Positions 1 to 64,000 of a stretch of DNA of 64,000 nucleotides are shown here, piece after piece (the first letter of the stretch is position 1; every line of letters starts with the position of its first letter). This stretch comes from Bradyrhizobium diazoefficiens (GTDB lineage Bacteria > Pseudomonadota > Alphaproteobacteria > Rhizobiales > Xanthobacteraceae): contig NZ_CP067100.1 in assembly GCF_016616235.1 (NCBI RefSeq), positions 2,601,001 to 2,665,000 on the forward strand. The letters run 5' to 3'. Made by a program: the position numbers and the translations under genes. The notes beneath the pieces are model-generated. The model did no database searches and was not told the DNA's origin. It saw nothing but the letters and a program-made list of their open reading frames with translations.

Positions 1-178
1 GGGTGGGAGCCACCGCCTCACGGGCAAGCCGCTCGTCCCGGAGCCGCTCCCGATTAGCGCCGAACGCTTGCTGCGCCTTTATGTATTCTGAAACCTCGGG
101 TTCAGCTTGGCGAAACATCTTTTCTGCCGCTAGTTGAGCGGCGCTGGCCGGCTTGGAAATAGAGTTGTCGTTCATCAT
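1..178 (-). CDS. hypothetical protein, cut by window edge
   Basis: This reading frame runs off the left edge, so only its first 59 codons are visible. It starts with two consecutive Met codons (178 and 175). The residues are mostly helical and charged, with a Gln/Glu/Arg-rich stretch and no membrane segment. I recognise the style of a small soluble Bradyrhizobium hypothetical protein but cannot name a function. The open frame to the edge and its N-terminal composition support coding. It is transcribed leftward like the next small gene at 246-398. Confidence 0.5.
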   Translation of the reverse strand, partial: MMNDNSISKPASAAQLAAEKMFRQAEPEVSEYIKAQQAFGANRERLRDERLAREAVAPT

Positions 179-245
179 CACACTAGATCCTGGACGGCTG
201 CCGTGTGCCGTTCGAGGCAATAACGGGCGTTGTTGAAAAATAAAC

Positions 246-398
246 TCAGTCTCGATTTTCTGACGTCGGACGATGATGCACCTCAGCAACTTGCGGGCCG
301 GCGACCTCGCCCCCTATAAGCAATGCAAGAAGTAGCGCTGCTGCAACCAAGCAGCCAGCCACGAACCCGTAAAAGCGCCAGTCGCTAAAGCTCATCAT
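246..398 (-). CDS. small single-pass membrane protein (50 aa)
   Basis: Fifty codons begin at one of two adjacent ATGs (398, 395), preceded by a clear AGGAG ribosome binding site about 3 bases upstream. Residues about 10-30 form one hydrophobic helix rich in Leu and Ala, followed by a short polar tail ending in His, Arg and Asp residues. This is the layout of a small inner-membrane protein. No family is recognised. Start signal, length and hydrophobicity make coding likely, but a small frame alone is weak proof. Confidence 0.5.
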   Translation of the reverse strand: MMSFSDWRFYGFVAGCLVAAALLLALLIGGEVAGPQVAEVHHRPTSENRD

Positions 399-733
399 AA
401 CTCCTGAGCATCAACGAGGCTGGAGCCTCCACGTTCCGCCGGGGCGGACCCCATGGGCCTTAACTTCTGTCCTTCTTGGCGAGCTGAACGACCGGGAGCG
501 AGACCCCGCCGAATCCGGCATTGGCGATGCTGATGGGCTGCTGGAACAGGCGACCCAGGACTGGCAGCAAGGCGGGATGGCATGAGCGGCCTGCATGCCT
601 GCAGTCCTCCTGCGACTCAAATGCTGTTCGCGCGGAATGAGAAATCCTGATGGCTAAGTGCGTCTACGCGCCGCCGCGATTCAGGATTCGGCTTCTCGAT
701 GCGCATTCCGCGCTTTGAGCGAAGGAAGACCAA
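399..733. other. no gene recognised
   Basis: Open frames cross this stretch on both strands, but their translations are Arg/Ser/Pro-rich and show no family signature or good ribosome binding site. I see no convincing gene, RNA or repeat here. Confidence 0.4.
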
Positions 734-853
734 ATGACAAAGAACAGGCTAACCGATCTCAACGACCATCTTTTCGCGCAATTGCTCGGCGAGCTGACGT
801 ACGTCGGCCGGCGAGCTTTGGTTCATCTGCTGAACCGGCATAGATCAGCCTAA
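734..853 (+). CDS. short hypothetical protein, possibly a truncated copy
   Basis: Thirty-nine codons start at an ATG with a good GGAAG ribosome binding site. The first about 17 residues (MTKNRLTDLNDHLFAQL) resemble the N-terminus of a widespread rhizobial/phage small protein in which this stretch is followed by a longer helical part. Here it continues for only about 22 residues of basic helix. I infer either a truncated copy or an independent micro-protein. The function is unknown. Confidence 0.35.
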   Translation: MTKNRLTDLNDHLFAQLLGELTYVGRRALVHLLNRHRSA

Positions 854-1112
854 GCTCTTCGGCAGGCGTAAAAAGAAGCACGCCTACCACCTTCCGAGGC
901 AGCGTGGCCAAGGTATTCGCATCCACAGCGCATGCGAACTCCGCGCCGATCACGCTGCATCGGGGCGAGGAGCTGCCGGACGAGTGAGGTGGCATGGCAT
1001 GAGGCCAGGCACTGGCCTGTTTCCGACCTCAGTGGCCCTATTTTGTTCTGGAGCGAGGTTAACAAAGGTTAGATTCCAAGAAACCAGATGGGCTTTCTTC
1101 GGTTGGACATCG

Positions 1113-1220
1113 ATGGATGATGCCGCACTGAAAGCCCGCAGCGAACAAGCCCTTGTCGTAGTGACCTTCAGCACGGCAACGGTGATCGCATGCGTTGCCC
1201 TCTTGGTTTCGCAATTGTAG
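1113..1220 (+). CDS. small single-pass membrane protein (35 aa)
   Basis: Thirty-five codons. About ten polar, charged residues are followed by a hydrophobic helix (roughly residues 14-34) that ends at the C-terminus, giving a tail-anchored or single-pass layout. An in-frame extension upstream to 984 exists but looks non-coding. The ribosome binding site is poor. The family is unknown and the call rests on the membrane helix alone. Confidence 0.3.
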   Translation: MDDAALKARSEQALVVVTFSTATVIACVALLVSQL

Positions 1221-1238
1221 GCGGCCTTAGTCGGTGGC

Positions 1239-1478
1239 TTATTTGCCCCCTACGATCACACGGAAGCGGGGCGCAGCCAGTTTTTCTGGTGGAACCGAGC
1301 GCGATGTGAACTTCGTTTCAGTCCGCTGAGCGCGTTTGCAATTTGGGCAGACGAAGAGGTGAGCGATCATCACCGGCGTGTCTCGCACCAGCTCTGATCG
1401 AAACCACCTCATGTTGACGTGGCAGTCGGGACAAATCGGCGCTTCGAGCTCTCCCAGCGCGTTCTTCAGATTGTCCAT
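1239..1478 (-). CDS. zinc-ribbon hypothetical protein
   Basis: This is a 79-residue protein starting at ATG 1478. An upstream in-frame ATG at 1535 would add 19 residues that look non-coding. Two Cys-x2-Cys knuckles (CPDC near residue 16 and CPNC near residue 47) sit about 30 residues apart, as in a zinc ribbon. A basic tail follows. I know similar short zinc-ribbon proteins from Bradyrhizobium, where they have no assigned function. Binding of nucleic acid or protein through the zinc site is an inference. Confidence 0.6.
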   Translation of the reverse strand: MDNLKNALGELEAPICPDCHVNMRWFRSELVRDTPVMIAHLFVCPNCKRAQRTETKFTSRSVPPEKLAAPRFRVIVGGK

Positions 1479-1690
1479 GCTTTGCCCCCGCGGTCTCGGG
1501 AGAGTAGCAGGATCCATGGGCGCGCAACGTATCAAAACTTACACAACGGCCGAATTTAGACGTCCTCTCGCGCTCAGTCGGTCCTCAGCCATGCCGCGCT
1601 CTCTCCCCTAACAAAAAAGTGTATATACCAGATTTTCCCGGAAGGGTTACGATACAACCTGTTTTAGAATTTTGTATTGGGACCTACCCG

Positions 1691-1903
1691 TTGGCAACAA
1701 GCATTGAATCGATCGTTTCGGCTTACGTGCGCCTGAAGAACCGTCAAGCCTTGGAGAATATGCGAGAGCTCCGGCGCCAGTTGCTCGAACAGCTAGAGTC
1801 CACATCGGGCGTTGACCCGGCTCATTCAAGAGATGCTTTACTTGAGGACCTCCGAGTGATCGAGGGTGCACTGGAGCAGCTACAACCGCCGCAGCACGGC
1901 TGA
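1691..1903 (+). CDS. small coiled-coil hypothetical protein
   Basis: The conserved-looking part begins with Ala-Thr-Ser-Ile-Glu-Ser after a TTG codon at 1691, which I chose as start. The frame stays open upstream to a GTG at 1619, but that extension looks non-coding. The 70-residue product is almost entirely helical and charged, with Leu/Glu/Arg heptad-like spacing. It resembles small rhizobial helical proteins of unknown role. There is no membrane segment or catalytic motif. Confidence 0.5.
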   Translation: MATSIESIVSAYVRLKNRQALENMRELRRQLLEQLESTSGVDPAHSRDALLEDLRVIEGALEQLQPPQHG

Positions 1904-2102
1904 GCCACTGACAAGCGGCCCGGCGGTTCACGCTGGGGAGCCTCTGTTCTCGTTTCCCGGAATGTTCCTATGCGCAGGAAAGAGACAGCTTGGCTGCTGT
2001 GCTACACTTCGTGATCAAAGCTGCGCATTATTTTATTTATAATCTGGATAAATAGTTTAATTATAAGCCGTTGAAAATATCCAGAGCACATGGAGTGATA
2101 CC

Positions 2103-2297
2103 ATGTCTGAGATGGAAGACAACGATCGGCGAGAATTTTTGAAGATCTGTGGGAAGTTTGCAGCCGTAACGCCTCCAGCCATGACTGTGCTGCTCTCGAC
2201 GTCGTTGACGTCAGGCGCGATCGCATCATCCGGTGGTCGCGTGGTGCATTCCGACGGCAATCAGAATGATCAAGGTCAGAATAACAACTCGCAATGA
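2103..2297 (+). CDS. small Tat-signal protein
   Basis: This is a 64-residue product whose N-terminus carries Arg-Arg-Glu-Phe-Leu-Lys followed by a hydrophobic stretch with Ala and Thr, the pattern of a twin-arginine export signal. What remains after the predicted cleavage is only about 25 residues, rich in Gly, Asn, Gln and Asp. Short proteins of this type are common in Bradyrhizobium and uncharacterised. It may be a periplasmic peptide or a companion of a cofactor-carrying Tat substrate. No partner gene is adjacent. Confidence 0.6.
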   Translation: MSEMEDNDRREFLKICGKFAAVTPPAMTVLLSTSLTSGAIASSGGRVVHSDGNQNDQGQNNNSQ

Positions 2298-2483
2298 GCC
2301 GAGTTGCCAGTTTTTCCTGGCACCGTAGTTTCACGCCGCCTCAGCGGGCGGCCTCTTTGCCTGCTCTGAAGCGGCCGTACTTGATGCTGAACCGAACAGA
2401 GGAACGCCGTGATGGCGGGATAAGGTGGCAACGCTTGGCGATCCCATTACCGCCCGAGCACCTCCAACGGCCCTGGCCCTCTC

Positions 2484-2542
2484 ACACGCCCAAGAACCCC
2501 CAGGGTCGGGGCCGTCTTTTGGGGATCCAAGCTTGGGCGTGT
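2484..2542. repeat. inverted repeat, possible convergent terminator
   Basis: An 11-base arm (2484-2494) is exactly complementary to 2532-2542, separated by 37 bases. It lies between the 3' ends of two convergent genes (2103-2297 plus, 2585-2842 minus), so a bidirectional terminator is plausible. There is no obvious T-run next to the stem, so the role is uncertain. Confidence 0.35.
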
Positions 2543-2584
2543 CATCCTCTTATTGATCTCTCTTCAGCTTGCGGGACCAGGACA

Positions 2585-2842
2585 TCAGCGCCTTGCTGGC
2601 CCGATGCTTGAGGGCTTCCCGTGCAGCGCGGTCCGATCCCCGGTGATTTGCTCGGCATAGTCGTCGATCGCATCGATCAGCGGCCGGGTGTGGCCGAGCC
2701 CGCCTTGCATGAGGTATCGGCGGAATAGATCCAGCTCGCCGAGCTCTGCCTCGACCGCTTTGGCGCGCGCCTCTTCGCTGATCTTGCGCATCCGCTCCTG
2801 GTGATACGCCTTGGCGGCCGCTCGGTTCTCTGCCTTGGTCAT
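2585..2842 (-). CDS. hypothetical helical protein (85 aa)
   Basis: The protein starts MTKAENRAAAK and is mainly amphipathic helix with many Ala, Glu and Arg residues up to about residue 65. A short C-terminal tail follows. I recognise it as a conserved Bradyrhizobium hypothetical protein, without function. The overlapping frame (ending at 2550) encodes an Arg/Lys-rich helical tail, so a late frameshift could have changed the C-terminus. I cannot decide this from one sequence. Confidence 0.55.
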   Translation of the reverse strand: MTKAENRAAAKAYHQERMRKISEEARAKAVEAELGELDLFRRYLMQGGLGHTRPLIDAIDDYAEQITGDRTALHGKPSSIGPARR

Positions 2843-3048
2843 GCCGCCATCGAAGCGCGGCGCCGGCGAGAGTCAAATTGTCGATTACTGGTGGCTCAGA
2901 CCACGCGCGAGCTACTGCATTGTCGGTAGAAAGAGCACAGGTGAGGATTCGCGCTGGCGTCAGGTATCCGAGGAACGGCTCCAGCATCCGTCCCCTGCTT
3001 CAGCGCCCCAAGGATGCGGGAGCCGTTTCTTCGAATGGTCGAGGCGCA

Positions 3049-3744
3049 TCATGCAGCCCCGAAGCGACCCGGTGCAACTCTGGATTCGTAGTCGTCGGCC
3101 GACCGGCGTGCGACACTGATCCATATTCGCGTTTCGGAGGAGAAGCCCGATGCGCCTAGCATTGCCTTACCTGGGAATTGGTCTTTGCGCGTCGCTGGCG
3201 GCGTGGATGTCGCTGATGCTGCTTTACTGAGCGGGCAGCAATCCTGGACCTCGATGCCCGCAGCGAGCTCGATCAGCTTGCGCGCTGCGGCCTCTGGGCT
3301 GGAATATGGCCCTTGGTCAGTCAGCTTCATTTGACGCTCCCCCGGCCACCAAACAGAAGGCGGATTGCTGGTGGAAATCTTCGTGGTTCGCAATGCCACA
3401 AGATGACTACGCTTGAATGGGCGCTCCTGAAGTTCTGAGCATCGCTTGCAGCGCATATAACGCTCTAGCTCATGGATAGGGGTGGTCTTCGGCCGCCGCA
3501 CGATGTCCAGCGGGACTGTCTGGTGCGTGTCGCACCCGAGGCACTTTACCTCAAGATAGCGGTAGCCCGCGTTCAGGGCACCGCCAAGGGCTGGGGAGGG
3601 CTGGGCAGGTCCCTGGAAGCCAAGCATTCGCGCGTTCCAGGCCTGACAAGCCAAGGTGTCGGCATCCTTGCGAGCGTCCCGCGCACGTTCGGCGAGGATC
3701 CGGACCGTCGCCCCGAATAGGTATTCTCGCGACTTGGTGCCCAT
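3049..3744 (-). CDS. zinc-binding hypothetical protein with accidental C-terminal fusion
   Basis: Residues about 1-140 form a recognisable rhizobial hypothetical protein. It has a Cys-x2-Cys (KCLGC) and a second Cys-x2-Cys (CKRC), giving a likely four-Cys zinc site, and a terminal WWPGER stretch. The ATG at 3744 was chosen because conserved sequence begins there. In frame after WWPGER lies Gln-Met-Lys-Leu-Thr-Asp, the start of a second small family whose intact relative is at 16658-16915. That relative's similarity breaks off near 3232, after which about 60 unrelated residues follow. I infer a truncated second gene fused by loss of the intervening stop. Confidence 0.55.
   Translation of the reverse strand: MGTKSREYLFGATVRILAERARDARKDADTLACQAWNARMLGFQGPAQPSPALGGALNAGYRYLEVKCLGCDTHQTVPLDIVRRPKTTPIHELERYMRCKRCSELQERPFKRSHLVALRTTKISTSNPPSVWWPGERQMKLTDQGPYSSPEAAARKLIELAAGIEVQDCCPLSKAASATSTPPATRKDQFPGKAMLGASGFSSETRIWISVARRSADDYESRVAPGRFGAA
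3150..3230 (+). CDS. 26-residue membrane micro-protein
   Basis: An ATG with a strong GGAGGAG ribosome binding site about 7 bases upstream opens a 26-codon frame ending in TGA. Almost the whole peptide is one hydrophobic helix with Leu, Ala, Trp and Met. It lies antisense to the degenerate tail of the zinc-binding gene, in DNA that otherwise shows no conserved coding on the minus strand. The function is unknown. Confidence 0.45.
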   Translation: MRLALPYLGIGLCASLAAWMSLMLLY

Positions 3745-4039
3745 CTCGGATGATTCCGCGGGAGGAGCGCCGAAGCAAGCCGCTAGCTTTAGAACCGCCT
3801 TGTGGAGAAAAGGCCAGCTCTTGGTCAAGGGTCGCGATTGGCCTTGTTGATCGACTACGCGCAACGCTTTCAAAATTAGGAACCGGACGAACTCGCCGGC
3901 AGGAGCCCAATACATTGATGCGGCTTGCGTGCTCCGTCCAAACAAAATTTTCGATATACCGAAATTTCCACTTGCTCCGTCGGGCAAAACAGTGGTTCAT
4001 AGGGTGCTGGCTCTACCCACATTCGAAGGAACCAGCGTC

Positions 4040-4264
4040 ATGGCGGATGAAGTCGAGGTCTCTTCCGAGCTGTCGAAGATTGCGAAACTCAATGGAGACT
4101 TTCGAAGAAACTACGGCCCTCTACTCGGTGCATTCCTCTACCTGCGTTCGATCAGTGCCGCGCGGGGCCGTTCTTGGCTTTGGGCTGGGCTACTTTCGGT
4201 AGCTTGCTCATCGGGGCTGGCATGGCTCGGGAAGCACGGTTTTTCTTGGTTAGCCTCCGGGTGA
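4040..4264 (+). CDS. hypothetical protein, probably truncated by the recombinase element
   Basis: An ATG with a good AAGGA ribosome binding site starts a 74-codon frame. The first about 40 residues look coding (acidic helix, then a Leu/Tyr-rich stretch). From about 4150 on, the frame runs antisense through the 3' end of the serine recombinase gene. The change coincides with the recombinase stop at 4152. I infer that insertion of the recombinase-bearing element cut off the natural C-terminus. The family is unknown. Confidence 0.35.
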   Translation: MADEVEVSSELSKIAKLNGDFRRNYGPLLGAFLYLRSISAARGRSWLWAGLLSVACSSGLAWLGKHGFSWLASG

Positions 4265-5807
4265 TTGCGCGCACGAGAGCGTCGGGTGTTTTGAATGAGA
4301 CAATTGAGCGACGTTCGCGGGCCGCCTCCGAGAATCTGATGGTTCGCTTCACTCTGCCATCTGTCGGCAACAACACATAGTCCAGTACAGCCTCATTATG
4401 CTCAGATAGCCTGATGGCAGCAATCCACCCAGCAGGCACGTGCGCGTCGCATTGAATGGTCCAATGCGGCGAATGAGTTTCCTCCTTTCCCGGAGTCCAG
4501 CGAGCCGCCCTAACCGAAACACAAGTGGTACCATTCACACGCAACGAATCTGTCCAGCCTCCCGTACTCGTACGACAGCCCGCCTTTCGCACGGCCGCGC
4601 CAATCCCAGCCGCGAGTTCTACTTTTTGCCCCGACCAGAGAGGCCGCAATTCCAGAAATTCATAGTTCCGCTTGGGCGTGTAGCCGAGCAAGCGATAGAG
4701 ATTCCGCATGCTGCCGAAATGGGTCTGACAAGTCGCCACACAGGGTAGGCCCGGCGTACGGTCGATAATGCTGATGCTTAACCGCCCCTCCTTGTGCAGG
4801 GTTCGGCGTAACCGCACAAGCATCTCATCCTCGGTCAGATCGACGCGCCGCTCTTGGATGAACTTAGAAACTCTTGTGAAGACAGCGCGCTCGATTATCG
4901 GCTCAAGGCAGTTTTCAGCCCTGATCCACTGTTCAGGAGGATTGTACGAGCGGATTTGACGCAGCTTCCATGAGCGGCGGTTGAAAACGAGATTGCCGAT
5001 GTAACTCTCGTCTCTGAGGATCGCGCCGACCATCACGCGTGTCCACGGCTTCCCCGTGCGAGTTGGCACCTTCCGCTTGTTCAGCTCCCAAGCTACTACC
5101 GTCTCACACTTCACTTCCAAGAACCGACTAAATATCCATCTGACAGCAGCCACCTCCTTCGGGGGACCGGGGCGCACTCGGATGTGATCAGTTGCAAGAT
5201 ACTTGCGCTCTCCTTTCTTCAGCGCGCCCTTCGATTGCTCTTTCTCGTCAACAAGCTCCCGAACCAGACCATAGCCAACCTTGCCGCAAGGTTTGTAGCC
5301 GAGCCGAGCGAACCGACATTGACCGGCATAGACCTTGGCCGAAAGCTCCCGGCTGTACTCGGCCGCCATGACTCGTTTGATGTTCTTGACGATGCTGGCG
5401 AGCATGCTCCCGTCGTTGTCGAATTGCTCAGCACAGTAGGCCACTCTGATGCCGGCTCGTTTGCAGAGAAACTCGTAGTGCGCACTTTCGTCCACATCCT
5501 GAAAGCGGCCCCAGCGGCTCACGTCATAAACCAGGACATGAGCAAAATCGGCCTCTCCCGCTTGTACGTCTTCTAGAAGTTGAATGAGACCGGCTCGATT
5601 CTTGATCAGGAGACCACTCTCGCCCTCGTCTCTGTAGGTTCGAACAAGCGTCAGATTGTGCGCGTGCGCATAAGCGGCGATCACCGCAGCTTGGTTCTGG
5701 ATCGAATACTGCTGCCGTTCGGTAGACATACGAACGTACTGGGCGGCTCTACACACTTTTTGAGCCGCTGGAAGGCTGGACTTTCGAACGACGAGTTCGT
5801 TGCCCAT
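4152..5807 (-). CDS. large serine recombinase
   Basis: A 551-residue site-specific DNA recombinase. Residues about 20-165 form the resolvase-type catalytic domain with the YVRMSTERQ motif, in which Ser28 is the expected nucleophile. The conserved VYDVSRWGR (about 93-101) and YSREL (about 151-155) segments follow. A 'Recombinase' DNA-binding domain begins near residue 170 (GYKPCGKVGYG). The C-terminal third is less conserved and has no obvious four-Cys zinc ribbon. Such enzymes integrate and excise phages and islands through short att sites. Here it lies at the border of a truncated gene (4040-4264), which fits an insertion event. Confidence 0.9.
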   Translation of the reverse strand: MGNELVVRKSSLPAAQKVCRAAQYVRMSTERQQYSIQNQAAVIAAYAHAHNLTLVRTYRDEGESGLLIKNRAGLIQLLEDVQAGEADFAHVLVYDVSRWGRFQDVDESAHYEFLCKRAGIRVAYCAEQFDNDGSMLASIVKNIKRVMAAEYSRELSAKVYAGQCRFARLGYKPCGKVGYGLVRELVDEKEQSKGALKKGERKYLATDHIRVRPGPPKEVAAVRWIFSRFLEVKCETVVAWELNKRKVPTRTGKPWTRVMVGAILRDESYIGNLVFNRRSWKLRQIRSYNPPEQWIRAENCLEPIIERAVFTRVSKFIQERRVDLTEDEMLVRLRRTLHKEGRLSISIIDRTPGLPCVATCQTHFGSMRNLYRLLGYTPKRNYEFLELRPLWSGQKVELAAGIGAAVRKAGCRTSTGGWTDSLRVNGTTCVSVRAARWTPGKEETHSPHWTIQCDAHVPAGWIAAIRLSEHNEAVLDYVLLPTDGRVKRTIRFSEAARERRSIVSFKTPDALVRAITRRLTKKNRASRAMPAPMSKLPKVAQPKAKNGPARH

Positions 5808-5991
5808 GGATGCTCTCGAAGCCTGCGCCCGCCACTATCAGACGCCTGTGTGAGTCTCTCAGCAAGCGCGTTGACGGGTTCTCGTCATGAATTGTTTCAA
5901 AATGTGGTGACATCGATCTCGTCCACTCGAACGGCGCCATACAATACGTCCCGGACGCAATCGTAACCATCAAGCCGCGCTGGTTTGGCAT
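5749..5991 (-). CDS. possible small protein upstream of recombinase
   Basis: An 80-codon frame overlaps the first 59 bases of the recombinase gene on the same strand. Its middle part (TIHDENPSTRLLRDSHRR) has an unforced protein-like composition, and the overlap would permit translational coupling. A role as a recombination directionality factor is conceivable but not shown by any motif. This could equally be a chance frame. Confidence 0.22.
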   Translation of the reverse strand: MPNQRGLMVTIASGTYCMAPFEWTRSMSPHFETIHDENPSTRLLRDSHRRLIVAGAGFESIHGQRTRRSKVQPSSGSKSV

Positions 5992-6536
5992 CGCGTGCCG
6001 ATCAGCGATGATGCCTCCAAGCCAGAGATCCAAACATCTTTCTGAGTGACAATGGACCTGGAGGGCTAAGGACCTCGACGGAAAAGCTAGTGAAATACCA
6101 GCGTAATTGGTTAGCTGAGCGAGCGTTCGTCCAGGCCCACGAGGGCTATTCCATTGTCGAGCAAGCGCCCGATCCGCAGGAGCAAGGGACGCAGCAATTC
6201 AGATTTTGCCGTGCTAGCGCGTTCCGATGAGAAATAGCGTGCACTCAGTTATGCGATAGGTTTTCCGCGATCGCCAAACAGGGTGCGATCAACGTAGCTC
6301 GGGCACCCAATCTCTTTCTGTGGCTCGCGATCGTGGCGGGCGTTCGGCTCGGGGTTCTGACCTTGGAAGGAGAGGCTGGCGCCGCCCTTGGGTCGTATTC
6401 GATGGACTGCTTCTCATCTGGCCGCTGGCGAGATCGTTCGGGGTGAGAAACATTGACGACGCTGTCGGCACCAGCGTCGGAACTGAGGTGCCTCGTTCGT
6501 CTTGTATCGGAGAACAATTCCCGGAGTTCCGCGTTC
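5992..6536. other. no gene recognised
   Basis: The translations in this stretch are low in conserved character on both strands. It may hold the second attachment site of the serine-recombinase element and the Ku promoter, but I can point to no specific motif. A GGAG about 10 bases before the out-of-frame ATG at 6537 is the only signal seen. Confidence 0.35.
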
Positions 6537-7462
6537 ATGGCCCCCGAGCCAACTGGAAAGGCTTCCTGCGTCTATCCCTGGTGACCTGTCCGGTAGCACT
6601 TTACCCTGCTACATCGGAGAGCGAAAAGATTTCATTCGACCAGCTCAATCGCCAGACCGGCCACAGGATCAAGTATCTCAAAGTCGATGCGGACACCGGC
6701 GACGAGGTGCAAAACGAGGACATCGTCAAGGGCTATCAGCTCGAGAAGGACCAGTTCATCGAGGTCACCAAGGAGGAGCTCGAGGAGATCGCGCTGGAGT
6801 CCACGCGCACTATCGAGATCGACGAGTTCGTGGATCGCACCGACATCGACCCACGCTACCTCATCCGCCCCTACTACCTGCGTCCGGACGGCAAGGTCGG
6901 TCACGATGCCTTCGCGGTGATCCGCGAGACCATCCGCGAGATGGACAAGATCGCGATCGGGAGGGTCGTGCTGACCAACCGCGAGCACATCATCGCGCTC
7001 GAGCCGATGGACAAGGGCTTGGTCGGGACGCTGCTGCGGTATCCGTACGAGGTGCGTAGCGAGGCCGAGTATTTCGACGAAATCCAGGACGTGAAGGTCA
7101 CCAAGGACATGCTGGAGCTCGCCAAGCACATCGTGAACCAGAAGGCCGGCCGGTTCGATCCGGAGAAGTTCGAGGACCATTACGAAGCCGCGCTGGTGGA
7201 ACTCATCAACCAGAAGCGCGCTGGCAAGGTCATCCATCCCAAGGAGCGGCCGAAAGGCGAGAACGTCGTCGACCTGTTGGAGGCGCTGCGCCAGAGCGTC
7301 GGCCGGGAAGCCGCGCCGGCAAAGGCCGCCAAGCCGGCCAAGAAGCCGCGCAAGCCGGCAGCCGGCCAAAAGGAGATGCTGATGCCGATCGCCGGCAAGA
7401 AGCCGGTGAAGGAAGCGGCGGCGAAGAAGCCGGCCGCGGGGGCGCGGCGGAAGTCGGCCTAG
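6537..7462 (+). CDS. ku: Ku DNA end-binding protein, usual start out of frame
   Basis: Bacterial Ku binds DNA double-strand ends as a homodimer and recruits LigD for end joining. The Ku core runs from PRANWKGFLRLSLVTCPV to about residue 260, followed by a Lys/Ala/Pro-rich tail typical of rhizobial Ku. Rhizobial homologues usually begin Met-Ala-Pro-Arg-Ala-Asn-Trp. Here the matching ATG (6537, with GGAG upstream) is followed by one C too few, so it is in a different frame from the rest. The frame is open upstream to an ATG at 6320, so a longer form could be made. No ligD is in the window. A homopolymer sequencing error is also possible. Confidence 0.85.
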
Positions 7463-7570
7463 CGGACCTGACAGAACGGCGACGCCTGCTAGGAACGCTC
7501 GACACAACCGCACGTTCGGGCTCCAGGGAGTCGCAGTCAGCGATTCCGAAGCTCAAAAGGAGGATTCGAG

Positions 7571-7867
7571 ATGAGGTGCATCGCGAGCGCTCTCGTGTTC
7601 GCTCTGGCGATATCGGCTCCGGCCGCGTTTGCGCAGACGAGCAAGCCGGATGTCTCGTCCGCGCCGAGCGCGCAGAACTCAGGCGCCGGCATAACCGGCC
7701 AGCCTGGAAACAAGAACGGTCCGGCGGCAAAGCCGGGAGAGACCGTTGGCTCAAGCTCGACACTCAACCAGCAGAATCCGACGGTGCAGCAGCAGGACAC
7801 GTCCAACATCAAGGGGCTGCCTGGGAACAAGAGCGGCCCGCCCGCCAAGAAGCCGGACCAGCAGTGA
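7571..7867 (+). CDS. secreted Gly/Pro/Asn-rich protein with internal repeats
   Basis: A 98-residue protein with a clear Sec signal peptide (basic start, hydrophobic core, Ala-Phe-Ala-Gln cleavage site). The mature part is disordered in composition and contains two near copies of a G-x-PGNK-x-GP-x-AK unit (about residues 42-54 and 82-95). Such small exported proteins are common and uncharacterised in Bradyrhizobium. An AAGGAGG ribosome binding site precedes the ATG. It lies downstream of ku on the same strand but about 110 bases away, so probably has its own promoter. Confidence 0.7.
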   Translation: MRCIASALVFALAISAPAAFAQTSKPDVSSAPSAQNSGAGITGQPGNKNGPAAKPGETVGSSSTLNQQNPTVQQQDTSNIKGLPGNKSGPPAKKPDQQ

Positions 7868-7903
7868 CGTCGAAGCGCGGCGGTTGGCGTCGGAGCATTC
7901 CCC

Positions 7904-8299
7904 CTAGTGCGGTGACGTCCGGTTCCCGCCGCCGAGCTCTTTAACCATCCGTACGATCTCGTCCGGATGGAAGGGCTTCCTCAACGTGCGGCTGCCCGGC
8001 ACCGGGCGTGGTGTAGTGGGGGAGAAGCCGGTGGCGTAGATGACCGGCAGGTCCGGGTCGTGTTCGCGGCAACGCTCCGCGATCTGCCATCCGTCGACCT
8101 CCCCGGGCAGTCGGATGTCCGTGCCGAGAACGTCCGCCGCGTGCCGCTTGCACCAGGCCAGCGCCTCCTCGCCCGTGCTCGCATGGATGACATGATAGCC
8201 GGCCTCGCGCAGGGCTTCGACGACGAACTCGCGGATGAGAGGATCGTCCTCGACGAGAAGCACGCTCACTGGTCGCTCAGTACGGATGGCATTTGTCAC
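7904..8299 (-). CDS. stand-alone response regulator receiver protein
   Basis: A 131-residue protein made of one CheY-like receiver domain with no output domain. The acidic pocket is in VLLVEDDPLI (near residues 18-19), the phosphoacceptor is Asp61 in GTDIRLPG, the switch Thr is in IYATG (about 90), and the conserved Lys108 is in LRKPF. Single-domain receivers usually act in phosphorelays or on flagellar or histidine-kinase partners. No kinase is adjacent, so the partner cannot be named. All key residues are intact. Confidence 0.9.
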   Translation of the reverse strand: MTNAIRTERPVSVLLVEDDPLIREFVVEALREAGYHVIHASTGEEALAWCKRHAADVLGTDIRLPGEVDGWQIAERCREHDPDLPVIYATGFSPTTPRPVPGSRTLRKPFHPDEIVRMVKELGGGNRTSPH

Positions 8300-8584
8300 G
8301 CAATGTCGAACGGCCCCAGCTGGTGGTCGTTCCTGGAGGTGAGTCGATGTGGACAGCCGGAGCGCGAGAACGCTCGCCGCAGCGGCGATAGGCGGCCTGC
8401 ACCGGCCTCACAGCCCGCCTTCAATTATTGATTGACAGCGAAGCTACCGATCTGGCCGGTCACTTCAATCGGTTCACCGGAAAAATTTTTGCCCGGTGTG
8501 GGGGAATAAAATCGGCTATGCCGGCGGCTGTGAGCCATTCCTGATGAAGGCGTGGTTCGGGTGGGCATTTACCCGCGCACCGTC

Positions 8585-9476
8585 TCAAACGATGGGCACC
8601 ACGCCGGGATGCTTGGCCTTTTGTTCCGGCTCCACGTGAATCGAAATCATCGCGTCGTCGATTTCCGCTTTCAGAGCAGCCTCGATCCGGTCGCAGAGAT
8701 CGTGCGATTCGGAAACGGTCATGCTCCCGGGCACGACGAGATGAAAGTCAATGAAGTTTGCCCGTCCGGCATGCCGGGTCCTGAGATCATGGGCTTCGAC
8801 CGCGCCGCCCGCATGCGAGGAGATGATGTTCCGCACCTTTGCCAGTGTAGGTTCCGGCAGCGCCTCGTCCATCAGACCGCCAATGGACTCGCGCAATGAG
8901 GCGCCAACCGGTCCACAGGATGTTAATCGCGACGAGCGCTGCCACCGTCGGGTCAAGCAAGAGATAGCCCGTCAACCAGACCAGGGCCACACCGACAAGT
9001 ACCCCTGCCGATGTGACCACATCGGTCCAGAGATGCTTGGCTTCCGCGAGCAGGGCGGGAGACCGCCATTTCTGACCATAACGCCCGAGGATTACGCACC
9101 AGGACGCATTCACGGCGCTCGCACCAGAGTTAATAAGAAGACCGAGCAGGGGGGCTTCGAGCGACTTGGGTCGGGAGAAGCCCTCGTAGGCTGCGTAGAA
9201 TATGAACAGCGCTGCGAGAACGATGAGAACGCCTTCCGCGATTGCGGACAGGTATTCCACCTTATGATGATCATAAGGATGGTTTGCGTCGGCGGGCGCC
9301 GCGCTGATCCTTACCGCAGTGAATGCGAAGATAGCCGCGGCGACATTTAACGTGCTTTCAAGGGCGTCCGAATAGAGGGCCACGCTTCCGGTAACTAGAT
9401 ACGCGACATACTTCAGCAGTAATACAAGGCAGCCGACCACGATGCTGCCGGCTGCCAACTTCAAAGTGCGATTCAT
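8585..9476 (-). pseudogene. CDF family cation efflux transporter, frameshifted
   Basis: The N-terminal part (ATG 9476) has the cation diffusion facilitator membrane domain: SDALES in TM2, HPYDHHKVEY, and HLWTDVVTS in TM5. The C-terminal cytoplasmic domain (RESIGGLMDEALPEP through the metal-chaperone-like fold) is in a different frame ending at 8585. The two join if one base is removed near 8895-8900. CDF proteins export Zn, Cd, Fe, Mn or Co by proton exchange. TM2 has Glu and Asn where FieF has two Asp, so the metal is uncertain. The transporter is either inactive or carries a sequencing error. Confidence 0.75.
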
Positions 9477-9817
9477 GACTGCCCAATCGGATCGAGATGT
9501 TCGTCCGATTAAGCCGCATTTCCGGCTCAATCAACCGCGAACTTTGCTCGCGATAATCACTTGCAATTGCGAAACGGTTCAGTCGTTTGGGGTACGGGCG
9601 GCTACCCACTCCGAGCATACGGGACCGTGCCATAAATAGCTCGAGCATGGTAATTGCGGGCTCGCAGGGATTGTGAAGTTAGGACGTCCGGTTCCGCCAG
9701 AAGGTGCTTTATTGCTGGCCCACCCGAAGCTACTCTCGAGTTAATTCGTGCGGCACCCACCGTACTCCGCCACGAGCTGGGTAATCGGTGCGTTCGCTTA
9801 CTTCGGAAGGGCGACAG
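9477..9817. other. intergenic region without recognised gene
   Basis: This region separates the divergent CDF remnant and the monooxygenase gene, so it should hold both promoters. A GGAAGG ribosome binding site for the monooxygenase lies near 9804-9809. I see no clear promoter hexamers or operator. Confidence 0.3.
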
Positions 9818-11497
9818 ATGCGGGCAGTGATCATCGGCGCAGGAATGGGCGGGTTGATGACGGCATTGGCCCTGCGGCAGTCCGGCGTCTTCGCCTCGGT
9901 CGAGGTCTACGAGCAAACCAAGGTGCCGAGCACCGCAGGCGCCGGGTTGAACGTACCGCCCAACGGGGCGCGAATATGTCGTTGGCTGGGCGTTGACCTG
10001 GATGGCGGGGATCCCAGTGGCCCCGACGGGGTGATCGAGGGTGGCCGGGCTGCAATTCTGGAGTTGACACGGCAGTTCAACGCCGATGGGACGGTGACGC
10101 AGAGGCCGTTCGATCATGTCACCGCCGCAGGTGATAGCGCCGGATTTCATCATATGCACAGGCTGGACCTATTGATGTGCCTGTATAAGCGGGTGTTCGA
10201 GTTCGGTCCCGACAGCATGGCGCCATGCCCGATCACCGTGCACATGGACTCTCGGCTGACGCAGCTGCGTCAGAGCGCCGGCGAGGTAGTGGCGACCTTT
10301 GCGAACGGCCGAAGCGCCACGGGAGAGGTTCTCGTGGGTGCCGACGGGATCAACTCTGCAACATTGCAGCTGGCGTGGCCGAACCCGCGTCCGAAGCGCT
10401 GGACGGAGGTGACCTGCTTCCGTGGACTTATTCCGCGGGCGGTGGTCGCCTCGCTCCGCAAGGCTGACGGCAGCCCGCTGGACAATAATCCCATCGACTC
10501 CTTCAGCATGGACCGCCACCGGACCGAGAGGAGCGGGGCGACGACATACTGGGTGCGCGGCGGCGAGTTGTTGAACGTTTGGATCGCCCGCTACGAGCCC
10601 GACTCTGCCGCGTTCGAGCAGGAGGAGGGCGACTGGTTTCCCGTCGGTCGGAAGGAGATCATTCGCGAGGTGGGCGAGGCGTTCGATGGGAGCCCCAGCC
10701 GCGACGATTTGGTTGCTCTGGCGGGGGCGATCGTCCGTCCCACGAAGTGGGGCCTCTACGATCGCGACGCGCTCGAAACCTGGGTGCAAGGCCGCATCTG
10801 TCTGCTCGGGGACGCGGCGCACCCGATGCTGCCGACGTTTGGCCAGGGCGCTGCGCAGTCCTTCGAGGACGCCGCCGCGCTCGCCAGCGCCTTCGCGCTG
10901 CATAAGGACGACGTGGCGACGGCGCTGCTGCATTACGAGCGCGTGCGGCATTATCGCGCGACCCGTTTCCAACTCGGATCCAAATTCGCCTTCGACCATT
11001 TGCGCGCCAAGGACACCGCTGAGCAGAAGGCGCTACTTGAGAAAATCGACGAGCGTGTGAGCCCTGCCTTTGCCCACGACAAGCGCGGTGGCGAGGACGA
11101 CTCCTGGATCTATGCGTACGATGCCCGCAACATCGGCGCCGAATTGCCTCCCAAGAGATTGGGGCCGTGGGACTTCCGCCGCGCCGCAAAGGCCAACTAC
11201 CCCGCGACCACGAGCGAGCTCTGGACACCGGCTGCTCCCGCCAGGGCTCCACGCCCGGTCACGCGCGAAGAAGTCGCCCGGCACAAAACGCGCGACGACT
11301 GCTGGGTCATCATCCGGGCAAAAGTCTACGATATCACGGAGTGGGCACCCCATCACCCCGGTGGCGCAGGAATCGCCCGCATGTATGCCGGCAAGGAAGC
11401 TACTGCCGAATTCGGTGACTATCACAGTCCTGAAGCTGTCGCCCACATGTCGCATTTCTTTATCGGCGACCTCGTCGGCGCTCCAACACCTGCGTGA
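9818..11497 (+). CDS. FAD-dependent monooxygenase fused to a cytochrome b5-like domain
   Basis: A 559-residue protein. The first about 400 residues are a group A flavin hydroxylase (salicylate/6-hydroxynicotinate hydroxylase type). The dinucleotide fold is at IIGAGMGG (5-12), the DG motif VGADG is near 172, and the GD motif GDAAHPMLP is near 330. Residues about 480-555 form a cytochrome b5-like heme domain with the HPGG motif at 513-516 and a second likely heme ligand at His536. The start at 9818 has a GGAAGG site. Flavin hydroxylases normally take electrons straight from NAD(P)H. A fused b5 domain is unusual and may supply or accept electrons. The substrate is not predictable. Confidence 0.85.
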   Translation: MRAVIIGAGMGGLMTALALRQSGVFASVEVYEQTKVPSTAGAGLNVPPNGARICRWLGVDLDGGDPSGPDGVIEGGRAAILELTRQFNADGTVTQRPFDHVTAAGDSAGFHHMHRLDLLMCLYKRVFEFGPDSMAPCPITVHMDSRLTQLRQSAGEVVATFANGRSATGEVLVGADGINSATLQLAWPNPRPKRWTEVTCFRGLIPRAVVASLRKADGSPLDNNPIDSFSMDRHRTERSGATTYWVRGGELLNVWIARYEPDSAAFEQEEGDWFPVGRKEIIREVGEAFDGSPSRDDLVALAGAIVRPTKWGLYDRDALETWVQGRICLLGDAAHPMLPTFGQGAAQSFEDAAALASAFALHKDDVATALLHYERVRHYRATRFQLGSKFAFDHLRAKDTAEQKALLEKIDERVSPAFAHDKRGGEDDSWIYAYDARNIGAELPPKRLGPWDFRRAAKANYPATTSELWTPAAPARAPRPVTREEVARHKTRDDCWVIIRAKVYDITEWAPHHPGGAGIARMYAGKEATAEFGDYHSPEAVAHMSHFFIGDLVGAPTPA

Positions 11498-11509
11498 CTG
11501 GCCAGTCAC
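11494..11509. repeat. 16-bp perfect palindrome over a stop codon
   Basis: The 16 bases 11494-11509 read the same on both strands and include the TGA of the monooxygenase-b5 gene. As RNA it could fold back only without a loop, so a protein-binding site or a chance palindrome are both possible. Confidence 0.3.
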
Positions 11510-11724
11510 TAGCTCGCCGACCCAAATCGGACTTCCGGGTTGACCATAAGCGATGCGCCAGTGAGGACGGGGGTTGGGACGCGAGGGTCGCTTTAGTCAA
11601 CATATTTGGTAAACTGTGCAGGGAAATGGACGGGTGGATCAGCACAACCCGCCGCCGACGCCTTCCGTAGCAAGCGCCTGCGAGACAGCGAGCCTCTTTG
11701 CAAGAATGACAGGGACTATAGCTT

Positions 11725-11897
11725 GAATCTACCCTCACTTGCCCGGAGTGCGGCCATCAAGAAATGCCTGTCGGTTTTATTATGACTGCGAGGGCTGCGG
11801 AAAGCGCCTCAAACCCCTCGCCAGCGATTGTTGTGTGTTCTGCTCCTATCGATCAATGCCGTGTCCGCCGATCCAAAGCGGTGGTTGTTGCAATTAA
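11725..11897 (+). pseudogene. small Cys-rich zinc-ribbon protein remnant (GDCC type)
   Basis: Frame one encodes Thr-Cys-Pro-Glu-Cys-Gly-His. After a deletion near 11765-11780 the adjacent frame encodes YYDCEGCGKRLKP, then DCCVFCSYRSMPCPPIQ and ends in TAA at 11895-11897. I know this pattern as a short rhizobial/proteobacterial protein with several Cys-x2-Cys knuckles, usually ending PCPPIQ plus a Cys pair. The missing bases, and the lack of an ATG before the first Cys knuckle, mark it as a decayed copy. Confidence 0.6.
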
Positions 11898-12260
11898 GCG
11901 TCCAGGACCGCGAGAAAGCCAGCGGTAGGAGCTTCAAATTTTTCATGATTGGACCGGACATCTCGAAAAGCGGAGTGCCATCAGAACTTAAGCTCAACTG
12001 CCATTCTCCATGTTGGCCAAGCCAGAGGAGTATGCCGAGCAGAAGCAACTTGCGCTGGCGAACACGAGTGTGAGGCCGCTCCGGTGTCTCGCTCTATGAA
12101 GATCGCGGGCGACGAGGCGCACGTAGCTCTATATCGATGCCCGCTCAATTCGCTCGCGGCTAAGCGGCAGGTCTCTTATCCGTTTGCCAATCGGATCGTG
12201 TCCCGTTGCGTGGTGTAGCTGGCGGCGGGTCACCGCGTTCACCGGCATGGGCCGGGCTGA
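11898..12260. other. no gene recognised
   Basis: Only short frames of non-conserved composition occur here. The stretch lies between a decayed Cys-rich gene and an IS256 transposase tail and looks like degraded DNA. Confidence 0.35.
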
Positions 12261-12383
12261 TCAGCTTGTGATAGCCTGAAGGCTGACGGTTGGATCATCG
12301 CTCAACGGCGCGATGGTCTCCAGCGTCATGTAGCGGGCACGCTGGATGGCCCATTCATCGTTCTGTTCGAGCAGGATCGCACC
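12261..12383 (-). mobile_element. IS256-family transposase C-terminal fragment
   Basis: The reading frame encodes [21 protein letters not shown] and ends shortly after a Thr-Val-Ser-Leu stretch at TGA 12261-12263. This is the typical C-terminus of IS256/mutator-type transposases in Rhizobiales. The upstream catalytic part is absent, so only a tail is left. The fragment begins exactly where the small gene 12355-12456 loses its natural sequence, which points to past insertion followed by deletion. Confidence 0.7.
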
Positions 12384-12456
12384 GAAAAATGAGGAACGAT
12401 GCCGCGAGCAGGGCGAGTGTTGCGCCAATCACTATCCGGCTACGTGCAAAAATCAT
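12355..12456 (-). pseudogene. N-terminal remnant of a membrane/secreted protein downstream of soxZ
   Basis: An ATG at 12456 with AAGGAG ten bases upstream begins a short basic stretch and a hydrophobic helix (about residues 8-24). After the helix the frame enters the IS256 fragment and stops at 12355. I infer the 5' end of a sox-linked gene, such as a cytochrome or thiol-redox protein, whose body was lost to the transposon. It overlaps the 3' end of soxZ by 17 bases. Confidence 0.5.
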
Positions 12457-12826
12457 GGTAGCAGGACTCCTTGGCAGGTCGCCAGCGAAGCGTCAACGCG
12501 CCTCGTAAGGTGACAGCCCTCTCTTCCGCGGTGATTACGGTGCCGTCGTCGCCGGTCCAGGTGAAATTGAAGAGGCCGCTCTCATCGACCCGTACCGAAA
12601 ACACGAGATATGGATTGGCGGCTACGGCCGGTTCGAGGTCGCAGGCAAATACGGGCTTTCCGTTGAAGCTGCACAAAAACCGATTAATGATCTTGCGCGG
12701 AATGACTTTGCCAGCCTGATCGCGGCGCAGGCCATTCTCCATTTCGTGCGCGACGAGGGTTTTGATCCGAATGATCTCTCCTTTGCGGATCTGATCGGGA
12801 ATCTTGATGCGTGGCTTGTTGGTCAC
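12440..12826 (-). CDS. soxZ: SoxZ, sulfur-carrier complex subunit
   Basis: SoxZ pairs with SoxY to form the periplasmic carrier on which thiosulfate and sulfide are oxidised. The 128-residue product has the SoxZ pattern: PRIKIP at the start, LVAHEMENGLRRD, INRFLCSFNGKPVF and FTWTGDDGTV near the end. Translation probably begins at a GTG (12826) behind AGGAGGTG. The protein is some 20 residues longer than usual. The extra C-terminal residues overlap the start of the next, truncated gene. SoxY ends 19 bases upstream, so the two are one operon. Confidence 0.88.
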   Translation of the reverse strand: MTNKPRIKIPDQIRKGEIIRIKTLVAHEMENGLRRDQAGKVIPRKIINRFLCSFNGKPVFACDLEPAVAANPYLVFSVRVDESGLFNFTWTGDDGTVITAEERAVTLRGALTLRWRPAKESCYHDFCT

Positions 12827-12845
12827 AAACACCTCCTGAAATGGC

Positions 12846-13301
12846 TCAGCCGCCGCAACCGCCGATGGTGACCTTGATCTGCCTTTGAGCCGTAAGGATT
12901 CGGTTCTCGCTGGTCCTGGCCAGGACCTGAATGGTCTGCGTGCCCGCAAGCCGGATCCGGGTCGCGACCATTGCCCGTCCGCTCATGGGCGTGAAATGAA
13001 ATCTGGCAATGCGCGGCCAGGGGTTGGCCTCGGCGACCACGAGCACTTCGACGACGTGGCTTTCGGGTGTCATCGGGTGGTCGATATCGACCGCGAGCGG
13101 GACGGCATTGCCATTTTCCGCGATCTCCGGCAGATCGATTGCGATCCTGCCGGCGTCGGGGATGACGCCGGCTGTGAACCTGGCAATCTCGGCGGCCGCG
13201 TCAGCCGGTGCGGAATCGGCCGGGCTCAGCGTGCCAGCCGCAGCAATGGCAGTCAGTTGAGTTGCACTGGGCAGGACCTCGCGGCGCGAAATGGATTGCA
13301 T
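12846..13301 (-). CDS. soxY: SoxY, thiosulfate-carrier protein
   Basis: SoxY carries the sulfur substrate on a C-terminal Cys. The 151-residue product ends in the diagnostic GGCGG motif with the reactive Cys third from the end. The start (ATG 13301, AAGGAG upstream) gives an N-terminus with SRREVL followed by a moderately hydrophobic stretch, a Tat-type export signal. It forms an operon with soxZ. No soxA, soxX, soxB or soxCD is in the window, so this pair either works with genes elsewhere or in another sulfur-transfer role. Confidence 0.9.
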   Translation of the reverse strand: MQSISRREVLPSATQLTAIAAAGTLSPADSAPADAAAEIARFTAGVIPDAGRIAIDLPEIAENGNAVPLAVDIDHPMTPESHVVEVLVVAEANPWPRIARFHFTPMSGRAMVATRIRLAGTQTIQVLARTSENRILTAQRQIKVTIGGCGG

Positions 13302-13324
13302 GGGTGCTCCTTCAGTAGCGCGCA

Positions 13325-13491
13325 TCATCGCCAGAACGGCGTATTGGCCTGCTCGAGGGCCTCTTCGCGGGTGAGCCCGAGGTCGGCAAGCAGGTGTGGG
13401 TCATCGCGATTGCCCGTAGGCCGGCGCGCTGGTGGCTTCGCTCGCTGCAAGCAAGCAATCGGTCGAGCAGAGCGTGCCATGAATTGCTTTG
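13325..13491 (-). pseudogene. DUF1127-type small protein, frameshifted
   Basis: One frame encodes WHALLDRLLACSERSHQRAG followed by LRAIA. The neighbouring frame encodes DDPHLLADLGLTREEALE followed by a terminal PFWR. Together these make a complete DUF1127-like protein (Arg-rich helix, then LADLGLTRE and a terminal PFWR), joined if a shift near 13405 is corrected. DUF1127 proteins are short, Arg-rich and include RNA- and phosphate-related regulators. The intact-looking C-terminal frame stops at 13325, just before soxY. Confidence 0.6.
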
Positions 13492-13578
13492 ATGACCCTT
13501 GGACGTCGTGGCGCGCCAAAGCCGGGGAAGGTGAGCGCTGCTGGCAAAACGCGTTGACATCGAACCCCTCCTAAACCC

Positions 13579-14535
<957 letters not shown>

Positions 14536-14631
14536 CTGAAAATGACGATGCGACGAAATAAGCTGAGCGGCCGATCGCTATCGTAGTTTGAACGCTTGGC
14601 CCGGCTTTGCGTGCTTAAGGCGGAGTATTCG

Positions 14632-15042
14632 ATGGATGCATGGACTGTGACAATTGTTGCCGCGGGAGTGCTCTGCGCCGAGGCGCTGGCTGTCGCCGAT
14701 GCAGATGCCGAGACGCTCGTGCTCGAGTGCTCGATTGGCGGTCAAGAGACATCAGCGCCTTTCGAAGTCGACTTGACGGGCAGAACCATGAACACTGGAA
14801 AGGGTGTGGTGGCGGCGGAAGTGACCAGCCGCGCCTTCAAGTGGCACGAGGAAGGCATTTTACGAACTGTCGATAGGAATAGGTACATGGTGTTTTCGTC
14901 AGTTGCCCGATGGTTCATCTTTTCAGATCGGGACGTGCTGCCCAGCGGAGAGATGACGAGCCCGCTTGTGGTCGCTGACGGCATACGCGCGTTGGGGCCA
15001 ACGCATTTCACAGATCTACGCTGCGGCGGTGCAAGCGAATGA
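14632..15042 (+). CDS. hypothetical secreted protein (136 aa)
   Basis: The ATG at 14632 has GGAG upstream. The first about 23 residues form a hydrophobic, Ala-rich stretch resembling a signal peptide. The mature part is beta-rich in appearance (alternating hydrophobics, short Thr/Val strands) and has two Cys (LECSIG near the start and DLRCGG near the end) that could form a disulfide. I do not recognise the family. It lies downstream of the LysR gene with about 100 bases between. Confidence 0.5.
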   Translation: MDAWTVTIVAAGVLCAEALAVADADAETLVLECSIGGQETSAPFEVDLTGRTMNTGKGVVAAEVTSRAFKWHEEGILRTVDRNRYMVFSSVARWFIFSDRDVLPSGEMTSPLVVADGIRALGPTHFTDLRCGGASE

Positions 15043-15107
15043 GCGCGAAATCCCCGAACCGAAGCTGAAGCAAATCGTTAGCGTTCAGCCAAATGGAGGA
15101 GGAACGC

Positions 15108-15377
15108 ATGCGCAGTCTCGCGATGATAACGGCAATACTGCTGTCCTGTGGTCTCGGTCTCGCCTGCGCCGAGGAGACGGGAAGAACTAGACGTTGACGA
15201 AGATCCGCGCGACCGAGGCCAACAACGCCCGTGCTTGCCGTGGATGGCGCCGGTGCGGCCGTGGTGACCGCAGAGCCGAGCAAGGGCCCAGCTTTCATAG
15301 CGGGAAATCAACCGGTCACCGAGGAGCAGGTCCGGCAAAAGCTCCAGTCGGACGGCCCTAGCGAGCTATGCTACTGA
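15108..15377 (+). pseudogene. decayed PepSY-like small secreted protein
   Basis: A strong GGAGGAGG site precedes an ATG and a good signal peptide (MRSLAMITAILLSCG onward), but the frame stops after 29 codons. The middle part is readable in another frame (LTKIRATEANN). After a second shift the first frame resumes with AGNQPVTEEQVRQKL, typical of the start of PepSY-like helices in small rhizobial exported proteins. It ends early at TGA 15375-15377. Two compensating shifts and a short end mark a pseudogene. Confidence 0.5.
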
Positions 15378-15747
15378 AAGTAGATTATGGTTTGAGACAA
15401 CGGTCTTGCCAAGCAGAAGCGAACGAGTCGAGCGCTCCCTAAGCTAAAACGAGTGTGGTCGAGCCCACGGGCTCGCGTTTGGAAATGTCCGGATGTGGCC
15501 CTTAGCTGAACAAGGTCGACCCCGTTGCGATGTCGGCTATCGGAGGGAGACCGGAAGCCGCGCTGCGCTTGCCGTGACCGCTGCTTGTGACCCGAAGCGG
15601 ACCGTCGCAGCTGCCGAGAATACGTTGTCCCTGAGGGAGTGAATGCGATTATTTTGTTGCGCCGCAACTTGCACTGGTGCTCTTCAACGTGTTTGATTAG
15701 CGCCTTTCAAACAGCGCCTTGCGCGCTCATTTCAGCGGGAGAAGAGG
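15378..15747. other. intergenic DNA with a possible interspersed motif
   Basis: No gene is seen. The sequence around 15485-15610 contains words such as ATGTCCGGATGTGGCCC and GACCCGAAGCGGAC. These resemble a frequent non-coding 'CCGCTTCTGGCCC/AAGCGGAC' element of rhizobial genomes, and a partial second copy lies near 16565. The similarity is by eye only. Confidence 0.25.
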
Positions 15748-16119
15748 ATGTTTCAATTAGCAGCCGCCTTTTTATTCGCACTCACCGTCTCCGCAAACGC
15801 CCAGACAAATCGCCAGGAGTTAAAGCGCGCCGATCTAACCGGCACGGACATGGAGATCATCGTAAGCGTGGTCGACGTGCCGCCCGGTAACGAACTGGCA
15901 AGACATACCCACCACGGAGAAGAGGCCGTATACGTTCTCGAAGGCGCCACCCTGGCCCTTCCCGATGGCAAAGAGGTGCCGTTTCCGACTGGCCGGGTCT
16001 CGATCAACACGCGCGACGTCCCCCACGCCGGCTTCAAGATTGCCGGAGACAAGACGCTCAAGATGTTGACCGTCCATATCGTCGACAAAGGCAAGCCGCT
16101 TGTCGAGCCCGCGAAGTGA
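15748..16119 (+). CDS. secreted cupin-domain protein
   Basis: A 123-residue exported protein: signal peptide to about residue 18 (NAQ cleavage), then a single small cupin barrel. The first cupin motif is HTHHGEEAVYVLEG (His, His, Glu metal ligands) and the second contains DVPHAGFK. Such proteins bind a divalent metal and may act as a small dioxygenase/isomerase or sensor. The reaction is not predictable. GGGAGAAGAGG before the ATG is a good ribosome binding site. Confidence 0.8.
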   Translation: MFQLAAAFLFALTVSANAQTNRQELKRADLTGTDMEIIVSVVDVPPGNELARHTHHGEEAVYVLEGATLALPDGKEVPFPTGRVSINTRDVPHAGFKIAGDKTLKMLTVHIVDKGKPLVEPAK

Positions 16120-16262
16120 CTTGAACCCTCCGATTTCAGGAGCGGCATGCGATGAGCGTTGCGCTGCCTGAAGAGAGCGAGACCCAACATCCTTGAGGGA
16201 GTGGACTCGACAATCGTTCACAAATGACGTTCTCCGGCTGAACGAGGCTGGAGGCGTTATCC

Positions 16263-16526
16263 GTGAGCAGAGTTTTACTTGGGGCATTTCTCGCAGTTTT
16301 TGCGACCGCGACCGAAGCTGCGTGCAACCGGACTTACATTGAGGCTGCCATAGATCAACGGGTGCCAAGGTGGGCTCTCAAATTTCGCGAAGCCTGTCGC
16401 ATCGACAACATCTGTACGCTCTGTGGCAGTTTCGACGGTCGCGAATACCGAGCGTGTGTCATGGAAGAAGTAGAGGCCATGGTAGGTCGGGCTCGGAACG
16501 CTGTCAGGAGGTTTCTAATTCCGTGA
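16263..16526 (+). CDS. small secreted Cys-containing protein
   Basis: The frame starts at GTG 16263 with a short signal peptide (VLLGAFLAVFATATEA) and an 87-residue product. The mature part has Cys residues at the start (AACNRTY) and in CRIDNICTLCGSF and ACVMEE, enough for two disulfides. The rest is helical with basic residues near the end. The family is unknown. The gene is about 140 bases from the cupin gene and may be transcribed with it. Confidence 0.5.
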   Translation: MSRVLLGAFLAVFATATEAACNRTYIEAAIDQRVPRWALKFREACRIDNICTLCGSFDGREYRACVMEEVEAMVGRARNAVRRFLIP

Positions 16527-16657
16527 CGAGCCCCTGCCCTGAGGGGAGTAGACGTTATCTTTCCTTCCGCTTCTGGCCCATCAGCGAAGTCGCGGCACAC
16601 GTCACTCCGCTTAGCAGCGCGGAGCTGACTGGATTTGCTGATTCTGATGTTAGTTCT

Positions 16658-16915
16658 TCACCGAACTTCTGTGGTCTGCCCCGTTAGCCGCACATACGTG
16701 CCGCTCTCATGCAGCTCTAGCCAGCCTCGCTCCTGCGCCAGCGCGACTGCGTCGCGGAATTGTTCGCCGGTCCCGCCTTGCTTCAGAAAGGGCACATTGA
16801 TGAGCTCGATGAAGATGCGCCCATCCTGCACAGGCTGGATGCTGGAGGCGATCTCAACCAGCTTGCGACCGGCGTTTTCCGGGTCGGCCAACGGGCGAGC
16901 AGAAGCGCATTTCAT
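16658..16915 (-). CDS. conserved rhizobial hypothetical protein (85 aa)
   Basis: The product contains NAGRKLVEIASSIQPVQDGR and ends with GWLELHESGTYVRLT, a pattern I know from a short rhizobial hypothetical family. It has a helical N-terminal half and a winged-helix-like C-terminal half. The chosen start is ATG 16915; an upstream ATG at 16957 would add 14 residues. A truncated relative is fused to the zinc-binding gene near 3232-3320. The function is unknown. Confidence 0.6.
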   Translation of the reverse strand: MKCASARPLADPENAGRKLVEIASSIQPVQDGRIFIELINVPFLKQGGTGEQFRDAVALAQERGWLELHESGTYVRLTGQTTEVR

Positions 16916-16982
16916 GGTAGCGATCGATACATTGAGTCGCCGTAGCTGACCAACCAAATGCGCGCGCCAGCATTCGATGAAG

Positions 16983-17159
16983 TTACTTCGGCTCGTGCTT
17001 GCCAGCTAATTCGCGAGCCGCCAAGCTAAGCTCCAGCTCTCTGAGTTGTTCAACCAAGTGTTCTACGATCTCTTCACAGTCAAATGGCGTCAGTGACTGT
17101 ACGCCGCGCAATGCCAATTGATTCTGAAGGATCCTCGCCATCATGGCTTTAACGCTCAT
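16983..17159 (-). CDS. small helical hypothetical protein (58 aa)
   Basis: An intact 58-codon frame (MSVKAMMARILQNQLALRG start) ends at TAA 16983-16985. The product is two helices: Met/Leu-rich, then a Glu/Leu-rich stretch with heptad-like spacing (EHLVEQLRELELSLAAREL). It has one Cys and no membrane segment. It lies just upstream of, and on the same strand as, 16658-16915, so the two may be co-transcribed. I recall similar short rhizobial proteins but no function. Confidence 0.5.
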   Translation of the reverse strand: MSVKAMMARILQNQLALRGVQSLTPFDCEEIVEHLVEQLRELELSLAARELAGKHEPK

Positions 17160-17285
17160 GGGCCTTCATCCGGAAATTAGTTGGTCACAAAAAATCAATC
17201 TCAAGTAGATGCCAAACATCAGGCACATGCAATGTCCGTAAAATTACGGGAAATTGCACCGGCGGGAGGAAGAAAAGTTGCTGGG

Positions 17286-17420
17286 CTACTTCTTAACCAG
17301 CATTCCAACCGCCCGCGCCATTCGCCTGACTGATCCGGCGTGGCGGCCCAGTTCGGCGGCTATCTTCGATGCGCCAAATCCCTGCCGGGCGAGTGTGATC
17401 AAGCGTCGGACCTCCTGCTC
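17286..17420 (-). pseudogene. small helix-turn-helix protein, 5' end lost
   Basis: Forty-four codons (EQEVRRLITLARQGFGASKI, then AAELGRHAGSVRRMARAVGM) make a typical homeodomain-like helix-turn-helix seen in short rhizobial proteins. The frame is blocked upstream by a TGA at 17424-17426, where homologues would have Trp or another residue, and no start codon with a ribosome binding site is available. I infer a nonsense-mutated copy. Confidence 0.45.
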
Positions 17421-17669
17421 GGCTCATTGCTTCGGCTTTGCGTTTTTATGGTGCGGCCTTGCGACTTTGCACCAGTTAAGCAGTGAGCCGAGCAGCCAAC
17501 ACTTGGGAAATTTACGGGTGCCCTCGTGCGCGTAAACATCGCGGCGAGCATGGTTGGAATGTTCGAGCGCCGACGATTAGAGCCATGCTGGCTTGGATTG
17601 CGTGATCGAACACGCCAGAAAGCTGCAGGGTCAGAGATAGACATCCGGCGAGCTGCTAAACTCCGTTTG

Positions 17670-18365
17670 TTAGCTTGATCCTCCGATGATGCCTTTGCGT
17701 TGCAAGTCGTCGAAAATCGCTCCGACCGAGCTGGACGCATTGGCTCCATCGCCGACAAAAAGTGACCCTCGCGCATTCACCTGCCCGTTCCCAACCCACA
17801 GGTTGCGACCCGTCGCTGGTTCAAGCAAACGCGCTGTGAACGCAGTTTGCCGCCGGTAGTGGTACACGGGAGTGGCTGTTGCAGTGACCGTACCTGAGGA
17901 TACTCCATTGAGCGAAGCAGACGAAACATTCCCGAAAGTGTTGATAGTGCCGTTCGCAGTGGAGGAACCAGAATACTGACCACTCAATATGGTTCCAGCA
18001 TATTGCTGCTGGACGCCACTGTCGCCGACGTTCAGGACAAGCACGCCATCTATGCTGTTGGTCGTAAGCCCCTGACGAATTTCTGCATTGGTGTACGTCC
18101 GCGTTGGTGGAAACAGCGCGAATGCATCTTCAGCAACAACGCCGCGCTTTCTTCCTTCCTCTGAGATGGTCGCCTGAATGCTGGAAACCAGCGCGGGCGG
18201 TCCGGCAACGTAGGCCACTATCCGAGTGATCGGCTTGGAGGGAAGGTCTCGGTCTGCATATCCTTGCATCGATGTCGTGATGCAGCCCGTTAATGTTGTC
18301 GCCGCGGCTGCCACGAAGCTGAGGCGTCTAACCGCGAAGATGGAAAAAACCCTGAACTGAAACAC
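17670..18365 (-). CDS. lipoprotein of unknown function
   Basis: A GTG at 18365 (GGTGGGGG upstream) starts a 231-residue lipoprotein with a lipobox LTGC after a hydrophobic stretch. The mature part has a GTP/nucleotide-like alternating beta pattern (RIVAYVAGPPALVSS), a middle Ser/Thr/Gly-rich linker and a C-terminal ARLLEPATGRNLWVGNGQV segment. It may be an envelope protein of the rhizobial type found next to the gene upstream (18380-18874), only 14 bases away, suggesting an operon. No enzyme motif is seen. Confidence 0.65.
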   Translation of the reverse strand: MFQFRVFSIFAVRRLSFVAAAATTLTGCITTSMQGYADRDLPSKPITRIVAYVAGPPALVSSIQATISEEGRKRGVVAEDAFALFPPTRTYTNAEIRQGLTTNSIDGVLVLNVGDSGVQQQYAGTILSGQYSGSSTANGTINTFGNVSSASLNGVSSGTVTATATPVYHYRRQTAFTARLLEPATGRNLWVGNGQVNARGSLFVGDGANASSSVGAIFDDLQRKGIIGGSS

Positions 18366-18379
18366 TGTGCCCCCACCAG

Positions 18380-18874
18380 CTATCGGATTATCTTTTTCCG
18401 GTACTCGTCTATCATTGTTGTCGTCACATCGCCAGGGTAGCAAAGCGGTGCCGCGCCCGCGGGCCGCGAGTAGGCGCTTCTGCCTCCGCATGCTCGCCCG
18501 TTCCGCATCGTATCATCTGGGCAGGCGCATGGCCTGCCGGATGCGTGATACTGGTCCCGGCTGGCCTTGATCAGGATCGCAGCAATGGCTGCGGCGGTCA
18601 GTGCCACTTCAACCTTCCGCTTAGTGTCGCCTTGCTGTGGCGCGCGCTCTGGCAACACTATGGGAGGTGCGGTGACTGTCGAACTTGGTGCAGCTCTGGC
18701 GGGCGGTTGCGCTGGAGCGCTGTTAGGGACCTCTGCCAAGCTAGCGCCCTTGCGGTTGGCGACTGCGCTACGAGCGAAGACGGGGCGTTGGCCGCCCCGA
18801 GATCGTGGCGACCAATGGAATATGCTCCTAAGGCCGTAAGGCCCCAGAAGTAGAATGACAACCCCGCCGCGCAT
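18380..18874 (-). CDS. secreted Cys-containing hypothetical protein
   Basis: The ATG at 18874 opens with a hydrophobic stretch (VVILLLGPYG). A Pro/Ala-rich middle follows, then a second hydrophobic helix (VALTAAAIAAILI). The C-terminal domain reads CACPDDTMRNGRACGGRSAY followed by SRPAGAAPLCYPGDV, a motif that I know from small Bradyrhizobium proteins with four Cys. It is likely exported or membrane-anchored. It is probably the first gene of an operon with the lipoprotein 17670-18365. Confidence 0.6.
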   Translation of the reverse strand: MRGGVVILLLGPYGLRSIFHWSPRSRGGQRPVFARSAVANRKGASLAEVPNSAPAQPPARAAPSSTVTAPPIVLPERAPQQGDTKRKVEVALTAAAIAAILIKASRDQYHASGRPCACPDDTMRNGRACGGRSAYSRPAGAAPLCYPGDVTTTMIDEYRKKIIR

Positions 18875-19081
18875 GGTCGCATTGAAGCGAAACGTGAGAG
18901 ATCGCGCAAGCTGTAGGCGGCGAGATCTACACTTTCGATGGTGACCCCCCGTATTTCTCCGGAGGCAGGCTCTTGCCCCACATGCCTGATCCACAAGCGC
19001 AGCCGGGGGGCGGCCAAAGTAGCATTGCCCTGTCGTTGCTACTCTGGGAGAGATCGCCTCGTTCAACTTCAGGGGAAGATT

Positions 19082-19300
19082 ATGTTGAAAAATGTTGCAG
19101 TGCTTTCGTTTGTTCTCCTTTGCTCAATTTCCATTGCGCATGCCAGAGGTGGACATGGAGGCGGCGGCCGCCTCTCCTACGGTGGTGGCCATCATACATC
19201 GAGCCATGGAGGGCACTATTCGGGCGGTCTGGGCTCATCTCATCGAGGCGGCAGCTATAGAAACGTGAACACTGGCAACCGCTACGGCACGCACCAGTAA
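19082..19300 (+). CDS. secreted Gly/His/Ser-rich small protein
   Basis: A 72-residue protein with AGGGGAAG before the ATG. The first about 20 residues are a Sec signal peptide ending Ala-His-Ala. The mature part is almost entirely Gly, His, Ser, Tyr and Arg (RGGHGGGG, GGGHHTSSHGGHYSGG). Similar proteins occur in many Bradyrhizobium genomes without assigned role. The His content suggests metal binding, which is inference only. A strong hairpin follows at 19317-19344. Confidence 0.65.
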   Translation: MLKNVAVLSFVLLCSISIAHARGGHGGGGRLSYGGGHHTSSHGGHYSGGLGSSHRGGSYRNVNTGNRYGTHQ

Positions 19301-19316
19301 ACGAATTGCGAATTGC

Positions 19317-19344
19317 GACGCGGCGTCCGACAGGACGCCGCGTC
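19317..19344 (+). terminator. hairpin terminator-like structure
   Basis: Two exactly complementary 12-base arms (19317-19328 and 19333-19344) enclose a GACA loop, 16 bases after the stop of the Gly/His-rich gene. No T-run follows, so termination may be imperfect or the hairpin may protect the 3' end. Confidence 0.6.
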
Positions 19345-19383
19345 AAATAGGGAGCATGCTCGGGTTCGCCGCGCACTACGATA

Positions 19384-20250
19384 ATGATGAATATATTTCG
19401 ACTTCGGAACGGTGATCATTTGCTTCGGAAGCTTCTTCTGGCTTTTGTGTTCTCCCTTGCGGCTTTCAAGGCTCCGCTCCATGCCAGCGATTTAACAGGA
19501 GAGGCTCTCGCGTTCGCTTGTTCAGCCAACGTGCCCGACCTGAAGAGGGAGAAGAACGCGGACGATCACGCGAAGCTTTGTAATGCATATATTAACGGGT
19601 GGGATGATGCGAGAATTGCCTTCCTTCAAGGAACGAGGACGTTTTGTCCTACGGGAATGACCGTCAAAGAGATGAGCGTAATCTTCTTTGACTATTTAGC
19701 AGGACATAGAGAGGCGCGGGAGCTTCCTGCCGCCCAAGCTCTTATGTTGGCGTTCAAAGACAACTTCCCTTGTCAGGAGCCATCAAGCGTATCGCGCGAA
19801 AGCTCCGCCAGGGTTCACATCGCTGACTTGCCGACCGAGGTCGGACAAATAGCGAAGGATGTCGCAGCTGCTTGCAAAGAGGCTGAAGAGGACGGCACTC
19901 GCGGGGACTTGGACAAGACGGTCTCTGTCTATGAGAGAGGTGACGGCAAGCGGCTCGCCATTTTCGATCCCAGCAAGATATGCACATTTCACGGAAACGG
20001 AGCGTGCTCTACCGGCGGATGTGATTTTTACGTCTATTCAGAGCAGTCGCCCAAATCTTGGAAAAAGGAATTTGATCAAACTGCATTCGATAAACGCGTG
20101 ATCGAAGGCAGGCAGGGGCAGATGCAGCTAAAGATCCTGATGGAAGTACGGGGCGATATGCCCCCGTGTAATCGCAAGCGCAAAGAAGCCACATGCAATT
20201 TTGAGCTCACGTGGCGGGGCAATGGGTTCGGTTGGAAACTTATTCGGTGA
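19384..20250 (+). CDS. secreted protein with Rap1a/Tai-like immunity domain
   Basis: A 288-residue exported protein with a signal peptide to about residue 35. The segment from AFACSAN to NFPCQE (about 43-137) carries paired Cys and the FCPTGMTVKEM ... YLAGHRE layout of the Rap1a immunity domain, known from proteins that protect against T6SS Rap amidases and from many orphan periplasmic proteins. A second part has more Cys (ICTFHGNGACSTGGCDFY). Codon use is visibly less GC-rich than in the genes from 22 kb on, suggesting transfer. No toxin or T6SS gene is nearby, so immunity is not proven. Confidence 0.65.
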   Translation: MMNIFRLRNGDHLLRKLLLAFVFSLAAFKAPLHASDLTGEALAFACSANVPDLKREKNADDHAKLCNAYINGWDDARIAFLQGTRTFCPTGMTVKEMSVIFFDYLAGHREARELPAAQALMLAFKDNFPCQEPSSVSRESSARVHIADLPTEVGQIAKDVAAACKEAEEDGTRGDLDKTVSVYERGDGKRLAIFDPSKICTFHGNGACSTGGCDFYVYSEQSPKSWKKEFDQTAFDKRVIEGRQGQMQLKILMEVRGDMPPCNRKRKEATCNFELTWRGNGFGWKLIR

Positions 20251-20371
20251 AGAGTTGATGCAGGGCCGCTAGACCGTGACAGTGTCCCCATGCGTCACGT
20301 CGTCTCGCGCGACCGACCCCCGACGTGTGCGTAAGAGAAGTCCCTCGGAACGCGAGCCAACAAGCTTGAGG

Positions 20372-21730
20372 TCAGGCTGCTCGCCGAATTCTTTCTTGCT
20401 TCTCGTCGAGAGCGGTCGGCTTCGATCGGAATTGGCTCACAGCTGTTCGGCTTGCCCGGTGACCAAGCCATTCGATTACAGCTCCATGTTCTGTGCGCAA
20501 CTTACCGAGTGCGGAAAACATGACGGTACTGATGGCTTGTTGTTGGCTGCGCAGATGGTCTTCAACCAGTTTGTGTCGAGTGACATAGCCTGCATTCACT
20601 CCAGGGATTGAATGGTTCATGAGGAGCTTGGCGTCGAATTCGGAAACGCCGGCAGCGGTGGCAATTGTTCGAAATGTTTGACGAAGGTCATTGCCCCATT
20701 TTGATAAGATATCTCGATCCTCCTTTGTTTCCGCAAGGTGTCCGGAGGCGCTCTCGGCTGGGAATAACCACTCTTGCGCCTGAGACGGATGCATTTGCCT
20801 GCCGAAACGAAGCACCCGAATGAGGCTTAGGATCATTTCCCGAGACAGCGGGATGTCGAACGCGCGCTTGCTACCTCCCTTGGGCTTAGGGATGTGGAGC
20901 GTTCGCCGTCGAAAATTGATGTGTTCGGGCTTAGCCCGCTGCAATGCGGTGGGCCTAGACCCACACAGCAATGTGAAAAGATGAAACTCGCGCCGAATTG
21001 GATTGTCTAGATTTGCCAGCTCTACGAACCATCCTTTCAAATCGCCGGTGCCCATTCCAGTATTCCTGCGCTCCTCCTGATTCCAATCGACTGCATCTGC
21101 TGGATTGTCACGCGGCAGCGATCGATTGGTCTTCCGAGCATGATTGTAAATGGCCCGCAGCGTCCGCATGCTGCCATTCGCCATGTAGGGACCGTTCTCC
21201 TTGGTAAGTTCATCATGCTTTTTGGCAACGCGACCGGGATCGTTCGCGAGATCGAGCAGAGGGGTGTCGAGCCATTCCGCAAAGAGTCGTTCGACGTGAT
21301 CGCGATATCCACTTATCGTTTTCTCGCTACGGCCTTTTCGGATCAAGTGGGCTTCCAGATAGCGTTGCCAAGCCTGCTTCAGGGTGGTAACCGCTACAGC
21401 AATATTCCCATCGGCCTCGGCCTGTTCGGCTTTCCCGCCTTGCCTTGGTTTCGGGTGCTGTCCTTTGCTGATCTGAGCAAGATATTCCTTAGCGATCGCG
21501 CGGGCCGCTCGGGTCGTCAACTCGCTGGCATCTCCAATGGACACTCTGACGGTTGAGGCCCGCCTTCCTCGATGTCTAAGATCACCTTGAACAGTGAAGG
21601 TTCTTTTTCGCTTCCCCACGACCACGAAGAAGCCTTTCAACTCTGTATCGCGAGCCAGATACCATCCATCTTCAGGGGTCGGTAGCTGAGCGATGGCCTT
21701 GTCGTTGAGAGCAATGCGAATGTCGGTCAT
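20372..21730 (-). CDS. tyrosine recombinase / island integrase
   Basis: A 452-residue site-specific recombinase. An N-terminal arm-binding region (about 1-100) and a SAM-like core-binding domain (about 115-205) precede the catalytic domain. Catalytic residues in view are Arg259 (CGSRPTALQ), Arg350 in NDLRQTF (the usual His two-three residues before is Asn347), His373 (MNHS) and the nucleophile Tyr382 (GYVTR). It begins about 180 bases from a tRNA 3' fragment and is transcribed away from it, as expected for the integrase of a tRNA-targeted island. Confidence 0.92.
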   Translation of the reverse strand: MTDIRIALNDKAIAQLPTPEDGWYLARDTELKGFFVVVGKRKRTFTVQGDLRHRGRRASTVRVSIGDASELTTRAARAIAKEYLAQISKGQHPKPRQGGKAEQAEADGNIAVAVTTLKQAWQRYLEAHLIRKGRSEKTISGYRDHVERLFAEWLDTPLLDLANDPGRVAKKHDELTKENGPYMANGSMRTLRAIYNHARKTNRSLPRDNPADAVDWNQEERRNTGMGTGDLKGWFVELANLDNPIRREFHLFTLLCGSRPTALQRAKPEHINFRRRTLHIPKPKGGSKRAFDIPLSREMILSLIRVLRFGRQMHPSQAQEWLFPAESASGHLAETKEDRDILSKWGNDLRQTFRTIATAAGVSEFDAKLLMNHSIPGVNAGYVTRHKLVEDHLRSQQQAISTVMFSALGKLRTEHGAVIEWLGHRASRTAVSQFRSKPTALDEKQERIRRAA

Positions 21731-22292
21731 GAGCGTGGACGTGAACTGCTAAAACGGTTTTCAAACGGTTTTGGCGAGCCGAGGTGTTTGAAGGTCTGGG
21801 TTCGCTGGACGGCGACGCTATGCGACAAGGCTCTATAAATAAAAGGCCTTCTTGCACGTTGTCGTAGTGTGGCGCAGTTTCAGAAATGATAGCAAGGCGC
21901 CGGCTTTGAACTCTTAATCAGCGGGTCCCAGGTTCGAGCCCTGGTGCGCCCACCATCTAAAAGGCCTTCTTCTTCAATAGATTACGAGCAGGTCCGCCGA
22001 GAACGAAACGGGTCTCGTGCGACGTTTTTTTGCTGTCAGACTTCGTGCGGCCAGATTGCTGTTCAGCTTTTCCTTGCTTCTGTATCTTCACCCCCATTCG
22101 ATATAGCACGCAGATCCGATGGCACAGGCCGTGCGCGTGCTCGTCGTGGAATAGGATATTGGAGCGAGCAAAACGGACAATCTGTTTCTGCCCGTCGCCG
22201 CAACGAGCGGCCGAATGATCGAATGTCCGCGACCGCGGTCTACCAGCTGGAATCTACGAACCAGGAGTGGATCGTTCCGCCGACCCAAGCTT
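21731..22292. other. island boundary region without gene
   Basis: This stretch separates the integrase from fetB and contains the tRNA-derived fragment at 21910-21955. Around it the frames have no conserved character. The left part (21731-21909) probably carries the integrase promoter and arm sites. The right part (21956-22292) shows nothing I recognise. Confidence 0.5.
21910..21955 (+). repeat. 3' fragment of a tRNA-Lys(CTT)-like gene, likely att site
   Basis: The 46 bases read as the 3' part of a tRNA: anticodon loop CTCTTAA, the 3' arm of the anticodon stem, variable loop, a complete T arm (CCAGG-TTCGAGC-CCTGG), a 7-base acceptor strand, discriminator A and CCA. The 5' half of a tRNA is absent, since the upstream bases do not pair with the anticodon stem. 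Integrases that use the 3' end of a tRNA as target leave such direct repeats. The first 35 bases recur exactly at 31214-31248. Confidence 0.8.
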
Positions 22293-23099
22293 TCAATTGG
22301 GTGTATCTGAGGCAATTCGATCAAGGCGTAATCGATGTCGATGATCGGTGAGCAGGCGTGCTCCTCCCATGACAGCAACGAGAGTGCCTAAGCCTGTACC
22401 GCCAGCGATCAGGAACATAATCAGCAGTTGATACTTTGCCGCGTCCACGGGCTCGACGCCCGCGAGAATCTGGCCAGTCATCATCCCGGGCAAGGAAACA
22501 AGGCCGATCGCCGCCATGCTGTTCATGATCGGCATGAAGCCGCTTCTCAACGCGTCCCGGACGATTGGCAGCAGTGCCTGATGCCGAGTACCGCCGAGTG
22601 CAAGACACGCCTCTACGGCGGTCCGTTCGCGCATAAGGCTATTCGTCAGCACGTCCAGGCCCAGGCTTATGCCGGTCATGGTGTTGCCCAGGATCATGCC
22701 CAGCAAAGGCAGCGCATAGCGCGGATGATACCAGGGATCCGGGCGCAGCTCCGTCAGGAGCGCGAACATCGTGATGGTACCCGCGGCGAGCAGGGTGCAG
22801 CCGGCGCCCAAGCTGTAGCTCCAAACGCCCGGCAAGCGCCGCTTCTGCCGCGCGACGATCTCCCGCGAGGCGAAGAGAACCATGATGAGGGCGGCAAGGG
22901 CGGTCCAGAGCGGCGACACCGCAGCGAACAGGAACGTCAGCACGTATCCAACGAGGACGAGCTGAAGCACCATCCGCACAGTCGCGATGGCCAGTTGTTT
23001 TTCAAGCTTGAGACGGAGAACAAGCGAGAGAGTGCCGTCCATGACGACAAGGAGAGCGGGCAGGACCAAATCACCGTACGACAGTTGGATGTAGGTCAC
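22293..23099 (-). CDS. fetB: FetB-type ABC transporter permease
   Basis: A 268-residue membrane protein of the UPF0014/FetB family, with about seven hydrophobic segments and the conserved LPLLGMILGNTMTGISLGLD and SLPGMMTGQILAG stretches. In E. coli FetA-FetB exports iron and raises peroxide resistance. Related pairs have been linked to other metals. I chose GTG 23099 because it overlaps the fetA stop (GTGA), indicating translational coupling. The substrate here is not shown by sequence. Confidence 0.85.
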   Translation of the reverse strand: MTYIQLSYGDLVLPALLVVMDGTLSLVLRLKLEKQLAIATVRMVLQLVLVGYVLTFLFAAVSPLWTALAALIMVLFASREIVARQKRRLPGVWSYSLGAGCTLLAAGTITMFALLTELRPDPWYHPRYALPLLGMILGNTMTGISLGLDVLTNSLMRERTAVEACLALGGTRHQALLPIVRDALRSGFMPIMNSMAAIGLVSLPGMMTGQILAGVEPVDAAKYQLLIMFLIAGGTGLGTLVAVMGGARLLTDHRHRLRLDRIASDTPN

Positions 23100-23692
23100 G
23101 GTCGATTTTCCTCGATCCCACCATCGGGGCTCATCGCAAATACCCTTGACCCGACCCGGCGGGCTTGAGCGTCGTCGTGGGTACTCCAAACGACGCTCGT
23201 TCCACTCGCAATGCGTTCGGCGATCAAGGATTCCACGGCCGCGGCGGATGCCGAGTCGAGCGCCGAGGTTGGCTCGTCCAGCAAAAGCACCCGCGATCGC
23301 AGCATAAGCGCCCTTACAAGTCCCAGCCGCTGTTTCTCTCCGGAGGAGAGCCTCTGGATTGGCCAGGGTCCGCAGTCGTCCGACAGCCCAAAACGTCTGA
23401 CCAGCGGGAGGGCGTCATCCCAGCCCGTGAAGTGCTCTTGCACGGTGTCGCACCACCAGCCGGGCTCGGCGGCGACATAGGTCACTTGTTTTCGCCAGGC
23501 AGGAGCGGGCATCGCTTCTCTCAGCGTTCCGTCCAGCTTGACCGTTCCTTCGTTGGGATCGAGATCCGCGATGGAGCGGAGTAGCAAGGTTTTCCCGACT
23601 CCCGAAGGCCCTTGCAGGGCGACGCATTCGCCGTCCTGCAAGTGGAACGACACGGAAATGTGCAAGCGCTTGAGCCCGCTGACCGTCAACAT
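23096..23692 (-). CDS. fetA: FetA-type ABC transporter ATPase
   Basis: A 198-residue nucleotide-binding subunit: Walker A GPSGVGKT (28-35), signature LSSGEKQR, Walker B LLLDEP, and a switch His in WSTHDD. It is short, as in the FetA family. It overlaps fetB by 4 bases and follows the ATP-grasp-like gene by 3 bases, so the three genes form one operon on the minus strand. Confidence 0.88.
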   Translation of the reverse strand: MLTVSGLKRLHISVSFHLQDGECVALQGPSGVGKTLLLRSIADLDPNEGTVKLDGTLREAMPAPAWRKQVTYVAAEPGWWCDTVQEHFTGWDDALPLVRRFGLSDDCGPWPIQRLSSGEKQRLGLVRALMLRSRVLLLDEPTSALDSASAAAVESLIAERIASGTSVVWSTHDDAQARRVGSRVFAMSPDGGIEENRP

Positions 23693-23695
23693 GCG

Positions 23696-24736
23696 TCAAA
23701 GCTTAAGCTGCAGCCGGTCGGCAACCCGGCTGGCGATCTCCGTCGGCGCCTCGACCGGATAGGGATGCACCGAGCTGACATTGATCTCGCCGAGCACGTA
23801 GCTGTCGCTCCCGTCCGTCTGCACCCGGCCAAGCATGAAGTCGGCGTCCCAGATCATGGGCAGGTCATCACGGGCGATATCGAGCAGCGAGGTTAGCTGT
23901 GGCGTCCACTCGTCCTCCATCAACCGGCGCAGTCGCTGGAAGCGCGGGTCTGCATTGGATGTATAGAGCCGCGGTCCGGCCTCGGAACGCGCGGCGGGCG
24001 AGTCGACCAGGGGTTTGACTTTGTGGTGACCGAAGCCGGCGCAGCGGTCGCCTGCCATATAGCAGCGAATCACACCTTCGCTTAGGCGCGGCTGGTAGGG
24101 TTGATCGATCACGCTGCCGCTTTCGAAATGCTCCGCGCAGCGACGAAGAAAATCATCCAGCGTCAGTTCCTCGGACGCGTCCTTGGTCGCGTCGAGCACC
24201 CTTATCGTGGAGGTGTTCGGCAGCGTCTCGACCTTCCAGACGCCTTGGCCGCCGTTACCGCGGTTGCGCTTGATCACGCGTGGACCGGTTGCGAGCCGTA
24301 GAGGCAGCTCGGCACGCATCGCGGCGGCGGTTTGATATAGCGCCGTGTCCGATCCCCACCCCATCGAGCGGGTACGATAGAGGACCTCTTTGGTGCCCAT
24401 CTTGAGGATGACGTCCGGATGAGCGCTGACCCACACGCCCTGCGTGGCGACGTCCCGCAGCAGGGAGTCGAGACCGGCGCGGTTACGGCCGTCTTGAATT
24501 GGGTTGACCCAGACGAGCACGCCGCCCACCGCGAGCAGTTGCTCACGGACCGCGTCTGCGAAGCTTTCGTCGTAGATCACTGGCCGCGCTTCGACGCCGA
24601 CGGCGGCGAGCGCTTCGATGACGTCAAAGAAGCGGCTTTTTTGCGGGGTCGCATCCCGTCGCGCGGCATCATCTCCTCGCGAGAGGATGGCGACGGTACG
24701 TCGATGGAAGGGTCGTCTTTCGATGTCCATGCGCAA
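23696..24736 (-). CDS. Cj0069-family ATP-grasp-like protein
   Basis: A 346-residue protein that I place by pattern in the Cj0069 family, which has an ATP-grasp-like fold. It has an N-terminal alpha/beta part (VAILSRGDDAARR; VLVWVNPIQDG), a central nucleotide-binding-like segment (GPRVIKRNRGNGGQGVWKVE) with the Lys and Gly-rich loop of ATP-grasp enzymes, and an acidic C-terminal metal site (WDADFMLG ... LGEINVSSVHP). ATP-grasp enzymes ligate carboxylates to amines. Co-transcription with the fetA-fetB exporter suggests that its product, or a ligand it makes, is linked to export. The reaction is unknown. Confidence 0.7.
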   Translation of the reverse strand: MRMDIERRPFHRRTVAILSRGDDAARRDATPQKSRFFDVIEALAAVGVEARPVIYDESFADAVREQLLAVGGVLVWVNPIQDGRNRAGLDSLLRDVATQGVWVSAHPDVILKMGTKEVLYRTRSMGWGSDTALYQTAAAMRAELPLRLATGPRVIKRNRGNGGQGVWKVETLPNTSTIRVLDATKDASEELTLDDFLRRCAEHFESGSVIDQPYQPRLSEGVIRCYMAGDRCAGFGHHKVKPLVDSPAARSEAGPRLYTSNADPRFQRLRRLMEDEWTPQLTSLLDIARDDLPMIWDADFMLGRVQTDGSDSYVLGEINVSSVHPYPVEAPTEIASRVADRLQLKL

Positions 24737-25035
24737 GCTCCACGTTTTGCGTGCTGCGCAGAGCTTGGACCGAAGTCTCGCCGGGAGTCTGCCTGATCCC
24801 GCTCGGGCAGTCTACGTGAGTTCGCTTGGCCCCATCAAGGGGCCATTCGCCTTTCCGGATGCCATTCGATCGCTGAAAAACTCCCTGACGTAGGGCCCCA
24901 TATTTTCTTGGAATCCTTCGGCCCACGCAGGTTGACAGCCCCGCCATCCGGGCTTTTATTCAGGCCACGGGGAAATGCGATCTCCCCGCGAGGCGTCATG
25001 CCCAAGAATCGCGTCCTGATCACCAAGGGCGCAGC

Positions 25036-25349
25036 ATGTCAGTATCGTACACCTCCATTTCACCCGACAAACTGTCTCGATTGATAAGCACGGCGGCTGC
25101 GCCGGCGCTCATTGACGTATGCAGCGGATTTTTCGGCCGACCCGCGCCGGATTCCCGGCGCCGTGCGGCGCTCGCATCTCGACGTCCGGGATTGGGTGTC
25201 TCGCCTGACGGGCCAGTCCGCCGTCGTGGTTTGGCACAAGGGCAAGGAGCTCAGCAAGGGAGCGCAGGTTTCCTGCTCTACGACGCGTTCTACCGATGCG
25301 CGATGCGACCAAGGAGACGCACCACTGGCCGAACAACAAGATCAAGTGA
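25036..25349 (+). pseudogene. chrB-like chromate resistance gene with internal deletion
   Basis: The start (MSVSYTSISPDKLSRLIS, then APALIDV) and, in the next frame, DFSADPRRIPGAVRRSHLDV plus a VVVWHKG cysteine-loop region match the rhodanese-like N-terminal domain of ChrB-type proteins. The frame then jumps straight to LLYDAFYR, and with a further shift to ATKETHHWPNNKIK and TGA at 25347-25349, the C-terminus of the ChrB domain. About 600 bases of the middle are missing. The rhodanese catalytic Cys position reads Trp. It is a remnant upstream of chrA. Confidence 0.6.
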
Positions 25350-25394
25350 GGAGGCAGGGCTACTTCCGGGGCAGGGATAACCAGGAGACCAAAG

Positions 25395-25622
25395 ATGCGG
25401 ACATCAACGATCTATCGGACCGCGCTCCTCTTGGCGCTTGCGGCGTCGCCCGCACATGCCCTGACCCAGGAGGAACTGATCGCCAAGATCCAGGCGGCCG
25501 GCTACTCGCAAGTGCAAGACGTCAAATCGACGGCCGAAGGCATCACCGCGCAGGCGGTAAAGGAGGGTAAGCCGGTGAAGCTTGTCGTCGACAGCAGTGG
25601 CCAAATCAAAGAGCGGAATTGA
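25395..25622 (+). CDS. small secreted PepSY-like protein
   Basis: A 75-residue exported protein: AGGAG site, signal peptide to Ala-His-Ala (about residue 22), then a single PepSY-like unit (LTQEELIAKIQAAGYSQVQD, VKLVVDSSGQI). PepSY units bind or inhibit partner proteins and are frequent as small periplasmic proteins. It lies between the chrB remnant and the DUF1259 gene on the same strand, 17 bases from the latter, so it is part of the chromate/metal operon. Confidence 0.75.
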   Translation: MRTSTIYRTALLLALAASPAHALTQEELIAKIQAAGYSQVQDVKSTAEGITAQAVKEGKPVKLVVDSSGQIKERN

Positions 25623-25639
25623 ACGTGAGGAGTAACACC

Positions 25640-26545
25640 ATGAAGAAGACCATCCTGGCCCTCGTCGGCATCGTCTGCCTTTTCGCATTCCGCTTCGCGC
25701 CCTTGTTCCCCGCGTATGCTCAAGATGCCGACTGGCAGAAGGTTGAGGAGACACTCGGTCGCAAGCCTGCCGTCTCCGACGACGTTCGCCGCTACGGCTT
25801 CCCCCGCAGCGACCTCTCCGTGACTTTGGACGGCGTCACGATCAAGCCGGCGCTGGCGCTGGGCGGCTGGGTTGCATTCAAGCCCGTGCATGGCGGCGCC
25901 ATGGTGATGGGCGACCTCGTGCTGCTCGAGACCGAGATCAATCCGGTGATGGCGAAGATGATCGCGAGCGGCCTCGAAATCACTGCCGTGCACAATCATC
26001 TGCTGCGGGCGAGCCCGGCGACGTTCTACATGCATGTCGCCGGCCACGGCGACCCCGTCAAGCTGGCCTCGGCCATCCACGATGGTCTCGCCGAAAGCAA
26101 GACGCCGCTGACCGTCGCGGCGCCGGCGAACCCGCCGCCCGCCGTCGATATCGACACTGCGAAATTGGACCAGATCATCGGCGTGAAGGGCCAGGCCAAT
26201 AGTGGCGTCTACCAGTTCAACGTCAAGCGGCGCGACCCGATCACGCAGGACGGCATGCCGTTGACCCCAGTCAGCCCGATGGGCGTCGCGACCGGCATCA
26301 ATTTCCAGCCGACGGCGGGCGGCAAGGCCGCCATCACGGGAGACTTCGTGTTGACCGGCGACGAGGTCAACCCCGTCATCCTGGCGCTGCGGACGCATGG
26401 CATCGAGGTGACCGCACTGCACAGCCACATGCTGGACGAGCAGCCTCGGCTCTTCTTCATGCATTTCTGGGCGAACGACGATGCCATCAAGCTCGCAGAA
26501 GGCCTACGCGCAGCGCTCGACAAGACCGCGAGCACGAAGAGCTAA
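25640..26545 (+). CDS. secreted DUF1259 (LppY/LpqO-type) protein with two repeats
   Basis: A 301-residue exported protein with GAGGAG before ATG 25640 and a signal peptide to about residue 27. Two homologous halves each carry a PRSDL/VKRRDP start, a long beta segment and a TAVHNHLL / TALHSHML His-rich signature followed by FYMHVAGHGD / LFFMHFWANDD. This is the DUF1259 layout, with the two His-x-His sites suggesting metal binding. It is a usual neighbour of chrA in Bradyrhizobium-type chromate clusters. The biochemical role is unknown. Confidence 0.82.
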   Translation: MKKTILALVGIVCLFAFRFAPLFPAYAQDADWQKVEETLGRKPAVSDDVRRYGFPRSDLSVTLDGVTIKPALALGGWVAFKPVHGGAMVMGDLVLLETEINPVMAKMIASGLEITAVHNHLLRASPATFYMHVAGHGDPVKLASAIHDGLAESKTPLTVAAPANPPPAVDIDTAKLDQIIGVKGQANSGVYQFNVKRRDPITQDGMPLTPVSPMGVATGINFQPTAGGKAAITGDFVLTGDEVNPVILALRTHGIEVTALHSHMLDEQPRLFFMHFWANDDAIKLAEGLRAALDKTASTKS

Positions 26546-26566
26546 CGAAACCTGGGGGATCGAAGG

Positions 26567-26746
26567 ATGCGAACGTTCACAGCCATGTTCCTGGCGGCAG
26601 TCGGAGTTCTTGCGGGCATGAACGCTGCGGTCGGCCAGACCAGTTGCAAAGTCTGCGCCGACCAACAGAAGGCTTGCATGAAGAACTATGCCGGACCGAC
26701 CTGCAAGTCCGAGTATCAGATGTGCATGAAGGCCTGCAAAAAGTGA
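26567..26746 (+). CDS. Cys-rich secreted peptide (59 aa)
   Basis: A frame too short for usual cut-offs, with an AAGG site beside the ATG. The first about 26 residues form a signal peptide (MFLAAVGVLAGMNAAVG). The mature peptide has six Cys in 30 residues: CKVC, then CMK, TCK, CMKAC, enough for three disulfides or a metal cluster. It overlaps the next gene by 4 bases. I do not recognise a family. Its place inside the chromate/metal operon suggests periplasmic metal or redox buffering, which is inference. Confidence 0.65.
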   Translation: MRTFTAMFLAAVGVLAGMNAAVGQTSCKVCADQQKACMKNYAGPTCKSEYQMCMKACKK

Positions 26747-27138
26747 GCCGGATGCGTGAGCTGGTAGGCATCACGCGGTTATCGGTCGTCGTAGCCGCGG
26801 CTATTGGATTCGGGTCGCAAGCGTCTGACGGAGCTGTCGCTGCCGATGCGCGCAAGCTCTCCGGTGTACAGATCAAGGCCAGGCTTGTCGGCATGCAGCT
26901 TACAGACAAGGTGCACTATCGCCTTGTCTACGATCCCGACGGCACGCTGAGAAGCTATTCGATGGGCGCCAAGAAGGCCGGAAGGTGGTCTATCGAAAAG
27001 GACGACCTGTGCTTGCGGCTGGGTGAGAACGATGACGGCTGCTACGCGGTGACTCTCAAGGGCCAGAGTGTCGAATTGGTGCCATCGGGACTCGGGCCTC
27101 CGCTCGACGGGATTCTCGAACCCGCAGATCAGAATTGA
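26743..27138 (+). CDS. secreted hypothetical protein of the chromate operon
   Basis: The likely start is GTG 26743, overlapping the preceding stop (GTGA); ATG 26752 is the alternative. A signal peptide of about 34 residues ends near AVAA. The mature part (about 95 residues) looks like a small beta sandwich: YRLVYDPDGTLRSYSMGAKK, GRWSIEKDDLCLRLGENDDG, CYAVTLKGQSVELVP, with two Cys that may pair. It resembles the generic 'GxW ... CxxW/C' layout of small periplasmic beta proteins. The function is unknown. Confidence 0.65.
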   Translation: MSRMRELVGITRLSVVVAAAIGFGSQASDGAVAADARKLSGVQIKARLVGMQLTDKVHYRLVYDPDGTLRSYSMGAKKAGRWSIEKDDLCLRLGENDDGCYAVTLKGQSVELVPSGLGPPLDGILEPADQN

Positions 27139-27151
27139 AGGGGGCAAGACT

Positions 27152-28336
27152 GTGACGACGACAACAACGATCGGTGAACGCGGTGGGATGGGTGAATTGG
27201 TCCGCTACTTTCTGCGACTGGGCTTTCTCGGCTTCGGCGGACCGGTCGCACTGGTTGGCCAGATGGAGCGCGAACTCGTCGACGACAAAAAGTGGCTCAC
27301 CAAAGAGCAGATGCGCGAGACCATCGCCATCTGCCAATCGCTGCCCGGACCGCTCGCGATCCAGGTCGGCATCTTTATCGCCTATTTGCGCTGCGGTTTC
27401 TGGGGGGCCTGGGCCGGCGGCTGGGCGTTCATCCTGCCAAATTTCATCATCGTCGCGGCGCTTGGCGCGCTTTTCGTCCACCTCGGAGATCTCAAGGCGG
27501 TCACCGGAATCTTTTATGGCGTCAGCCCGGCCGTGATCGCTCTGATCCTGCATTCCTGCTACCGGCTTGCCAAGCTCGGCATGGAAGACTGGCTGCAGTG
27601 GGTGATCGCAGCCGTCTGTCTGGCCGTCACCGTGATCCTGAAGGCCGAGGTCGCGCTGCTGTTCATCGGGTCGGGTATCGTGGGTATCGTCTATTACGGC
27701 CAGGTCAGGCGCCCACCGGTCGCGCTGCAGCTTGCGCTGATCCCGGCGGCGGCGCCCGCCGCCGTCCCGGCCGCGACCGGTTCGACGCTCGGCAAGCTGC
27801 TGCTGTTCTTCCTCAAGGCGGGCTCGCTGACCTTCGGCAGCGGGCTCGTCATCGTTCCCTTCCTGGAGCAAGGACTGGTGCAGCAGTACGGCTGGCTCAA
27901 TGAGCGCGAATTCCTGGTGGCTGTCGCGATCGGCATGATGAGCCCCGGGCCGGTCGTGATCACGGCAACCTTCGTCGGCTATCTGGTGGCGGGCTTCTGG
28001 GGCTCTCTGATCTCGACGGTCGGTATCTTCTTGCCGTCCTTCCTGCTGGTCCTGATCGCGGCCCCGTTGCTGGCGCGCCATCGCAAGAATCCGAATGTGC
28101 AGGGCTTCGTGAAGGGCGCTTACGCGGCGGCGATCGGAACCATCTTGGGCGCGAGCTTCCTGCTCGGCAAGATCGCGATCGGCGACTGGCTGACTGCGCT
28201 CATCGGCATCGTCTCGCTCGCCGTGCTGTTTCGTTGGAAGGTCAGCAATCCCTTGCTTATTGCCGCGACGGCGGTCATTGGGTTGGCTGCCTATCCGGTC
28301 CTGCAGCCTGCATGGGTGCTCACAGGGCTGAAGTGA
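27152..28336 (+). CDS. chrA: ChrA chromate transporter
   Basis: A 394-residue long-chain chromate ion transporter with two homologous halves. FFLRLG/FLRLGFLGFGGPVALVGQ and CQSLPGPLAIQVGIFIAYLR mark half one. FLKAGSLTFGSGLVIVPFLEQ and GMMSPGPVVITATFVGYLV mark half two. ChrA expels chromate by proton-driven antiport. The start GTG 27152 has a GGGGG/AGGGGG-like site. About ten membrane segments are visible. Its partner chrB upstream is deleted, so regulation may be changed. Confidence 0.93.
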   Translation: MTTTTTIGERGGMGELVRYFLRLGFLGFGGPVALVGQMERELVDDKKWLTKEQMRETIAICQSLPGPLAIQVGIFIAYLRCGFWGAWAGGWAFILPNFIIVAALGALFVHLGDLKAVTGIFYGVSPAVIALILHSCYRLAKLGMEDWLQWVIAAVCLAVTVILKAEVALLFIGSGIVGIVYYGQVRRPPVALQLALIPAAAPAAVPAATGSTLGKLLLFFLKAGSLTFGSGLVIVPFLEQGLVQQYGWLNEREFLVAVAIGMMSPGPVVITATFVGYLVAGFWGSLISTVGIFLPSFLLVLIAAPLLARHRKNPNVQGFVKGAYAAAIGTILGASFLLGKIAIGDWLTALIGIVSLAVLFRWKVSNPLLIAATAVIGLAAYPVLQPAWVLTGLK

Positions 28337-28337
28337 G

Positions 28338-29765
28338 ATGATAGCGATGCGAACGATGTTGGGGAATGCTCAAACAGGGCTGCGCCTTCCGGTCGTAGTC
28401 CTGGCGATCCTGTTGACATCGGTCGCCTCCGCGCTGGCGGGCGAAGATGAGACCGTCGTCTTCGTCTGCCAGCACGGGGTGGTGAACAGTCAGATCGCTG
28501 CGGCCTATTTCAACAAGGCCGCGCACGAGCGAGCGCTGCCATTCAGGGCGGTCTCCCGGGGCATCGATCTCTACCGGTCGGTGCCGGTGCGGATCCAGGA
28601 CGGCCTTGCACTGGATGGTCTGGAGGCGGCCAACGCGCCACAACAGCTTGCCGTCGAGGACATGACCGCGGCAGGCGGGGTGGTGGCGTTCGATAAGATT
28701 CCGGCGGAGCGGCGAGCAGGCGTCAACGTGAGCTACTGGTCCGGCGTTCCCTTGGGCATCGACGATTACGAAACAACCCGGGATCAGATCGTCCAGCGCA
28801 TCGACGCACTTATTCCGACGCTGGCGGCAGCCGCCGAATCCGCGGGGAATAAGGTGCCACTCCAGCTCCAAACCAAGATCCCGCTCGGCGATGTCCGCGG
28901 GCGGATCGATCATTTGGCCGTCGATCTGAAGCGGCAGCGATTGTTCGTGGCCGAACTCGGCAATGACAGTGTCGGCGTCGTCGATCTGGCCGCAAACACC
29001 GTCCTCAAAACCATCACAGGGCTCAGCGAACCCCAGGGCGTCGGCTATGAGCCGTCGACCGACACCCTCTATGTCGCCGACGCCCGCGATGGATCGGTCC
29101 GGCTTTACGAGGCCAACGAGTACAAGGCGACCGGACGGATTGAACTTGGCGGCGATGCCGACAACATCCGGATCGACGCGGTCGGCAAGCGCGTCATCGT
29201 AGGCTATGGCGATGGTGGTCTGGCGGTCATCGACCCGGCCACTCGCAACAAGGTCCAGAGTATCCCATTGAAAGCGCATCCGGAGAGCTTCCAGCTCGAG
29301 CCCAACGGCGGGCGCATCTTTGTCAACTTGCCCGATGCGCACGCGGTCGCAGTGGTGGACACCGCGTCCGGGAAGCTGATCGCCAACTGGCCAATGGACA
29401 AAGGCGGCAATTTCGCGATGACCATTGATCGCGACCGCGGCCGCGTGCTTCTGGCGTACCGTAACCCCGCCGCACTTGCCGTCTTTTCGGTGGACGGCAA
29501 GCCGATCGCGAGTGCGGAAACCTGCGGCGACGTCGATGACATCTTCATCGATGGGAGGCGCAATCGTGTTTATGTAAGCTGCGGCTCAGGATACGTCGAC
29601 GTCCTTGAAATCGATGGGTCAGCCTATCGGAGGATCGCACGTTTGCCGACGGCAGGGGGGGCGCGAACGTCGCTGTTTGTGCCGGAGTTGGACCGTTTGC
29701 TTGTGGCCGTCCGGGCGGGGCCCGCTGGGCCGGCCGCGATCTGGGTGTTCAAACCAATGCCGTGA
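28338..29765 (+). CDS. fusion of low-molecular-weight phosphatase-like domain and YncE-type beta-propeller
   Basis: A 475-residue exported protein. After a signal peptide (about 1-35) comes a low-molecular-weight-phosphatase/ArsC-like fold (about 40-165) with VFVCQHGVVNSQIAAAYF. The Cys44 position matches the catalytic Cys, but the usual Arg of the C-x5-R loop is Asn, so phosphatase activity is doubtful. Residues about 175-475 form a YncE/NHL-like propeller (GRIDHLAVDLKRQRLFVAEL, repeated VAVVDTASGKLIANW-type blades). It starts 1 base after chrA. A metal-oxyanion-related periplasmic role is inferred from context. Confidence 0.75.
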   Translation: MIAMRTMLGNAQTGLRLPVVVLAILLTSVASALAGEDETVVFVCQHGVVNSQIAAAYFNKAAHERALPFRAVSRGIDLYRSVPVRIQDGLALDGLEAANAPQQLAVEDMTAAGGVVAFDKIPAERRAGVNVSYWSGVPLGIDDYETTRDQIVQRIDALIPTLAAAAESAGNKVPLQLQTKIPLGDVRGRIDHLAVDLKRQRLFVAELGNDSVGVVDLAANTVLKTITGLSEPQGVGYEPSTDTLYVADARDGSVRLYEANEYKATGRIELGGDADNIRIDAVGKRVIVGYGDGGLAVIDPATRNKVQSIPLKAHPESFQLEPNGGRIFVNLPDAHAVAVVDTASGKLIANWPMDKGGNFAMTIDRDRGRVLLAYRNPAALAVFSVDGKPIASAETCGDVDDIFIDGRRNRVYVSCGSGYVDVLEIDGSAYRRIARLPTAGGARTSLFVPELDRLLVAVRAGPAGPAAIWVFKPMP

Positions 29766-29791
29766 GATCGAATTCATCAGGAGGCAGCCCC

Positions 29792-30604
29792 ATGTGCAGA
29801 CGTAGCCGAGGCTTTCGCAGCTCCACGAGATGCTTTGTGCCACGGGTGGCGGTCACTTTGGCGCTGATCGCCTGGTCGGTTCCAGCTTCCGCCTATCGCC
29901 CATTCGATGGCACCGATGCGGCCGTTGCAAAGACGGGCGAAATGGAGATCGAACTGCAGCCGGCGGGGCGCTTGCGTGATGAGGGTGGGGCAAGCCTGAT
30001 TGCGCCAGCCTGGGTCATCAACTACGGTTTGAGTGAAGGTTGGGAAGCCGTCTTCGAGGGCCAGGGACAGACCCCGCTTTCTCCATCCGGGCCAACCAGC
30101 CTGACTGCAGCCGGAGCGTTTCTCAAGCATGTGATTGTGCCCGGGAGCCTGCAGGACAAGACGGGCCCGAGCATTGCGACCGAATTTGGCGTTCTTCTCC
30201 CGGATAGTACCGGCAATGCAGGGGCCGGCTTGAGCCTGGCCGGCATTGTCTCGCAGCGCTGGGACTGGGGCACCATCCATCTGAACGCTGAGACGGCCCT
30301 AACCCGCGACCATCATGGCGATGTCTTTCTTGGCGCAATCATCGAGGGGCCGTCGACGTGGACAGTTCGCCCAGTCGCAGAAGTCTTCTACGAGAACGAG
30401 TTTGGGAAGGAGGAGACGTTTTCCGGTTTGGTCGGCTTGATCTACCGGGTGCGAGACGATTTGAGCTTCGACGCCGCAGTCCGTCATGCACTCACCGGCA
30501 GGCACCCGGTGAACGAAATTCGCGCAGGCCTGACCTTCGGTTTTCCGCTTTCCTTCTTCGAAGGTCACGCCGCGGGACGGTCGTCGCCGATGCCGCCGAG
30601 ATAG
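29792..30604 (+). CDS. outer-membrane beta-barrel protein
   Basis: The ATG at 29792 follows CAGGAGG. A signal peptide of about 34 residues ends at Ala-Ser-Ala. The mature part has alternating hydrophobic/polar strands with aromatic ends and Gly-rich turns (TAAGAFLKHVIVPGS, GLSLAGIVSQRWDWGTIHLN, LVGLIYRVRDDLSFDAAVR), ending near FGFPLSFF, as in outer-membrane transport-like barrels of the MetA/YaaQ-unrelated, phenol-degradation-type groups. It is the last plus-strand gene of the chromate/metal set. Confidence 0.65.
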   Translation: MCRRSRGFRSSTRCFVPRVAVTLALIAWSVPASAYRPFDGTDAAVAKTGEMEIELQPAGRLRDEGGASLIAPAWVINYGLSEGWEAVFEGQGQTPLSPSGPTSLTAAGAFLKHVIVPGSLQDKTGPSIATEFGVLLPDSTGNAGAGLSLAGIVSQRWDWGTIHLNAETALTRDHHGDVFLGAIIEGPSTWTVRPVAEVFYENEFGKEETFSGLVGLIYRVRDDLSFDAAVRHALTGRHPVNEIRAGLTFGFPLSFFEGHAAGRSSPMPPR

Positions 30605-30605
30605 C

Positions 30606-30896
30606 CTACTGGCGATCCGATTTCTCTGGACGGGCGCGCCAGTCGCGGCCCACCGTCTGGTGATCCTGGTTCGGCGCAGCCTGACCGGCGTGGTCGTTCT
30701 CGCCGCCTTGGGCCTTCCAGTCGCGTCCGATCTTGACGTCCTCAGCGCGACTGCGATCCTGCTCACGCGATTGCTCCGACTGTTGGGGCGGTTGTGCCTC
30801 CTGAACCGGGGTGGACTGCGCTTGGGCGGCGGCTCCGCCGAATGCGACGGTCAGCGCGAAAGCGGATAATGCAGCAAGCGATGTAGAGCTTTTCAT
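30606..30896 (-). CDS. small secreted Gln/Glu/Arg-rich protein
   Basis: A 96-residue exported protein with GAAGGAG before ATG 30896 and a signal peptide ending Ala-Gln-Ala-Gln. The mature part is charged and low-complexity, with two similar units: KIGRDWKAQGGEND and TVGRDWRARPEKSD. Such GRDW-repeat proteins occur in Bradyrhizobium. The role is unknown. It is convergent with the outer-membrane protein, with one base between them. Confidence 0.65.
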   Translation of the reverse strand: MKSSTSLAALSAFALTVAFGGAAAQAQSTPVQEAQPPQQSEQSREQDRSRAEDVKIGRDWKAQGGENDHAGQAAPNQDHQTVGRDWRARPEKSDRQ

Positions 30897-31377
30897 GGTG
30901 GCTCCTTCCTCATCAGAACTGTGCATTAACTTGCCGGAACGCGCATAGTTCGTAAATGACCGCGTTTTCACCTATGCCGCGACCGCGTATCGTGAAATGC
31001 GCGAGCGGATCTAGGCTGAGGCGCCGCGCACGGATCGATGTGCTTTTGGACTTGCTAGCGCTACGGTCTACGTAGGCGAATGTCAGTTCGCACCTACGGC
31101 GAATGTCGCTATCGGTGGTTGCCTCGTATGACCGTGCGACGAATGCCTACTTTCGGTCGGATAAGTCCAGTAGTGAGATCAGTAAGTCATTGATTGTTCT
31201 TGAGCCGTCGCCGACTCTTAATCAGCGGGTCCCAGGTTCGAGCCCTGGCCGTGACTTCCTGCGTTGAGATCTGGAACGCCGCCGTCGATCACTGTATCCG
31301 GATCGAAGCGCCCAACAGCTTCGATGCGGCGATGCGGTGGCCGAGGAGCTCGACTGCCGGCACTGCGGGAATGAACA
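30897..31377. other. island boundary region without gene
   Basis: No gene is supported. Two copies of a 10-base word (GGCGAATGTC near 31074 and 31101) lie in this stretch, followed by the 35-base tRNA-derived repeat at 31214-31248. The DNA right of the repeat does not continue as a tRNA acceptor stem. Confidence 0.45.
31214..31248 (+). repeat. 35-bp direct repeat of tRNA-Lys 3' segment
   Basis: These 35 bases are identical to 21910-21944 and in the same orientation, covering the anticodon loop to the end of the T arm. The acceptor strand and CCA found at the other copy are not present here. The two copies are 9304 bases apart and enclose the fetAB-chromate region, as attachment-site copies of an integrated element would. 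Confidence 0.75.
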
Positions 31378-31713
31378 TCACAAGCGCCAGCGCTGTGCGG
31401 CGGCCCATGGCCGCCGCAGTCGCATGGCGATGCCGCCGCGGGGCGGCGGGTCGTCGTCGCCTCCGCCGTCGAGCTGGCGCAGCGCGGCGAGAATGTCGGC
31501 GAGCCGGATGGTATGACCCATGCCGGGAATCTCGCGCAAAGCAGGACAGGATTCGACCGCGAACATGTCGGATGCCCAGGACGACAGGATGATCCGCTTC
31601 TCCGGAGCCGAGAGCGCTCCGTCGTTCAGCACGTCATTCGGAGACGCATAGTGCGCGGCCGGATGAAAGAGGGGATGAAGATTGCCGGCGTTGGTGTTGG
31701 CGTTTGTCATCAA
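31378..31713 (-). CDS. conserved hypothetical protein (111 aa)
   Basis: The product contains LHPLFHPAAHYASPNDVLND and SAPEKRIILSSWASDMFAVE followed by IRLADILAALRQLDG, a pattern I know from Bradyrhizobium proteins encoded near stress genes. It is soluble, with a helical core and an Arg-rich end. It lies 77 bases downstream of the hsp20 gene on the same strand and may be the last member of that heat-shock operon. The function is unknown. Confidence 0.7.
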   Translation of the reverse strand: MMTNANTNAGNLHPLFHPAAHYASPNDVLNDGALSAPEKRIILSSWASDMFAVESCPALREIPGMGHTIRLADILAALRQLDGGGDDDPPPRGGIAMRLRRPWAAAQRWRL

Positions 31714-31790
31714 TTGCCTCCCTTCATGCTCCTTTCCGAGGGACGGGGTTTGATGGGTTGGGCGGCGGTGCCGCCGCCCGTGATCGTTCT

Positions 31791-32282
31791 CTATTGCGCG
31801 TTGATGGCGATGCGCTTGACACCGGCGCGCGGGTTTTCCGATTTCGGCAGCGAGATGGTCAGGAGGCCGTTTTTGAACGACGCCTCGGCCTTGTCCTCCT
31901 CGACGTCCTCGAGCGGGATCTGCCGCTCGAAGGAGCCATAGTAGCGCTCGGTGAAGTATTTGCCTTCGTCCTTGCGCTCGCTCTTCTTTTCGCCGCGGAT
32001 GGTCAGGACGCCCCGCGCGATTTCGATCTGGACGTCCTTCTCCGTCATGCCGGGAAGCTCGGCGGAGATCGTCAGCGCCTTGTCAGTTTCGCTAAGCTCG
32101 ATCTTTGGCCAGCCGAACTGTCCTTCCATCAGCGGCGAAAGGCCGGTGCCACTGAAGCCGCGGAAGACATCGTCGAACAGGCGGTTCATTTCGCGATGCA
32201 GCGTCATGAACGGATCGTAGGTGCCGCGCGCCGGCGCAAGCTCCTGGTTTCTCGACCAGGGAATGAGGTCACGAATTGCCAT
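31791..32282 (-). CDS. Hsp20 small heat-shock protein (class C type)
   Basis: A 163-residue alpha-crystallin chaperone. The N-terminus (IPWSRN ... DPFMTLHREMNRLFDDVF) is typical of the bacterial HspC/Hsp20 class. The alpha-crystallin domain spans about 55-150 with PGMTEKDVQIEI, LTIRGEKKSE and GLLTISLPK. It ends with a short tail. It prevents aggregation of unfolding proteins. AAGGAGAG precedes the ATG. It follows the other Hsp20 by 91 bases and is probably co-transcribed with it. Confidence 0.93.
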   Translation of the reverse strand: MAIRDLIPWSRNQELAPARGTYDPFMTLHREMNRLFDDVFRGFSGTGLSPLMEGQFGWPKIELSETDKALTISAELPGMTEKDVQIEIARGVLTIRGEKKSERKDEGKYFTERYYGSFERQIPLEDVEEDKAEASFKNGLLTISLPKSENPRAGVKRIAINAQ

Positions 32283-32373
32283 TGGTTTCTCTCCTTCAGT
32301 GCATGAGGCAGGAGGCAGGGAGCGCGGCTGCGCTTGCGCGCGCCGCGTTCCGCAGTCGACCCTCGATCTGTCG

Positions 32374-32835
32374 TCAGGCTGCCTTCTTTTGCTCGATCTG
32401 CGCCGAAGGGGAGGCGCCGCTTCCGATCTGGATCCGGCGCGGCTTCATCGCTTCCGGCACCTCGCGGACGAGATCGATGATCAGCAGCCCGTCGCGGAAG
32501 GAGGCCTCCTTCACCTGGACGTAGTCGGCCAGGTTGAACACGCGCCGGAACGGACGCGCGGCGATGCCCTGATACAGGTACTCGCCGGCTGCCTTCTCGG
32601 GCTTCCTGCCCTCGATGGTGAGCGCATTCTGCTCGGCCGTCACCGTGATGTCGTCGGCGCCGAAGCCGGCGACCGCGAGCGAGATCCGGTAGTGGTCCTC
32701 GCCGGAGCGTTCGATGTTATAGGGGGGATAGTTGTCCTCGGTCGCCTGGCGGAGCGCGCCGTCGACGATGCTGGCCAGGTGATCGAAACCGATGGTGGAG
32801 CGCCACAGCGGCGCGAAGTCAAAGGTGGTCCTCAT
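32374..32835 (-). CDS. Hsp20 small heat-shock protein (IbpA-like, class A)
   Basis: A 153-residue alpha-crystallin chaperone of the rhizobial class A: N-terminus FDFAPLWRSTIGFDHL, then YPPYNIERSGEDHYRISLAV, LTIEGRKPE and GLLIIDLVREVPEAMKPR. The start ATG 32835 has GGAGG, and that site lies inside a ROSE-type thermometer. It is the first gene of a heat-shock unit that probably continues to 31791. Two small genes diverge from it at 33189. Confidence 0.93.
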   Translation of the reverse strand: MRTTFDFAPLWRSTIGFDHLASIVDGALRQATEDNYPPYNIERSGEDHYRISLAVAGFGADDITVTAEQNALTIEGRKPEKAAGEYLYQGIAARPFRRVFNLADYVQVKEASFRDGLLIIDLVREVPEAMKPRRIQIGSGASPSAQIEQKKAA

Positions 32836-32928
32836 AACCAAGTCCTCCAAAGAGCAAGATGGATACGAAGGAACGCAAGACAGGATTTCAGACGGGGTCC
32901 GAGACCCAGCCCGGCGTTCGCGCCGGGC
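32836..32928 (-). promoter_or_regulatory. ROSE-type RNA thermometer in the hsp20 leader
   Basis: On the minus strand the leader ends TTGCTCTTTGGAGGA just before the start. This is the conserved 3' hairpin of ROSE elements, in which UUGCU pairs with the Shine-Dalgarno GGAGGA. Upstream lie two further hairpins: GGGTC/GACCC (32895-32907) and a perfect 8-base stem with a 4-base loop (32909-32928). ROSE elements hold hsp20 translation off at normal temperature and melt on heat. Confidence 0.85.
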
Positions 32929-32970
32929 CCGATCTGGCGCCCGGCACACCGCTCCCGCGGCGAAAAATGA

Positions 32971-32997
32971 CTTAGAAAAACAGGAAGCTGTTTCAAG
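32971..32997 (-). promoter_or_regulatory. heat-shock sigma (RpoH)-type promoter
   Basis: Upstream of the ROSE leader the minus strand reads CTTGAAA (32991-32997) and, 14 bases on, TCTAAG (32971-32976). The CTTGAAA box is the RpoH -35 element. The -10 box is only a partial match. The position gives a leader of about 130 bases that contains the whole thermometer. Confidence 0.5.
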
Positions 32998-33188
32998 AGG
33001 CCCGCCGCAAAAAAATTCGAGCAATCTGGCGCCGCTCGGTCCGGCCGTGCCGCCCGTCCGCAGGACTCGGGCGTGCGGCGAGAGGCGTCTTGACAGCCAC
33101 CCGGGCCCGAATATTTTTTGCGCGGGGAATGTTCTTCCCGGTTTTCTCAACGCCAAAAGGACCGTGACGACCGTCAGGAGTGACGACG

Positions 33189-33413
33189 ATGCTTGATGAA
33201 GAGTTGGCCCGCATCCGCGCGCACCGCAACAACATCCACCGCTATCGGCGGCTGCTTCGGACGAAGCTGTCGGACCTGGAACGTCAATTCATCCAAAGAC
33301 GCCTCGCCGAGGAGCAGACCGCGTTAAAGGCGCTGGCCGCCGACACCTTCCCCGTCGCATTCGCCCTTCCGAAACACCAGTTGGCTTCCGCAATGATGGG
33401 AGCCGAGCCGTGA
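33189..33413 (+). CDS. small helical protein (74 aa), partner of next gene
   Basis: The ATG at 33189 has AGGAG eight bases upstream; a GTG at 33180 lies on the ribosome site and is less likely. The product is an amphipathic helical hairpin rich in Arg, Leu and Glu (IRAHRNNIHRYRRLLRTKLS followed by a second helix). The stop overlaps the GTG of the next gene (GTGA). It is divergent from the hsp20 genes, and I infer a stress-linked role. The family is unknown. Confidence 0.65.
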   Translation: MLDEELARIRAHRNNIHRYRRLLRTKLSDLERQFIQRRLAEEQTALKALAADTFPVAFALPKHQLASAMMGAEP

Positions 33414-33589
33414 GCGACATCCATGACGTCCTGATCCGCGGCAGCCAAAAGGTGATCGGACATTATCGCCTGCTGCTTGCGAGCGCCAAATCCGAGGGCG
33501 AGCGCCAGCTTTATCGAGATCGGATCAAGCGCGAGCAGCGGCTGCTGGACCAACTACAGGGACACTTTCCGGACCTGTTCGCCGCGTAA
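33410..33589 (+). CDS. small helical protein (59 aa)
   Basis: GTG 33410 overlaps the preceding stop by 4 bases. The 59-residue product (QKVIGHYRLLLASAKSEGER, then LYRDRIKREQRLL) shares the His-Tyr-Arg ... Leu ... Glu-Arg-Gln layout of its neighbour, so the two look like distant paralogues that may form a hetero-oligomer. It resembles small rhizobial proteins without function. Confidence 0.65.
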   Translation: MSDIHDVLIRGSQKVIGHYRLLLASAKSEGERQLYRDRIKREQRLLDQLQGHFPDLFAA

Positions 33590-33760
33590 GCCGGATGCGT
33601 GTCGCGGGCGACCGTCGGACGGCGGACCGTTCTCGTCCCATGGCTTCTCCGTCCGGTGCAAAATCGCTTCGAAAGCCGGCGTCCCCAGAGCGTGGAAAAT
33701 CCTGCCGGAATGGAACAGGACTGCCTCGTTTTCGTAGGTTACGGGGAGTGATGTTCGGCC

Positions 33761-34132
33761 ATGCATGCGATGCAACACGAAAACGAAGTGCGTTTCGCGA
33801 GACTCGCGCAGAGAACCGCTTTCCAGGCAGGCCGACCCTGGGCTTTCGCGTCGGCGACCGGCCTCGTACTGGCATGGATCATTAGCGGTCCGATCTTTGG
33901 ATTTTCCGATACTTGGCAGCTGGTGATGAACACCGTCAGCAGCGTCGTCACCTTTCTGATGGTGTTTCTTATTCAAAACGCTCAGAACCGCGACAGCGCC
34001 GCCCTTCAACTGAAACTCGACGAACTGATCAGAGCGACCAATTCGCGGAAGGATGTGATCGGAATCGAGGAAAAGCCCGAACCCGAGCTGAAATCGAAGC
34101 AGAAAGAACTTCAGAGCGATGGAACTCACTAG
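33761..34132 (+). CDS. low-affinity iron permease family protein
   Basis: A 123-residue membrane protein matching the bacterial 'low affinity iron permease' family: N-terminal helix, two transmembrane segments (PWAFASATGLVLAWII; TVSSVVTFLMVFLI), then the conserved IQNAQNRDSAALQLKLDELI and a charged tail. The name comes from yeast Fet4-like similarity; bacterial members are not proven iron carriers. It is about 170 bases from the preceding small genes. Confidence 0.85.
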   Translation: MHAMQHENEVRFARLAQRTAFQAGRPWAFASATGLVLAWIISGPIFGFSDTWQLVMNTVSSVVTFLMVFLIQNAQNRDSAALQLKLDELIRATNSRKDVIGIEEKPEPELKSKQKELQSDGTH

Positions 34133-34147
34133 TCCGTCAGGACGAGA

Positions 34148-35065
34148 ATGCGTGCACGAGCTTGGATAATCGGGACGATCGTGACCGCAGCCGTCATTGC
34201 CGCGATTGTTTGGGCGGTCACGGCGCCTTCGCTATTCGCTTCGGCCGATCTCGCGCAGTTTTCGGATACCGGTGGAGATGCCGCGCGCGGCAAGCTCGTC
34301 TTTGCCGCCGGCGACTGCGCGTCTTGCCATGCATCGCCAGGCCAGTCCGATCGGTTGCACCTGGGCGGCGGCCTGGCGATCGCATCTCCCTATGGGACCT
34401 TTCGCGCGCCCAATATCTCTATGGATCCGGTGGACGGGATCGGAAACTGGCGGACCAAAGACCTTGCCAACGCGCTGTTGAACGGCGTCTCACCGAACGG
34501 CAGCCATTACTACCCTGTCTTTCCGTACCCCAGTTATTCCCACATGACTTCGACAGACATCCAGGATCTGATGGCCTATCTGCGAACACTGCCGGCTGTG
34601 AAGCAGCGGCCGCCGCCGCACGATCTCGCTTTGGTGTTTGGCATTCGCCGCCTCGTGGGTTTCTGGAAGCTGATTTACTTCCGTCCGGGTCCGATCCCGG
34701 CCGATCCCGCCCATGACGAGACATGGAATCGTGGGCGTTATCTCGTCGAGGCGCTCGGCCATTGTGCCGGGTGCCACTCCTCGCGCGATGCATTCGGAGG
34801 CATCAGGACGAACACGCGCTATGCCGGCGGGCAGGATCCGGAAGGCGCCGGATTTTATCCCAACATCACGGCTGACCGCATCGGCGCATGGTCCGAGCAG
34901 GCGCTGGTCGAGATGCTGAGGAGCGGCAACACGCCGGACCATGGCCGCGTCGGCTCTTCCATGGCTGGCGTCGTCACCAATACGGCGATGCTGCCGGAGA
35001 GTGACCTGCAGGCTATTGCGCATTACGTCAAATCGCTGCCGCCGCGGCCGACGCCGAAACCCTGA
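34148..35065 (+). CDS. diheme cytochrome c, membrane-anchored
   Basis: A 305-residue protein with one N-terminal membrane anchor (about 5-28) and two cytochrome c domains. Heme sites are CASCH (about residue 59-63) and CAGCH (about 203-207), with Met ligands likely in later loops (HMTST and AMLPESD segments). It matches the family of cytochrome c subunits of alcohol/sugar dehydrogenases and related electron carriers. It is convergent with the caa3 oxidase operon and could feed electrons to it. Confidence 0.88.
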   Translation: MRARAWIIGTIVTAAVIAAIVWAVTAPSLFASADLAQFSDTGGDAARGKLVFAAGDCASCHASPGQSDRLHLGGGLAIASPYGTFRAPNISMDPVDGIGNWRTKDLANALLNGVSPNGSHYYPVFPYPSYSHMTSTDIQDLMAYLRTLPAVKQRPPPHDLALVFGIRRLVGFWKLIYFRPGPIPADPAHDETWNRGRYLVEALGHCAGCHSSRDAFGGIRTNTRYAGGQDPEGAGFYPNITADRIGAWSEQALVEMLRSGNTPDHGRVGSSMAGVVTNTAMLPESDLQAIAHYVKSLPPRPTPKP

Positions 35066-35074
35066 TCAGTCACG

Positions 35075-35488
35075 TCACTGCGCATACAGATAGGCTGCGA
35101 CGTCGCGCGCTTCGGCTTCGCTGATTCCGGTGGCCGGCATCGCCGTGCGTTCCGAAAAGGCCTGCGGCGCGACGATCCAGCGCACCAGGTTGTCGGGCGA
35201 ATTCGCCGCCACGCCGGCGATATACACGCGATGGCGGATATCGGCGAGGGAGGCGCCGACCTGTCCGTCGCCGCCGGGAATACCGGGGATCGTGTGACAG
35301 CCGGCGCAGCCATAGCGGCGCATCAGCGCCGGCGCGCGCGCCGGATCGCCGCCCGTCATCGCACGGGCGACTTGCTCGGTTTGTTGCTGAGACGTCCAGA
35401 ACAGAGCCGATGGGATCGCGATCGCCGACAGCACCAGCAGCCCTGATATTGTCCAGGACGATCTAGCGAAGGCTGGTCGCATCGGCAT
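35075..35488 (-). CDS. membrane-anchored monoheme cytochrome c
   Basis: A 137-residue protein with a membrane anchor (SGLLVLSAIAIPSALFW) and one heme motif CAGCHTIPGI. The later part has the AMPATGISEAEARDVAAYLY C-terminal helix typical of class I cytochromes, with Met as likely sixth ligand. It overlaps the 3' end of ctaG by about 26 bases and is the last gene of the oxidase operon. ATG 35482 is an equally possible start. Confidence 0.85.
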   Translation of the reverse strand: MPMRPAFARSSWTISGLLVLSAIAIPSALFWTSQQQTEQVARAMTGGDPARAPALMRRYGCAGCHTIPGIPGGDGQVGASLADIRHRVYIAGVAANSPDNLVRWIVAPQAFSERTAMPATGISEAEARDVAAYLYAQ

Positions 35489-36359
35489 GTACTTTGCTGT
35501 GTCCGGCGCTCCGGATCCAGATCGCCAGCAACGCGAGCGCAGCTCCGGCATAGATCGTTCCGGCCGGTACCCACATAACGATGCCGGCAAGCTGTTGATC
35601 CTCCAGTGGCGACAGTCCCCAGGCCGCCGCGGTCGCTGTCTGCTGCTGATAAAGGACCCGGGGCGCGAGTGCCATCAGCGCCCCGAGAATGCTCGTGTGC
35701 ATCATGGTGATGAACACGTGCCACGCTGCCGTGCCGGTATCGCTGCGGCGAAACACCGACCACCAGAACAGGATGGCGGTGGCGAAGAAGCTGAGATGCT
35801 GCAGCCGGTGCAGGGCGATGTTGACAATAGCCGCATCGAACAGGCTGGGCGCATGCCAGATCCAGATTGCGAGTCCGTGGAGCAGTGTCGCGTTGCGTCC
35901 GGCGGTCAACAAGGTCCAGACGGTACGGCTGGCGGGGTGCCGCATCAAGCGCGCGGTCATCAGCCGCGCGCGCCGCGGAAGCGACCACAACAAGGTGCCC
36001 ACGGGCCGGGCGACGACGATCAGCGGTGCAGATACCGCCATAATGATCTCGTGCTCGATCATGTGAAAGGTGAACAGGCGTTCGCCGAGCCAATGCAGCG
36101 GCGAGACCAGCGCGGCGGCCAGCGTGAGCCACCCTGCGAAACAGGCGAGATGATGCGAGGTACGGGCGATGGCCGTCCGGCTCGTTCGCCGCCGCAGCAC
36201 AAGGACGCCGCCGACATAGGCCGCGCCAAAGGCGAGGAGGGGCACAACGATCCAGGGGTCGAAAGTCCAGGCCGCCCCAGCAATCGGCTGCTCGAGCCCG
36301 TGCGCCTCGATCGGGCCTGCGGGCGTCAGCAGCAGTAGGATGGCGGCTACCTTTCGCAT
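35463..36359 (-). CDS. ctaG: CtaG-type cytochrome c oxidase assembly membrane protein
   Basis: A 298-residue protein of the caa3_CtaG family (distinct from copper chaperone Cox11): signal-like N-terminus, then about seven membrane helices. It carries conserved His-rich stretches such as FTFHMIEHEIIMAVSAPLIV and HRLQHLSFFATAILFWW, and a late MMHTSILGALMALAP. It is needed for assembly of caa3 oxidase in Bacillus. It overlaps the upstream gene by 13 bases and the downstream cytochrome gene. Confidence 0.88.
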   Translation of the reverse strand: MRKVAAILLLLTPAGPIEAHGLEQPIAGAAWTFDPWIVVPLLAFGAAYVGGVLVLRRRTSRTAIARTSHHLACFAGWLTLAAALVSPLHWLGERLFTFHMIEHEIIMAVSAPLIVVARPVGTLLWSLPRRARLMTARLMRHPASRTVWTLLTAGRNATLLHGLAIWIWHAPSLFDAAIVNIALHRLQHLSFFATAILFWWSVFRRSDTGTAAWHVFITMMHTSILGALMALAPRVLYQQQTATAAAWGLSPLEDQQLAGIVMWVPAGTIYAGAALALLAIWIRSAGHSKVHADATSLR

Positions 36360-36688
36360 CCCGTCAACACCATCGAAGCAATCCCCTGCATGACCAGGGC
36401 AAATGTGAACAGAGCCGCCGAAAGCGCGCTAACGCGTGCGCCAAAGACAGCGACACTGTGCGTCTCTGATGCGGAGTTCGGGTCTCGGACGTTGCGCCAC
36501 GACACGACGCTCGACAGTGCGGCGACGGCGCCGCAAAGGAACGACGCGATGGCGGCGGCGTGCATCCGCCCATAGCAGTCGGCATAGGGCAGGATTTGTC
36601 CGAGCTGCATGTTTGCCGCCCACATCAGCGGCGCGACCCAGAGTCCGGCCCAGATCGCGAGGTTGGCAAGTGGCTTCGACATGCTCAT
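36347..36688 (-). CDS. small membrane protein of the oxidase operon
   Basis: A 113-residue protein with about three hydrophobic segments (AIWAGLWVAPLMWAANMQLG; AIASFLCGAVAALSSVVS; ALSAALFTFALVMQGIASMV). ATG 36688 overlaps the subunit III stop (ATGA), and its own end overlaps ctaG, so it is translated as part of the operon. The position matches a subunit IV-like or assembly role. No family is recognised. Confidence 0.75.
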   Translation of the reverse strand: MSMSKPLANLAIWAGLWVAPLMWAANMQLGQILPYADCYGRMHAAAIASFLCGAVAALSSVVSWRNVRDPNSASETHSVAVFGARVSALSAALFTFALVMQGIASMVLTGCER

Positions 36689-37287
36689 AGCCGCGGGATC
36701 CAGTAGATGCAGCCATAGATCGGAAGCCAGGTCGTCACGACAAAGTTCCAGTACATCGCATTGTCCTGGACGTCGCCGAACCGGCGCAGATTGTCGCCAT
36801 GCCGCGTGAACATCAACGCTGCGAGTACAAGAGTGTCGACGAGATCGGTGATGATGTGGGTGGTGTGCAGGCCGAGCAGGATCCAGACGACCGAGCCGTA
36901 GGCGTTGCTGTCCCAACTGATGTTCAAGGCAGGAAATTCGAAGATGCGCACGATCAGCGGCGCAACACCGAGCGCGGACATCACGATCATTCCGATCCGC
37001 ACCTTGCGCAGATCCTGCTGCTCGGCCCAGCGCGAGATCATGACGTTTGGCACGACGCTGACCACGAGGATGACCGTCACGAGCGTGCCGGGCAAGAGAT
37101 CTGGCGGCGGGGCGTCGAGCGGCCAGGTTGTGGCGAGGCTCATCAGGTAGAGGTAGACCGCGATCGCCAGCGCAAAACCGGTGCCTTCGATGAGCATGAA
37201 GGCGAGCGTGCCCCACCACGTGACGCTTGCAGCGCCCGTGCCGTGCAGGGGCAATCTCGCAAGATCGAGTACGACCCTTTCTCTCAT
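36685..37287 (-). CDS. cytochrome c oxidase subunit III-like protein
   Basis: A 200-residue membrane protein with five hydrophobic segments. It carries the subunit III features WWGTLAFMLIEGTGFALAIA near the N-terminus and LGLHTTHIITDLVDT further on, ending WNFVVTTWLPIYGCIYW. It is shorter than classic subunit III, lacking the first two helices, as in some caa3 operons. It is coupled to subunit I upstream by an ATGA overlap and to the small membrane protein downstream likewise. Confidence 0.85.
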   Translation of the reverse strand: MRERVVLDLARLPLHGTGAASVTWWGTLAFMLIEGTGFALAIAVYLYLMSLATTWPLDAPPPDLLPGTLVTVILVVSVVPNVMISRWAEQQDLRKVRIGMIVMSALGVAPLIVRIFEFPALNISWDSNAYGSVVWILLGLHTTHIITDLVDTLVLAALMFTRHGDNLRRFGDVQDNAMYWNFVVTTWLPIYGCIYWIPRL

Positions 37288-39194
37288 GACTCGTCCTCCG
37301 GTGTGCCCTTGGGCCAGAACCATCCGATCAGCGTGACGGCAATCGGAATCGAGCCCCAGACCACGGCCCACGGCGAGAAGATCGACCAAATCAGCATCAC
37401 CGTGGTCGCGAGCGCCGCCCAGAGCGGCCAGATCGAGTGGCGCGGCGAGGCCTCGCGGGTCTGCGGCTCTGCGGCCGCAAGCGAGGTCACAACCAGCTCG
37501 CGCCGGTCGGTGCGAAGCCCCTCGGCGACGGGCAGCGCGCCCTCGACGTTCCAAAGCGGCTGTGCGCCGCTCACCACCGGGATCATTGCAAAATTGTAGC
37601 TCGGCGGCGGCGACGCCGTCGCCCATTCCAGGGTCGGTGCGTCCCAGGGATTGTCGGAGGCAGGCTCGCCATAGCGCGCGCTACGGAGCGCATTGACGAA
37701 GAACAGCAGGAATCCCGCGATCAGGACAGCCGCGCTGAGGCTGACGAACAGGTTCATGCCGTGCCACGCCAGGTCCGGCTGATAGGTGTAGATCCGCCGG
37801 GGCATGCCCTGGAGTCCGAGAATATGCATGGGGAAGAAGGTCGCGTTGAAGCCGATGAAGATCAGCCAGAACGACCATTGTCCGAGCGTCTCGCTCATCA
37901 TCCGGCCGGTGAGCTTGGGAAACCAGTAATGGATGGCGCCCAGCAGCGGAAATACGGCACCACCAACCAGCACGTAGTGGAAATGGGCGACGACGAAATA
38001 TGTGTCATGCACTTGGGTGTCGAACGGCACCGAAGCAACCATCACGCCGGTCAGCCCACCGATCACAAACGTGACGATGAAGCCGATGATGAAAAGGAGC
38101 GGGGTCTTGAATACGAGTGTGCCGTCCCAGAGCGTCGCGAGCCAGCAGAACACCTGAATGCCCGCCGGGATCGCAATCGTCATGCTGGACGCCGTAAAGA
38201 AGCTTTCGCCCAGCCGCGGCAGCCCGGCGACGAACATGTGATGCACCCACAGTCCGAACGAGAGAATCCCCGTCGCGATCAGGGCCATCACCAAGGCGAG
38301 ATAACCGAACGCCGGCCGGCGGGCGAACGGCTCGATCATGGTCGAGACCATGCCGGCGGCCGGCAGGAAAATGATGTAGACCTCGGGATGGCCGAAGAAC
38401 CAGAACAGATGCTGCCACAGCAGCACGTCGCCGCCTTCGGCAGGATTGAACAAATGCGTGCCGACCAACCGGTCCAGGATCAGGCTGGTGCTCGCGACCA
38501 TGATCGCCGGCATCGCCATGATGACGAGGAATGAGGTGACCAGCATCGCCCAGACGAAGACGGGAATGCGGTCCAGCGTCATTCCCGGAGCACGCTGCTT
38601 GAAGATGGTGACCACGAGCTCAACCGCGACGGCGAGCGCCGAGAGCTCGGTAAAGGTAATCATCTGGGCCCAGATGTCGGCGCGCTTGCCGGCGCCGTAT
38701 TGCGGGCCGGACAGCGGCACATAGGCGAACCAGCCGACATCGGGTCCCATGTCGAGTGCAAAGGCGATCCAGAGCAGCGCGCCGCCGGCGAGGTAAATCC
38801 AGTAGGAGAATGCATTGAGCCGCGGGAAGGCGATGTTGCGGGTGCCGACCATCAGCGGCACGAGATAGACCGCCATGGCCTCCATCACCGGCACGGCGAA
38901 CAGGAACATCATGTTGGCGCCGTGCATCGTGAAGATCTGGTTGTAGCGGTCGGGGCCGAGCAGGCGCGCCTCGGGCTGGGCGAGCTGGATGCGCATCAAG
39001 GCGGCGAGCACGCCGCCAAGGGCCAGGAAGACGAACGCCGTGAAGATGTAGCGCCGCCCGATGATCTTGTGGTCCACGGTCGAAAGCGCGCCCCAGAATC
39101 CCGCGGGCGTCTTCCAGGTTTCTGCGAGCGTGCAGGTCAGGTGCGTCCGCTCGACGTCGGCGTCGCGGGTATCGGGCGCAGCGTCGGCGGTCAT
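37284..39194 (-). CDS. ctaD: cytochrome c oxidase subunit I (caa3 type)
   Basis: The catalytic heme-copper subunit, 636 residues. The start at 39194 overlaps the subunit II stop. Visible are the first heme a ligand region (TMHGANMMFLFAVPV), the CuB His/Tyr loop WFFGHPEVYIIFLPAAG, the His pair in LWVHHMFVAGLP, and the heme ligand loop DTYFVVAHFHYVLVGG. About 12 core helices are followed by extra C-terminal helices (IWPLWAALATTVMLIW), as in caa3 subunit I fused to a subunit III-like tail. It reduces oxygen and pumps protons. Confidence 0.95.
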   Translation of the reverse strand: MTADAAPDTRDADVERTHLTCTLAETWKTPAGFWGALSTVDHKIIGRRYIFTAFVFLALGGVLAALMRIQLAQPEARLLGPDRYNQIFTMHGANMMFLFAVPVMEAMAVYLVPLMVGTRNIAFPRLNAFSYWIYLAGGALLWIAFALDMGPDVGWFAYVPLSGPQYGAGKRADIWAQMITFTELSALAVAVELVVTIFKQRAPGMTLDRIPVFVWAMLVTSFLVIMAMPAIMVASTSLILDRLVGTHLFNPAEGGDVLLWQHLFWFFGHPEVYIIFLPAAGMVSTMIEPFARRPAFGYLALVMALIATGILSFGLWVHHMFVAGLPRLGESFFTASSMTIAIPAGIQVFCWLATLWDGTLVFKTPLLFIIGFIVTFVIGGLTGVMVASVPFDTQVHDTYFVVAHFHYVLVGGAVFPLLGAIHYWFPKLTGRMMSETLGQWSFWLIFIGFNATFFPMHILGLQGMPRRIYTYQPDLAWHGMNLFVSLSAAVLIAGFLLFFVNALRSARYGEPASDNPWDAPTLEWATASPPPSYNFAMIPVVSGAQPLWNVEGALPVAEGLRTDRRELVVTSLAAAEPQTREASPRHSIWPLWAALATTVMLIWSIFSPWAVVWGSIPIAVTLIGWFWPKGTPEDES

Positions 39195-40195
39195 TTGAGG
39201 CTCGCCATATAGGCCGAGACCGAGCGCAGCTCGTCCGGCGTCAGCGGAACCACGGGCATGTTGTTGCCCGGCTTGATCGTCTGCGGATCGGCGATCCAGG
39301 CCGCGAGCGAGCCGCGCGTGGTCTCGAACAGCCCGGCCGCGATGGTGCGGCGGCTGCCGACATGCGTCAGGTCGGGCCCCGTTTTGCCGGATGCGTCCGT
39401 GCCGCGGATCGTATGGCATGCCGCGCAGGGCTTCGCCAAAAATGTCTGCCGGCCTGCCGCGAGTTCTTCTTCGGCGGGCGGGTTGGCGGCTTGCCGTTGG
39501 GCTGCCGCCCATTTGTCGAAATCGTCCTGGCTGTCGGCGACCACGAGGAGTGCCATATGGGCGTGCTGCATCCCGCAATATTCGGCACATTGGCCGCGGT
39601 AGATGCCCACCCGCTCGGCACGGATCGTCAGCTCGTTGTTGCGGCCAGGGACGAGGTCCTGCTTGCCGGCGAGACTTGGCACCCAGAAGGAGTGGATGAC
39701 GTCGACGCCTTCGAGTTTGAGGCGGACATTACGGCCCACGGGAATATGGATTTCATTGGCGGTCTCGAAGCGCTCCGCGCTCGTGCCGAGATATTCGACG
39801 CTCCACCACCATTGCAGGCCGCGAACCCTGATCGTCAGGTCGTGATTGCCCGCGACTGCGAGCGCGCGGGTCGCGATGAAACTCATGACGGTGAAGCCGC
39901 TGATGATGATCGTCGTGGCGACGACGGCGGCGATGGTCGCGATCGTCATCCGCCGCTCGGCCGATGGCGAGGCGGGCGGGCGCAGAGCCGGCCGGTTGCG
40001 CCACAATGCGCCGATCAGCGCCACCATCACCAGCATCCAGACGACGGAGCAGACCGCGACGATCACGATGATCAGCTGCTTCAGCTCGATTGCGGACGCG
40101 CCATGTGCATCGAGGGCCGACTGCGAGCCGTCGCAGCCGGCCAGCGGCAACGCGAGCATCACGCTCGCAGACGTTTTGGCGAGCCGGCGCATCAC
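39191..40195 (-). CDS. ctaC: cytochrome c oxidase subunit II with fused cytochrome c domain
   Basis: A 334-residue lipoprotein-like (LAGC at about 18-21) membrane protein: two membrane helices, then the CuA domain with VDVIHSFWVPSLAGKQDLVPG and CAEYCGMQHAHM holding the copper ligands (2 Cys, 2 His, Met, Glu). A C-terminal cytochrome c follows with heme motif CAACHTIRG and Met in NNMPVVPL. This fusion defines caa3 oxidases, which can take electrons through their own heme. It overlaps the neighbours by ATGA at both ends. Confidence 0.95.
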   Translation of the reverse strand: MMRRLAKTSASVMLALPLAGCDGSQSALDAHGASAIELKQLIIVIVAVCSVVWMLVMVALIGALWRNRPALRPPASPSAERRMTIATIAAVVATTIIISGFTVMSFIATRALAVAGNHDLTIRVRGLQWWWSVEYLGTSAERFETANEIHIPVGRNVRLKLEGVDVIHSFWVPSLAGKQDLVPGRNNELTIRAERVGIYRGQCAEYCGMQHAHMALLVVADSQDDFDKWAAAQRQAANPPAEEELAAGRQTFLAKPCAACHTIRGTDASGKTGPDLTHVGSRRTIAAGLFETTRGSLAAWIADPQTIKPGNNMPVVPLTPDELRSVSAYMASLK

Positions 40196-40758
40196 GGCGT
40201 CGGCCCTTGATCCGGATGGACCGGCGTCGGTCCCTGATCGAACAGGAGCTTTGCCGGCGCGCGATTTTCCGCAGGCCGTGTCTGCGCCTCGTCATTGCGG
40301 CTCGGCGCGGCGGTCTTGCCCTCATAGGAGCCGATGGTCTGCACGTAGCCGGCAAGCTGCCAGATCTGCTCCGTGGTCATCCTGTCGCGAAAGGCCGGCA
40401 TCCCGTGCGGCCGGCCATCGCGGATCGAGGCGAAGATCGAGACCATCTCGGGGCCGTAGTACCACCAGCCGTCGAGAAATGCCGGGCCGCTGCCGCCCTG
40501 GCCGTCGCCATGACAGGCCTTGCAGCCGAACCACGCGTAGAGCCGTTTACCCTGGCTTAGATTGTACGCGTTGACTTCATACGGCCTATCCAGCGCGAAG
40601 TAGACCTCGGGGGGAGCGCCGCTGATCCCGTTTGGCATCAGTGCGATACCGTCCAGCGCTTCGGCGATCGGCGGATCAAGACGCAACTGCCGCTCTTCGC
40701 GCTGGCAGCCCGCCAAGGCGGCTGCAAGTCCAAGGAGTAAGCCCGCCATCCGTATCAT
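40192..40758 (-). CDS. cytochrome c lipoprotein, first gene of the caa3 operon
   Basis: A 188-residue lipoprotein (ATG 40758; lipobox LAGC) with one cytochrome c domain: heme motif CKACHGDGQGG and a WWYYGPEMVSIFASIRDGRPHG stretch with GMPAF carrying the likely Met ligand. It ends with a Pro/Gln/Thr-rich tail in which PTPVHPDQGPTP repeats a motif. It is translationally coupled to subunit II. Probable role: electron donor of the oxidase. Confidence 0.85.
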   Translation of the reverse strand: MIRMAGLLLGLAAALAGCQREERQLRLDPPIAEALDGIALMPNGISGAPPEVYFALDRPYEVNAYNLSQGKRLYAWFGCKACHGDGQGGSGPAFLDGWWYYGPEMVSIFASIRDGRPHGMPAFRDRMTTEQIWQLAGYVQTIGSYEGKTAAPSRNDEAQTRPAENRAPAKLLFDQGPTPVHPDQGPTP

Positions 40759-40791
40759 CGGATCGTCTGAACGCGAGGGAACATACAATCG

Positions 40792-41973
40792 TCAATCGAT
40801 TGTTCCGGCCAAGGTTCCAGCGGGCGAGTTGACGTTGTCACCGAGCATGTTGCGGAACGCTGTGGACACAGCGTCGATGCCGGTCGCCCCGTGCATCAGC
40901 GCGATTTCGCCCTGCTGCTCGTGGCGGATCGCATGGGCCATGATCCGCAGGCGGAGGTCGCCCCGGCTGTGCCACATCTGATCAGCCATCTTCACGGCGC
41001 CCCGGTGATGCCGGCTCATCATGTCGATGAAAGCCCCATCGAACTGCTCCGGCGGCGCCGCATCGACTTGCCGCATCTGGGCGGGCGTCAGGAAGCCCGG
41101 CATGTCGGCACGCTCCTCTGCGGTGCAACCCGGCATCCCAGTGTCGAACCAGCTGAGCCACCAGTTTTCGAAGATTTTGGTCTCGCCGTTCTGGCTTGCG
41201 AGCATCAGCATCGCGAGCTTCCGCAGATGCGGATCGTGGGCGCGCTCGATTGCAAGCCGCGCCAGCACAATGCCTTGGGCGTGATGTGCCGTCATGTGCC
41301 GGATGTAGGTCTGATCCACCTCCTTATGGTTGCCAAACCAAGGCAGCTCGTGGCCGCGTGCAGCAGATAGTGCGATGCCGCCGAGCAGCGCGATCACGGC
41401 CAGCGCCGCCACCATCCAGGCGCTGGTGAACCGAATGTCTCTTTCCGGGGCAGCACCGCCCACCCAGCGCAGCCGGGCGAACAGCGGATACATCAGGGCC
41501 GATGAGCCATGGACGAGCAGACCGATCCAGTAGGGCTGCTGCAACGTGAACAGCGGCTGCCAGAACGGAAACAGCGGTACCAGCACGAACCATTCCGTCG
41601 CCGAGGAGAACACCGCCCAGGGCATGGCAAGTGCCAGGATGGCCAGCGGCGGCAGCTGAGCGGTCCAGCGCCCGAATACGCCGAAGAACACCAGTGCCCA
41701 GGAAAAATCGGCCCATTGATGAAAGGCGATGCCTGCAATGATCGCACTCCACGACGGCTCGGCGCTGATCGCCCAGTCGCGGGCCGGGATCGTGGCGACC
41801 GTCATCCAGTCGACCGCGGCATCGCGGCCGATCCGCGCAGCGAACAATTGGCTGACGATGGTCGAGAAGGTACTGCTGATCAGGCCGAGCTCGATCGCAG
41901 CGAGCCGGCGTGGCCGCAACCTGCGTGCAGGGATCGCTGGTGCGCGTTCGTCAATGGCGGCAGTGAGCTGCAC
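40792..41973 (-). CDS. membrane protein with C-terminal DUF305 domain
   Basis: A 393-residue protein. Residues about 20-215 form six or so membrane segments (SWSAIIAGIAFHQWADFSWALV ... AALAVIALLGGIALSA). The C-terminal part (about 225-380) is a duplicated DUF305 four-helix unit with HMTAHHAQGIVLARLAIERA and MMSRHHRGAVKMADQMW, whose His-His and Met residues suggest copper or other metal binding. Fusion of DUF305 to a membrane domain is uncommon. It is 33 bases upstream of the oxidase operon on the same strand. Confidence 0.8.
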   Translation of the reverse strand: MQLTAAIDERAPAIPARRLRPRRLAAIELGLISSTFSTIVSQLFAARIGRDAAVDWMTVATIPARDWAISAEPSWSAIIAGIAFHQWADFSWALVFFGVFGRWTAQLPPLAILALAMPWAVFSSATEWFVLVPLFPFWQPLFTLQQPYWIGLLVHGSSALMYPLFARLRWVGGAAPERDIRFTSAWMVAALAVIALLGGIALSAARGHELPWFGNHKEVDQTYIRHMTAHHAQGIVLARLAIERAHDPHLRKLAMLMLASQNGETKIFENWWLSWFDTGMPGCTAEERADMPGFLTPAQMRQVDAAPPEQFDGAFIDMMSRHHRGAVKMADQMWHSRGDLRLRIMAHAIRHEQQGEIALMHGATGIDAVSTAFRNMLGDNVNSPAGTLAGTID

Positions 41974-41991
41974 GGAACTACAAGTCGGCGC

Positions 41992-42186
41992 TCATGTCAG
42001 ATGATTGAGCTTCTTGAGCGGATTAAGGCCACTGGAGTTCTCCGGCGCTTTCTCGTCCTGCTCTTTCCGGCGACTGCTCTCCTGGGCCTTGCCGTCCTCA
42101 TGCAGCTCCTGGTCTCCAATGATTTCGCCAACGGCCTGTTTGGTCTTGCCAGCGATCCGCTGCCGCAGGCTCTTCGTCTTGCTCAT
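41992..42186 (-). CDS. CsbD-like stress protein
   Basis: A 64-residue protein (ATG 42186 with GGGAGG upstream) containing IAGKTKQAVGEIIGDQELHE followed by a charged disordered tail, the signature of the CsbD family. These are general-stress-response proteins in many bacteria, with unknown biochemical role. It lies 18 bases upstream of the DUF305 gene on the same strand. Confidence 0.85.
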   Translation of the reverse strand: MSKTKSLRQRIAGKTKQAVGEIIGDQELHEDGKAQESSRRKEQDEKAPENSSGLNPLKKLNHLT

Positions 42187-42264
42187 CGCCGCCCTCCCGG
42201 GCTCGTGCAGCGACCCCAGCGCCCACGGGGGGAATGGGCACCGGAGCCGCCGTTCCACGGATTG

Positions 42265-42294
42265 CTTCCGGTAACGGGGGTCGGATACCGGAAG
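42265..42294. repeat. 9-bp inverted repeat between CsbD and GH13 genes
   Basis: CTTCCGGTA at 42265-42273 is exactly complementary to 42286-42294 with a 12-base spacer. It lies about 80 bases upstream of the csbD-like start and 75 bases past the GH13 stop. There is no T-run, so it may be a terminator hairpin without tract or an operator. Confidence 0.45.
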
Positions 42295-42368
42295 TGTGGG
42301 CTAGACTCCCGGGCGAGCGGATCGTTCCTTTGCAGGACGCGGAGCTCGCTCATGATGATCTGAGGTCA

Positions 42369-43970
42369 TCACCTGGGGGCGAGCTCGATGATCACGCCTT
42401 CGTTGCCGCGAAGCAGGATCCTGGCGTCCGGCAGGGATTGCGGCGGCCGATCCAGATGCGTGGACAGCAGCACGCGGCCAACGCTTTCCCAGTCCCAATT
42501 TCGCGGCTCGGCGGAGACATTGAGCGCGACCAGCAGTGTGGTTCGGTCCAGCACCCGTTTGAAGGCGAGGACGTCATCATGCGATCGAACCGGCACATAA
42601 TCTCCGTATCGTAGGCAGGGGCGCTCCCGCCGCAGTGCGATCAGTGCGCGAAACAGCTGAAGGACCGACCGCTCATTACGCCGCTGCTGCCCCACGTTGC
42701 GGCTGCCGTCCGGCTCCAACGGCAGCCACGGCCTGCCGCTGGTGAAGCCGCCGGTCGGGCTGTCGTCCCACCGCATCGGTGCGCGCTCGGGATCGCGGCA
42801 CAGCCCATATCCGGGCACAAGCTTCTCGAAGGGATCATGGATGCGATCGGGCGGGATCGGGACACGCTCCCGACCGATCTCGTCGCCCATATAGAAGAAC
42901 GGCGTTCCGCGCAGTGTCATCAGGAGCATCGCCAGCACGCGCATCTGCGCCTGACCGATCTTGCCGGCAATCCTCTGCTTGTCGTGGCCTCCGATGACCC
43001 AGACCGGCCATGCGCCCTCGGGCAGCGCGTTGTAGTAGGCATCGATGGTCGCTTGCAGCGACAGCGAGTCCCATTGCGAGTCGAGCAGCGCGAAATTGAG
43101 CGGCAAATGGAGGCGAGGGCAATCGGTACCGTAGAAGTGCCCGATCCGGTCGGTCTTGCCCTGGACCTCGCCGCACAGCAGCCGCTCCGGATAGCCGTCG
43201 ATCACGTGCCGCATGAATTCGATGCATTGCATCGTCTCGGGCCGGTCGTCGGTGAAGACCGGAGTGTGGCGCTGCGGCGGAGGCTTGCCCTTGGCTTGCG
43301 GGTTTGGCGGATTGTCGCGCAGCAGGTCATCCTTGATCAGAACGGCGCTGGCATCGACGCGAAAGCCGTCGACACCGCGGTCGAGCCAGAAGCGCATGAC
43401 GTCCGCAATCGCCGCTCGTACGGCCGGATTGCGCCAGTTCAAATCGGGCTGCTCGGCCAGAAAGGAATGATAGTAGTATTGCCGCCGCGCTTCGCACCAT
43501 TCCCATGCGGTGCCGCCGAAGCGGCTGAGCCAGTTGTTCGGCGGCCCGCCGTTTTCGGCAGGATCGGCCCAGATGTACCAATCGGCCTTCGCGCTGTTGG
43601 GTGAGCTGCTGCTCTCGACGAACCAGCTGTGGTCGTTGGACGTGTGATTCGGGACGAGGTCGAGAACGAGCCGGATGCCTGCCTCGTGCAGCCTGGTGAT
43701 GAGCCAGTCGAGTTCGTCGAGGCTGCCGAACGCCGGATCGACCGAACAATAGTCGGAGATGTCGTAACCGAGGTCGCGGAAGGGACTTTTGTAGATCGGC
43801 GTCAGCCAGACCGCGTCGACGCCCAGCCATTTGAGATACTCGATCCGCGACAGCAACCCGGCGAGATCGCCTTTGCCGTCGCCATTGCAATCCTGAAACG
43901 AGATCAGGGAGATCTCGTAGATGACCGCAGATTGCCACCATGCAGTCCCGTCATTGGACTCGGCCGTCAT
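42369..43970 (-). CDS. GH13 alpha-glucosidase-type glycoside hydrolase
   Basis: A 533-residue (beta/alpha)8 enzyme of family GH13, near the oligo-1,6-glucosidase/alpha-glucosidase group: WWQSAVIYEI start, DAVWLTPIYKSP, LVLDLVPNHTS. The catalytic triad is Asp206 (DGFRVDAS), Glu268 (LLCGEVQG) and Asp330 (IGGHDK). It lacks a signal peptide, so it is cytoplasmic. It hydrolyses or rearranges alpha-glucosides, such as maltose, sucrose or trehalose-type sugars. It lies about 70 bases downstream of the membrane-protein gene 44038-44580 on the same strand. Confidence 0.93.
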   Translation of the reverse strand: MTAESNDGTAWWQSAVIYEISLISFQDCNGDGKGDLAGLLSRIEYLKWLGVDAVWLTPIYKSPFRDLGYDISDYCSVDPAFGSLDELDWLITRLHEAGIRLVLDLVPNHTSNDHSWFVESSSSPNSAKADWYIWADPAENGGPPNNWLSRFGGTAWEWCEARRQYYYHSFLAEQPDLNWRNPAVRAAIADVMRFWLDRGVDGFRVDASAVLIKDDLLRDNPPNPQAKGKPPPQRHTPVFTDDRPETMQCIEFMRHVIDGYPERLLCGEVQGKTDRIGHFYGTDCPRLHLPLNFALLDSQWDSLSLQATIDAYYNALPEGAWPVWVIGGHDKQRIAGKIGQAQMRVLAMLLMTLRGTPFFYMGDEIGRERVPIPPDRIHDPFEKLVPGYGLCRDPERAPMRWDDSPTGGFTSGRPWLPLEPDGSRNVGQQRRNERSVLQLFRALIALRRERPCLRYGDYVPVRSHDDVLAFKRVLDRTTLLVALNVSAEPRNWDWESVGRVLLSTHLDRPPQSLPDARILLRGNEGVIIELAPR

Positions 43971-44000
43971 TGCTGCGATTCACCTCTTGCACTCTGGATA

Positions 44001-44027
44001 TTCTCTGACGTTATGTTCTCTGACGTT
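44001..44027. repeat. direct repeat upstream of the GH13 gene
   Basis: The 12 bases TTCTCTGACGTT occur twice in tandem (44001-44012 and 44016-44027), one and a half helix turns apart, 30 bases before the GH13 start on the minus strand. This could be an operator or chance duplication. Confidence 0.3.
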
Positions 44028-44037
44028 GCGGCGAGCC

Positions 44038-44580
44038 TCAGGAGCTTCCTGGGTTGGACGGCGGCGGAAGCTGCTTTGCCACGCTTCTGGCCGCCTCCAG
44101 TCCTTTGGGAAAACCGCTGCGGGTGGGATAGAGCCGGCGCCTTGCGTTCGGCACGGGCCGTTTGGGTTTGGTGTCCTGCGCGGCCCGATAGTCGAGCATG
44201 GCGATGCCGCCGACCATCAGCAGCGCCAGCGCGATGTTGGCCTTTTTGGGATTGTCGGGTGTCAGTCCGGAAAGCAGTGCAGCCGCATCGAGCCCGTCGC
44301 CACCGACGCGGGCCCAAAGTCCGGCATTCTTGTCGACCGACAAGGACATGATGCCGGACAGGATTTCGCGGACGCCGAAGGCGCGGACCAGCGTCTCGTG
44401 GCCTTCCATGCCCAGCGTTTCCGTGACGCGCCGCGGGGCCAGCAGCTGCATTGCGCCAAGCCCGATGCTGAACCAGCCGAGCGCGCGGGCGAGCTGGTCT
44501 TCGGGCCGCTTCAGGCTGCGGCCGCCCTCAACGATCTTCGGATCGCCGTTGGACCGCACGAAATTCGAGAAGTGAAACAT
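44038..44580 (-). CDS. membrane protein of unknown function
   Basis: A 180-residue protein with a soluble N-terminus (RSLKRPEDQLARALGWFSIG), three to four moderately hydrophobic helices (LGAMQLLAP, REILSGIMSL, KANIALALLMVGGIAML) and a basic disordered tail ending PSNPGSS. It follows the alcohol dehydrogenase gene by 15 bases and precedes GH13 by 67, so the three may form one unit. I recognise the family as common in Bradyrhizobium stress regions but cannot assign a role. Confidence 0.75.
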   Translation of the reverse strand: MFHFSNFVRSNGDPKIVEGGRSLKRPEDQLARALGWFSIGLGAMQLLAPRRVTETLGMEGHETLVRAFGVREILSGIMSLSVDKNAGLWARVGGDGLDAAALLSGLTPDNPKKANIALALLMVGGIAMLDYRAAQDTKPKRPVPNARRRLYPTRSGFPKGLEAARSVAKQLPPPSNPGSS

Positions 44581-44595
44581 GTTTCGCTCGCTCCT

Positions 44596-45771
44596 TCAGG
44601 GCTTCAGCACGACCTTGACGCAGGAGTCTCGCTTGTCGCGAAACACCTGATACATCTGCGGCCCTTGTTCCAGCGGCACCGTGTGGGTGATCACGAAGGA
44701 CGGATCGATCTCGCCCTCCTCGATGCGGCGGAGCAGGTCGTCGGTCCAGCGGTTGACGTGGGTCTGCCCGGTGCGCATCGTCAGCCCCTTGTTCATGAAG
44801 GCGCCCATCGGGATCTTGTCGGAGAAGCCGGAGTAGACGCCGGCCACCGAGATCACCCCGCCGGGCCGGCAGACGTAGATCATTTCGCGCAGCACGTGCG
44901 GCCGGTCATTTTCCAGCATCACCATCTGCTTGGCGCGGTCGAGCACGGTGTCGGGCTGCGAGGCCATCACATGCGCCTCCATGCCGGCGCAATCGATGCA
45001 CTTCTCGGGTCCTCTGCCGTCGGTGAGCTCGTTGAGCCGTTCGACCACGCTTTCGGTTTCGAAATTGATCGTCGTGGCTCCGCCGGCTTCCGCCATGCTG
45101 AGCCGCTCGGGGAGACAATCGATGGCGATCACCTGGTTGGCGCCGAGCAGGATCGCGCTGCGGATCGCCATCTGTCCGACCGGGCCGCAGCCCCAGATCG
45201 CGACGGTGTCGGTCGGCACGATGTCGCATTGCACGGCGGCCTGCCAGCCGGTCGGGAAGATGTCGCTGAGAAACAGCAGCTGCTCGTCCGGAATTCCGTC
45301 GGGCACCTTGATGTGGGTGGCATCGGCGAAGGGCACGCGAAGATATTCGGCCTGCCCGCCGGGGTAGCCCCCGGTCAGATGCGTGTAGCCGAACAGGCCC
45401 GCGGTGGTGTGGCCGAACGCCTTGTCGGCGAGATGCTTCTTGCGGTTCGTGGTCTCGCAGACCGAGAAATTGCCCCGCTTGCACTGCTCGCACTCGCCGC
45501 AGATGATGGTGAAGGGCACCACGATGCGGTCGCCCTTCTTCAGCTTGCCGTCGACCCCGCCGCCGACCTCGACCACTTCGCCCATGGTCTCATGGCCCAT
45601 GATGTCGCCGGGCAGCATGCCGGGAATGAAGTTGTGGAAGAGGTGCAGGTCCGAGCCGCAGATTGCGCAGCTCGTCACCTTGATGATGGCGTCGCGGGGG
45701 TCCTGAATCTCAGGATCGGTGACGGTGTCGCAGCGGATATCCTCCTTGCCGTGCCAAACCAGTGCCTTCAT
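44596..45771 (-). CDS. zinc-dependent alcohol dehydrogenase (formaldehyde dehydrogenase-like)
   Basis: A 391-residue medium-chain dehydrogenase. ATG 45771 follows GGAGGAAGG. The catalytic zinc site is Cys35 ([13 protein letters not shown]) with GHE near 60-62. The structural zinc site is [15 protein letters not shown]. The NAD-binding loop is [11 protein letters not shown] long insertion and late [13 protein letters not shown] match the subgroup annotated as glutathione-independent formaldehyde dehydrogenase-like enzymes. It oxidises an alcohol or aldehyde with NAD(P). The substrate is uncertain. Confidence 0.92.
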
Positions 45772-45921
45772 GTCCTTCCTCCGCCGCAACCACGAAGCTT
45801 CTAAGTCGAAGCCCTTGGGATGGTTGCTAGATGCCGTTCAGTTTTCTGATGCGCCTGTCTTAGGAACAGGCGGAGCGCTTCGCGATTAGAAAGCAAATTT
45901 CGAGCGGGACGGAGAGCGAGG

Positions 45922-46707
45922 ATGGACAGGCAGTTTGCAATCGTGACCGGCGCTTCAACGGGGATCGGCTACGAGCTGGCGCGCATCTGCGCGCAGGAGG
46001 GATTTGACCTTCTGATCGCGGCGGATGAACCGGAGATCCAAAATGCGGCCGAAGCGCTTCGGAACGAGGCCGGAGCAGGCTCGGTCGAGGCCCTGCAAGT
46101 GAACCTTGCGACGGAGGATGGTATCGACAGGCTCTATGCGGCGGCCCGGGCGCGGCCGATCGATATCTTGATGGCGAACGCAGGCCGGGGCCTCGGCCAT
46201 GCTTTCCTCGACCAGGATCTCGCCCGCATTCGCGATGTCATCGAGACCAACGTAGCGGGCACGACCTACCTGCTTCACAAGGTCGGAAACGACATGCGGC
46301 GCCGCAACCGGGGCCGCATTCTCATTACCGGTTCGATCGCCGGCTTCACCCCCGGCAGCTTCCAGGCGGTGTACAACGCAAGCAAGGCTTACCTGAACTC
46401 CCTGTCGTTTGCGCTCCGCGAGGAGCTGCGGGACACCGAGATCAGCGTCACCTGCCTCATGCCGGGTGCCACCGAGACAGCGTTCTTCGCCCGTGCGGAC
46501 ATGCTCGACACCAAGGTCGGTACGGAGAAGAAGGACGATCCCGCGATGGTCGCGCGCGAGGGCTTTGACGCGATGATGAAAGGCAAGGGCGATATCGTCA
46601 CCGGCCTGAAGAACAAGCTGCAAACTGTCGTCGCGAACGTGACCCCCGCCGATATGCTGGCGAAACAGCATCGCAAGATGGCAGAGCCCGGCACTGCAAA
46701 GACCTAG
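45922..46707 (+). CDS. short-chain dehydrogenase/reductase
   Basis: A 261-residue SDR with the NAD(P) motif TGASTGIG (10-17), NAG (87-89), catalytic Ser138, Tyr151 and Lys155 (YNASK) and PGATET after the active site. The start has GAGG upstream. It is divergent from the alcohol dehydrogenase. The C-terminus (EGFDAMMKGKGDIVTGLKNK) matches the DltE-like/YqjQ SDR group, which reduces or oxidises unknown substrates. Confidence 0.9.
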   Translation: MDRQFAIVTGASTGIGYELARICAQEGFDLLIAADEPEIQNAAEALRNEAGAGSVEALQVNLATEDGIDRLYAAARARPIDILMANAGRGLGHAFLDQDLARIRDVIETNVAGTTYLLHKVGNDMRRRNRGRILITGSIAGFTPGSFQAVYNASKAYLNSLSFALREELRDTEISVTCLMPGATETAFFARADMLDTKVGTEKKDDPAMVAREGFDAMMKGKGDIVTGLKNKLQTVVANVTPADMLAKQHRKMAEPGTAKT

Positions 46708-46867
46708 CCGGCGTTCGGGGGCGGGCAGAGCGACAGCTTGTTCCAATCATTCTGCGGCCCCGACGCCGTCATGGCAAGGCCACCAGTCGTCCGCCAGCGC
46801 GCTCGGGAACCGCGCGCGGCGCGCCGTGTTGGTCGAGTTGTACAAACGAGCCTTCCGAGGAGCCAGC

Positions 46868-47944
46868 ATGAGGGAGCCGGACGTTCGCAAAGGGATGCCG
46901 CCCGTCAAGCTGCCGCGCGAGGAATTCGAACGCCGCTACAGGAGCCAATTCGTCGATCCGGCCTTTGCGCCGCTGCAACGCGAGCTTGACGGTGTCGTCC
47001 GCGCCGCCTGGGATGCTTACAGTCATTCGCGGAAAGCGCCGGTCACGAGAAAGGCCGGAGCGGGCTTCGCCGACCCAAGCTACGATATCGCGGTCGACTG
47101 GCTCGATGCCCGAGCGGCCATCCTGGAGGCGCAGCGGCGGCATGACGATGCGGAGGAGCCGCCGCGCGTCTTGATCATCAACGGCTCCTCCCGGAGTGAG
47201 CACACCTGTCCCGGTGAGATGTCCAAGACATGGCGAATGGTCAAGCTGGCCGAGCCCGTCTTCGCCGAGATGGGATTCGCCGTCGATCTCCTCGATCTCT
47301 CGCGCCTGACCTCGGAGTTCGGCCGCAATATCCATCCCTGCAAATCCTGCGTCGCGACAGCCATGCCGCTCTGTCATTGGCCATGCAGCTGCTATCCGAA
47401 CTACGCACTCGGTCAGGCCAATGACTGGATGAACGAGATCTATCCGTTGTGGGTCGCAGCCCACGGTGTCCTGATCGTGGCGCCGGTGAACTGGTATCAC
47501 GTGCCGGCGGGGCTCAAGGCGATGGTGGACCGTCTGGTGTGCGCTGATGGCGGAAATCCCGATCCGACATCGACGCACGGCAAAAGAGCTGATGAAGCCA
47601 AGGCGCTGGAGCTGAAGGGCTGGCCGTATCCGCGCCATCTTGCGGGCCGCTATTTCGGCGTGATCGTGCACGGCGATAGTGTCGGCGCCGAAGGCGCGCG
47701 CCGGACGCTCTCCGACTGGCTGACCGACATGCACCTGGTCTCGGCGGGACGCTTTGCCGAACTGGACGGCTATGTCGGCTACATGGAGCCGTATGCCACG
47801 TCCCACCAGGAGCTGGATGACGATCGCGAATTTCAGGAAGAAGTGGTGAACGCGGCCCGGGCGCTGGGCAATGCGGTTCGACTCGCAAGGCTCGGGCAGC
47901 TTCGCGATCCCGGTACGCACATCGCCGATCCCAATCCGAAGTGA
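46868..47944 (+). CDS. flavodoxin-like NADPH-dependent FMN reductase family protein
   Basis: A 358-residue protein. ATG 46868 follows GAGGAG, and a GTG at 46826 is also open. An N-terminal helical extension of about 80 residues precedes a flavodoxin-like fold with VLIINGSSRSEHTCPGEMSK (FMN phosphate loop near 113-132) and APVNWYHVPAGLKAMVDRL (FMN contact). A cluster of Cys (HPCKSCVATAMPLCHWPCSC) in the middle may hold a metal or disulfides and is unusual. It ends 9 bases before the thioredoxin-reductase-like gene, so the two may be an electron-transfer pair. Confidence 0.85.
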   Translation: MREPDVRKGMPPVKLPREEFERRYRSQFVDPAFAPLQRELDGVVRAAWDAYSHSRKAPVTRKAGAGFADPSYDIAVDWLDARAAILEAQRRHDDAEEPPRVLIINGSSRSEHTCPGEMSKTWRMVKLAEPVFAEMGFAVDLLDLSRLTSEFGRNIHPCKSCVATAMPLCHWPCSCYPNYALGQANDWMNEIYPLWVAAHGVLIVAPVNWYHVPAGLKAMVDRLVCADGGNPDPTSTHGKRADEAKALELKGWPYPRHLAGRYFGVIVHGDSVGAEGARRTLSDWLTDMHLVSAGRFAELDGYVGYMEPYATSHQELDDDREFQEEVVNAARALGNAVRLARLGQLRDPGTHIADPNPK

Positions 47945-47953
47945 AAGGTCTCA

Positions 47954-48844
47954 ATGTCAATTGACTGCCTTGTCATCGGCGGTGGTCCAGCAGGGCTGAT
48001 GGCTGCGATCTATCTTGCGCGGTTCCGGCGCCGTGTGTGGCTGTTGGATGCCGGCGCGAGCCGCGCGGCCCTGATCCCGCGCAGTCACAACGTGCCCGGA
48101 TTTGCGCACGGCCTGTCCGGGTCGGAATTGATCGAACGCATGTCGGTGCAGCTAACCGAACTCGGCGTGACCTGCATTGCGGCGGAAGTCACCGGCTTGG
48201 CGCGGACGTCCGATGGATTCCATGCGCGCTGGGATGGTGGCGAAGCCGACGCGGCCGTCGTCGCGCTTGCCTGCGGCATTGTCGATCTCCATCCGCCATT
48301 CGATGATTGGCGCCCTGCGGTCGCGGACGGACTGTTGCGGTATTGTCCGGTCTGTGACGCCTATGAAGCGACCGATCGTCGAATCGGCGTCGTCGGTCCA
48401 TTGTCCCATGCAGCAAGCAAGGCGCTGTTCCTGCGGGGTTACTCTCGTGACGTGACGCTACTTGCAACGCGGCAGGATGCGGAAAAACCAACACTGGCGC
48501 AGCTCTCGGACGCAGGCGTCAAGATCGTGGAGGCCCTCGGCGTGCGGCTCAGGCGCGAGGGCGCAAGGCTCGAAGCCGTACTCGCGAGCGGCGATACGCC
48601 AGGATTCGACGTGGTCTATCCGACCATGGGCGCGCGGGTGCGATCGCAACTCGCGTTGTCCTTGGGGGCGGACCATACCGAAGAGGGCTATCTGAGGGTC
48701 GACGACCATCAGCGCACGTCGGTGCCCGGCCTTTACGGCATCGGGGACATGGTCACCGACCTGCATCAGATATCCGTTGCGTTCGGCCACGCGGCCGTGG
48801 CTGCCTGCGCGATCCACAACAGCCTGCCGCGACGGCTTGCGTAA
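47954..48844 (+). CDS. thioredoxin reductase-like flavoprotein
   Basis: A 296-residue FAD/NAD(P) oxidoreductase: FAD motif GGGPAG (9-14), a redox pair Cys131-x2-Cys134 (YCPVCDAYE), and FAD-binding GLYGIGD near the C-terminus. The NAD(P) domain lacks a full GxGxxA motif (GVVGPLSHAASKAL), so NADPH use is uncertain. It is shorter than TrxB by about 20 residues. Its coupling to the FMN-binding gene suggests a role passing electrons to that protein. Confidence 0.88.
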   Translation: MSIDCLVIGGGPAGLMAAIYLARFRRRVWLLDAGASRAALIPRSHNVPGFAHGLSGSELIERMSVQLTELGVTCIAAEVTGLARTSDGFHARWDGGEADAAVVALACGIVDLHPPFDDWRPAVADGLLRYCPVCDAYEATDRRIGVVGPLSHAASKALFLRGYSRDVTLLATRQDAEKPTLAQLSDAGVKIVEALGVRLRREGARLEAVLASGDTPGFDVVYPTMGARVRSQLALSLGADHTEEGYLRVDDHQRTSVPGLYGIGDMVTDLHQISVAFGHAAVAACAIHNSLPRRLA

Positions 48845-48854
48845 GCACGGCAAT

Positions 48855-49643
48855 CTAGGCCGCCAGCCCTCCAGGGTGACTGAAAATCTCGAACTCACTT
48901 CCGCGAGCAACCCCGACCAGCGTCATGCCGCAGGCGGTTGCGGCGCGCACCGCGAGGGCGGTCGGCGCCGAAACGGCAATGAGAAAGCCGCAGCCGATCG
49001 CCGCAGCCTTCTGCACCAGCTCGATGGAAACCCGGCTGGTCAGCACGAGAACGCCTGACGAGCCCTCCACGCCCTCGGCGGCGAGCGCACCCGCGAGCTT
49101 GTCGACTGCGTTGTGCCGGCCGACATCCTCGCGCAGCAGGATCAAGGCGGCTTCGGCCGAGTAGAATCCGGCCGCGTGGGTCGCGCGCGTTGCGCGGTTG
49201 AGGTCCTGCGCTTCGGCCAGCGACCCTACGGCGGCCGCGACCTGACCGGGCGTCAGCGAAAATGTCCGGCGCACGGGCGGCACAGACCGGTTGGCGTCGG
49301 TCAGGCTTTCTATTCCGCAGAGACCGCAACCCGTCGGACCGACCAGCCGACGTTGCCTTGCCGACAGCCGGTCGCCCCGCTCGCGCGACATCCACATGCG
49401 CAACTCGATTCCGTCGGCATGCCGCAATGTCTCAAGCTCTTCGATCTCGGCAGGGTGCCGGATGATGCCTTCGGTAAGACTGAAGCCGACGGCGAGATCG
49501 CCGAGGTCCGCCGGAGTCGCCATGACTACAGCCAGAGTTGTCCCATTGTACACCAACGCGACCGGCGTTTCTTCGGCAAGAATGCGCGGCGCCTGTTGCC
49601 GCCTGTGATCGAGGCGGTCGACGCTGACCATCGCGCGCGGCAT
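48855..49643 (-). CDS. fdhD: FdhD, sulfur-transfer protein for formate dehydrogenase
   Basis: FdhD delivers sulfur to the molybdenum cofactor of formate dehydrogenases. The 262-residue product (ATG 49643; a frame upstream to 49853 is open but looks non-coding) has the FdhD core, ETPVALVYNG, FSLTEGII, the active-site CGLC and VGRHNAVDKLAG. It is divergent from the molybdoenzyme gene at 49837, which it probably serves. Confidence 0.92.
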   Translation of the reverse strand: MPRAMVSVDRLDHRRQQAPRILAEETPVALVYNGTTLAVVMATPADLGDLAVGFSLTEGIIRHPAEIEELETLRHADGIELRMWMSRERGDRLSARQRRLVGPTGCGLCGIESLTDANRSVPPVRRTFSLTPGQVAAAVGSLAEAQDLNRATRATHAAGFYSAEAALILLREDVGRHNAVDKLAGALAAEGVEGSSGVLVLTSRVSIELVQKAAAIGCGFLIAVSAPTALAVRAATACGMTLVGVARGSEFEIFSHPGGLAA

Positions 49644-49836
49644 GTCCGCGGGCCGATTGAAATGAAGACCGTGCAACAGTTCCTCCCGTGCCAATAACCG
49701 ACGCCGCTTGCGCCGAAAGGTTCCTTGGCGATGCGGCGGCCCGCTGCTGACAATCCACAATTGGTCTGAGCTCAGGAACGAAACCGCGTAGCGCCGCTTT
49801 GTTGGTTTCGAGCGGGCAGTCTTTCGGAATAAGCCA

Positions 49837-52143
49837 ATGACAACAACACGCAAATGGGGGCCCGATCTGGAAGTCGAGCCCTACGACGCTCCGGCAGGCG
49901 GCTGGGGCTCGGTCAAATCGCTGGCCAGGAGCCTTACCCACTCCCGCGTACCGTTCAGCGGCCCGCGCGTGCTGCTCAAGCAGAACAAGCCGGACGGCTT
50001 CGCCTGCGTGAGTTGCGCCTGGGCCAAGCCTGCCGATCCGCGGGTGTTCGAATTCTGCGAGAATGGCGCCAAGGCGACCACCTGGGAAATCACGCACAAG
50101 CGCGTCACCCCGGAATTTTTTGCCAAACACACCGTGACGGAGCTGGAAGCCTGGGACGATCATCATCTCGAAGACGCAGGGCGGCTGACCCATCCGATGC
50201 GGTTCGATGCCGCCAGCGACAAATATGTGCCGGTGAGCTGGGACGAGGCGTTTGCAGAGATCGGTCGCGAATTGCGGGCAATGGAACCCGACAGCGCCGT
50301 ATTCTACACGTCCGGTCGCGCGTCGCTCGAGACGTCGTTCATGTACGGCCTTCTGGCCCGCGCTTACGGCACCAACAATCTGCCCGACAGCTCCAACATG
50401 TGCCACGAGACGACGTCGGTGGCGTTGCCGGAGAGTATCGGTGTTCCCGTCGGGACCTGCACGCTCGACGATTTCGCCAAAACCGACTGCATCCTGTTCT
50501 TCGGCCAGAACGTCGGGACATCGAGCCCGCGCATGCTGCACGAGCTTCAGGACGCGGCAAAGCGCGGCGTCCCGATCGTGACCTTCAATCCGCTGCGTGA
50601 ACGCGGGCTCGTGGAGTTCGCCAACCCTCAGTCACCGGCGGAGATGCTGAGCGGTTCGGCGACCCCCATCAGCTCGCAATACCACCAGGTGAAGACCGGT
50701 GGCGATACTGCCGCCATCATGGGCATGGCCAAAGCGCTGCTGGCGATGCAGGCGAAGGGCGAGTCCGGACGCGTGATCGACTGGGACTTCATCCACGAGC
50801 ACTGCCATGGCTGGGATGAATGGGCGAACGCCGTCAAGGCCTGTGCATGGTCTGACATCGAGCAGCGCTCGGGCCTGACGCGGGGCGCGCTTGAAGCCGC
50901 AGCTCACGTCTACGCACATTCCAGCGCGACGATGTTCATCTACGGCATGGGATTGACCCAGCACAGGAAGGGCGTCGAAACCGTGCAGACCCTGGTCAAT
51001 CTGGCGCTGATGCGTGGCAGCATCGGACGGCCAGGGGCCGGGATTTGCCCGGTGCGCGGACATTCCAACGTCCAGGGGCAGCGCACCGTCGGGATCACCG
51101 AGAAGCCGGAGATGGTGCCCGCTGACAAGATCAAGTCGCTGTTCGGCATCGACGTGCCGCGGAAAAAGGGCCTCGTCACGGTCGATGCCTGCGCCAAGAT
51201 CATCGATGGCAGCGTGCGGGCGGTGATCCAGCTCGGCGGTAATCTGGTTCGCTCCGTGCCGGACCATCGCCTCGTCGTGCCGGCTTGGCGCAAGCTCCGC
51301 CTGACCGTGCAGATTCTGACCAAGCTCAACCGCAGCGCGCTGGTGCACGGCGAAATTTCCTACATCCTGCCCTGTCTCGGGCGCATCGAAATCGATGAGC
51401 AGGCCACCGGCCGCCAAGCCGTCGCGATAGAGGACTCGACGGGTTGCATGCATGGCTCATGGGGGCAGGTCAGGCCGGCAAGCCCGCACCTTTTGTCCGA
51501 ACCCCGGATCGTCGCTGAGCTTGCCAAGGCCACCGTGCCAAATCGAACAACGATCCCTTGGGACGAATGGGTCGGCGACTACAGCAAGATTCGCGACGCG
51601 ATTGCGGCGACCTATCCGGACATCTTCCATGACTTCAACGCACGCATGTGGAAACCCGGCGGCTTCCATCGTCCCCTCGGTGCGCGCGAAAGGACGTGGA
51701 AGACCAAGACCGGAAAAGCCAATTTCATCATTCCCAAATCGCTCTCGACCGATATCGACACCGCACCCGAGGCTCGCGATGTCGTTCAGCTCATCACGCT
51801 GCGCAGCAACGGCCAGTTCAACACGACGATCTACAACTACGATGACCGCTTCCGCGGAATCTACGGCTCGCGTCAAGTCGTGCTGATGCATCGCAACGAC
51901 ATCGAACGGCTCGGATTGCAGGAGGGCGCCATGGTCACCCTGGCCACTGCGGTGGATGACGGCGTCGACCGTCAGGTGGGCGGCTTGCGGATCGTCGCTT
52001 ACGATATCCCGGAGGGCTGCATTGCCGGATATTATCCCGAATGCAATCCGCTGGTCCCGCTGTGGCATCACGAGGAAAAGGCGAAGACGCCGGCCTCGAA
52101 GGCGATTCCCGTGAGGATCAAGGCCGACGCTTTGGCATCTTGA
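49837..52143 (+). CDS. FdhF/YdeP-family molybdopterin oxidoreductase
   Basis: A 768-residue molybdoenzyme. The N-terminal iron-sulfur site has Cys57 and Cys60 (CVSC) and Cys74 (CENGAKATTWE), as in the YdeP group, which differs from classical formate dehydrogenase (no Sec or Cys active-site in CH-x-P-type motif seen). The molybdopterin segments include FYTSGRASLETSFMYGLLAR, YGMGLTQHRKG and ITLRSNGQFNTT. It is cytoplasmic, with no Tat signal. The substrate is not fixed; an acid-response or formate role is possible. It is divergent from fdhD. Confidence 0.9.
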   Translation: MTTTRKWGPDLEVEPYDAPAGGWGSVKSLARSLTHSRVPFSGPRVLLKQNKPDGFACVSCAWAKPADPRVFEFCENGAKATTWEITHKRVTPEFFAKHTVTELEAWDDHHLEDAGRLTHPMRFDAASDKYVPVSWDEAFAEIGRELRAMEPDSAVFYTSGRASLETSFMYGLLARAYGTNNLPDSSNMCHETTSVALPESIGVPVGTCTLDDFAKTDCILFFGQNVGTSSPRMLHELQDAAKRGVPIVTFNPLRERGLVEFANPQSPAEMLSGSATPISSQYHQVKTGGDTAAIMGMAKALLAMQAKGESGRVIDWDFIHEHCHGWDEWANAVKACAWSDIEQRSGLTRGALEAAAHVYAHSSATMFIYGMGLTQHRKGVETVQTLVNLALMRGSIGRPGAGICPVRGHSNVQGQRTVGITEKPEMVPADKIKSLFGIDVPRKKGLVTVDACAKIIDGSVRAVIQLGGNLVRSVPDHRLVVPAWRKLRLTVQILTKLNRSALVHGEISYILPCLGRIEIDEQATGRQAVAIEDSTGCMHGSWGQVRPASPHLLSEPRIVAELAKATVPNRTTIPWDEWVGDYSKIRDAIAATYPDIFHDFNARMWKPGGFHRPLGARERTWKTKTGKANFIIPKSLSTDIDTAPEARDVVQLITLRSNGQFNTTIYNYDDRFRGIYGSRQVVLMHRNDIERLGLQEGAMVTLATAVDDGVDRQVGGLRIVAYDIPEGCIAGYYPECNPLVPLWHHEEKAKTPASKAIPVRIKADALAS

Positions 52144-52267
52144 GGGGTACCAGCGTGGAGACGAAGCGCGCGCCGTCCTGCGGCTCGCTCACGTATTGGG
52201 GGTTTCCGCGAACGGCTTAGAGCGTCGCCATCGGAATGGCCGAAGAGGACGTCACCTTACGGCGCAC

Positions 52268-52885
52268 TCACGACGCAAGAGTGAGGCTTGCCATCATCAG
52301 GCCGATCGCCGCGATCCAGCCTCCGAGGGCGCGAACGGCGATGGTTCGCCACGATGCCGTGTTGTCCGACGTCGTTTGCCGGAACATGGCGGTCAGCGCC
52401 GTCGTCAGCGTGATGACCGCATAGCCCACGCAAACGAGGCCCACCGCAAACAACAGCCGGTCGGTGTCGGGTCCGAGCTCGGCGCCGTTCGCAGCGCCCC
52501 GTATCACGGCAACCGCGAATGCAATCGCGCACAGCACGAAGGTGGGGACCTGCACCGCTGCCGCGAGCAGCATGCCGATTGCGAGCATCATGGTCGCGTC
52601 GGCGAACTGCGTCGCTGCCGCGCCAAAATGGGACCCGAGAGATAGTCCAGCTAGCAAGCCAAGCGGAAACACCAGGATGAGCAAACGCCCCTTGGTGGTG
52701 CCAAGCATACCAGCGAGTATGCCGGTCGAAACCCAGAGCAGGACATCCTGGAGATCGGTGAGCGGGTGGGAGGCTCCCATGTAGAAATCGCCGAGGCGGG
52801 CCGCGACGATATGCGCTTCGGCGGCATGCGCGCCGGTCAGCAGCAATGTTGCGGTGATCAAGGCCCGTGCAAGGTGCGATCTCAT
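52268..52885 (-). CDS. HupE/UreJ-like membrane protein, motif degenerate
   Basis: A 205-residue protein with a signal peptide (RALITATLLLTGAHAAEAH) and about six membrane helices of HupE-like length. In place of the conserved HPxxGxDH nickel motif it has HPLTDLQDVLLWV, and the second His-rich loop is absent, replaced by GAANGAELGPDTD. It is therefore a HupE-like paralogue that may bind another metal or act as a partner. ATG 52885 overlaps the stop of HupE (ATGA). Confidence 0.7.
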   Translation of the reverse strand: MRSHLARALITATLLLTGAHAAEAHIVAARLGDFYMGASHPLTDLQDVLLWVSTGILAGMLGTTKGRLLILVFPLGLLAGLSLGSHFGAAATQFADATMMLAIGMLLAAAVQVPTFVLCAIAFAVAVIRGAANGAELGPDTDRLLFAVGLVCVGYAVITLTTALTAMFRQTTSDNTASWRTIAVRALGGWIAAIGLMMASLTLAS

Positions 52886-53487
52886 GCGACGGCTCCGAGA
52901 CCTTGTGCGAGGAAGTAGCAGCCAATAACCGCGATGCCGGCGCCGAGTCCCTGAATGATGCGCTCGCCGGCGGGCCAGCGCGTCAACGTGCCGATCACGA
53001 TGCCGCACAGATGCAACAGGCCGGTGGCGGTGACGAAGCCGACGCCATAGGCCAGCGCATTGGCCGCGCGGGGAAGCTCGGCGCCATGCGCGTGCCCATG
53101 GAAGACCGCGAAAACCGCGACGATCACGGCGGCCGCGGCAAAGGGCAGGCGCAGCCGAGCGGCCACAGCCACGCCCAGGATCACGGCGGATGCAGCAATC
53201 ATCACTTCCGGCATCGGCAGCGGAACATGCAGCACGCCCAGCACTCCGCCGACCGCCATGATGAGGGGGAACGTGATCGGCAGAATCCAGATCGCCGGCG
53301 CGCCGAGCTGCGCGCCCCAGATCCCGACGGCCACCATTGCGATCAGATGGTCGACGCCGGTAACCGGGTGCAGCAGGCCGCTGACGAGGCCGCCGGCCAC
53401 ACCGGCCTGCTCGTGCGCGAGAGCCGGCTGCGTCAGTGCGAACGAAACGACGGCGGTGGTGAAGGCTCGGGCGATATGTAGATTCAT
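52882..53487 (-). CDS. hupE: HupE/UreJ family nickel permease
   Basis: A 201-residue secondary metal permease with a signal-like first helix (AFTTAVVSFALTQPALAH) and the HPVTGVDHLIAM motif (His40, Asp46, His47) plus FHGHAHGAE in a later helix, both typical of HupE, a nickel (or cobalt) importer. It has five to six helices. It lies 17 bases downstream of the UreJ_2-type gene and overlaps the HupE-like gene, forming one operon. Confidence 0.88.
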   Translation of the reverse strand: MNLHIARAFTTAVVSFALTQPALAHEQAGVAGGLVSGLLHPVTGVDHLIAMVAVGIWGAQLGAPAIWILPITFPLIMAVGGVLGVLHVPLPMPEVMIAASAVILGVAVAARLRLPFAAAAVIVAVFAVFHGHAHGAELPRAANALAYGVGFVTATGLLHLCGIVIGTLTRWPAGERIIQGLGAGIAVIGCYFLAQGLGAVA

Positions 53488-53504
53488 TGTGCTGCGACTC
53501 TCGC

Positions 53505-54497
53505 TCAGATCACGGCGAACACGCGCGCCAGACGGCCGAAGAACCAGAACATCGACACCGTCCCGATGAGATAGGCGGGGAGGGACTCGCCCCAGCGCGG
53601 CACGACGGCGTCAAGCCGCCGATGCGCCCAGATCAATGCGAGCACCAGCAGCACGAAGGCGAGCTGCCCGATCTCGACGCCGATGTTGAAGAACAGCAGC
53701 GCCGCGGGCAGGAGGCGGCGTTCGAGCCCAAGTCCCGCCAAGGCGCTCGCAAAGCCGATGCCGTGAACCAGGCCGAAGGTGAAGGCCACAACCCAGGGAT
53801 AGCGGGCGGTAAGCCCGATCTCGCCGCGCTGCTGCTTGACGATTTCCACGCCGACGAACGCGATGCTCAAGGCGATGCAGGCGTTGAGCGGGCGTTCCGG
53901 CACGCCGATGAGGCCGAATGCCGCCGCAGCCAGCGAAGCGCTGTGTCCGATCGTGAAGGCCGTGATCGTCTTCACCAGACGCCAGCCACCGCCGACGATC
54001 CAGATCAAGCCCAGCACGAACAGCAGGTGATCGGCGCCCAGCAGAATGTGATCGATACCGTAGTTCACATAAGTCTTGGCGAGCTCGATCCAGGTCTCGA
54101 GCGTCGGCGCGCCGGTGCCGAGGACGGAGACGACGGGATTGGCCGTCGAGATCGTGTAGCTGCGCGGCTCGCCCTCGATCGGGATGACCTTGATCAGGAC
54201 GACCGACATGTTGGAGCCGAGATTGGTGATGGTGATCGGGCCGATCAGTCCCTTTTGGCCGCAGTTCATCTCGGGCAGGCGCAGGAAGCAGTGCGGCGGC
54301 ACCCGCAGATCGACCCGCGAGGCGCCGATCGACGGCTCGATGCTCCAGCGGCCGACAAAGGCGCCGGGCCGAACCTCGCGGAATTCGAGCACGCCCATTG
54401 CCGCTTCATGCGCATGGAGCCCCGAAGGCCGGATCAGTACGGCCACCGTCACTGTCAAGGCCAGCAGCGCCAGCCGCAAATATCGGGCGGCCGTCAC
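53505..54497 (-). CDS. HupE/UreJ_2-type membrane protein with periplasmic N-terminal domain
   Basis: A 330-residue protein of the HupE_UreJ_2 group: signal peptide (about 1-29), a beta-rich periplasmic domain with two Cys (CFLRLPEMNC), then six membrane helices with YGIDHILLGADHLLFVLGL and FTIGHSASLA, LVHGIGFASALAGLG. The two Asp-His pairs are predicted metal ligands. It is coupled to the isomerase upstream (ATGA). Family members are considered metal transport or assembly factors. Confidence 0.82.
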   Translation of the reverse strand: MTAARYLRLALLALTVTVAVLIRPSGLHAHEAAMGVLEFREVRPGAFVGRWSIEPSIGASRVDLRVPPHCFLRLPEMNCGQKGLIGPITITNLGSNMSVVLIKVIPIEGEPRSYTISTANPVVSVLGTGAPTLETWIELAKTYVNYGIDHILLGADHLLFVLGLIWIVGGGWRLVKTITAFTIGHSASLAAAAFGLIGVPERPLNACIALSIAFVGVEIVKQQRGEIGLTARYPWVVAFTFGLVHGIGFASALAGLGLERRLLPAALLFFNIGVEIGQLAFVLLVLALIWAHRRLDAVVPRWGESLPAYLIGTVSMFWFFGRLARVFAVI

Positions 54498-55402
54498 GGC
54501 TCGTTCCGCACTTGATAGGATGCCTTGAGCCGCTTGACCGCTTCCCAGGCGCGCTTGCGGGTTTCCTCCGTATGCCAGTTCCTGGCGGCCTCGTCCCGAA
54601 CGCTGTCGAGACTCGCGAGTTTTCCTGCTTGCCGGGAATCAAGCCGGGCAACGTGCCAGCCATCCTTGGACTGCAACAGCTTCCATTCGCCTTGCGGCAT
54701 CGCCAGCAGCCCGTCACGGAATTTGTCGCCAAAGGATGCCGCAAGACTTTCGACCGGTCGGCCGAGAATGGCGCGGGTGACCTTTTGTAACTCCTCGGAT
54801 TCGCGCTGCTGGGTGATGTCGTCGAGCTGGCGCTGCGCCGTTTCCTGATCCGCCGGCGGGGTGATATAGAATGAAACGCGCTCCGGCTCGTCGAAGCGGG
54901 CGTGATTTTCCGCGAACCAGGCTTGCAGCTGCTCGTCGGTCGGGCGCGGGACGCGGATCTGGTCGAAGATCAGCAATTGCATCTTGAAGGCGATCCGGTC
55001 GCGGATCGTCTCGTCGCCGCGGTCGACGCCGAGCGCCTTGCCTTCGCGGTAGAGAATCTCGCTCGCGACCCAGCTGTCGATCATCTTCTGGAGTTGCGCA
55101 TCGGAAGGGGCACGTTCCTTGTCCTCGTCGAAATTGTCGATGAAGGACTGTCGCATCGCCTTGGTGACGGTGATGACCTTTTCATCCTTGGCCGGTGGAT
55201 GCAGCACGGCGTCGATGCCGAAGATGATCGCTCCGAGCAAGGTGAAGTGCAGCAAAGGTTCGCGCGAGAGCCGCACCAGCGCAGAGATAAAGGAGTGCGA
55301 GGGCGCCGCTGCCGCACGGGCGAGATCGGCGCTCGGGTTGGAGCCTTCGGCGTGCGATCTCGGAAAAGGCTGCACTTCAACTGGTGTCGCTGGCATTGAC
55401 AT
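54494..55402 (-). CDS. membrane-anchored peptidyl-prolyl cis-trans isomerase (PpiC/SurA-like)
   Basis: A protein of 302 residues from ATG 55402 (alternatives 55471 and 55396). A cytoplasmic N-terminus and one membrane helix (LLHFTLLGAIIFGIDAVL) precede a SurA-like helical part (IDSWVASEILYREGKALGVD) and a degenerate parvulin domain (FSFYITPP, SFGDKFRDGLLAMPQGEW, VRLDSRQ). No full set of parvulin His residues is seen, so it is more likely a chaperone than an active isomerase. As first gene of the HupE operon it may fold its exported partners. Confidence 0.75.
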   Translation of the reverse strand: MSMPATPVEVQPFPRSHAEGSNPSADLARAAAAPSHSFISALVRLSREPLLHFTLLGAIIFGIDAVLHPPAKDEKVITVTKAMRQSFIDNFDEDKERAPSDAQLQKMIDSWVASEILYREGKALGVDRGDETIRDRIAFKMQLLIFDQIRVPRPTDEQLQAWFAENHARFDEPERVSFYITPPADQETAQRQLDDITQQRESEELQKVTRAILGRPVESLAASFGDKFRDGLLAMPQGEWKLLQSKDGWHVARLDSRQAGKLASLDSVRDEAARNWHTEETRKRAWEAVKRLKASYQVRNEP

Positions 55403-55404
55403 AC

Positions 55405-55417
55405 GTTTGTCACAAAC
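55405..55417. promoter_or_regulatory. 13-bp palindrome upstream of the isomerase gene
   Basis: GTTTGT-C-ACAAAC at 55405-55417 is a perfect interrupted palindrome in the region between the divergent isomerase and DUF3604 genes. It resembles an operator for a dimeric regulator. It is not a NikR half-site pattern. The regulator is unknown. Confidence 0.35.
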
Positions 55418-55703
55418 TCTCTGGGCACGCGCGTCGCCGCGTCTTATGCGGCAGTGCTTTTCATCTGTCATCTTCTATCGCTCACGCGGCGAAGAAAAAT
55501 GCAATGGGTAAATGCAAGAGACAAGATGCCGCATGTACAGCACGCACTTGTCGCGGCCGAACACAAATCCTTCACGAAGCTGTATCGTAACTCTGGCCAG
55601 TATCGCCGCGTGCAGGGAGCCGCGCACGCGGTTGGGCCAAACGGTTCTCAATTCCCCGCACCTCTGACGAATTTTTCTCGATATGTGACACGAGGGGCGA
55701 TAG

Positions 55704-57707
55704 ATGTTTCCATCCGGCAAGACGATCCTGTTGACTGCGGCATCGGCAACCTTGGCGCTGACGCAGAGCGCTGCGGCCGACGATTGGGGGCGCGGCGAGC
55801 GCCGCGGCAATCCCTACGTCGCGGGTGACATGCACAATCACAATACCTGCACTGACGGTTCGGTTGCCGCCGGCTATGCGATCGATCGCGCGGTCGGCCG
55901 CGGCACCGCGTCGGCCGGTGGAAACAATTTCGATCTCGACTGGTTCACGCTCGGCAACCATGGCGGCTCCGGCAACCGCGACTGCCGCTTCAGCGACACC
56001 AGCGCCAATCTTCCCGGGCAGAGCACGACCACCTGGAGCCAGACGCTCGGCCAGACCATCGACGGCATCACCATCAGCAGCCTGAAAGGCACCCCGAACG
56101 GCAGCGGCACCGGCGCCGCGATGTGGCGCTGGCAGTCGATCCGCGAGGTCGAGTATCCGATCATCGTCAATCGCACCGCCACCTACGACAAGGTGCTGAT
56201 CGAAGGTCTCGAGTGGATCGCGCCGGGCCATGAGCACGTTGATGTCGCCGTCATCACCGGGCAGCACCCGATGCACAAGCGGAAGGGCCCCGGCAACGCC
56301 GACAAAATGGCGGAGTTCGAATACCGCTTCGACCGCGCCGACACCGACGCGATCGGTCCCACCGTCGACGCCAGCGGCAACCAGCTCTGGCCCGGCAAGG
56401 ACAACGTCAACAACACCGGCACCGCGGGTCACCAGAAGGCGCTCACGGGTATCAAGTGGCTGCAGCAGAACTATCCGCTGCAATCCTACGTCATTCCGAC
56501 CCACACCGAGCGCCAGGGACCGTTCAGCGCGACCGCCAGCAAGGGCTACAACATCGAGCACTTCCGCGACTTCAACAACGCGGGCCCGACGGTGGCGTTC
56601 GGCATCGAATCGCCCGGTCACTTCGCCGAAGGCGGCGCCAGCGGCGGCTCCGGCTCGTACACTGCGAACGCGGTCGGCGGCGGCACCTACGGCATGAGCG
56701 GTATCTACACCGCGAAGGTCGGCGGCCTCTGGGACGGTCTGCTCGGCGAAGGCCGCAACTTCTTCATCTTCGTGAGCTCGGACTGGCACAGCCGCGGCGC
56801 GGGCGGTGCGCGTGATTCCTTCACGACGGCCGACTTCATTCCCGGCGAATACACCAAGCTGTATGTCCCGAATGCCGGACGGTTCTCATCGCAAGACGTC
56901 ATCGACGGCATGCGTTCGGGCAATTCGTACTCGGTCAACGCGGACCTCATCGGACCGGATCTGGTGTTCCGCGCCAAGGCGCGCGGCGACGACTGGAAGA
57001 CCATGGGCGAGACGCTGGTCGTAAGGCCGGGCGACAAGGTGACGGTCGAGATGGAGATGACCGTCCCGGCTGAGAACAACGCCCCCTACAGCTTCGACAA
57101 TCCGCTGCTGCTGCCGGTCGGAATCAAGCAGCCGCTGAACAAGCCGTCGCTCGACCACGTCGACCTCATCACCGGCAAGATCACCGGCGTCATCGCGCCC
57201 GATGCGTCCGGCTATGCCGTGGCGAATGCTGCCGGTACGGCCGGTGCGGCGATCGTCTACAACCCGACGGCGACGATCGCGCAGCAGATCTCGGCGAAGC
57301 AGATGCATCGCGAGCATAAGGACCACGGTGCGGTCCGCTTGCGGTTCACGACGACGTTCACCGCCGGCACCCAGCCCTTCTACATCCGCGCGCGCGGCAC
57401 CAACATTCCGAACGGCACGCCCAACGTCACCGACACCGCCGGAAACCCGCTGCTCGATGCCAACAACGCGCAGGTCAGCTGCACCGATCCGGCGTGCCCG
57501 GCGCATCTCGACACCGTGAACGGCGTCAAGAAGGTGACCCACGACGTTCAGGCCTATTCCAACGTCTGGTTCTACGCCAATCCGATCTTCGTGCGGCCGG
57601 AAAATTCGCCGAAGCTGCTGGTCGAGACCAACGCCGAACTGGCTCGCCGGCTCGGGCAGCGCGCCGACAACGATCACGATCACGACGATCATCACGACCA
57701 CGACTGA
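55704..57707 (+). CDS. secreted DUF3604 protein with His/Asp-rich tail
   Basis: A 667-residue exported protein (GAGGGG before the ATG; signal peptide ending about residue 25). It carries the PHP/DUF3604 metal-site patterns GDMHNHNTCTDGS (about 41-53), THTERQGPFSA and SSDWHSRGAGGARDSF, so it is probably a metal-dependent phosphoesterase-like enzyme or metal binder. It has only one Cys pair (CTDPAC) late on. The last 13 residues are almost only His and Asp (ending DHDDHHDHD), a likely metal-scavenging tail. Divergent from the HupE operon. Confidence 0.82.
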   Translation: MFPSGKTILLTAASATLALTQSAAADDWGRGERRGNPYVAGDMHNHNTCTDGSVAAGYAIDRAVGRGTASAGGNNFDLDWFTLGNHGGSGNRDCRFSDTSANLPGQSTTTWSQTLGQTIDGITISSLKGTPNGSGTGAAMWRWQSIREVEYPIIVNRTATYDKVLIEGLEWIAPGHEHVDVAVITGQHPMHKRKGPGNADKMAEFEYRFDRADTDAIGPTVDASGNQLWPGKDNVNNTGTAGHQKALTGIKWLQQNYPLQSYVIPTHTERQGPFSATASKGYNIEHFRDFNNAGPTVAFGIESPGHFAEGGASGGSGSYTANAVGGGTYGMSGIYTAKVGGLWDGLLGEGRNFFIFVSSDWHSRGAGGARDSFTTADFIPGEYTKLYVPNAGRFSSQDVIDGMRSGNSYSVNADLIGPDLVFRAKARGDDWKTMGETLVVRPGDKVTVEMEMTVPAENNAPYSFDNPLLLPVGIKQPLNKPSLDHVDLITGKITGVIAPDASGYAVANAAGTAGAAIVYNPTATIAQQISAKQMHREHKDHGAVRLRFTTTFTAGTQPFYIRARGTNIPNGTPNVTDTAGNPLLDANNAQVSCTDPACPAHLDTVNGVKKVTHDVQAYSNVWFYANPIFVRPENSPKLLVETNAELARRLGQRADNDHDHDDHHDHD

Positions 57708-57728
57708 TGTGGTGATTTGAGGCCATCC

Positions 57729-57767
57729 GGCGGGACGCATCACAACTGCGTCCCGCCGCGCTTTTTT
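57729..57767 (+). terminator. intrinsic terminator after the DUF3604 gene
   Basis: A perfect 11-base stem (57729-57739 with 57747-57757) with a 7-base loop is followed by GCGCTTTTTT. This is a clear Rho-independent terminator 21 bases after the stop codon. Confidence 0.9.
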
Positions 57768-57798
57768 GAAACGGGCTTAGTCTGTCGGTACGCTTGCT

Positions 57799-58137
57799 AT
57801 GTATCTGTTCCGTCTCACCGTCTGCGCGCTGTTCCTCCTTGCCGGCTTCGGCTCCGGTGTGGCCAACCCCGGTGCCGCGCCTGCTTCGGACGAGCCCACA
57901 CCGGACGATTGCAACGCCGCAGTTGCGGAGGCGCGCGCATTGGCGGCTGGTCTGCCGCCCGACCATCTGTCCCGCTACTTTGCCGAGCGGCACTTGCACC
58001 AGGCCCTGGTTGAGGCCGGCAACGGCGAGTTCGACGAATGCGTCGATATGGCCGCGCGTGCCTCCGAGGAAGTGCGCGAACGGCGCCACGAGCTACGGCC
58101 GGGCGAACAGCTGAGAGTGCTTAAGTCCAACGAGTAG
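57799..58137 (+). CDS. small secreted helical protein (112 aa)
   Basis: A signal peptide (about 1-22, ending Val-Ala-Asn) is followed by a helical protein with two Cys (DDCNAAV and DECVDMA) that may form a disulfide, and a basic C-terminal helix. It resembles small periplasmic helical-hairpin proteins found near TonB or cytochrome genes. It lies after the DUF3604 terminator, so it has its own promoter. The function is unknown. Confidence 0.65.
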   Translation: MYLFRLTVCALFLLAGFGSGVANPGAAPASDEPTPDDCNAAVAEARALAAGLPPDHLSRYFAERHLHQALVEAGNGEFDECVDMAARASEEVRERRHELRPGEQLRVLKSNE

Positions 58138-58226
58138 CGCGATCGGGGGAATCGGCGCTGTCATCGCAGCGTCATCTTTCCGCAGGCATGGTTGGCCGAG
58201 CTTCACGAACAGGTAGATGTCGCGTC

Positions 58227-58850
58227 ATGGATCAGATCGAGCCGCTTTTCCCGATTCCCCTCATGCGCTCGCCTGGGCTGCTGCCGCCATCGTTGAACGA
58301 AGCGGCCGTGGCCGCGATCCGCAGCACCAAGATTGAGGGCAATCTGCGTTCGGGCCAGCTGTTTCATACCGAGGTTGCCGATCCCCGCGACAACGAGCTG
58401 TTTCGCCAGATCGCCGAGCTTGCCGCGCCGAAGCTGGTCGATTTCGGCGTGCTGCTGTTCGGCGAAGAGCTGCGCTGGACGGTCAAGGAGATGTGGACCA
58501 ACATGCTCGAGACCGGTGGAAACCAGACGCTGCATTCCCACGCCAACAGTTTCGTGTCCGGCATCTTCTATCTGACGCCCTCGCACCAGGCCTGCAAGAC
58601 AGTGTTCGTGCGGCCGCCCGGCGGCTCCGACTTCTCCTTCCGCCACCACACGCGCAGTGCCGCCATCGGGCCGTTCAATGCGGGCAAATACGTCTTGCCG
58701 GAGGCCGAGCCGGGCGATCTCGTGCTGTTTCCAAGCTACCTCTATCATGAGGTCCCGAGAAATCCGGGCGGACAGCGGATCACGATCGCCTTCAACGCGA
58801 TCCCGGATCATCTGGACTGCTGGGGTTATCGCATCAACTTCACGCCCTAA
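58227..58850 (+). CDS. 2OG-Fe(II) oxygenase family protein
   Basis: A 207-residue protein of the putative 2-oxoglutarate/Fe(II) oxygenase family with the double-stranded beta-helix pattern: LHSHANSFVSGIFYL (first metal His), FPSYLYHEVP (second metal His) and GGQRITIAFNA with the 2OG-binding Arg. ATG 58227 is chosen; an upstream in-frame start adds 13 unconserved residues. It hydroxylates a protein or small molecule with oxygen and 2OG. The substrate is unknown. It is convergent with the spermidine-synthase fusion gene. Confidence 0.82.
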   Translation: MDQIEPLFPIPLMRSPGLLPPSLNEAAVAAIRSTKIEGNLRSGQLFHTEVADPRDNELFRQIAELAAPKLVDFGVLLFGEELRWTVKEMWTNMLETGGNQTLHSHANSFVSGIFYLTPSHQACKTVFVRPPGGSDFSFRHHTRSAAIGPFNAGKYVLPEAEPGDLVLFPSYLYHEVPRNPGGQRITIAFNAIPDHLDCWGYRINFTP

Positions 58851-58883
58851 AGCGCGAACGTCGCGATTTAGATTATTGTTTCA

Positions 58884-58928
58884 GCATGATCTTTTCGGAA
58901 AACCGCTGCGCACTTTTCCGGATCATGC
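58884..58928. repeat. interspersed palindromic element
   Basis: GCATGATC (58884-58891) and GATCATGC (58921-58928) enclose TTTTCGGAAAA ... CTTTTCCG, forming an imperfect hairpin of about 45 bases. I recognise this as a very common intergenic palindrome of Bradyrhizobium/Rhodopseudomonas genomes. It lies between two convergent genes and probably acts as a shared terminator or 3' stabiliser. Confidence 0.7.
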
Positions 58929-58942
58929 GCGAGACCGGTCGA

Positions 58943-61570
58943 TCACTCGTTTCTCAGGCCGAACTCACGAAGCAGCAAATCCCTTGCCTCACGGCGCGAC
59001 GGGGCCGCCTCATTGATTTTGCGCAGCAGGCGGGCAGCCGCCGCGCGGTCCGAGCCGAGCAGGAATCTCGCCATTCCCATCAGCGGCGCATAGGCCGGAT
59101 CGAACTCGCCGCTCAGGCGAAGCGCGTCGATCAGGCCGGGCGACGCCGCGTCGATCAACGCGGCACCGCGCGGATCGCCTGGTAGGGACGCGCCGGCTTC
59201 GAGAAAGCGGTTGCGCGCCGCCCAGTAGGCATTGAGGCGCGCGCCCAGCGCGTCTTGCTCGGCCGCGCGCGAGAGGAGTTCATTCGGATCCGGCCGGATC
59301 TCTTTCGTGACGGCAAGCAGCAGCGACCAAGGCGCTGCGGTGAGCGCACGGACATTTCGCCGCGCATCGAAGGTCACGAACGGATAATCGTCCGTATTAC
59401 GCGGCCCTTGGCCTGCGAATGCGGAAAGGGCGCGCGGGCCGGCGAGATACTGCCCGAGCAGATCGATCGGTGCCTCGAACCCGAACGGGCGAACGACTGA
59501 TACGATCGCGGGATCGCGAAGCCGTGCAGCGAGCGCATCGATGTCGAGATGGCCGCCGTCCCGCGTTCCGATCAGCGCAAGCATCGGTGTGCGGACGCTG
59601 TAATGATTGAGCCAGGCCGCGCCGTCGGGATAGACGTCGAGAAAGCCGCGGACGATGGCGCGCAGCGAGGGCATATCGAGTTGGTACAGCGGCAGCCATT
59701 GGCAGAAGATGCCGCCTCTCGCCAGGCGGCGTTTTACGGCCGCGAAATGCTCCACGGTGTAGAGCGCGCCGCTGCCGTCGAGCGCCGGATGGAACAGGTC
59801 GGCGATGATCACGTCATGCTGGCCGGTATCCGCAGCGACATAGCGGCGGGCATCGGCCACGGTCACAAGCGGCACGGATGCCGGGGCCGGATTGACGAAC
59901 CAGGGCAGGAGATCGACCACTTCGCGGGAGAGTTCGACGCCGCGCACGCTGACGCCGGGCATCTGCGCCCCGCCGACCATGGTGGCGCCAGTGCCGATGC
60001 CCAGGAACAAGGCGCGGTGCGGCGCCTCGTGAAGCAGCAGCGGCAGCATTGCCTGCCGGTAGTCGGAGCGCGTCGAGCTCGTTCCCCCCATGCGGAAGTG
60101 GCCGTTGATCTCGAGGTAGCGCGTGCCCGTGGCGTCATCGACGACGCTGGCCGTCGCCATCGGACCTTCACGCACCGCAAGCAGCGCGCCCCCCGGCGGC
60201 ACCCGCGTCAATGATGGCGCGGGATTGAGCCACAGGACGAGCGCGGTTAGCGCCGGCGCTGCGGACCACAGTAGCGCCGATCGTCCAGGCGGCAGCAGCA
60301 GCAGATAGCCAAGCGCAACGGCAAGCAGCGCCGTCCAGGCGCCAAGGGCCGGAATCAGGAATTGCGCCGCCAGCAGCGGCGCGATGCAAGCGCCAAGACT
60401 GTTGATGCCGACCGCCGCTCCCACCGAGCCGCGCTGGTCGCTCACCCGTTGCGCCAGCAGGCCGAACAGCGCGCCCATGGCGGTCGCGGGCGCCAGGAAC
60501 AGCGCGATCGCCACGGCCAGCTCGCCGAATACGTCCGCCGACGATATGGCCTCGATCAGACGGCCGGCATAGGGCGCGAGCGCCGCGGTTGCGATGCAGG
60601 CGAGCGCTGTTATGGCGAGCAGGCCGCGCAGATTGCGATCATTCGGGTGGCGCCCGGTCCGCTGCCAGAGCAGGCTCCCCGCCGCGGTGCCGAGCAGATA
60701 GGCGGCCAGCAGTCCAGCGAACGTGTAGACCGTGTCTTCCATCACCTGCGCGGCGAGCCGGACCACGAGGACCTCGAAGGCGATTCCGAGCAGTCCCGTC
60801 GCGAATAGAGTGATAGTGAGCCGCATGTCGCGAATGCGTGCCGGCCGCCGTTCGTCGGCATCAGCCCTGTGCGCCGTCGATCCGAGCGCGAGCGCGCCAA
60901 GGGAGCAGAACGCATTGACCGCGGCGAGGCAAAGCAGCGTTCCCGAAAATCCCAGCGCCGGAATCAGCAGGAACGTCGAGACCAGCGTGCCGGCCAGAGC
61001 CCCGGCCGTATTCGCGCCGTAGACGCCTGCCGCGATGCGGGCCTCGCCACGCGCGGCCCGCATCATCCGTTCCAGCGCGGCCAGCGTTCCGCCCATGGCC
61101 ATCGTGGCCGGAAGCAGCACGAGGGTCGGCAGCGCCAGGCTGCCGACCCAGAGCAGAGCAGCAGATGGTTCGGTGCCGAGCAGGGGAGCCAGGGCGCGGC
61201 CGGCCGCCGGCAGCAGCCAGACGCTGATCAGGCCCCATACGGCAATGACCGCCTCGAGCATTGCATAGGCGCGCCATGGCGATGTCGCGCGGCGGATCGG
61301 CCGATCGAGCGCGAACGCGCCCAAAGCCAGGCCGCCGAAGAACCCGGCGATGACGCCGAGCACCGCCATCATCTCGGTGCCCAGCGCAAGGCTCAGCTGG
61401 CGCGTCCATACGATCTCGTAGCCGAGGCCCGCAAAGCCCGACGCAGTCACGATCGGCACGAGGGCCCAGGCGCGGCTTGCACGCGCGCGCGCCGGCGCGG
61501 CCTCGTCCTGGATCGCGCCCGCGAGCCGATTTGCCGCAGCGATCGTCATGCTGTCCGGCTCAGATTGCAT
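58943..61570 (-). CDS. membrane protein fused to a spermidine synthase-like domain
   Basis: An 875-residue protein (ATG 61570, AGGAG 8 bases upstream). Residues about 30-470 are two sets of membrane helices resembling an MFS-like transporter (SGFAGLGYEIVWTRQLSLALG; LGIAFEVLVVRLAAQVMED). Residues about 500-740 form a polyamine aminopropyltransferase-like fold with YLEINGHFRMGG, LFLGIGTGATMVGGAQM and VIIADLFHPALDG. The C-terminal 120 residues are helical repeats. Such fusions are widespread but their reaction is unproven. It lies about 120 bases downstream of the TonB receptor on the same strand. Confidence 0.82.
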   Translation of the reverse strand: MQSEPDSMTIAAANRLAGAIQDEAAPARARASRAWALVPIVTASGFAGLGYEIVWTRQLSLALGTEMMAVLGVIAGFFGGLALGAFALDRPIRRATSPWRAYAMLEAVIAVWGLISVWLLPAAGRALAPLLGTEPSAALLWVGSLALPTLVLLPATMAMGGTLAALERMMRAARGEARIAAGVYGANTAGALAGTLVSTFLLIPALGFSGTLLCLAAVNAFCSLGALALGSTAHRADADERRPARIRDMRLTITLFATGLLGIAFEVLVVRLAAQVMEDTVYTFAGLLAAYLLGTAAGSLLWQRTGRHPNDRNLRGLLAITALACIATAALAPYAGRLIEAISSADVFGELAVAIALFLAPATAMGALFGLLAQRVSDQRGSVGAAVGINSLGACIAPLLAAQFLIPALGAWTALLAVALGYLLLLPPGRSALLWSAAPALTALVLWLNPAPSLTRVPPGGALLAVREGPMATASVVDDATGTRYLEINGHFRMGGTSSTRSDYRQAMLPLLLHEAPHRALFLGIGTGATMVGGAQMPGVSVRGVELSREVVDLLPWFVNPAPASVPLVTVADARRYVAADTGQHDVIIADLFHPALDGSGALYTVEHFAAVKRRLARGGIFCQWLPLYQLDMPSLRAIVRGFLDVYPDGAAWLNHYSVRTPMLALIGTRDGGHLDIDALAARLRDPAIVSVVRPFGFEAPIDLLGQYLAGPRALSAFAGQGPRNTDDYPFVTFDARRNVRALTAAPWSLLLAVTKEIRPDPNELLSRAAEQDALGARLNAYWAARNRFLEAGASLPGDPRGAALIDAASPGLIDALRLSGEFDPAYAPLMGMARFLLGSDRAAAARLLRKINEAAPSRREARDLLLREFGLRNE

Positions 61571-61690
61571 TCCCCTCACTCCTGCCGCGAGCGCACCCAG
61601 CCGTCCGCGTCCCCGCAGACAGAAGCATCCGCTTCATGTCAGATTTTCTTAGGATTTGTGACGCTCAGTCGGTGCCCATGGCCGCTGTGA

Positions 61691-63934
61691 TCAGAATCTC
61701 GCCGCCACCGTCAGCCGCACCGCGAGGGGCTCGGCCGGATGGACGTGACGATCTGCGACGCCGGCGATGGGCTCTCCCGGCAGGCGCGACAGATAATAAT
61801 ATTCGATCTGGTTGGTCTGGGCATTGAAGAGGTTGAGCACGTCGAGCTGCACCCACAGGCCATTGTCGAACCTGTAGCCGGCGCGCGCATTGAAGATCAG
61901 CGACGCCTTCGAGCGGACGCTGTCGTCCTCGATCAGAGGACGCGGACCGAAATAGCGCGCCTTCAGGCTGCCGAACCAGCCGGTGTCGCCGCCCAGCGTG
62001 ATCGCGCTGCTGGCCACCCACGCCGGTGCGCCGGGAATGTGGGCGCCGGCAGGGTCGAAATCGGTGAAACGCGCGTGGGTCTGGGCGACGTCGAGATCGA
62101 CCGTCATCCACGGCAGCGGCTTGTACTGGTTCGTCCACTCGACGCCGACGCGGCGGCTGGGCCGGCTCGGCTCGGTGGTGCCGGCGTCCCCGACGAACAG
62201 CAGCTCCGAGTCGAAATCGAGCACGAACACTGCCAGCGAGCTGGTGAGACCCTCGATCACCTTGGTGCGGATGCCGAGCTCGGCGCCGCGCGAGCGCACC
62301 AGCAGCGGCACGCGCTCGAGCGGGGTTACCTTGTCGTTGGGATCGACGGTGATGGTCGCGCCGCGGATGTCGTTGCTGTGCAGGCCGTAGCCGGCATTGC
62401 CGTAGAGCTCGGTCTTGGACCAGGGGCCGAGCACGATGCCGGCCTTCGGGCTCATCATCGACGCCTGCGCGTTGCCTGAATTCTCCGGCGTATCGCTAAA
62501 GACGTGGCCGGCGAAAAAATCCTCGCGGATGCCGATCGTGGTGTGCAGCCAGTCCTTCCAGTGCGTGGTCGTGTCGGTCCAGAGGCCGACATTGCCCTCC
62601 TGCACGCGGTCCTCGCGCACGGTCGAGAGCCATGCGCGCTGCTCGGTCTTGAACAGCCCGACGTGGATATCGTCATAGCGGCTCTGCACCCCGACGCGGG
62701 TCTGCGATTCGAGAGAGGCGAAGCGCCAGTCGAACGTGTGCCGCGCATCGACGCCGCCGAGCGTGCGACCGTCGAGCTGGCTGAACTGGTCGCCATTGAC
62801 GGGATTGTCGAGGAAATAGGTGAAATTGTTGAACAGCCGCAGGTCGGAGCGCACGACATAGGCGCTGACATTGGTCTGTCCGTGCTCGCTCGACTGCGCC
62901 CAGTTGCTCGACAGGCTGAATCGGCTGGAGGTGCCGCCATCGGTCGGATCGAGCGTGCCGAAACGGTTGATGAGGCCCTGGTCGATCGCGCGTTGCGGGA
63001 CCTGGTCGGTCGAATTCCAGCCGTTGGAATAGGCCATCGCCGTCAGCGTCAGGCCATCGGTCGCGGTGCCCTGGCTGTAGCGCAGCACGCCGTTCAGCTT
63101 GCGGACATCGTCGGGCACGTCCCAGGGACCGTCATACTTGCTCGCTTCGAACGCCGTCAGCAGCGTGCCGGCACCCACCGCGGTCGATCCCGCTGCCAAT
63201 GCGCGGCGATAGCCGAAGCTGCCGAAGGTCATCTCGGCGACGTTGTGCGGCAGCTTGTTGACATAGTCGATCGCCACGGCGCCGGCGGATGCGAAGTCGC
63301 CCTGGTCGGCGAAATACGGGCCCTTGCGCACATTGACCGACTGGATCAGCTCGGGGATGAGAAAATTGATGTCAGCGTAGCCTTGCCCATGCCCGTGGGT
63401 CGGCATGTTGACGGGCATGCCGTCCACGCTGATCGCGAGATCGGTGCCGTGATCGAGATTGAATCCGCGCAGAAAATACTGGTTGGCTTTGCCCTCGCCG
63501 GAATGCTGCGTGACGATCAGGCCCGGCACCACCTCCAGCGCCTCGCCAGGCCGGGAGAACGGGACTGCGTTGACCTCCGTGCCGCTGATACGCGTTGCGC
63601 TAGCGGCGCTGGGTTGCAGCGCAGACGCGCCGGCGGGCTCCGCGCCGGCCGCACCGCCGCTCTCGGTCGGACTGTCTATGCGGGCGGCAGCATGACTGCG
63701 CAGACCACGGTCCTTCGGCGGCTTTCTGCGGGCCTGCCGTTTGGCAGGCTGATTGTCCGGTGCTGCAACGCTGACCGGCGGAAGCTCGGCGGACGCAGTG
63801 GAGCCGACGTCGTGGGCGGCGGTCGGGAGCGTGCACAGGGCGGACGATGCGGCAGCCGACAACACCCGCGACAAGACCCTACGCACCACGATGTTCCGCA
63901 CGACAACCACAGCAGTCCAATAACAAAGCTGCAC
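61691..63934 (-). CDS. TonB-dependent outer-membrane receptor, probably NikR-controlled
   Basis: A 747-residue receptor. After the signal-like N-terminus and a Pro/Ala/Arg-rich linker the plug domain runs about 105-230 (FSRPGEALEVVPGLIVTQHS, NQYFLRGFNLDHGTDLAISV, TGHGQGYADINFLIPELIQS), then the 22-strand barrel, ending in the aromatic residue Phe (VRLTVAARF). His-rich MPTHGHGQGY in the plug is a possible metal contact. The apparent GTG start at 63934 is only 12 bases from an exact NikR operator, so the true start may be an internal codon. It is inferred to import nickel or a nickel complex. Confidence 0.88.
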   Translation of the reverse strand: MQLCYWTAVVVVRNIVVRRVLSRVLSAAASSALCTLPTAAHDVGSTASAELPPVSVAAPDNQPAKRQARRKPPKDRGLRSHAAARIDSPTESGGAAGAEPAGASALQPSAASATRISGTEVNAVPFSRPGEALEVVPGLIVTQHSGEGKANQYFLRGFNLDHGTDLAISVDGMPVNMPTHGHGQGYADINFLIPELIQSVNVRKGPYFADQGDFASAGAVAIDYVNKLPHNVAEMTFGSFGYRRALAAGSTAVGAGTLLTAFEASKYDGPWDVPDDVRKLNGVLRYSQGTATDGLTLTAMAYSNGWNSTDQVPQRAIDQGLINRFGTLDPTDGGTSSRFSLSSNWAQSSEHGQTNVSAYVVRSDLRLFNNFTYFLDNPVNGDQFSQLDGRTLGGVDARHTFDWRFASLESQTRVGVQSRYDDIHVGLFKTEQRAWLSTVREDRVQEGNVGLWTDTTTHWKDWLHTTIGIREDFFAGHVFSDTPENSGNAQASMMSPKAGIVLGPWSKTELYGNAGYGLHSNDIRGATITVDPNDKVTPLERVPLLVRSRGAELGIRTKVIEGLTSSLAVFVLDFDSELLFVGDAGTTEPSRPSRRVGVEWTNQYKPLPWMTVDLDVAQTHARFTDFDPAGAHIPGAPAWVASSAITLGGDTGWFGSLKARYFGPRPLIEDDSVRSKASLIFNARAGYRFDNGLWVQLDVLNLFNAQTNQIEYYYLSRLPGEPIAGVADRHVHPAEPLAVRLTVAARF

Positions 63935-63946
63935 TATGGCAGATCA

Positions 63947-63974
63947 GTATGACGATTCAGCAACAATATCATAC
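63947..63974. promoter_or_regulatory. NikR operator, exact match
   Basis: The bases 63947-63952 read GTATGA and 63969-63974 read TCATAC, with exactly 16 bases between. This equals the known E. coli NikR operator GTATGA-N16-TCATAC, a 28-bp site bound by the nickel-sensing repressor. The flanking CA/TG extends the dyad to 8 bases each side. It lies immediately upstream of the TonB receptor. Confidence 0.85.
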
Positions 63975-64000
63975 TGGTCTTCGCCGGACATTGCGAATCG

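Follow-up and report, generated by a model that had tools for sequence, protein, structure and literature searches.

A putative NikR operator in front of a TonB-dependent receptor gene of Bradyrhizobium diazoefficiens

Members of Bradyrhizobium live in soil and as symbionts of legumes, and they need nickel for urease and, in some strains, for hydrogenase. A perfect match to the operator of a nickel regulator, found in front of an outer-membrane receptor gene, raises two questions: is the site used, and what does the receptor carry? The window analysed here is a stretch of 64,000 nucleotides of B. diazoefficiens DNA. The reading that we prefer, with a probability of roughly 0.87, is that positions 63947-63974 form a functional NikR operator, at which nickel-loaded NikR would repress a receptor taking up nickel or a nickel chelate; very probably the receptor gene serves nickel uptake and is switched off when there is ample nickel. 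Among relatives of the receptor, operator and nikR tend to be retained or lost jointly. One of the many Bradyrhizobium outer-membrane receptors left unassigned gains a firm substrate prediction.

Operator, regulator and receptor

In the consensus NikR operator, 16 bases separate the arms GTATGA and TCATAC. The elements that the argument needs at this point are the following.

63947..63974, palindromic, no strand assigned: NikR operator GTATGA-N16-TCATAC, arms at 63969-63974 and 63947-63952, exact match
61691..63889, minus strand: TonB-dependent receptor gene, 732 aa, GTG start at 63889; PF07715 plug 58.3 bits, cut-off 23.9
63933..63963, minus strand: candidate promoter A of the receptor, putative and picked by eye, TTGCTG 63963-63958, spacer 19, CATAGT 63938-63933, TGC before it; weak consensus match
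63968..63997, minus strand: candidate promoter B, putative, TTCGCA 63997-63992, spacer 18, TATGAT 63973-63968 within an operator arm

A first-pass annotation had claimed that the operator is present base for base and with the spacing of the E. coli nik operator, and both points hold: the 28 window letters, gtatgacgattcagcaacaatatcatac (GTATGACGATTCAGCAACAATATCATAC), match GTATGA-N16-TCATAC with 0 mismatches, and the spacer is the 16 bases of the E. coli consensus. When up to three mismatches are allowed, the window contains 6 sites against 9.2 expected by chance, the five besides the exact one having 2 or 3 mismatches. The total is no higher than chance, so that the exact match alone stands out.

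At the scale of the genome, a single contig of 7,668,734 bases, the whole-genome scan proposed by the annotation returned one exact site, that at 63947-63974, while the same pattern read backwards has no exact match anywhere in the genome. With up to two mismatches the operator pattern has 42 matches and the backwards control 33; imperfect sites are thus near background, and weak ones can hardly be separated from chance. Two one-mismatch sites were considered as further NikR targets and set aside, one at G000:C1:6733288 (within an ORF) and an intergenic one at 3558286; about two are expected by our own arithmetic from the backwards control, and the ORFs adjacent to 3558286 include no metal-related gene recognised by eye. 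The strong NikR targets of this genome may come down to 63947-63974.

The annotation had made its reading depend on a NikR homologue, and one is encoded in the genome. A full nikR gene lies at G000:C1:257119-257508, and its product scores 97.9 bits with PF08753 (cut-off 22), 206.7 with NF002815 (83) and 191.2 with TIGR02793 (175.45); it also passes the cut-off of the NCBIfam NikR model NF003381. It aligns with the solved E. coli NikR over 133 residues. The aligned part covers MQRxTIT at the N terminus and the H..HVH......C region, two stretches in which we take the DNA- and nickel-binding residues to lie. The gene is not adjacent to the receptor, being ∼2.4 Mb away. The ORF upstream of it resembles, by eye, a metal P-type ATPase, and in the 3.2-kb nikR locus the best candidate for an operator of nikR itself is 3 mismatches from the consensus.

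Where does the receptor gene start? The listed ORF runs from 61691 to 63934 on the minus strand, which gives an alternative reading of 747 aa from a GTG at 63934. GTG 63889 is the likelier start, because a 732-aa database entry (P0001) exists on the contig of this genome and a TGCGGA stretch occupies 63900-63895. With this start, 58 bases separate the end of the operator from the start codon. The operator overlaps both candidate promoters, each a weak match to an E. coli-like consensus; promoter B is the sole promoter-like match of a promoter scan, agreeing at 9/12 positions. The barrel model is unreported for this receptor, yet it is listed for many close homologues.

From these elements we infer binding, repression, the promoter position, the substrate and the role of a HupE-type protein. 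With sufficient cytoplasmic nickel, nickel-loaded NikR (gene at ∼257,100) would sit on both arms and stop RNA polymerase at the receptor promoter, which overlaps the operator. Under nickel shortage NikR would leave its site and the TonB-dependent receptor would be made, bringing nickel or a nickel chelate to the periplasm. A HupE-type permease encoded nearby may then move the nickel over the inner membrane, for urease.

Nickel or cobalt

Does a NikR site fix the metal that the receptor carries? It could be that the control by NikR is real but that the nickel level is just the cue, the receptor carrying a corrinoid or a cobalt chelate, or else several metals. We hold this to be unlikely, although it has several observations in its favour. 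Four Methylobacterium relatives of the receptor (62-63% identity) have a cobalamin riboswitch upstream:

L089, 5479-5677: cobalamin riboswitch upstream of the receptor
L090, 5450-5651: cobalamin riboswitch upstream of the receptor
L091, 5538-5695: cobalamin riboswitch upstream of the receptor
L092, 5447-5648: cobalamin riboswitch upstream of the receptor

The first was the sole positive near a receptor among 10 operator-less loci scanned, and the other three were positive among 8 more. Since these relatives carry the riboswitch instead of a NikR site, the receptor family alone leaves the metal unfixed. Moreover, one entry of the window's clade is labelled BtuB in a source, and a table in PMC3400609 puts such receptors under nickel and cobalt together. 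A shared plug motif does not separate the metals either. In an alignment of 83 rows, histidines 144, 162, 180, 182, 519 and 732 (747-aa numbering) are conserved in 99% or more of the letters. The plug motif NMxTHxHGQGY, with its invariant histidines, occurs in 12 of the 13 alignment rows listed, the thirteenth (AM1) being gapped there; the motif is common to the NikR-linked and the riboswitch-linked receptors and has no power to tell them apart.

Against a cobalt or corrinoid cargo stand the window itself and other relatives. No cobalamin riboswitch reaches gathering score in the window. The cut-offs of the B12 receptor models and of PqqU all lie far above the scores of this receptor (BtuB models 25.9 bits vs 836 and 23 vs 599.7; PqqU 49.8 vs 1200), no NCBIfam receptor model reports it at cut-off, and solved structures (PqqU/YncD, BtuB) match it weakly, best over the plug part. 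Beside the relatives in Bradyrhizobium and Afipia there are NikR sites or nikR, hyp, HoxN-type and hydrogenase genes. On Afipia carboxidovorans pHCG3, nikR and hypDEB adjoin the receptor, with a one-mismatch site between nikR and the receptor. On two plasmids of peanut Bradyrhizobium an exact and a one-mismatch site precede a HoxN-type gene, the receptor follows, and hydrogenase-related genes are close. On the plasmid of Methylorubrum extorquens AM1 an exact NikR site immediately precedes the receptor match, the best operator candidate of the M. extorquens CM4 plasmid locus has at least 4 mismatches, and neither of these two loci has a cobalamin riboswitch at gathering score. Cupriavidus necator pHG1 has a HoxN-type gene ∼4.4 kb off and a best operator candidate with at least 4 mismatches. 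One receptor family thus stands behind NikR here and behind a cobalamin riboswitch there, which makes the question of nickel versus cobalt directly testable.

Related systems have already been described. In E. coli the nikABCDE operator has the arms and 16-base spacer of the window, and its target is an inner-membrane ABC importer, whereas the target in the window is an outer-membrane receptor. In Helicobacter the NikR operator is more degenerate than GTATGA-N16-TCATAC at 63947-63974. NikR represses nikABCDE, according to PMC2667541, and titles in the reference list of PMC11247825 describe FrpB4 and FecA3 of Helicobacter pylori as outer-membrane receptors repressed by NikR with nickel; these are also TonB-dependent, and are likened to the window's receptor by description rather than by sequence.

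Closer to home, Bll6948 of B. diazoefficiens, RPA_4757, pHCG3_081 and Daro_3944 are tabulated as nickel/cobalt receptors in PMC3400609. Two other papers treat Bll6948 and Daro_3944 either as predictions, with reference to Rodionov et al. 2006 (PMC7142613), or as known nickel receptors (PMC11247825). Over 86% of the query, the receptor of the window shares 53% identity with the pHCG3 receptor that adjoins nikR and hypDEB and is taken to be pHCG3_081 because the record has a single matching place. The Bll6948/pHCG3 type and the window's receptor are alike in being TonB-dependent receptors tied to nickel genes; unlike that type, the window's receptor lies in a cluster with HupE and CehA genes, apart from nikR and hydrogenase genes, and its likeness to Bll6948 is one of description only. 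Nickel TonB-dependent receptors had already been predicted in Bradyrhizobium in the form of Bll6948, and it is a well-supported prediction that the window's receptor adds another. Among the open-access literature matches listed, no published test of this receptor can be recognised by title or abstract start.

Neighbouring genes

The genes around the receptor raise the further question of its partners.

58943..61579, minus strand: MFS/spermidine-synthase-like membrane protein, NF037959 67 bits (cut-off 40), 111 bases downstream of the receptor
55704-57707: CehA/McbA metallohydrolase-like protein, 667 aa, weak match of 31.5 bits (cut-off 80), beside the receptor in 11/11 clade loci
54494..55471, minus strand: PPIC-type peptidyl-prolyl isomerase, PF13145 58.1 bits, upstream of the HupE genes
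53505..54497, minus strand: HupE/UreJ_2-type protein, PF13795 159.3 bits
52882..53487, minus strand: HupE/UreJ-type protein, PF04955 192.3 bits
52268..53008, minus strand: second HupE/UreJ-type ORF, PF04955 54.1 bits, its listed start overlapping the preceding ORF

Eleven loci (L015-L025) share the receptor neighbours of the window and form its clade: a GspC-like gene upstream and, downstream, the MFS/spermidine-synthase-like gene, a 2OG-oxygenase, a small ORF and the CehA-like gene. The MFS/spermidine-synthase-like gene is found by the receptor in 11/11 clade loci and in none of the flanks, up to 6 kb, of the other 69 of the 80 loci compared (the best 80 of 471). It is possibly co-transcribed with the receptor; no terminator-like site was detected on the minus strand in the stretch with the two genes. 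Could NikR control both as one unit, with the enzyme encoded at 58943-61579 making or exporting a nickel-binding molecule that the receptor takes back, i.e., a nickelophore system? Such a system would account for the gene order, kept in 11/11 clade loci, and for the lack of a detected terminator between the genes, and we consider it distinctly improbable.

As regards the inner membrane, HupE/UreJ proteins elsewhere are nickel or cobalt permeases, according to PMC2667541 and PMC7689651, which suggests by analogy that the HupE-type protein of the window is the inner-membrane partner of the receptor. Orthologues of the 53505-54497 protein (87-94%) occur in 10/10 clade genomes searched, each apparently just past the locus edge by a deduced contig correspondence; five non-clade genomes gave a best match of 47% or 45%, or no match at all. 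No NikR site was found for the window's HupE genes. At L055, positions 3929-8175, a row of peptidyl-prolyl isomerase, HupE_2 and receptor genes stands without an operator, although its genome encodes nikR as well as another receptor, L036, that does carry the operator; this row links HupE_2 proteins to the receptor family.

On the side of demand, a urease gene is present in the window's genome and a search of the genome for NiFe hydrogenase gave no match, so that urease is a likely nickel consumer. A NikR-controlled nickel permease was also sought in the genome and rejected: the sole NicO match is RcnA-like by eye, and the operator-like site that fits best in its locus, at 3 mismatches, falls within the ORF.

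Elsewhere in the window, the region 24758-25038 contains matches to the Rfam RNAs chrB-a (24964-25038, plus strand) and chrB-b (24758-24802, minus strand), and 32829-32944 on the minus strand matches a ROSE heat-shock RNA thermometer.

Conservation of the operator and its coupling to nikR

The receptor relatives compared are the best 80 of 471 confirmed, and all counts of 80 loci below refer to this set. An upstream operator with at most one mismatch is found in 59/80; the best upstream arm match has 0 mismatches in 54 loci, 1 in 5, 2 in 4 and more in 17, the operator of L063 not being judgeable in the just 11 bases available upstream. Over the 1,048,604 bases of the 80 loci there are 54 exact arm pairs, all with a spacer of 16; at the other spacers from 4 to 30 exact arms occur 0 times, and two controls with rearranged arms gave 0 sites. 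Allowing one mismatch raises the number of sites to 61, including one of L058 that lies elsewhere, 3.3 kb upstream, and two of L087 near the receptor. In the column statistics of the operator region the loci were selected for having the site, and arm conservation there reflects that selection. Neither the spacer nor a TGCTAGCGT-like block was selected for, and both are moderately conserved, the block, at about the distance of promoter A downstream of the operator, in most Bradyrhizobium rows.

How closely does the operator follow its regulator? The fetched flanks of 41 of the 80 loci contain nikR, divergent in 40 and in tandem in L094, and 39 of these 41 have the operator at one mismatch or fewer. 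Whole-genome searches for nikR were positive in 36/49 and 28/28 genomes, with two genomes common to both batches and the first batch picked to include every poor-site locus. In the 76 loci that remain of the 80 after removal of L063, L022, L052 and L054, 55 have operator as well as nikR and 15 have neither, an agreement of 70/76; four Methylobacterium genomes are coded here as lacking nikR, with a 77.7-bit match against the cut-off of 175.45. The operator is alone in one locus (L028) and nikR in five (L055, L075, L076, L078 and L094). L028's missing nikR may be an assembly gap, since nikR is present in the one-contig genome G096, whose operator is identical in letters to that of L028.

On the receptor tree, built by a quick method and with long-branch warnings, there are nine independent pairs in which one member has nikR and the other lacks it; the operator is concordant in a median of 8 and opposite in none (median p 0.008). 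A rerun without 19 loci, mainly from metagenome-assembled genomes, left 57 loci and 5 pairs, of which 4 were concordant (p 0.125).

A scan of 146 Bradyrhizobium genomes that did not depend on the receptor found the exact operator in 106, against 2 for the backwards control, and nikR in 111. Both occur in 101 genomes and neither in 30, with the operator only in 5 and nikR only in 10, an agreement of 131/146; Fisher p-values for the 76 loci and the 146 genomes ignore kinship. The five genomes with an exact operator and no nikR match are G093, G098, G146, G192 and G202. Among 30 operator loci listed, the window's own included, tblastn places a receptor relative in 20 (two at 27% identity) and nikR in 5. 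In 8/19 operator loci listed, the nearest ORF on one side has, by eye, HAxDADH, given as the NiCoT motif in PMC7689651.

Might the operator then be a relic of a time when nikR was adjacent, which no longer controls the receptor in the window's clade? The ancestral layout is indeed gone: nikR is absent from the receptor flanks of all 11 clade loci, and 3 mismatches is the best that the nikR locus of this genome offers. However, both arms are exact in 10 of the 11 clade loci while the spacer varies, and the exception, L021, has a changed right arm in a genome with no nikR match, all of which leaves a relic highly improbable. L029, by eye, has arms 13 apart with one change and likewise belongs to a genome without a nikR match; the sites of L021 and L029 look like decaying operators. 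For the preferred reading, a working operator, it amounts to a natural test of site use that several lineages have lost regulator and operator together and that the receptor, though placed away from nikR, has kept its operator.

A chance coincidence of 12 bases, to which the ∼0.46 exact matches expected in 7.67 Mb (our own arithmetic, equal base frequencies) and the lack of clear enrichment of near matches in the genome would lend some colour, is excluded for practical purposes by an operator kept in place and spacing across relatives and coupled to nikR. The annotation had argued from the rarity of such a match; its conclusion stands through conservation, whereas the exact match by itself was insufficient at that expected number per genome.

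A last variation on the site comes from a distant relative. In L094, at ∼2831-2858 between the tandem nikR and receptor genes, GTAGGA-N16-TCCTAC has both arms altered alike, a possible symmetric variant of the operator.
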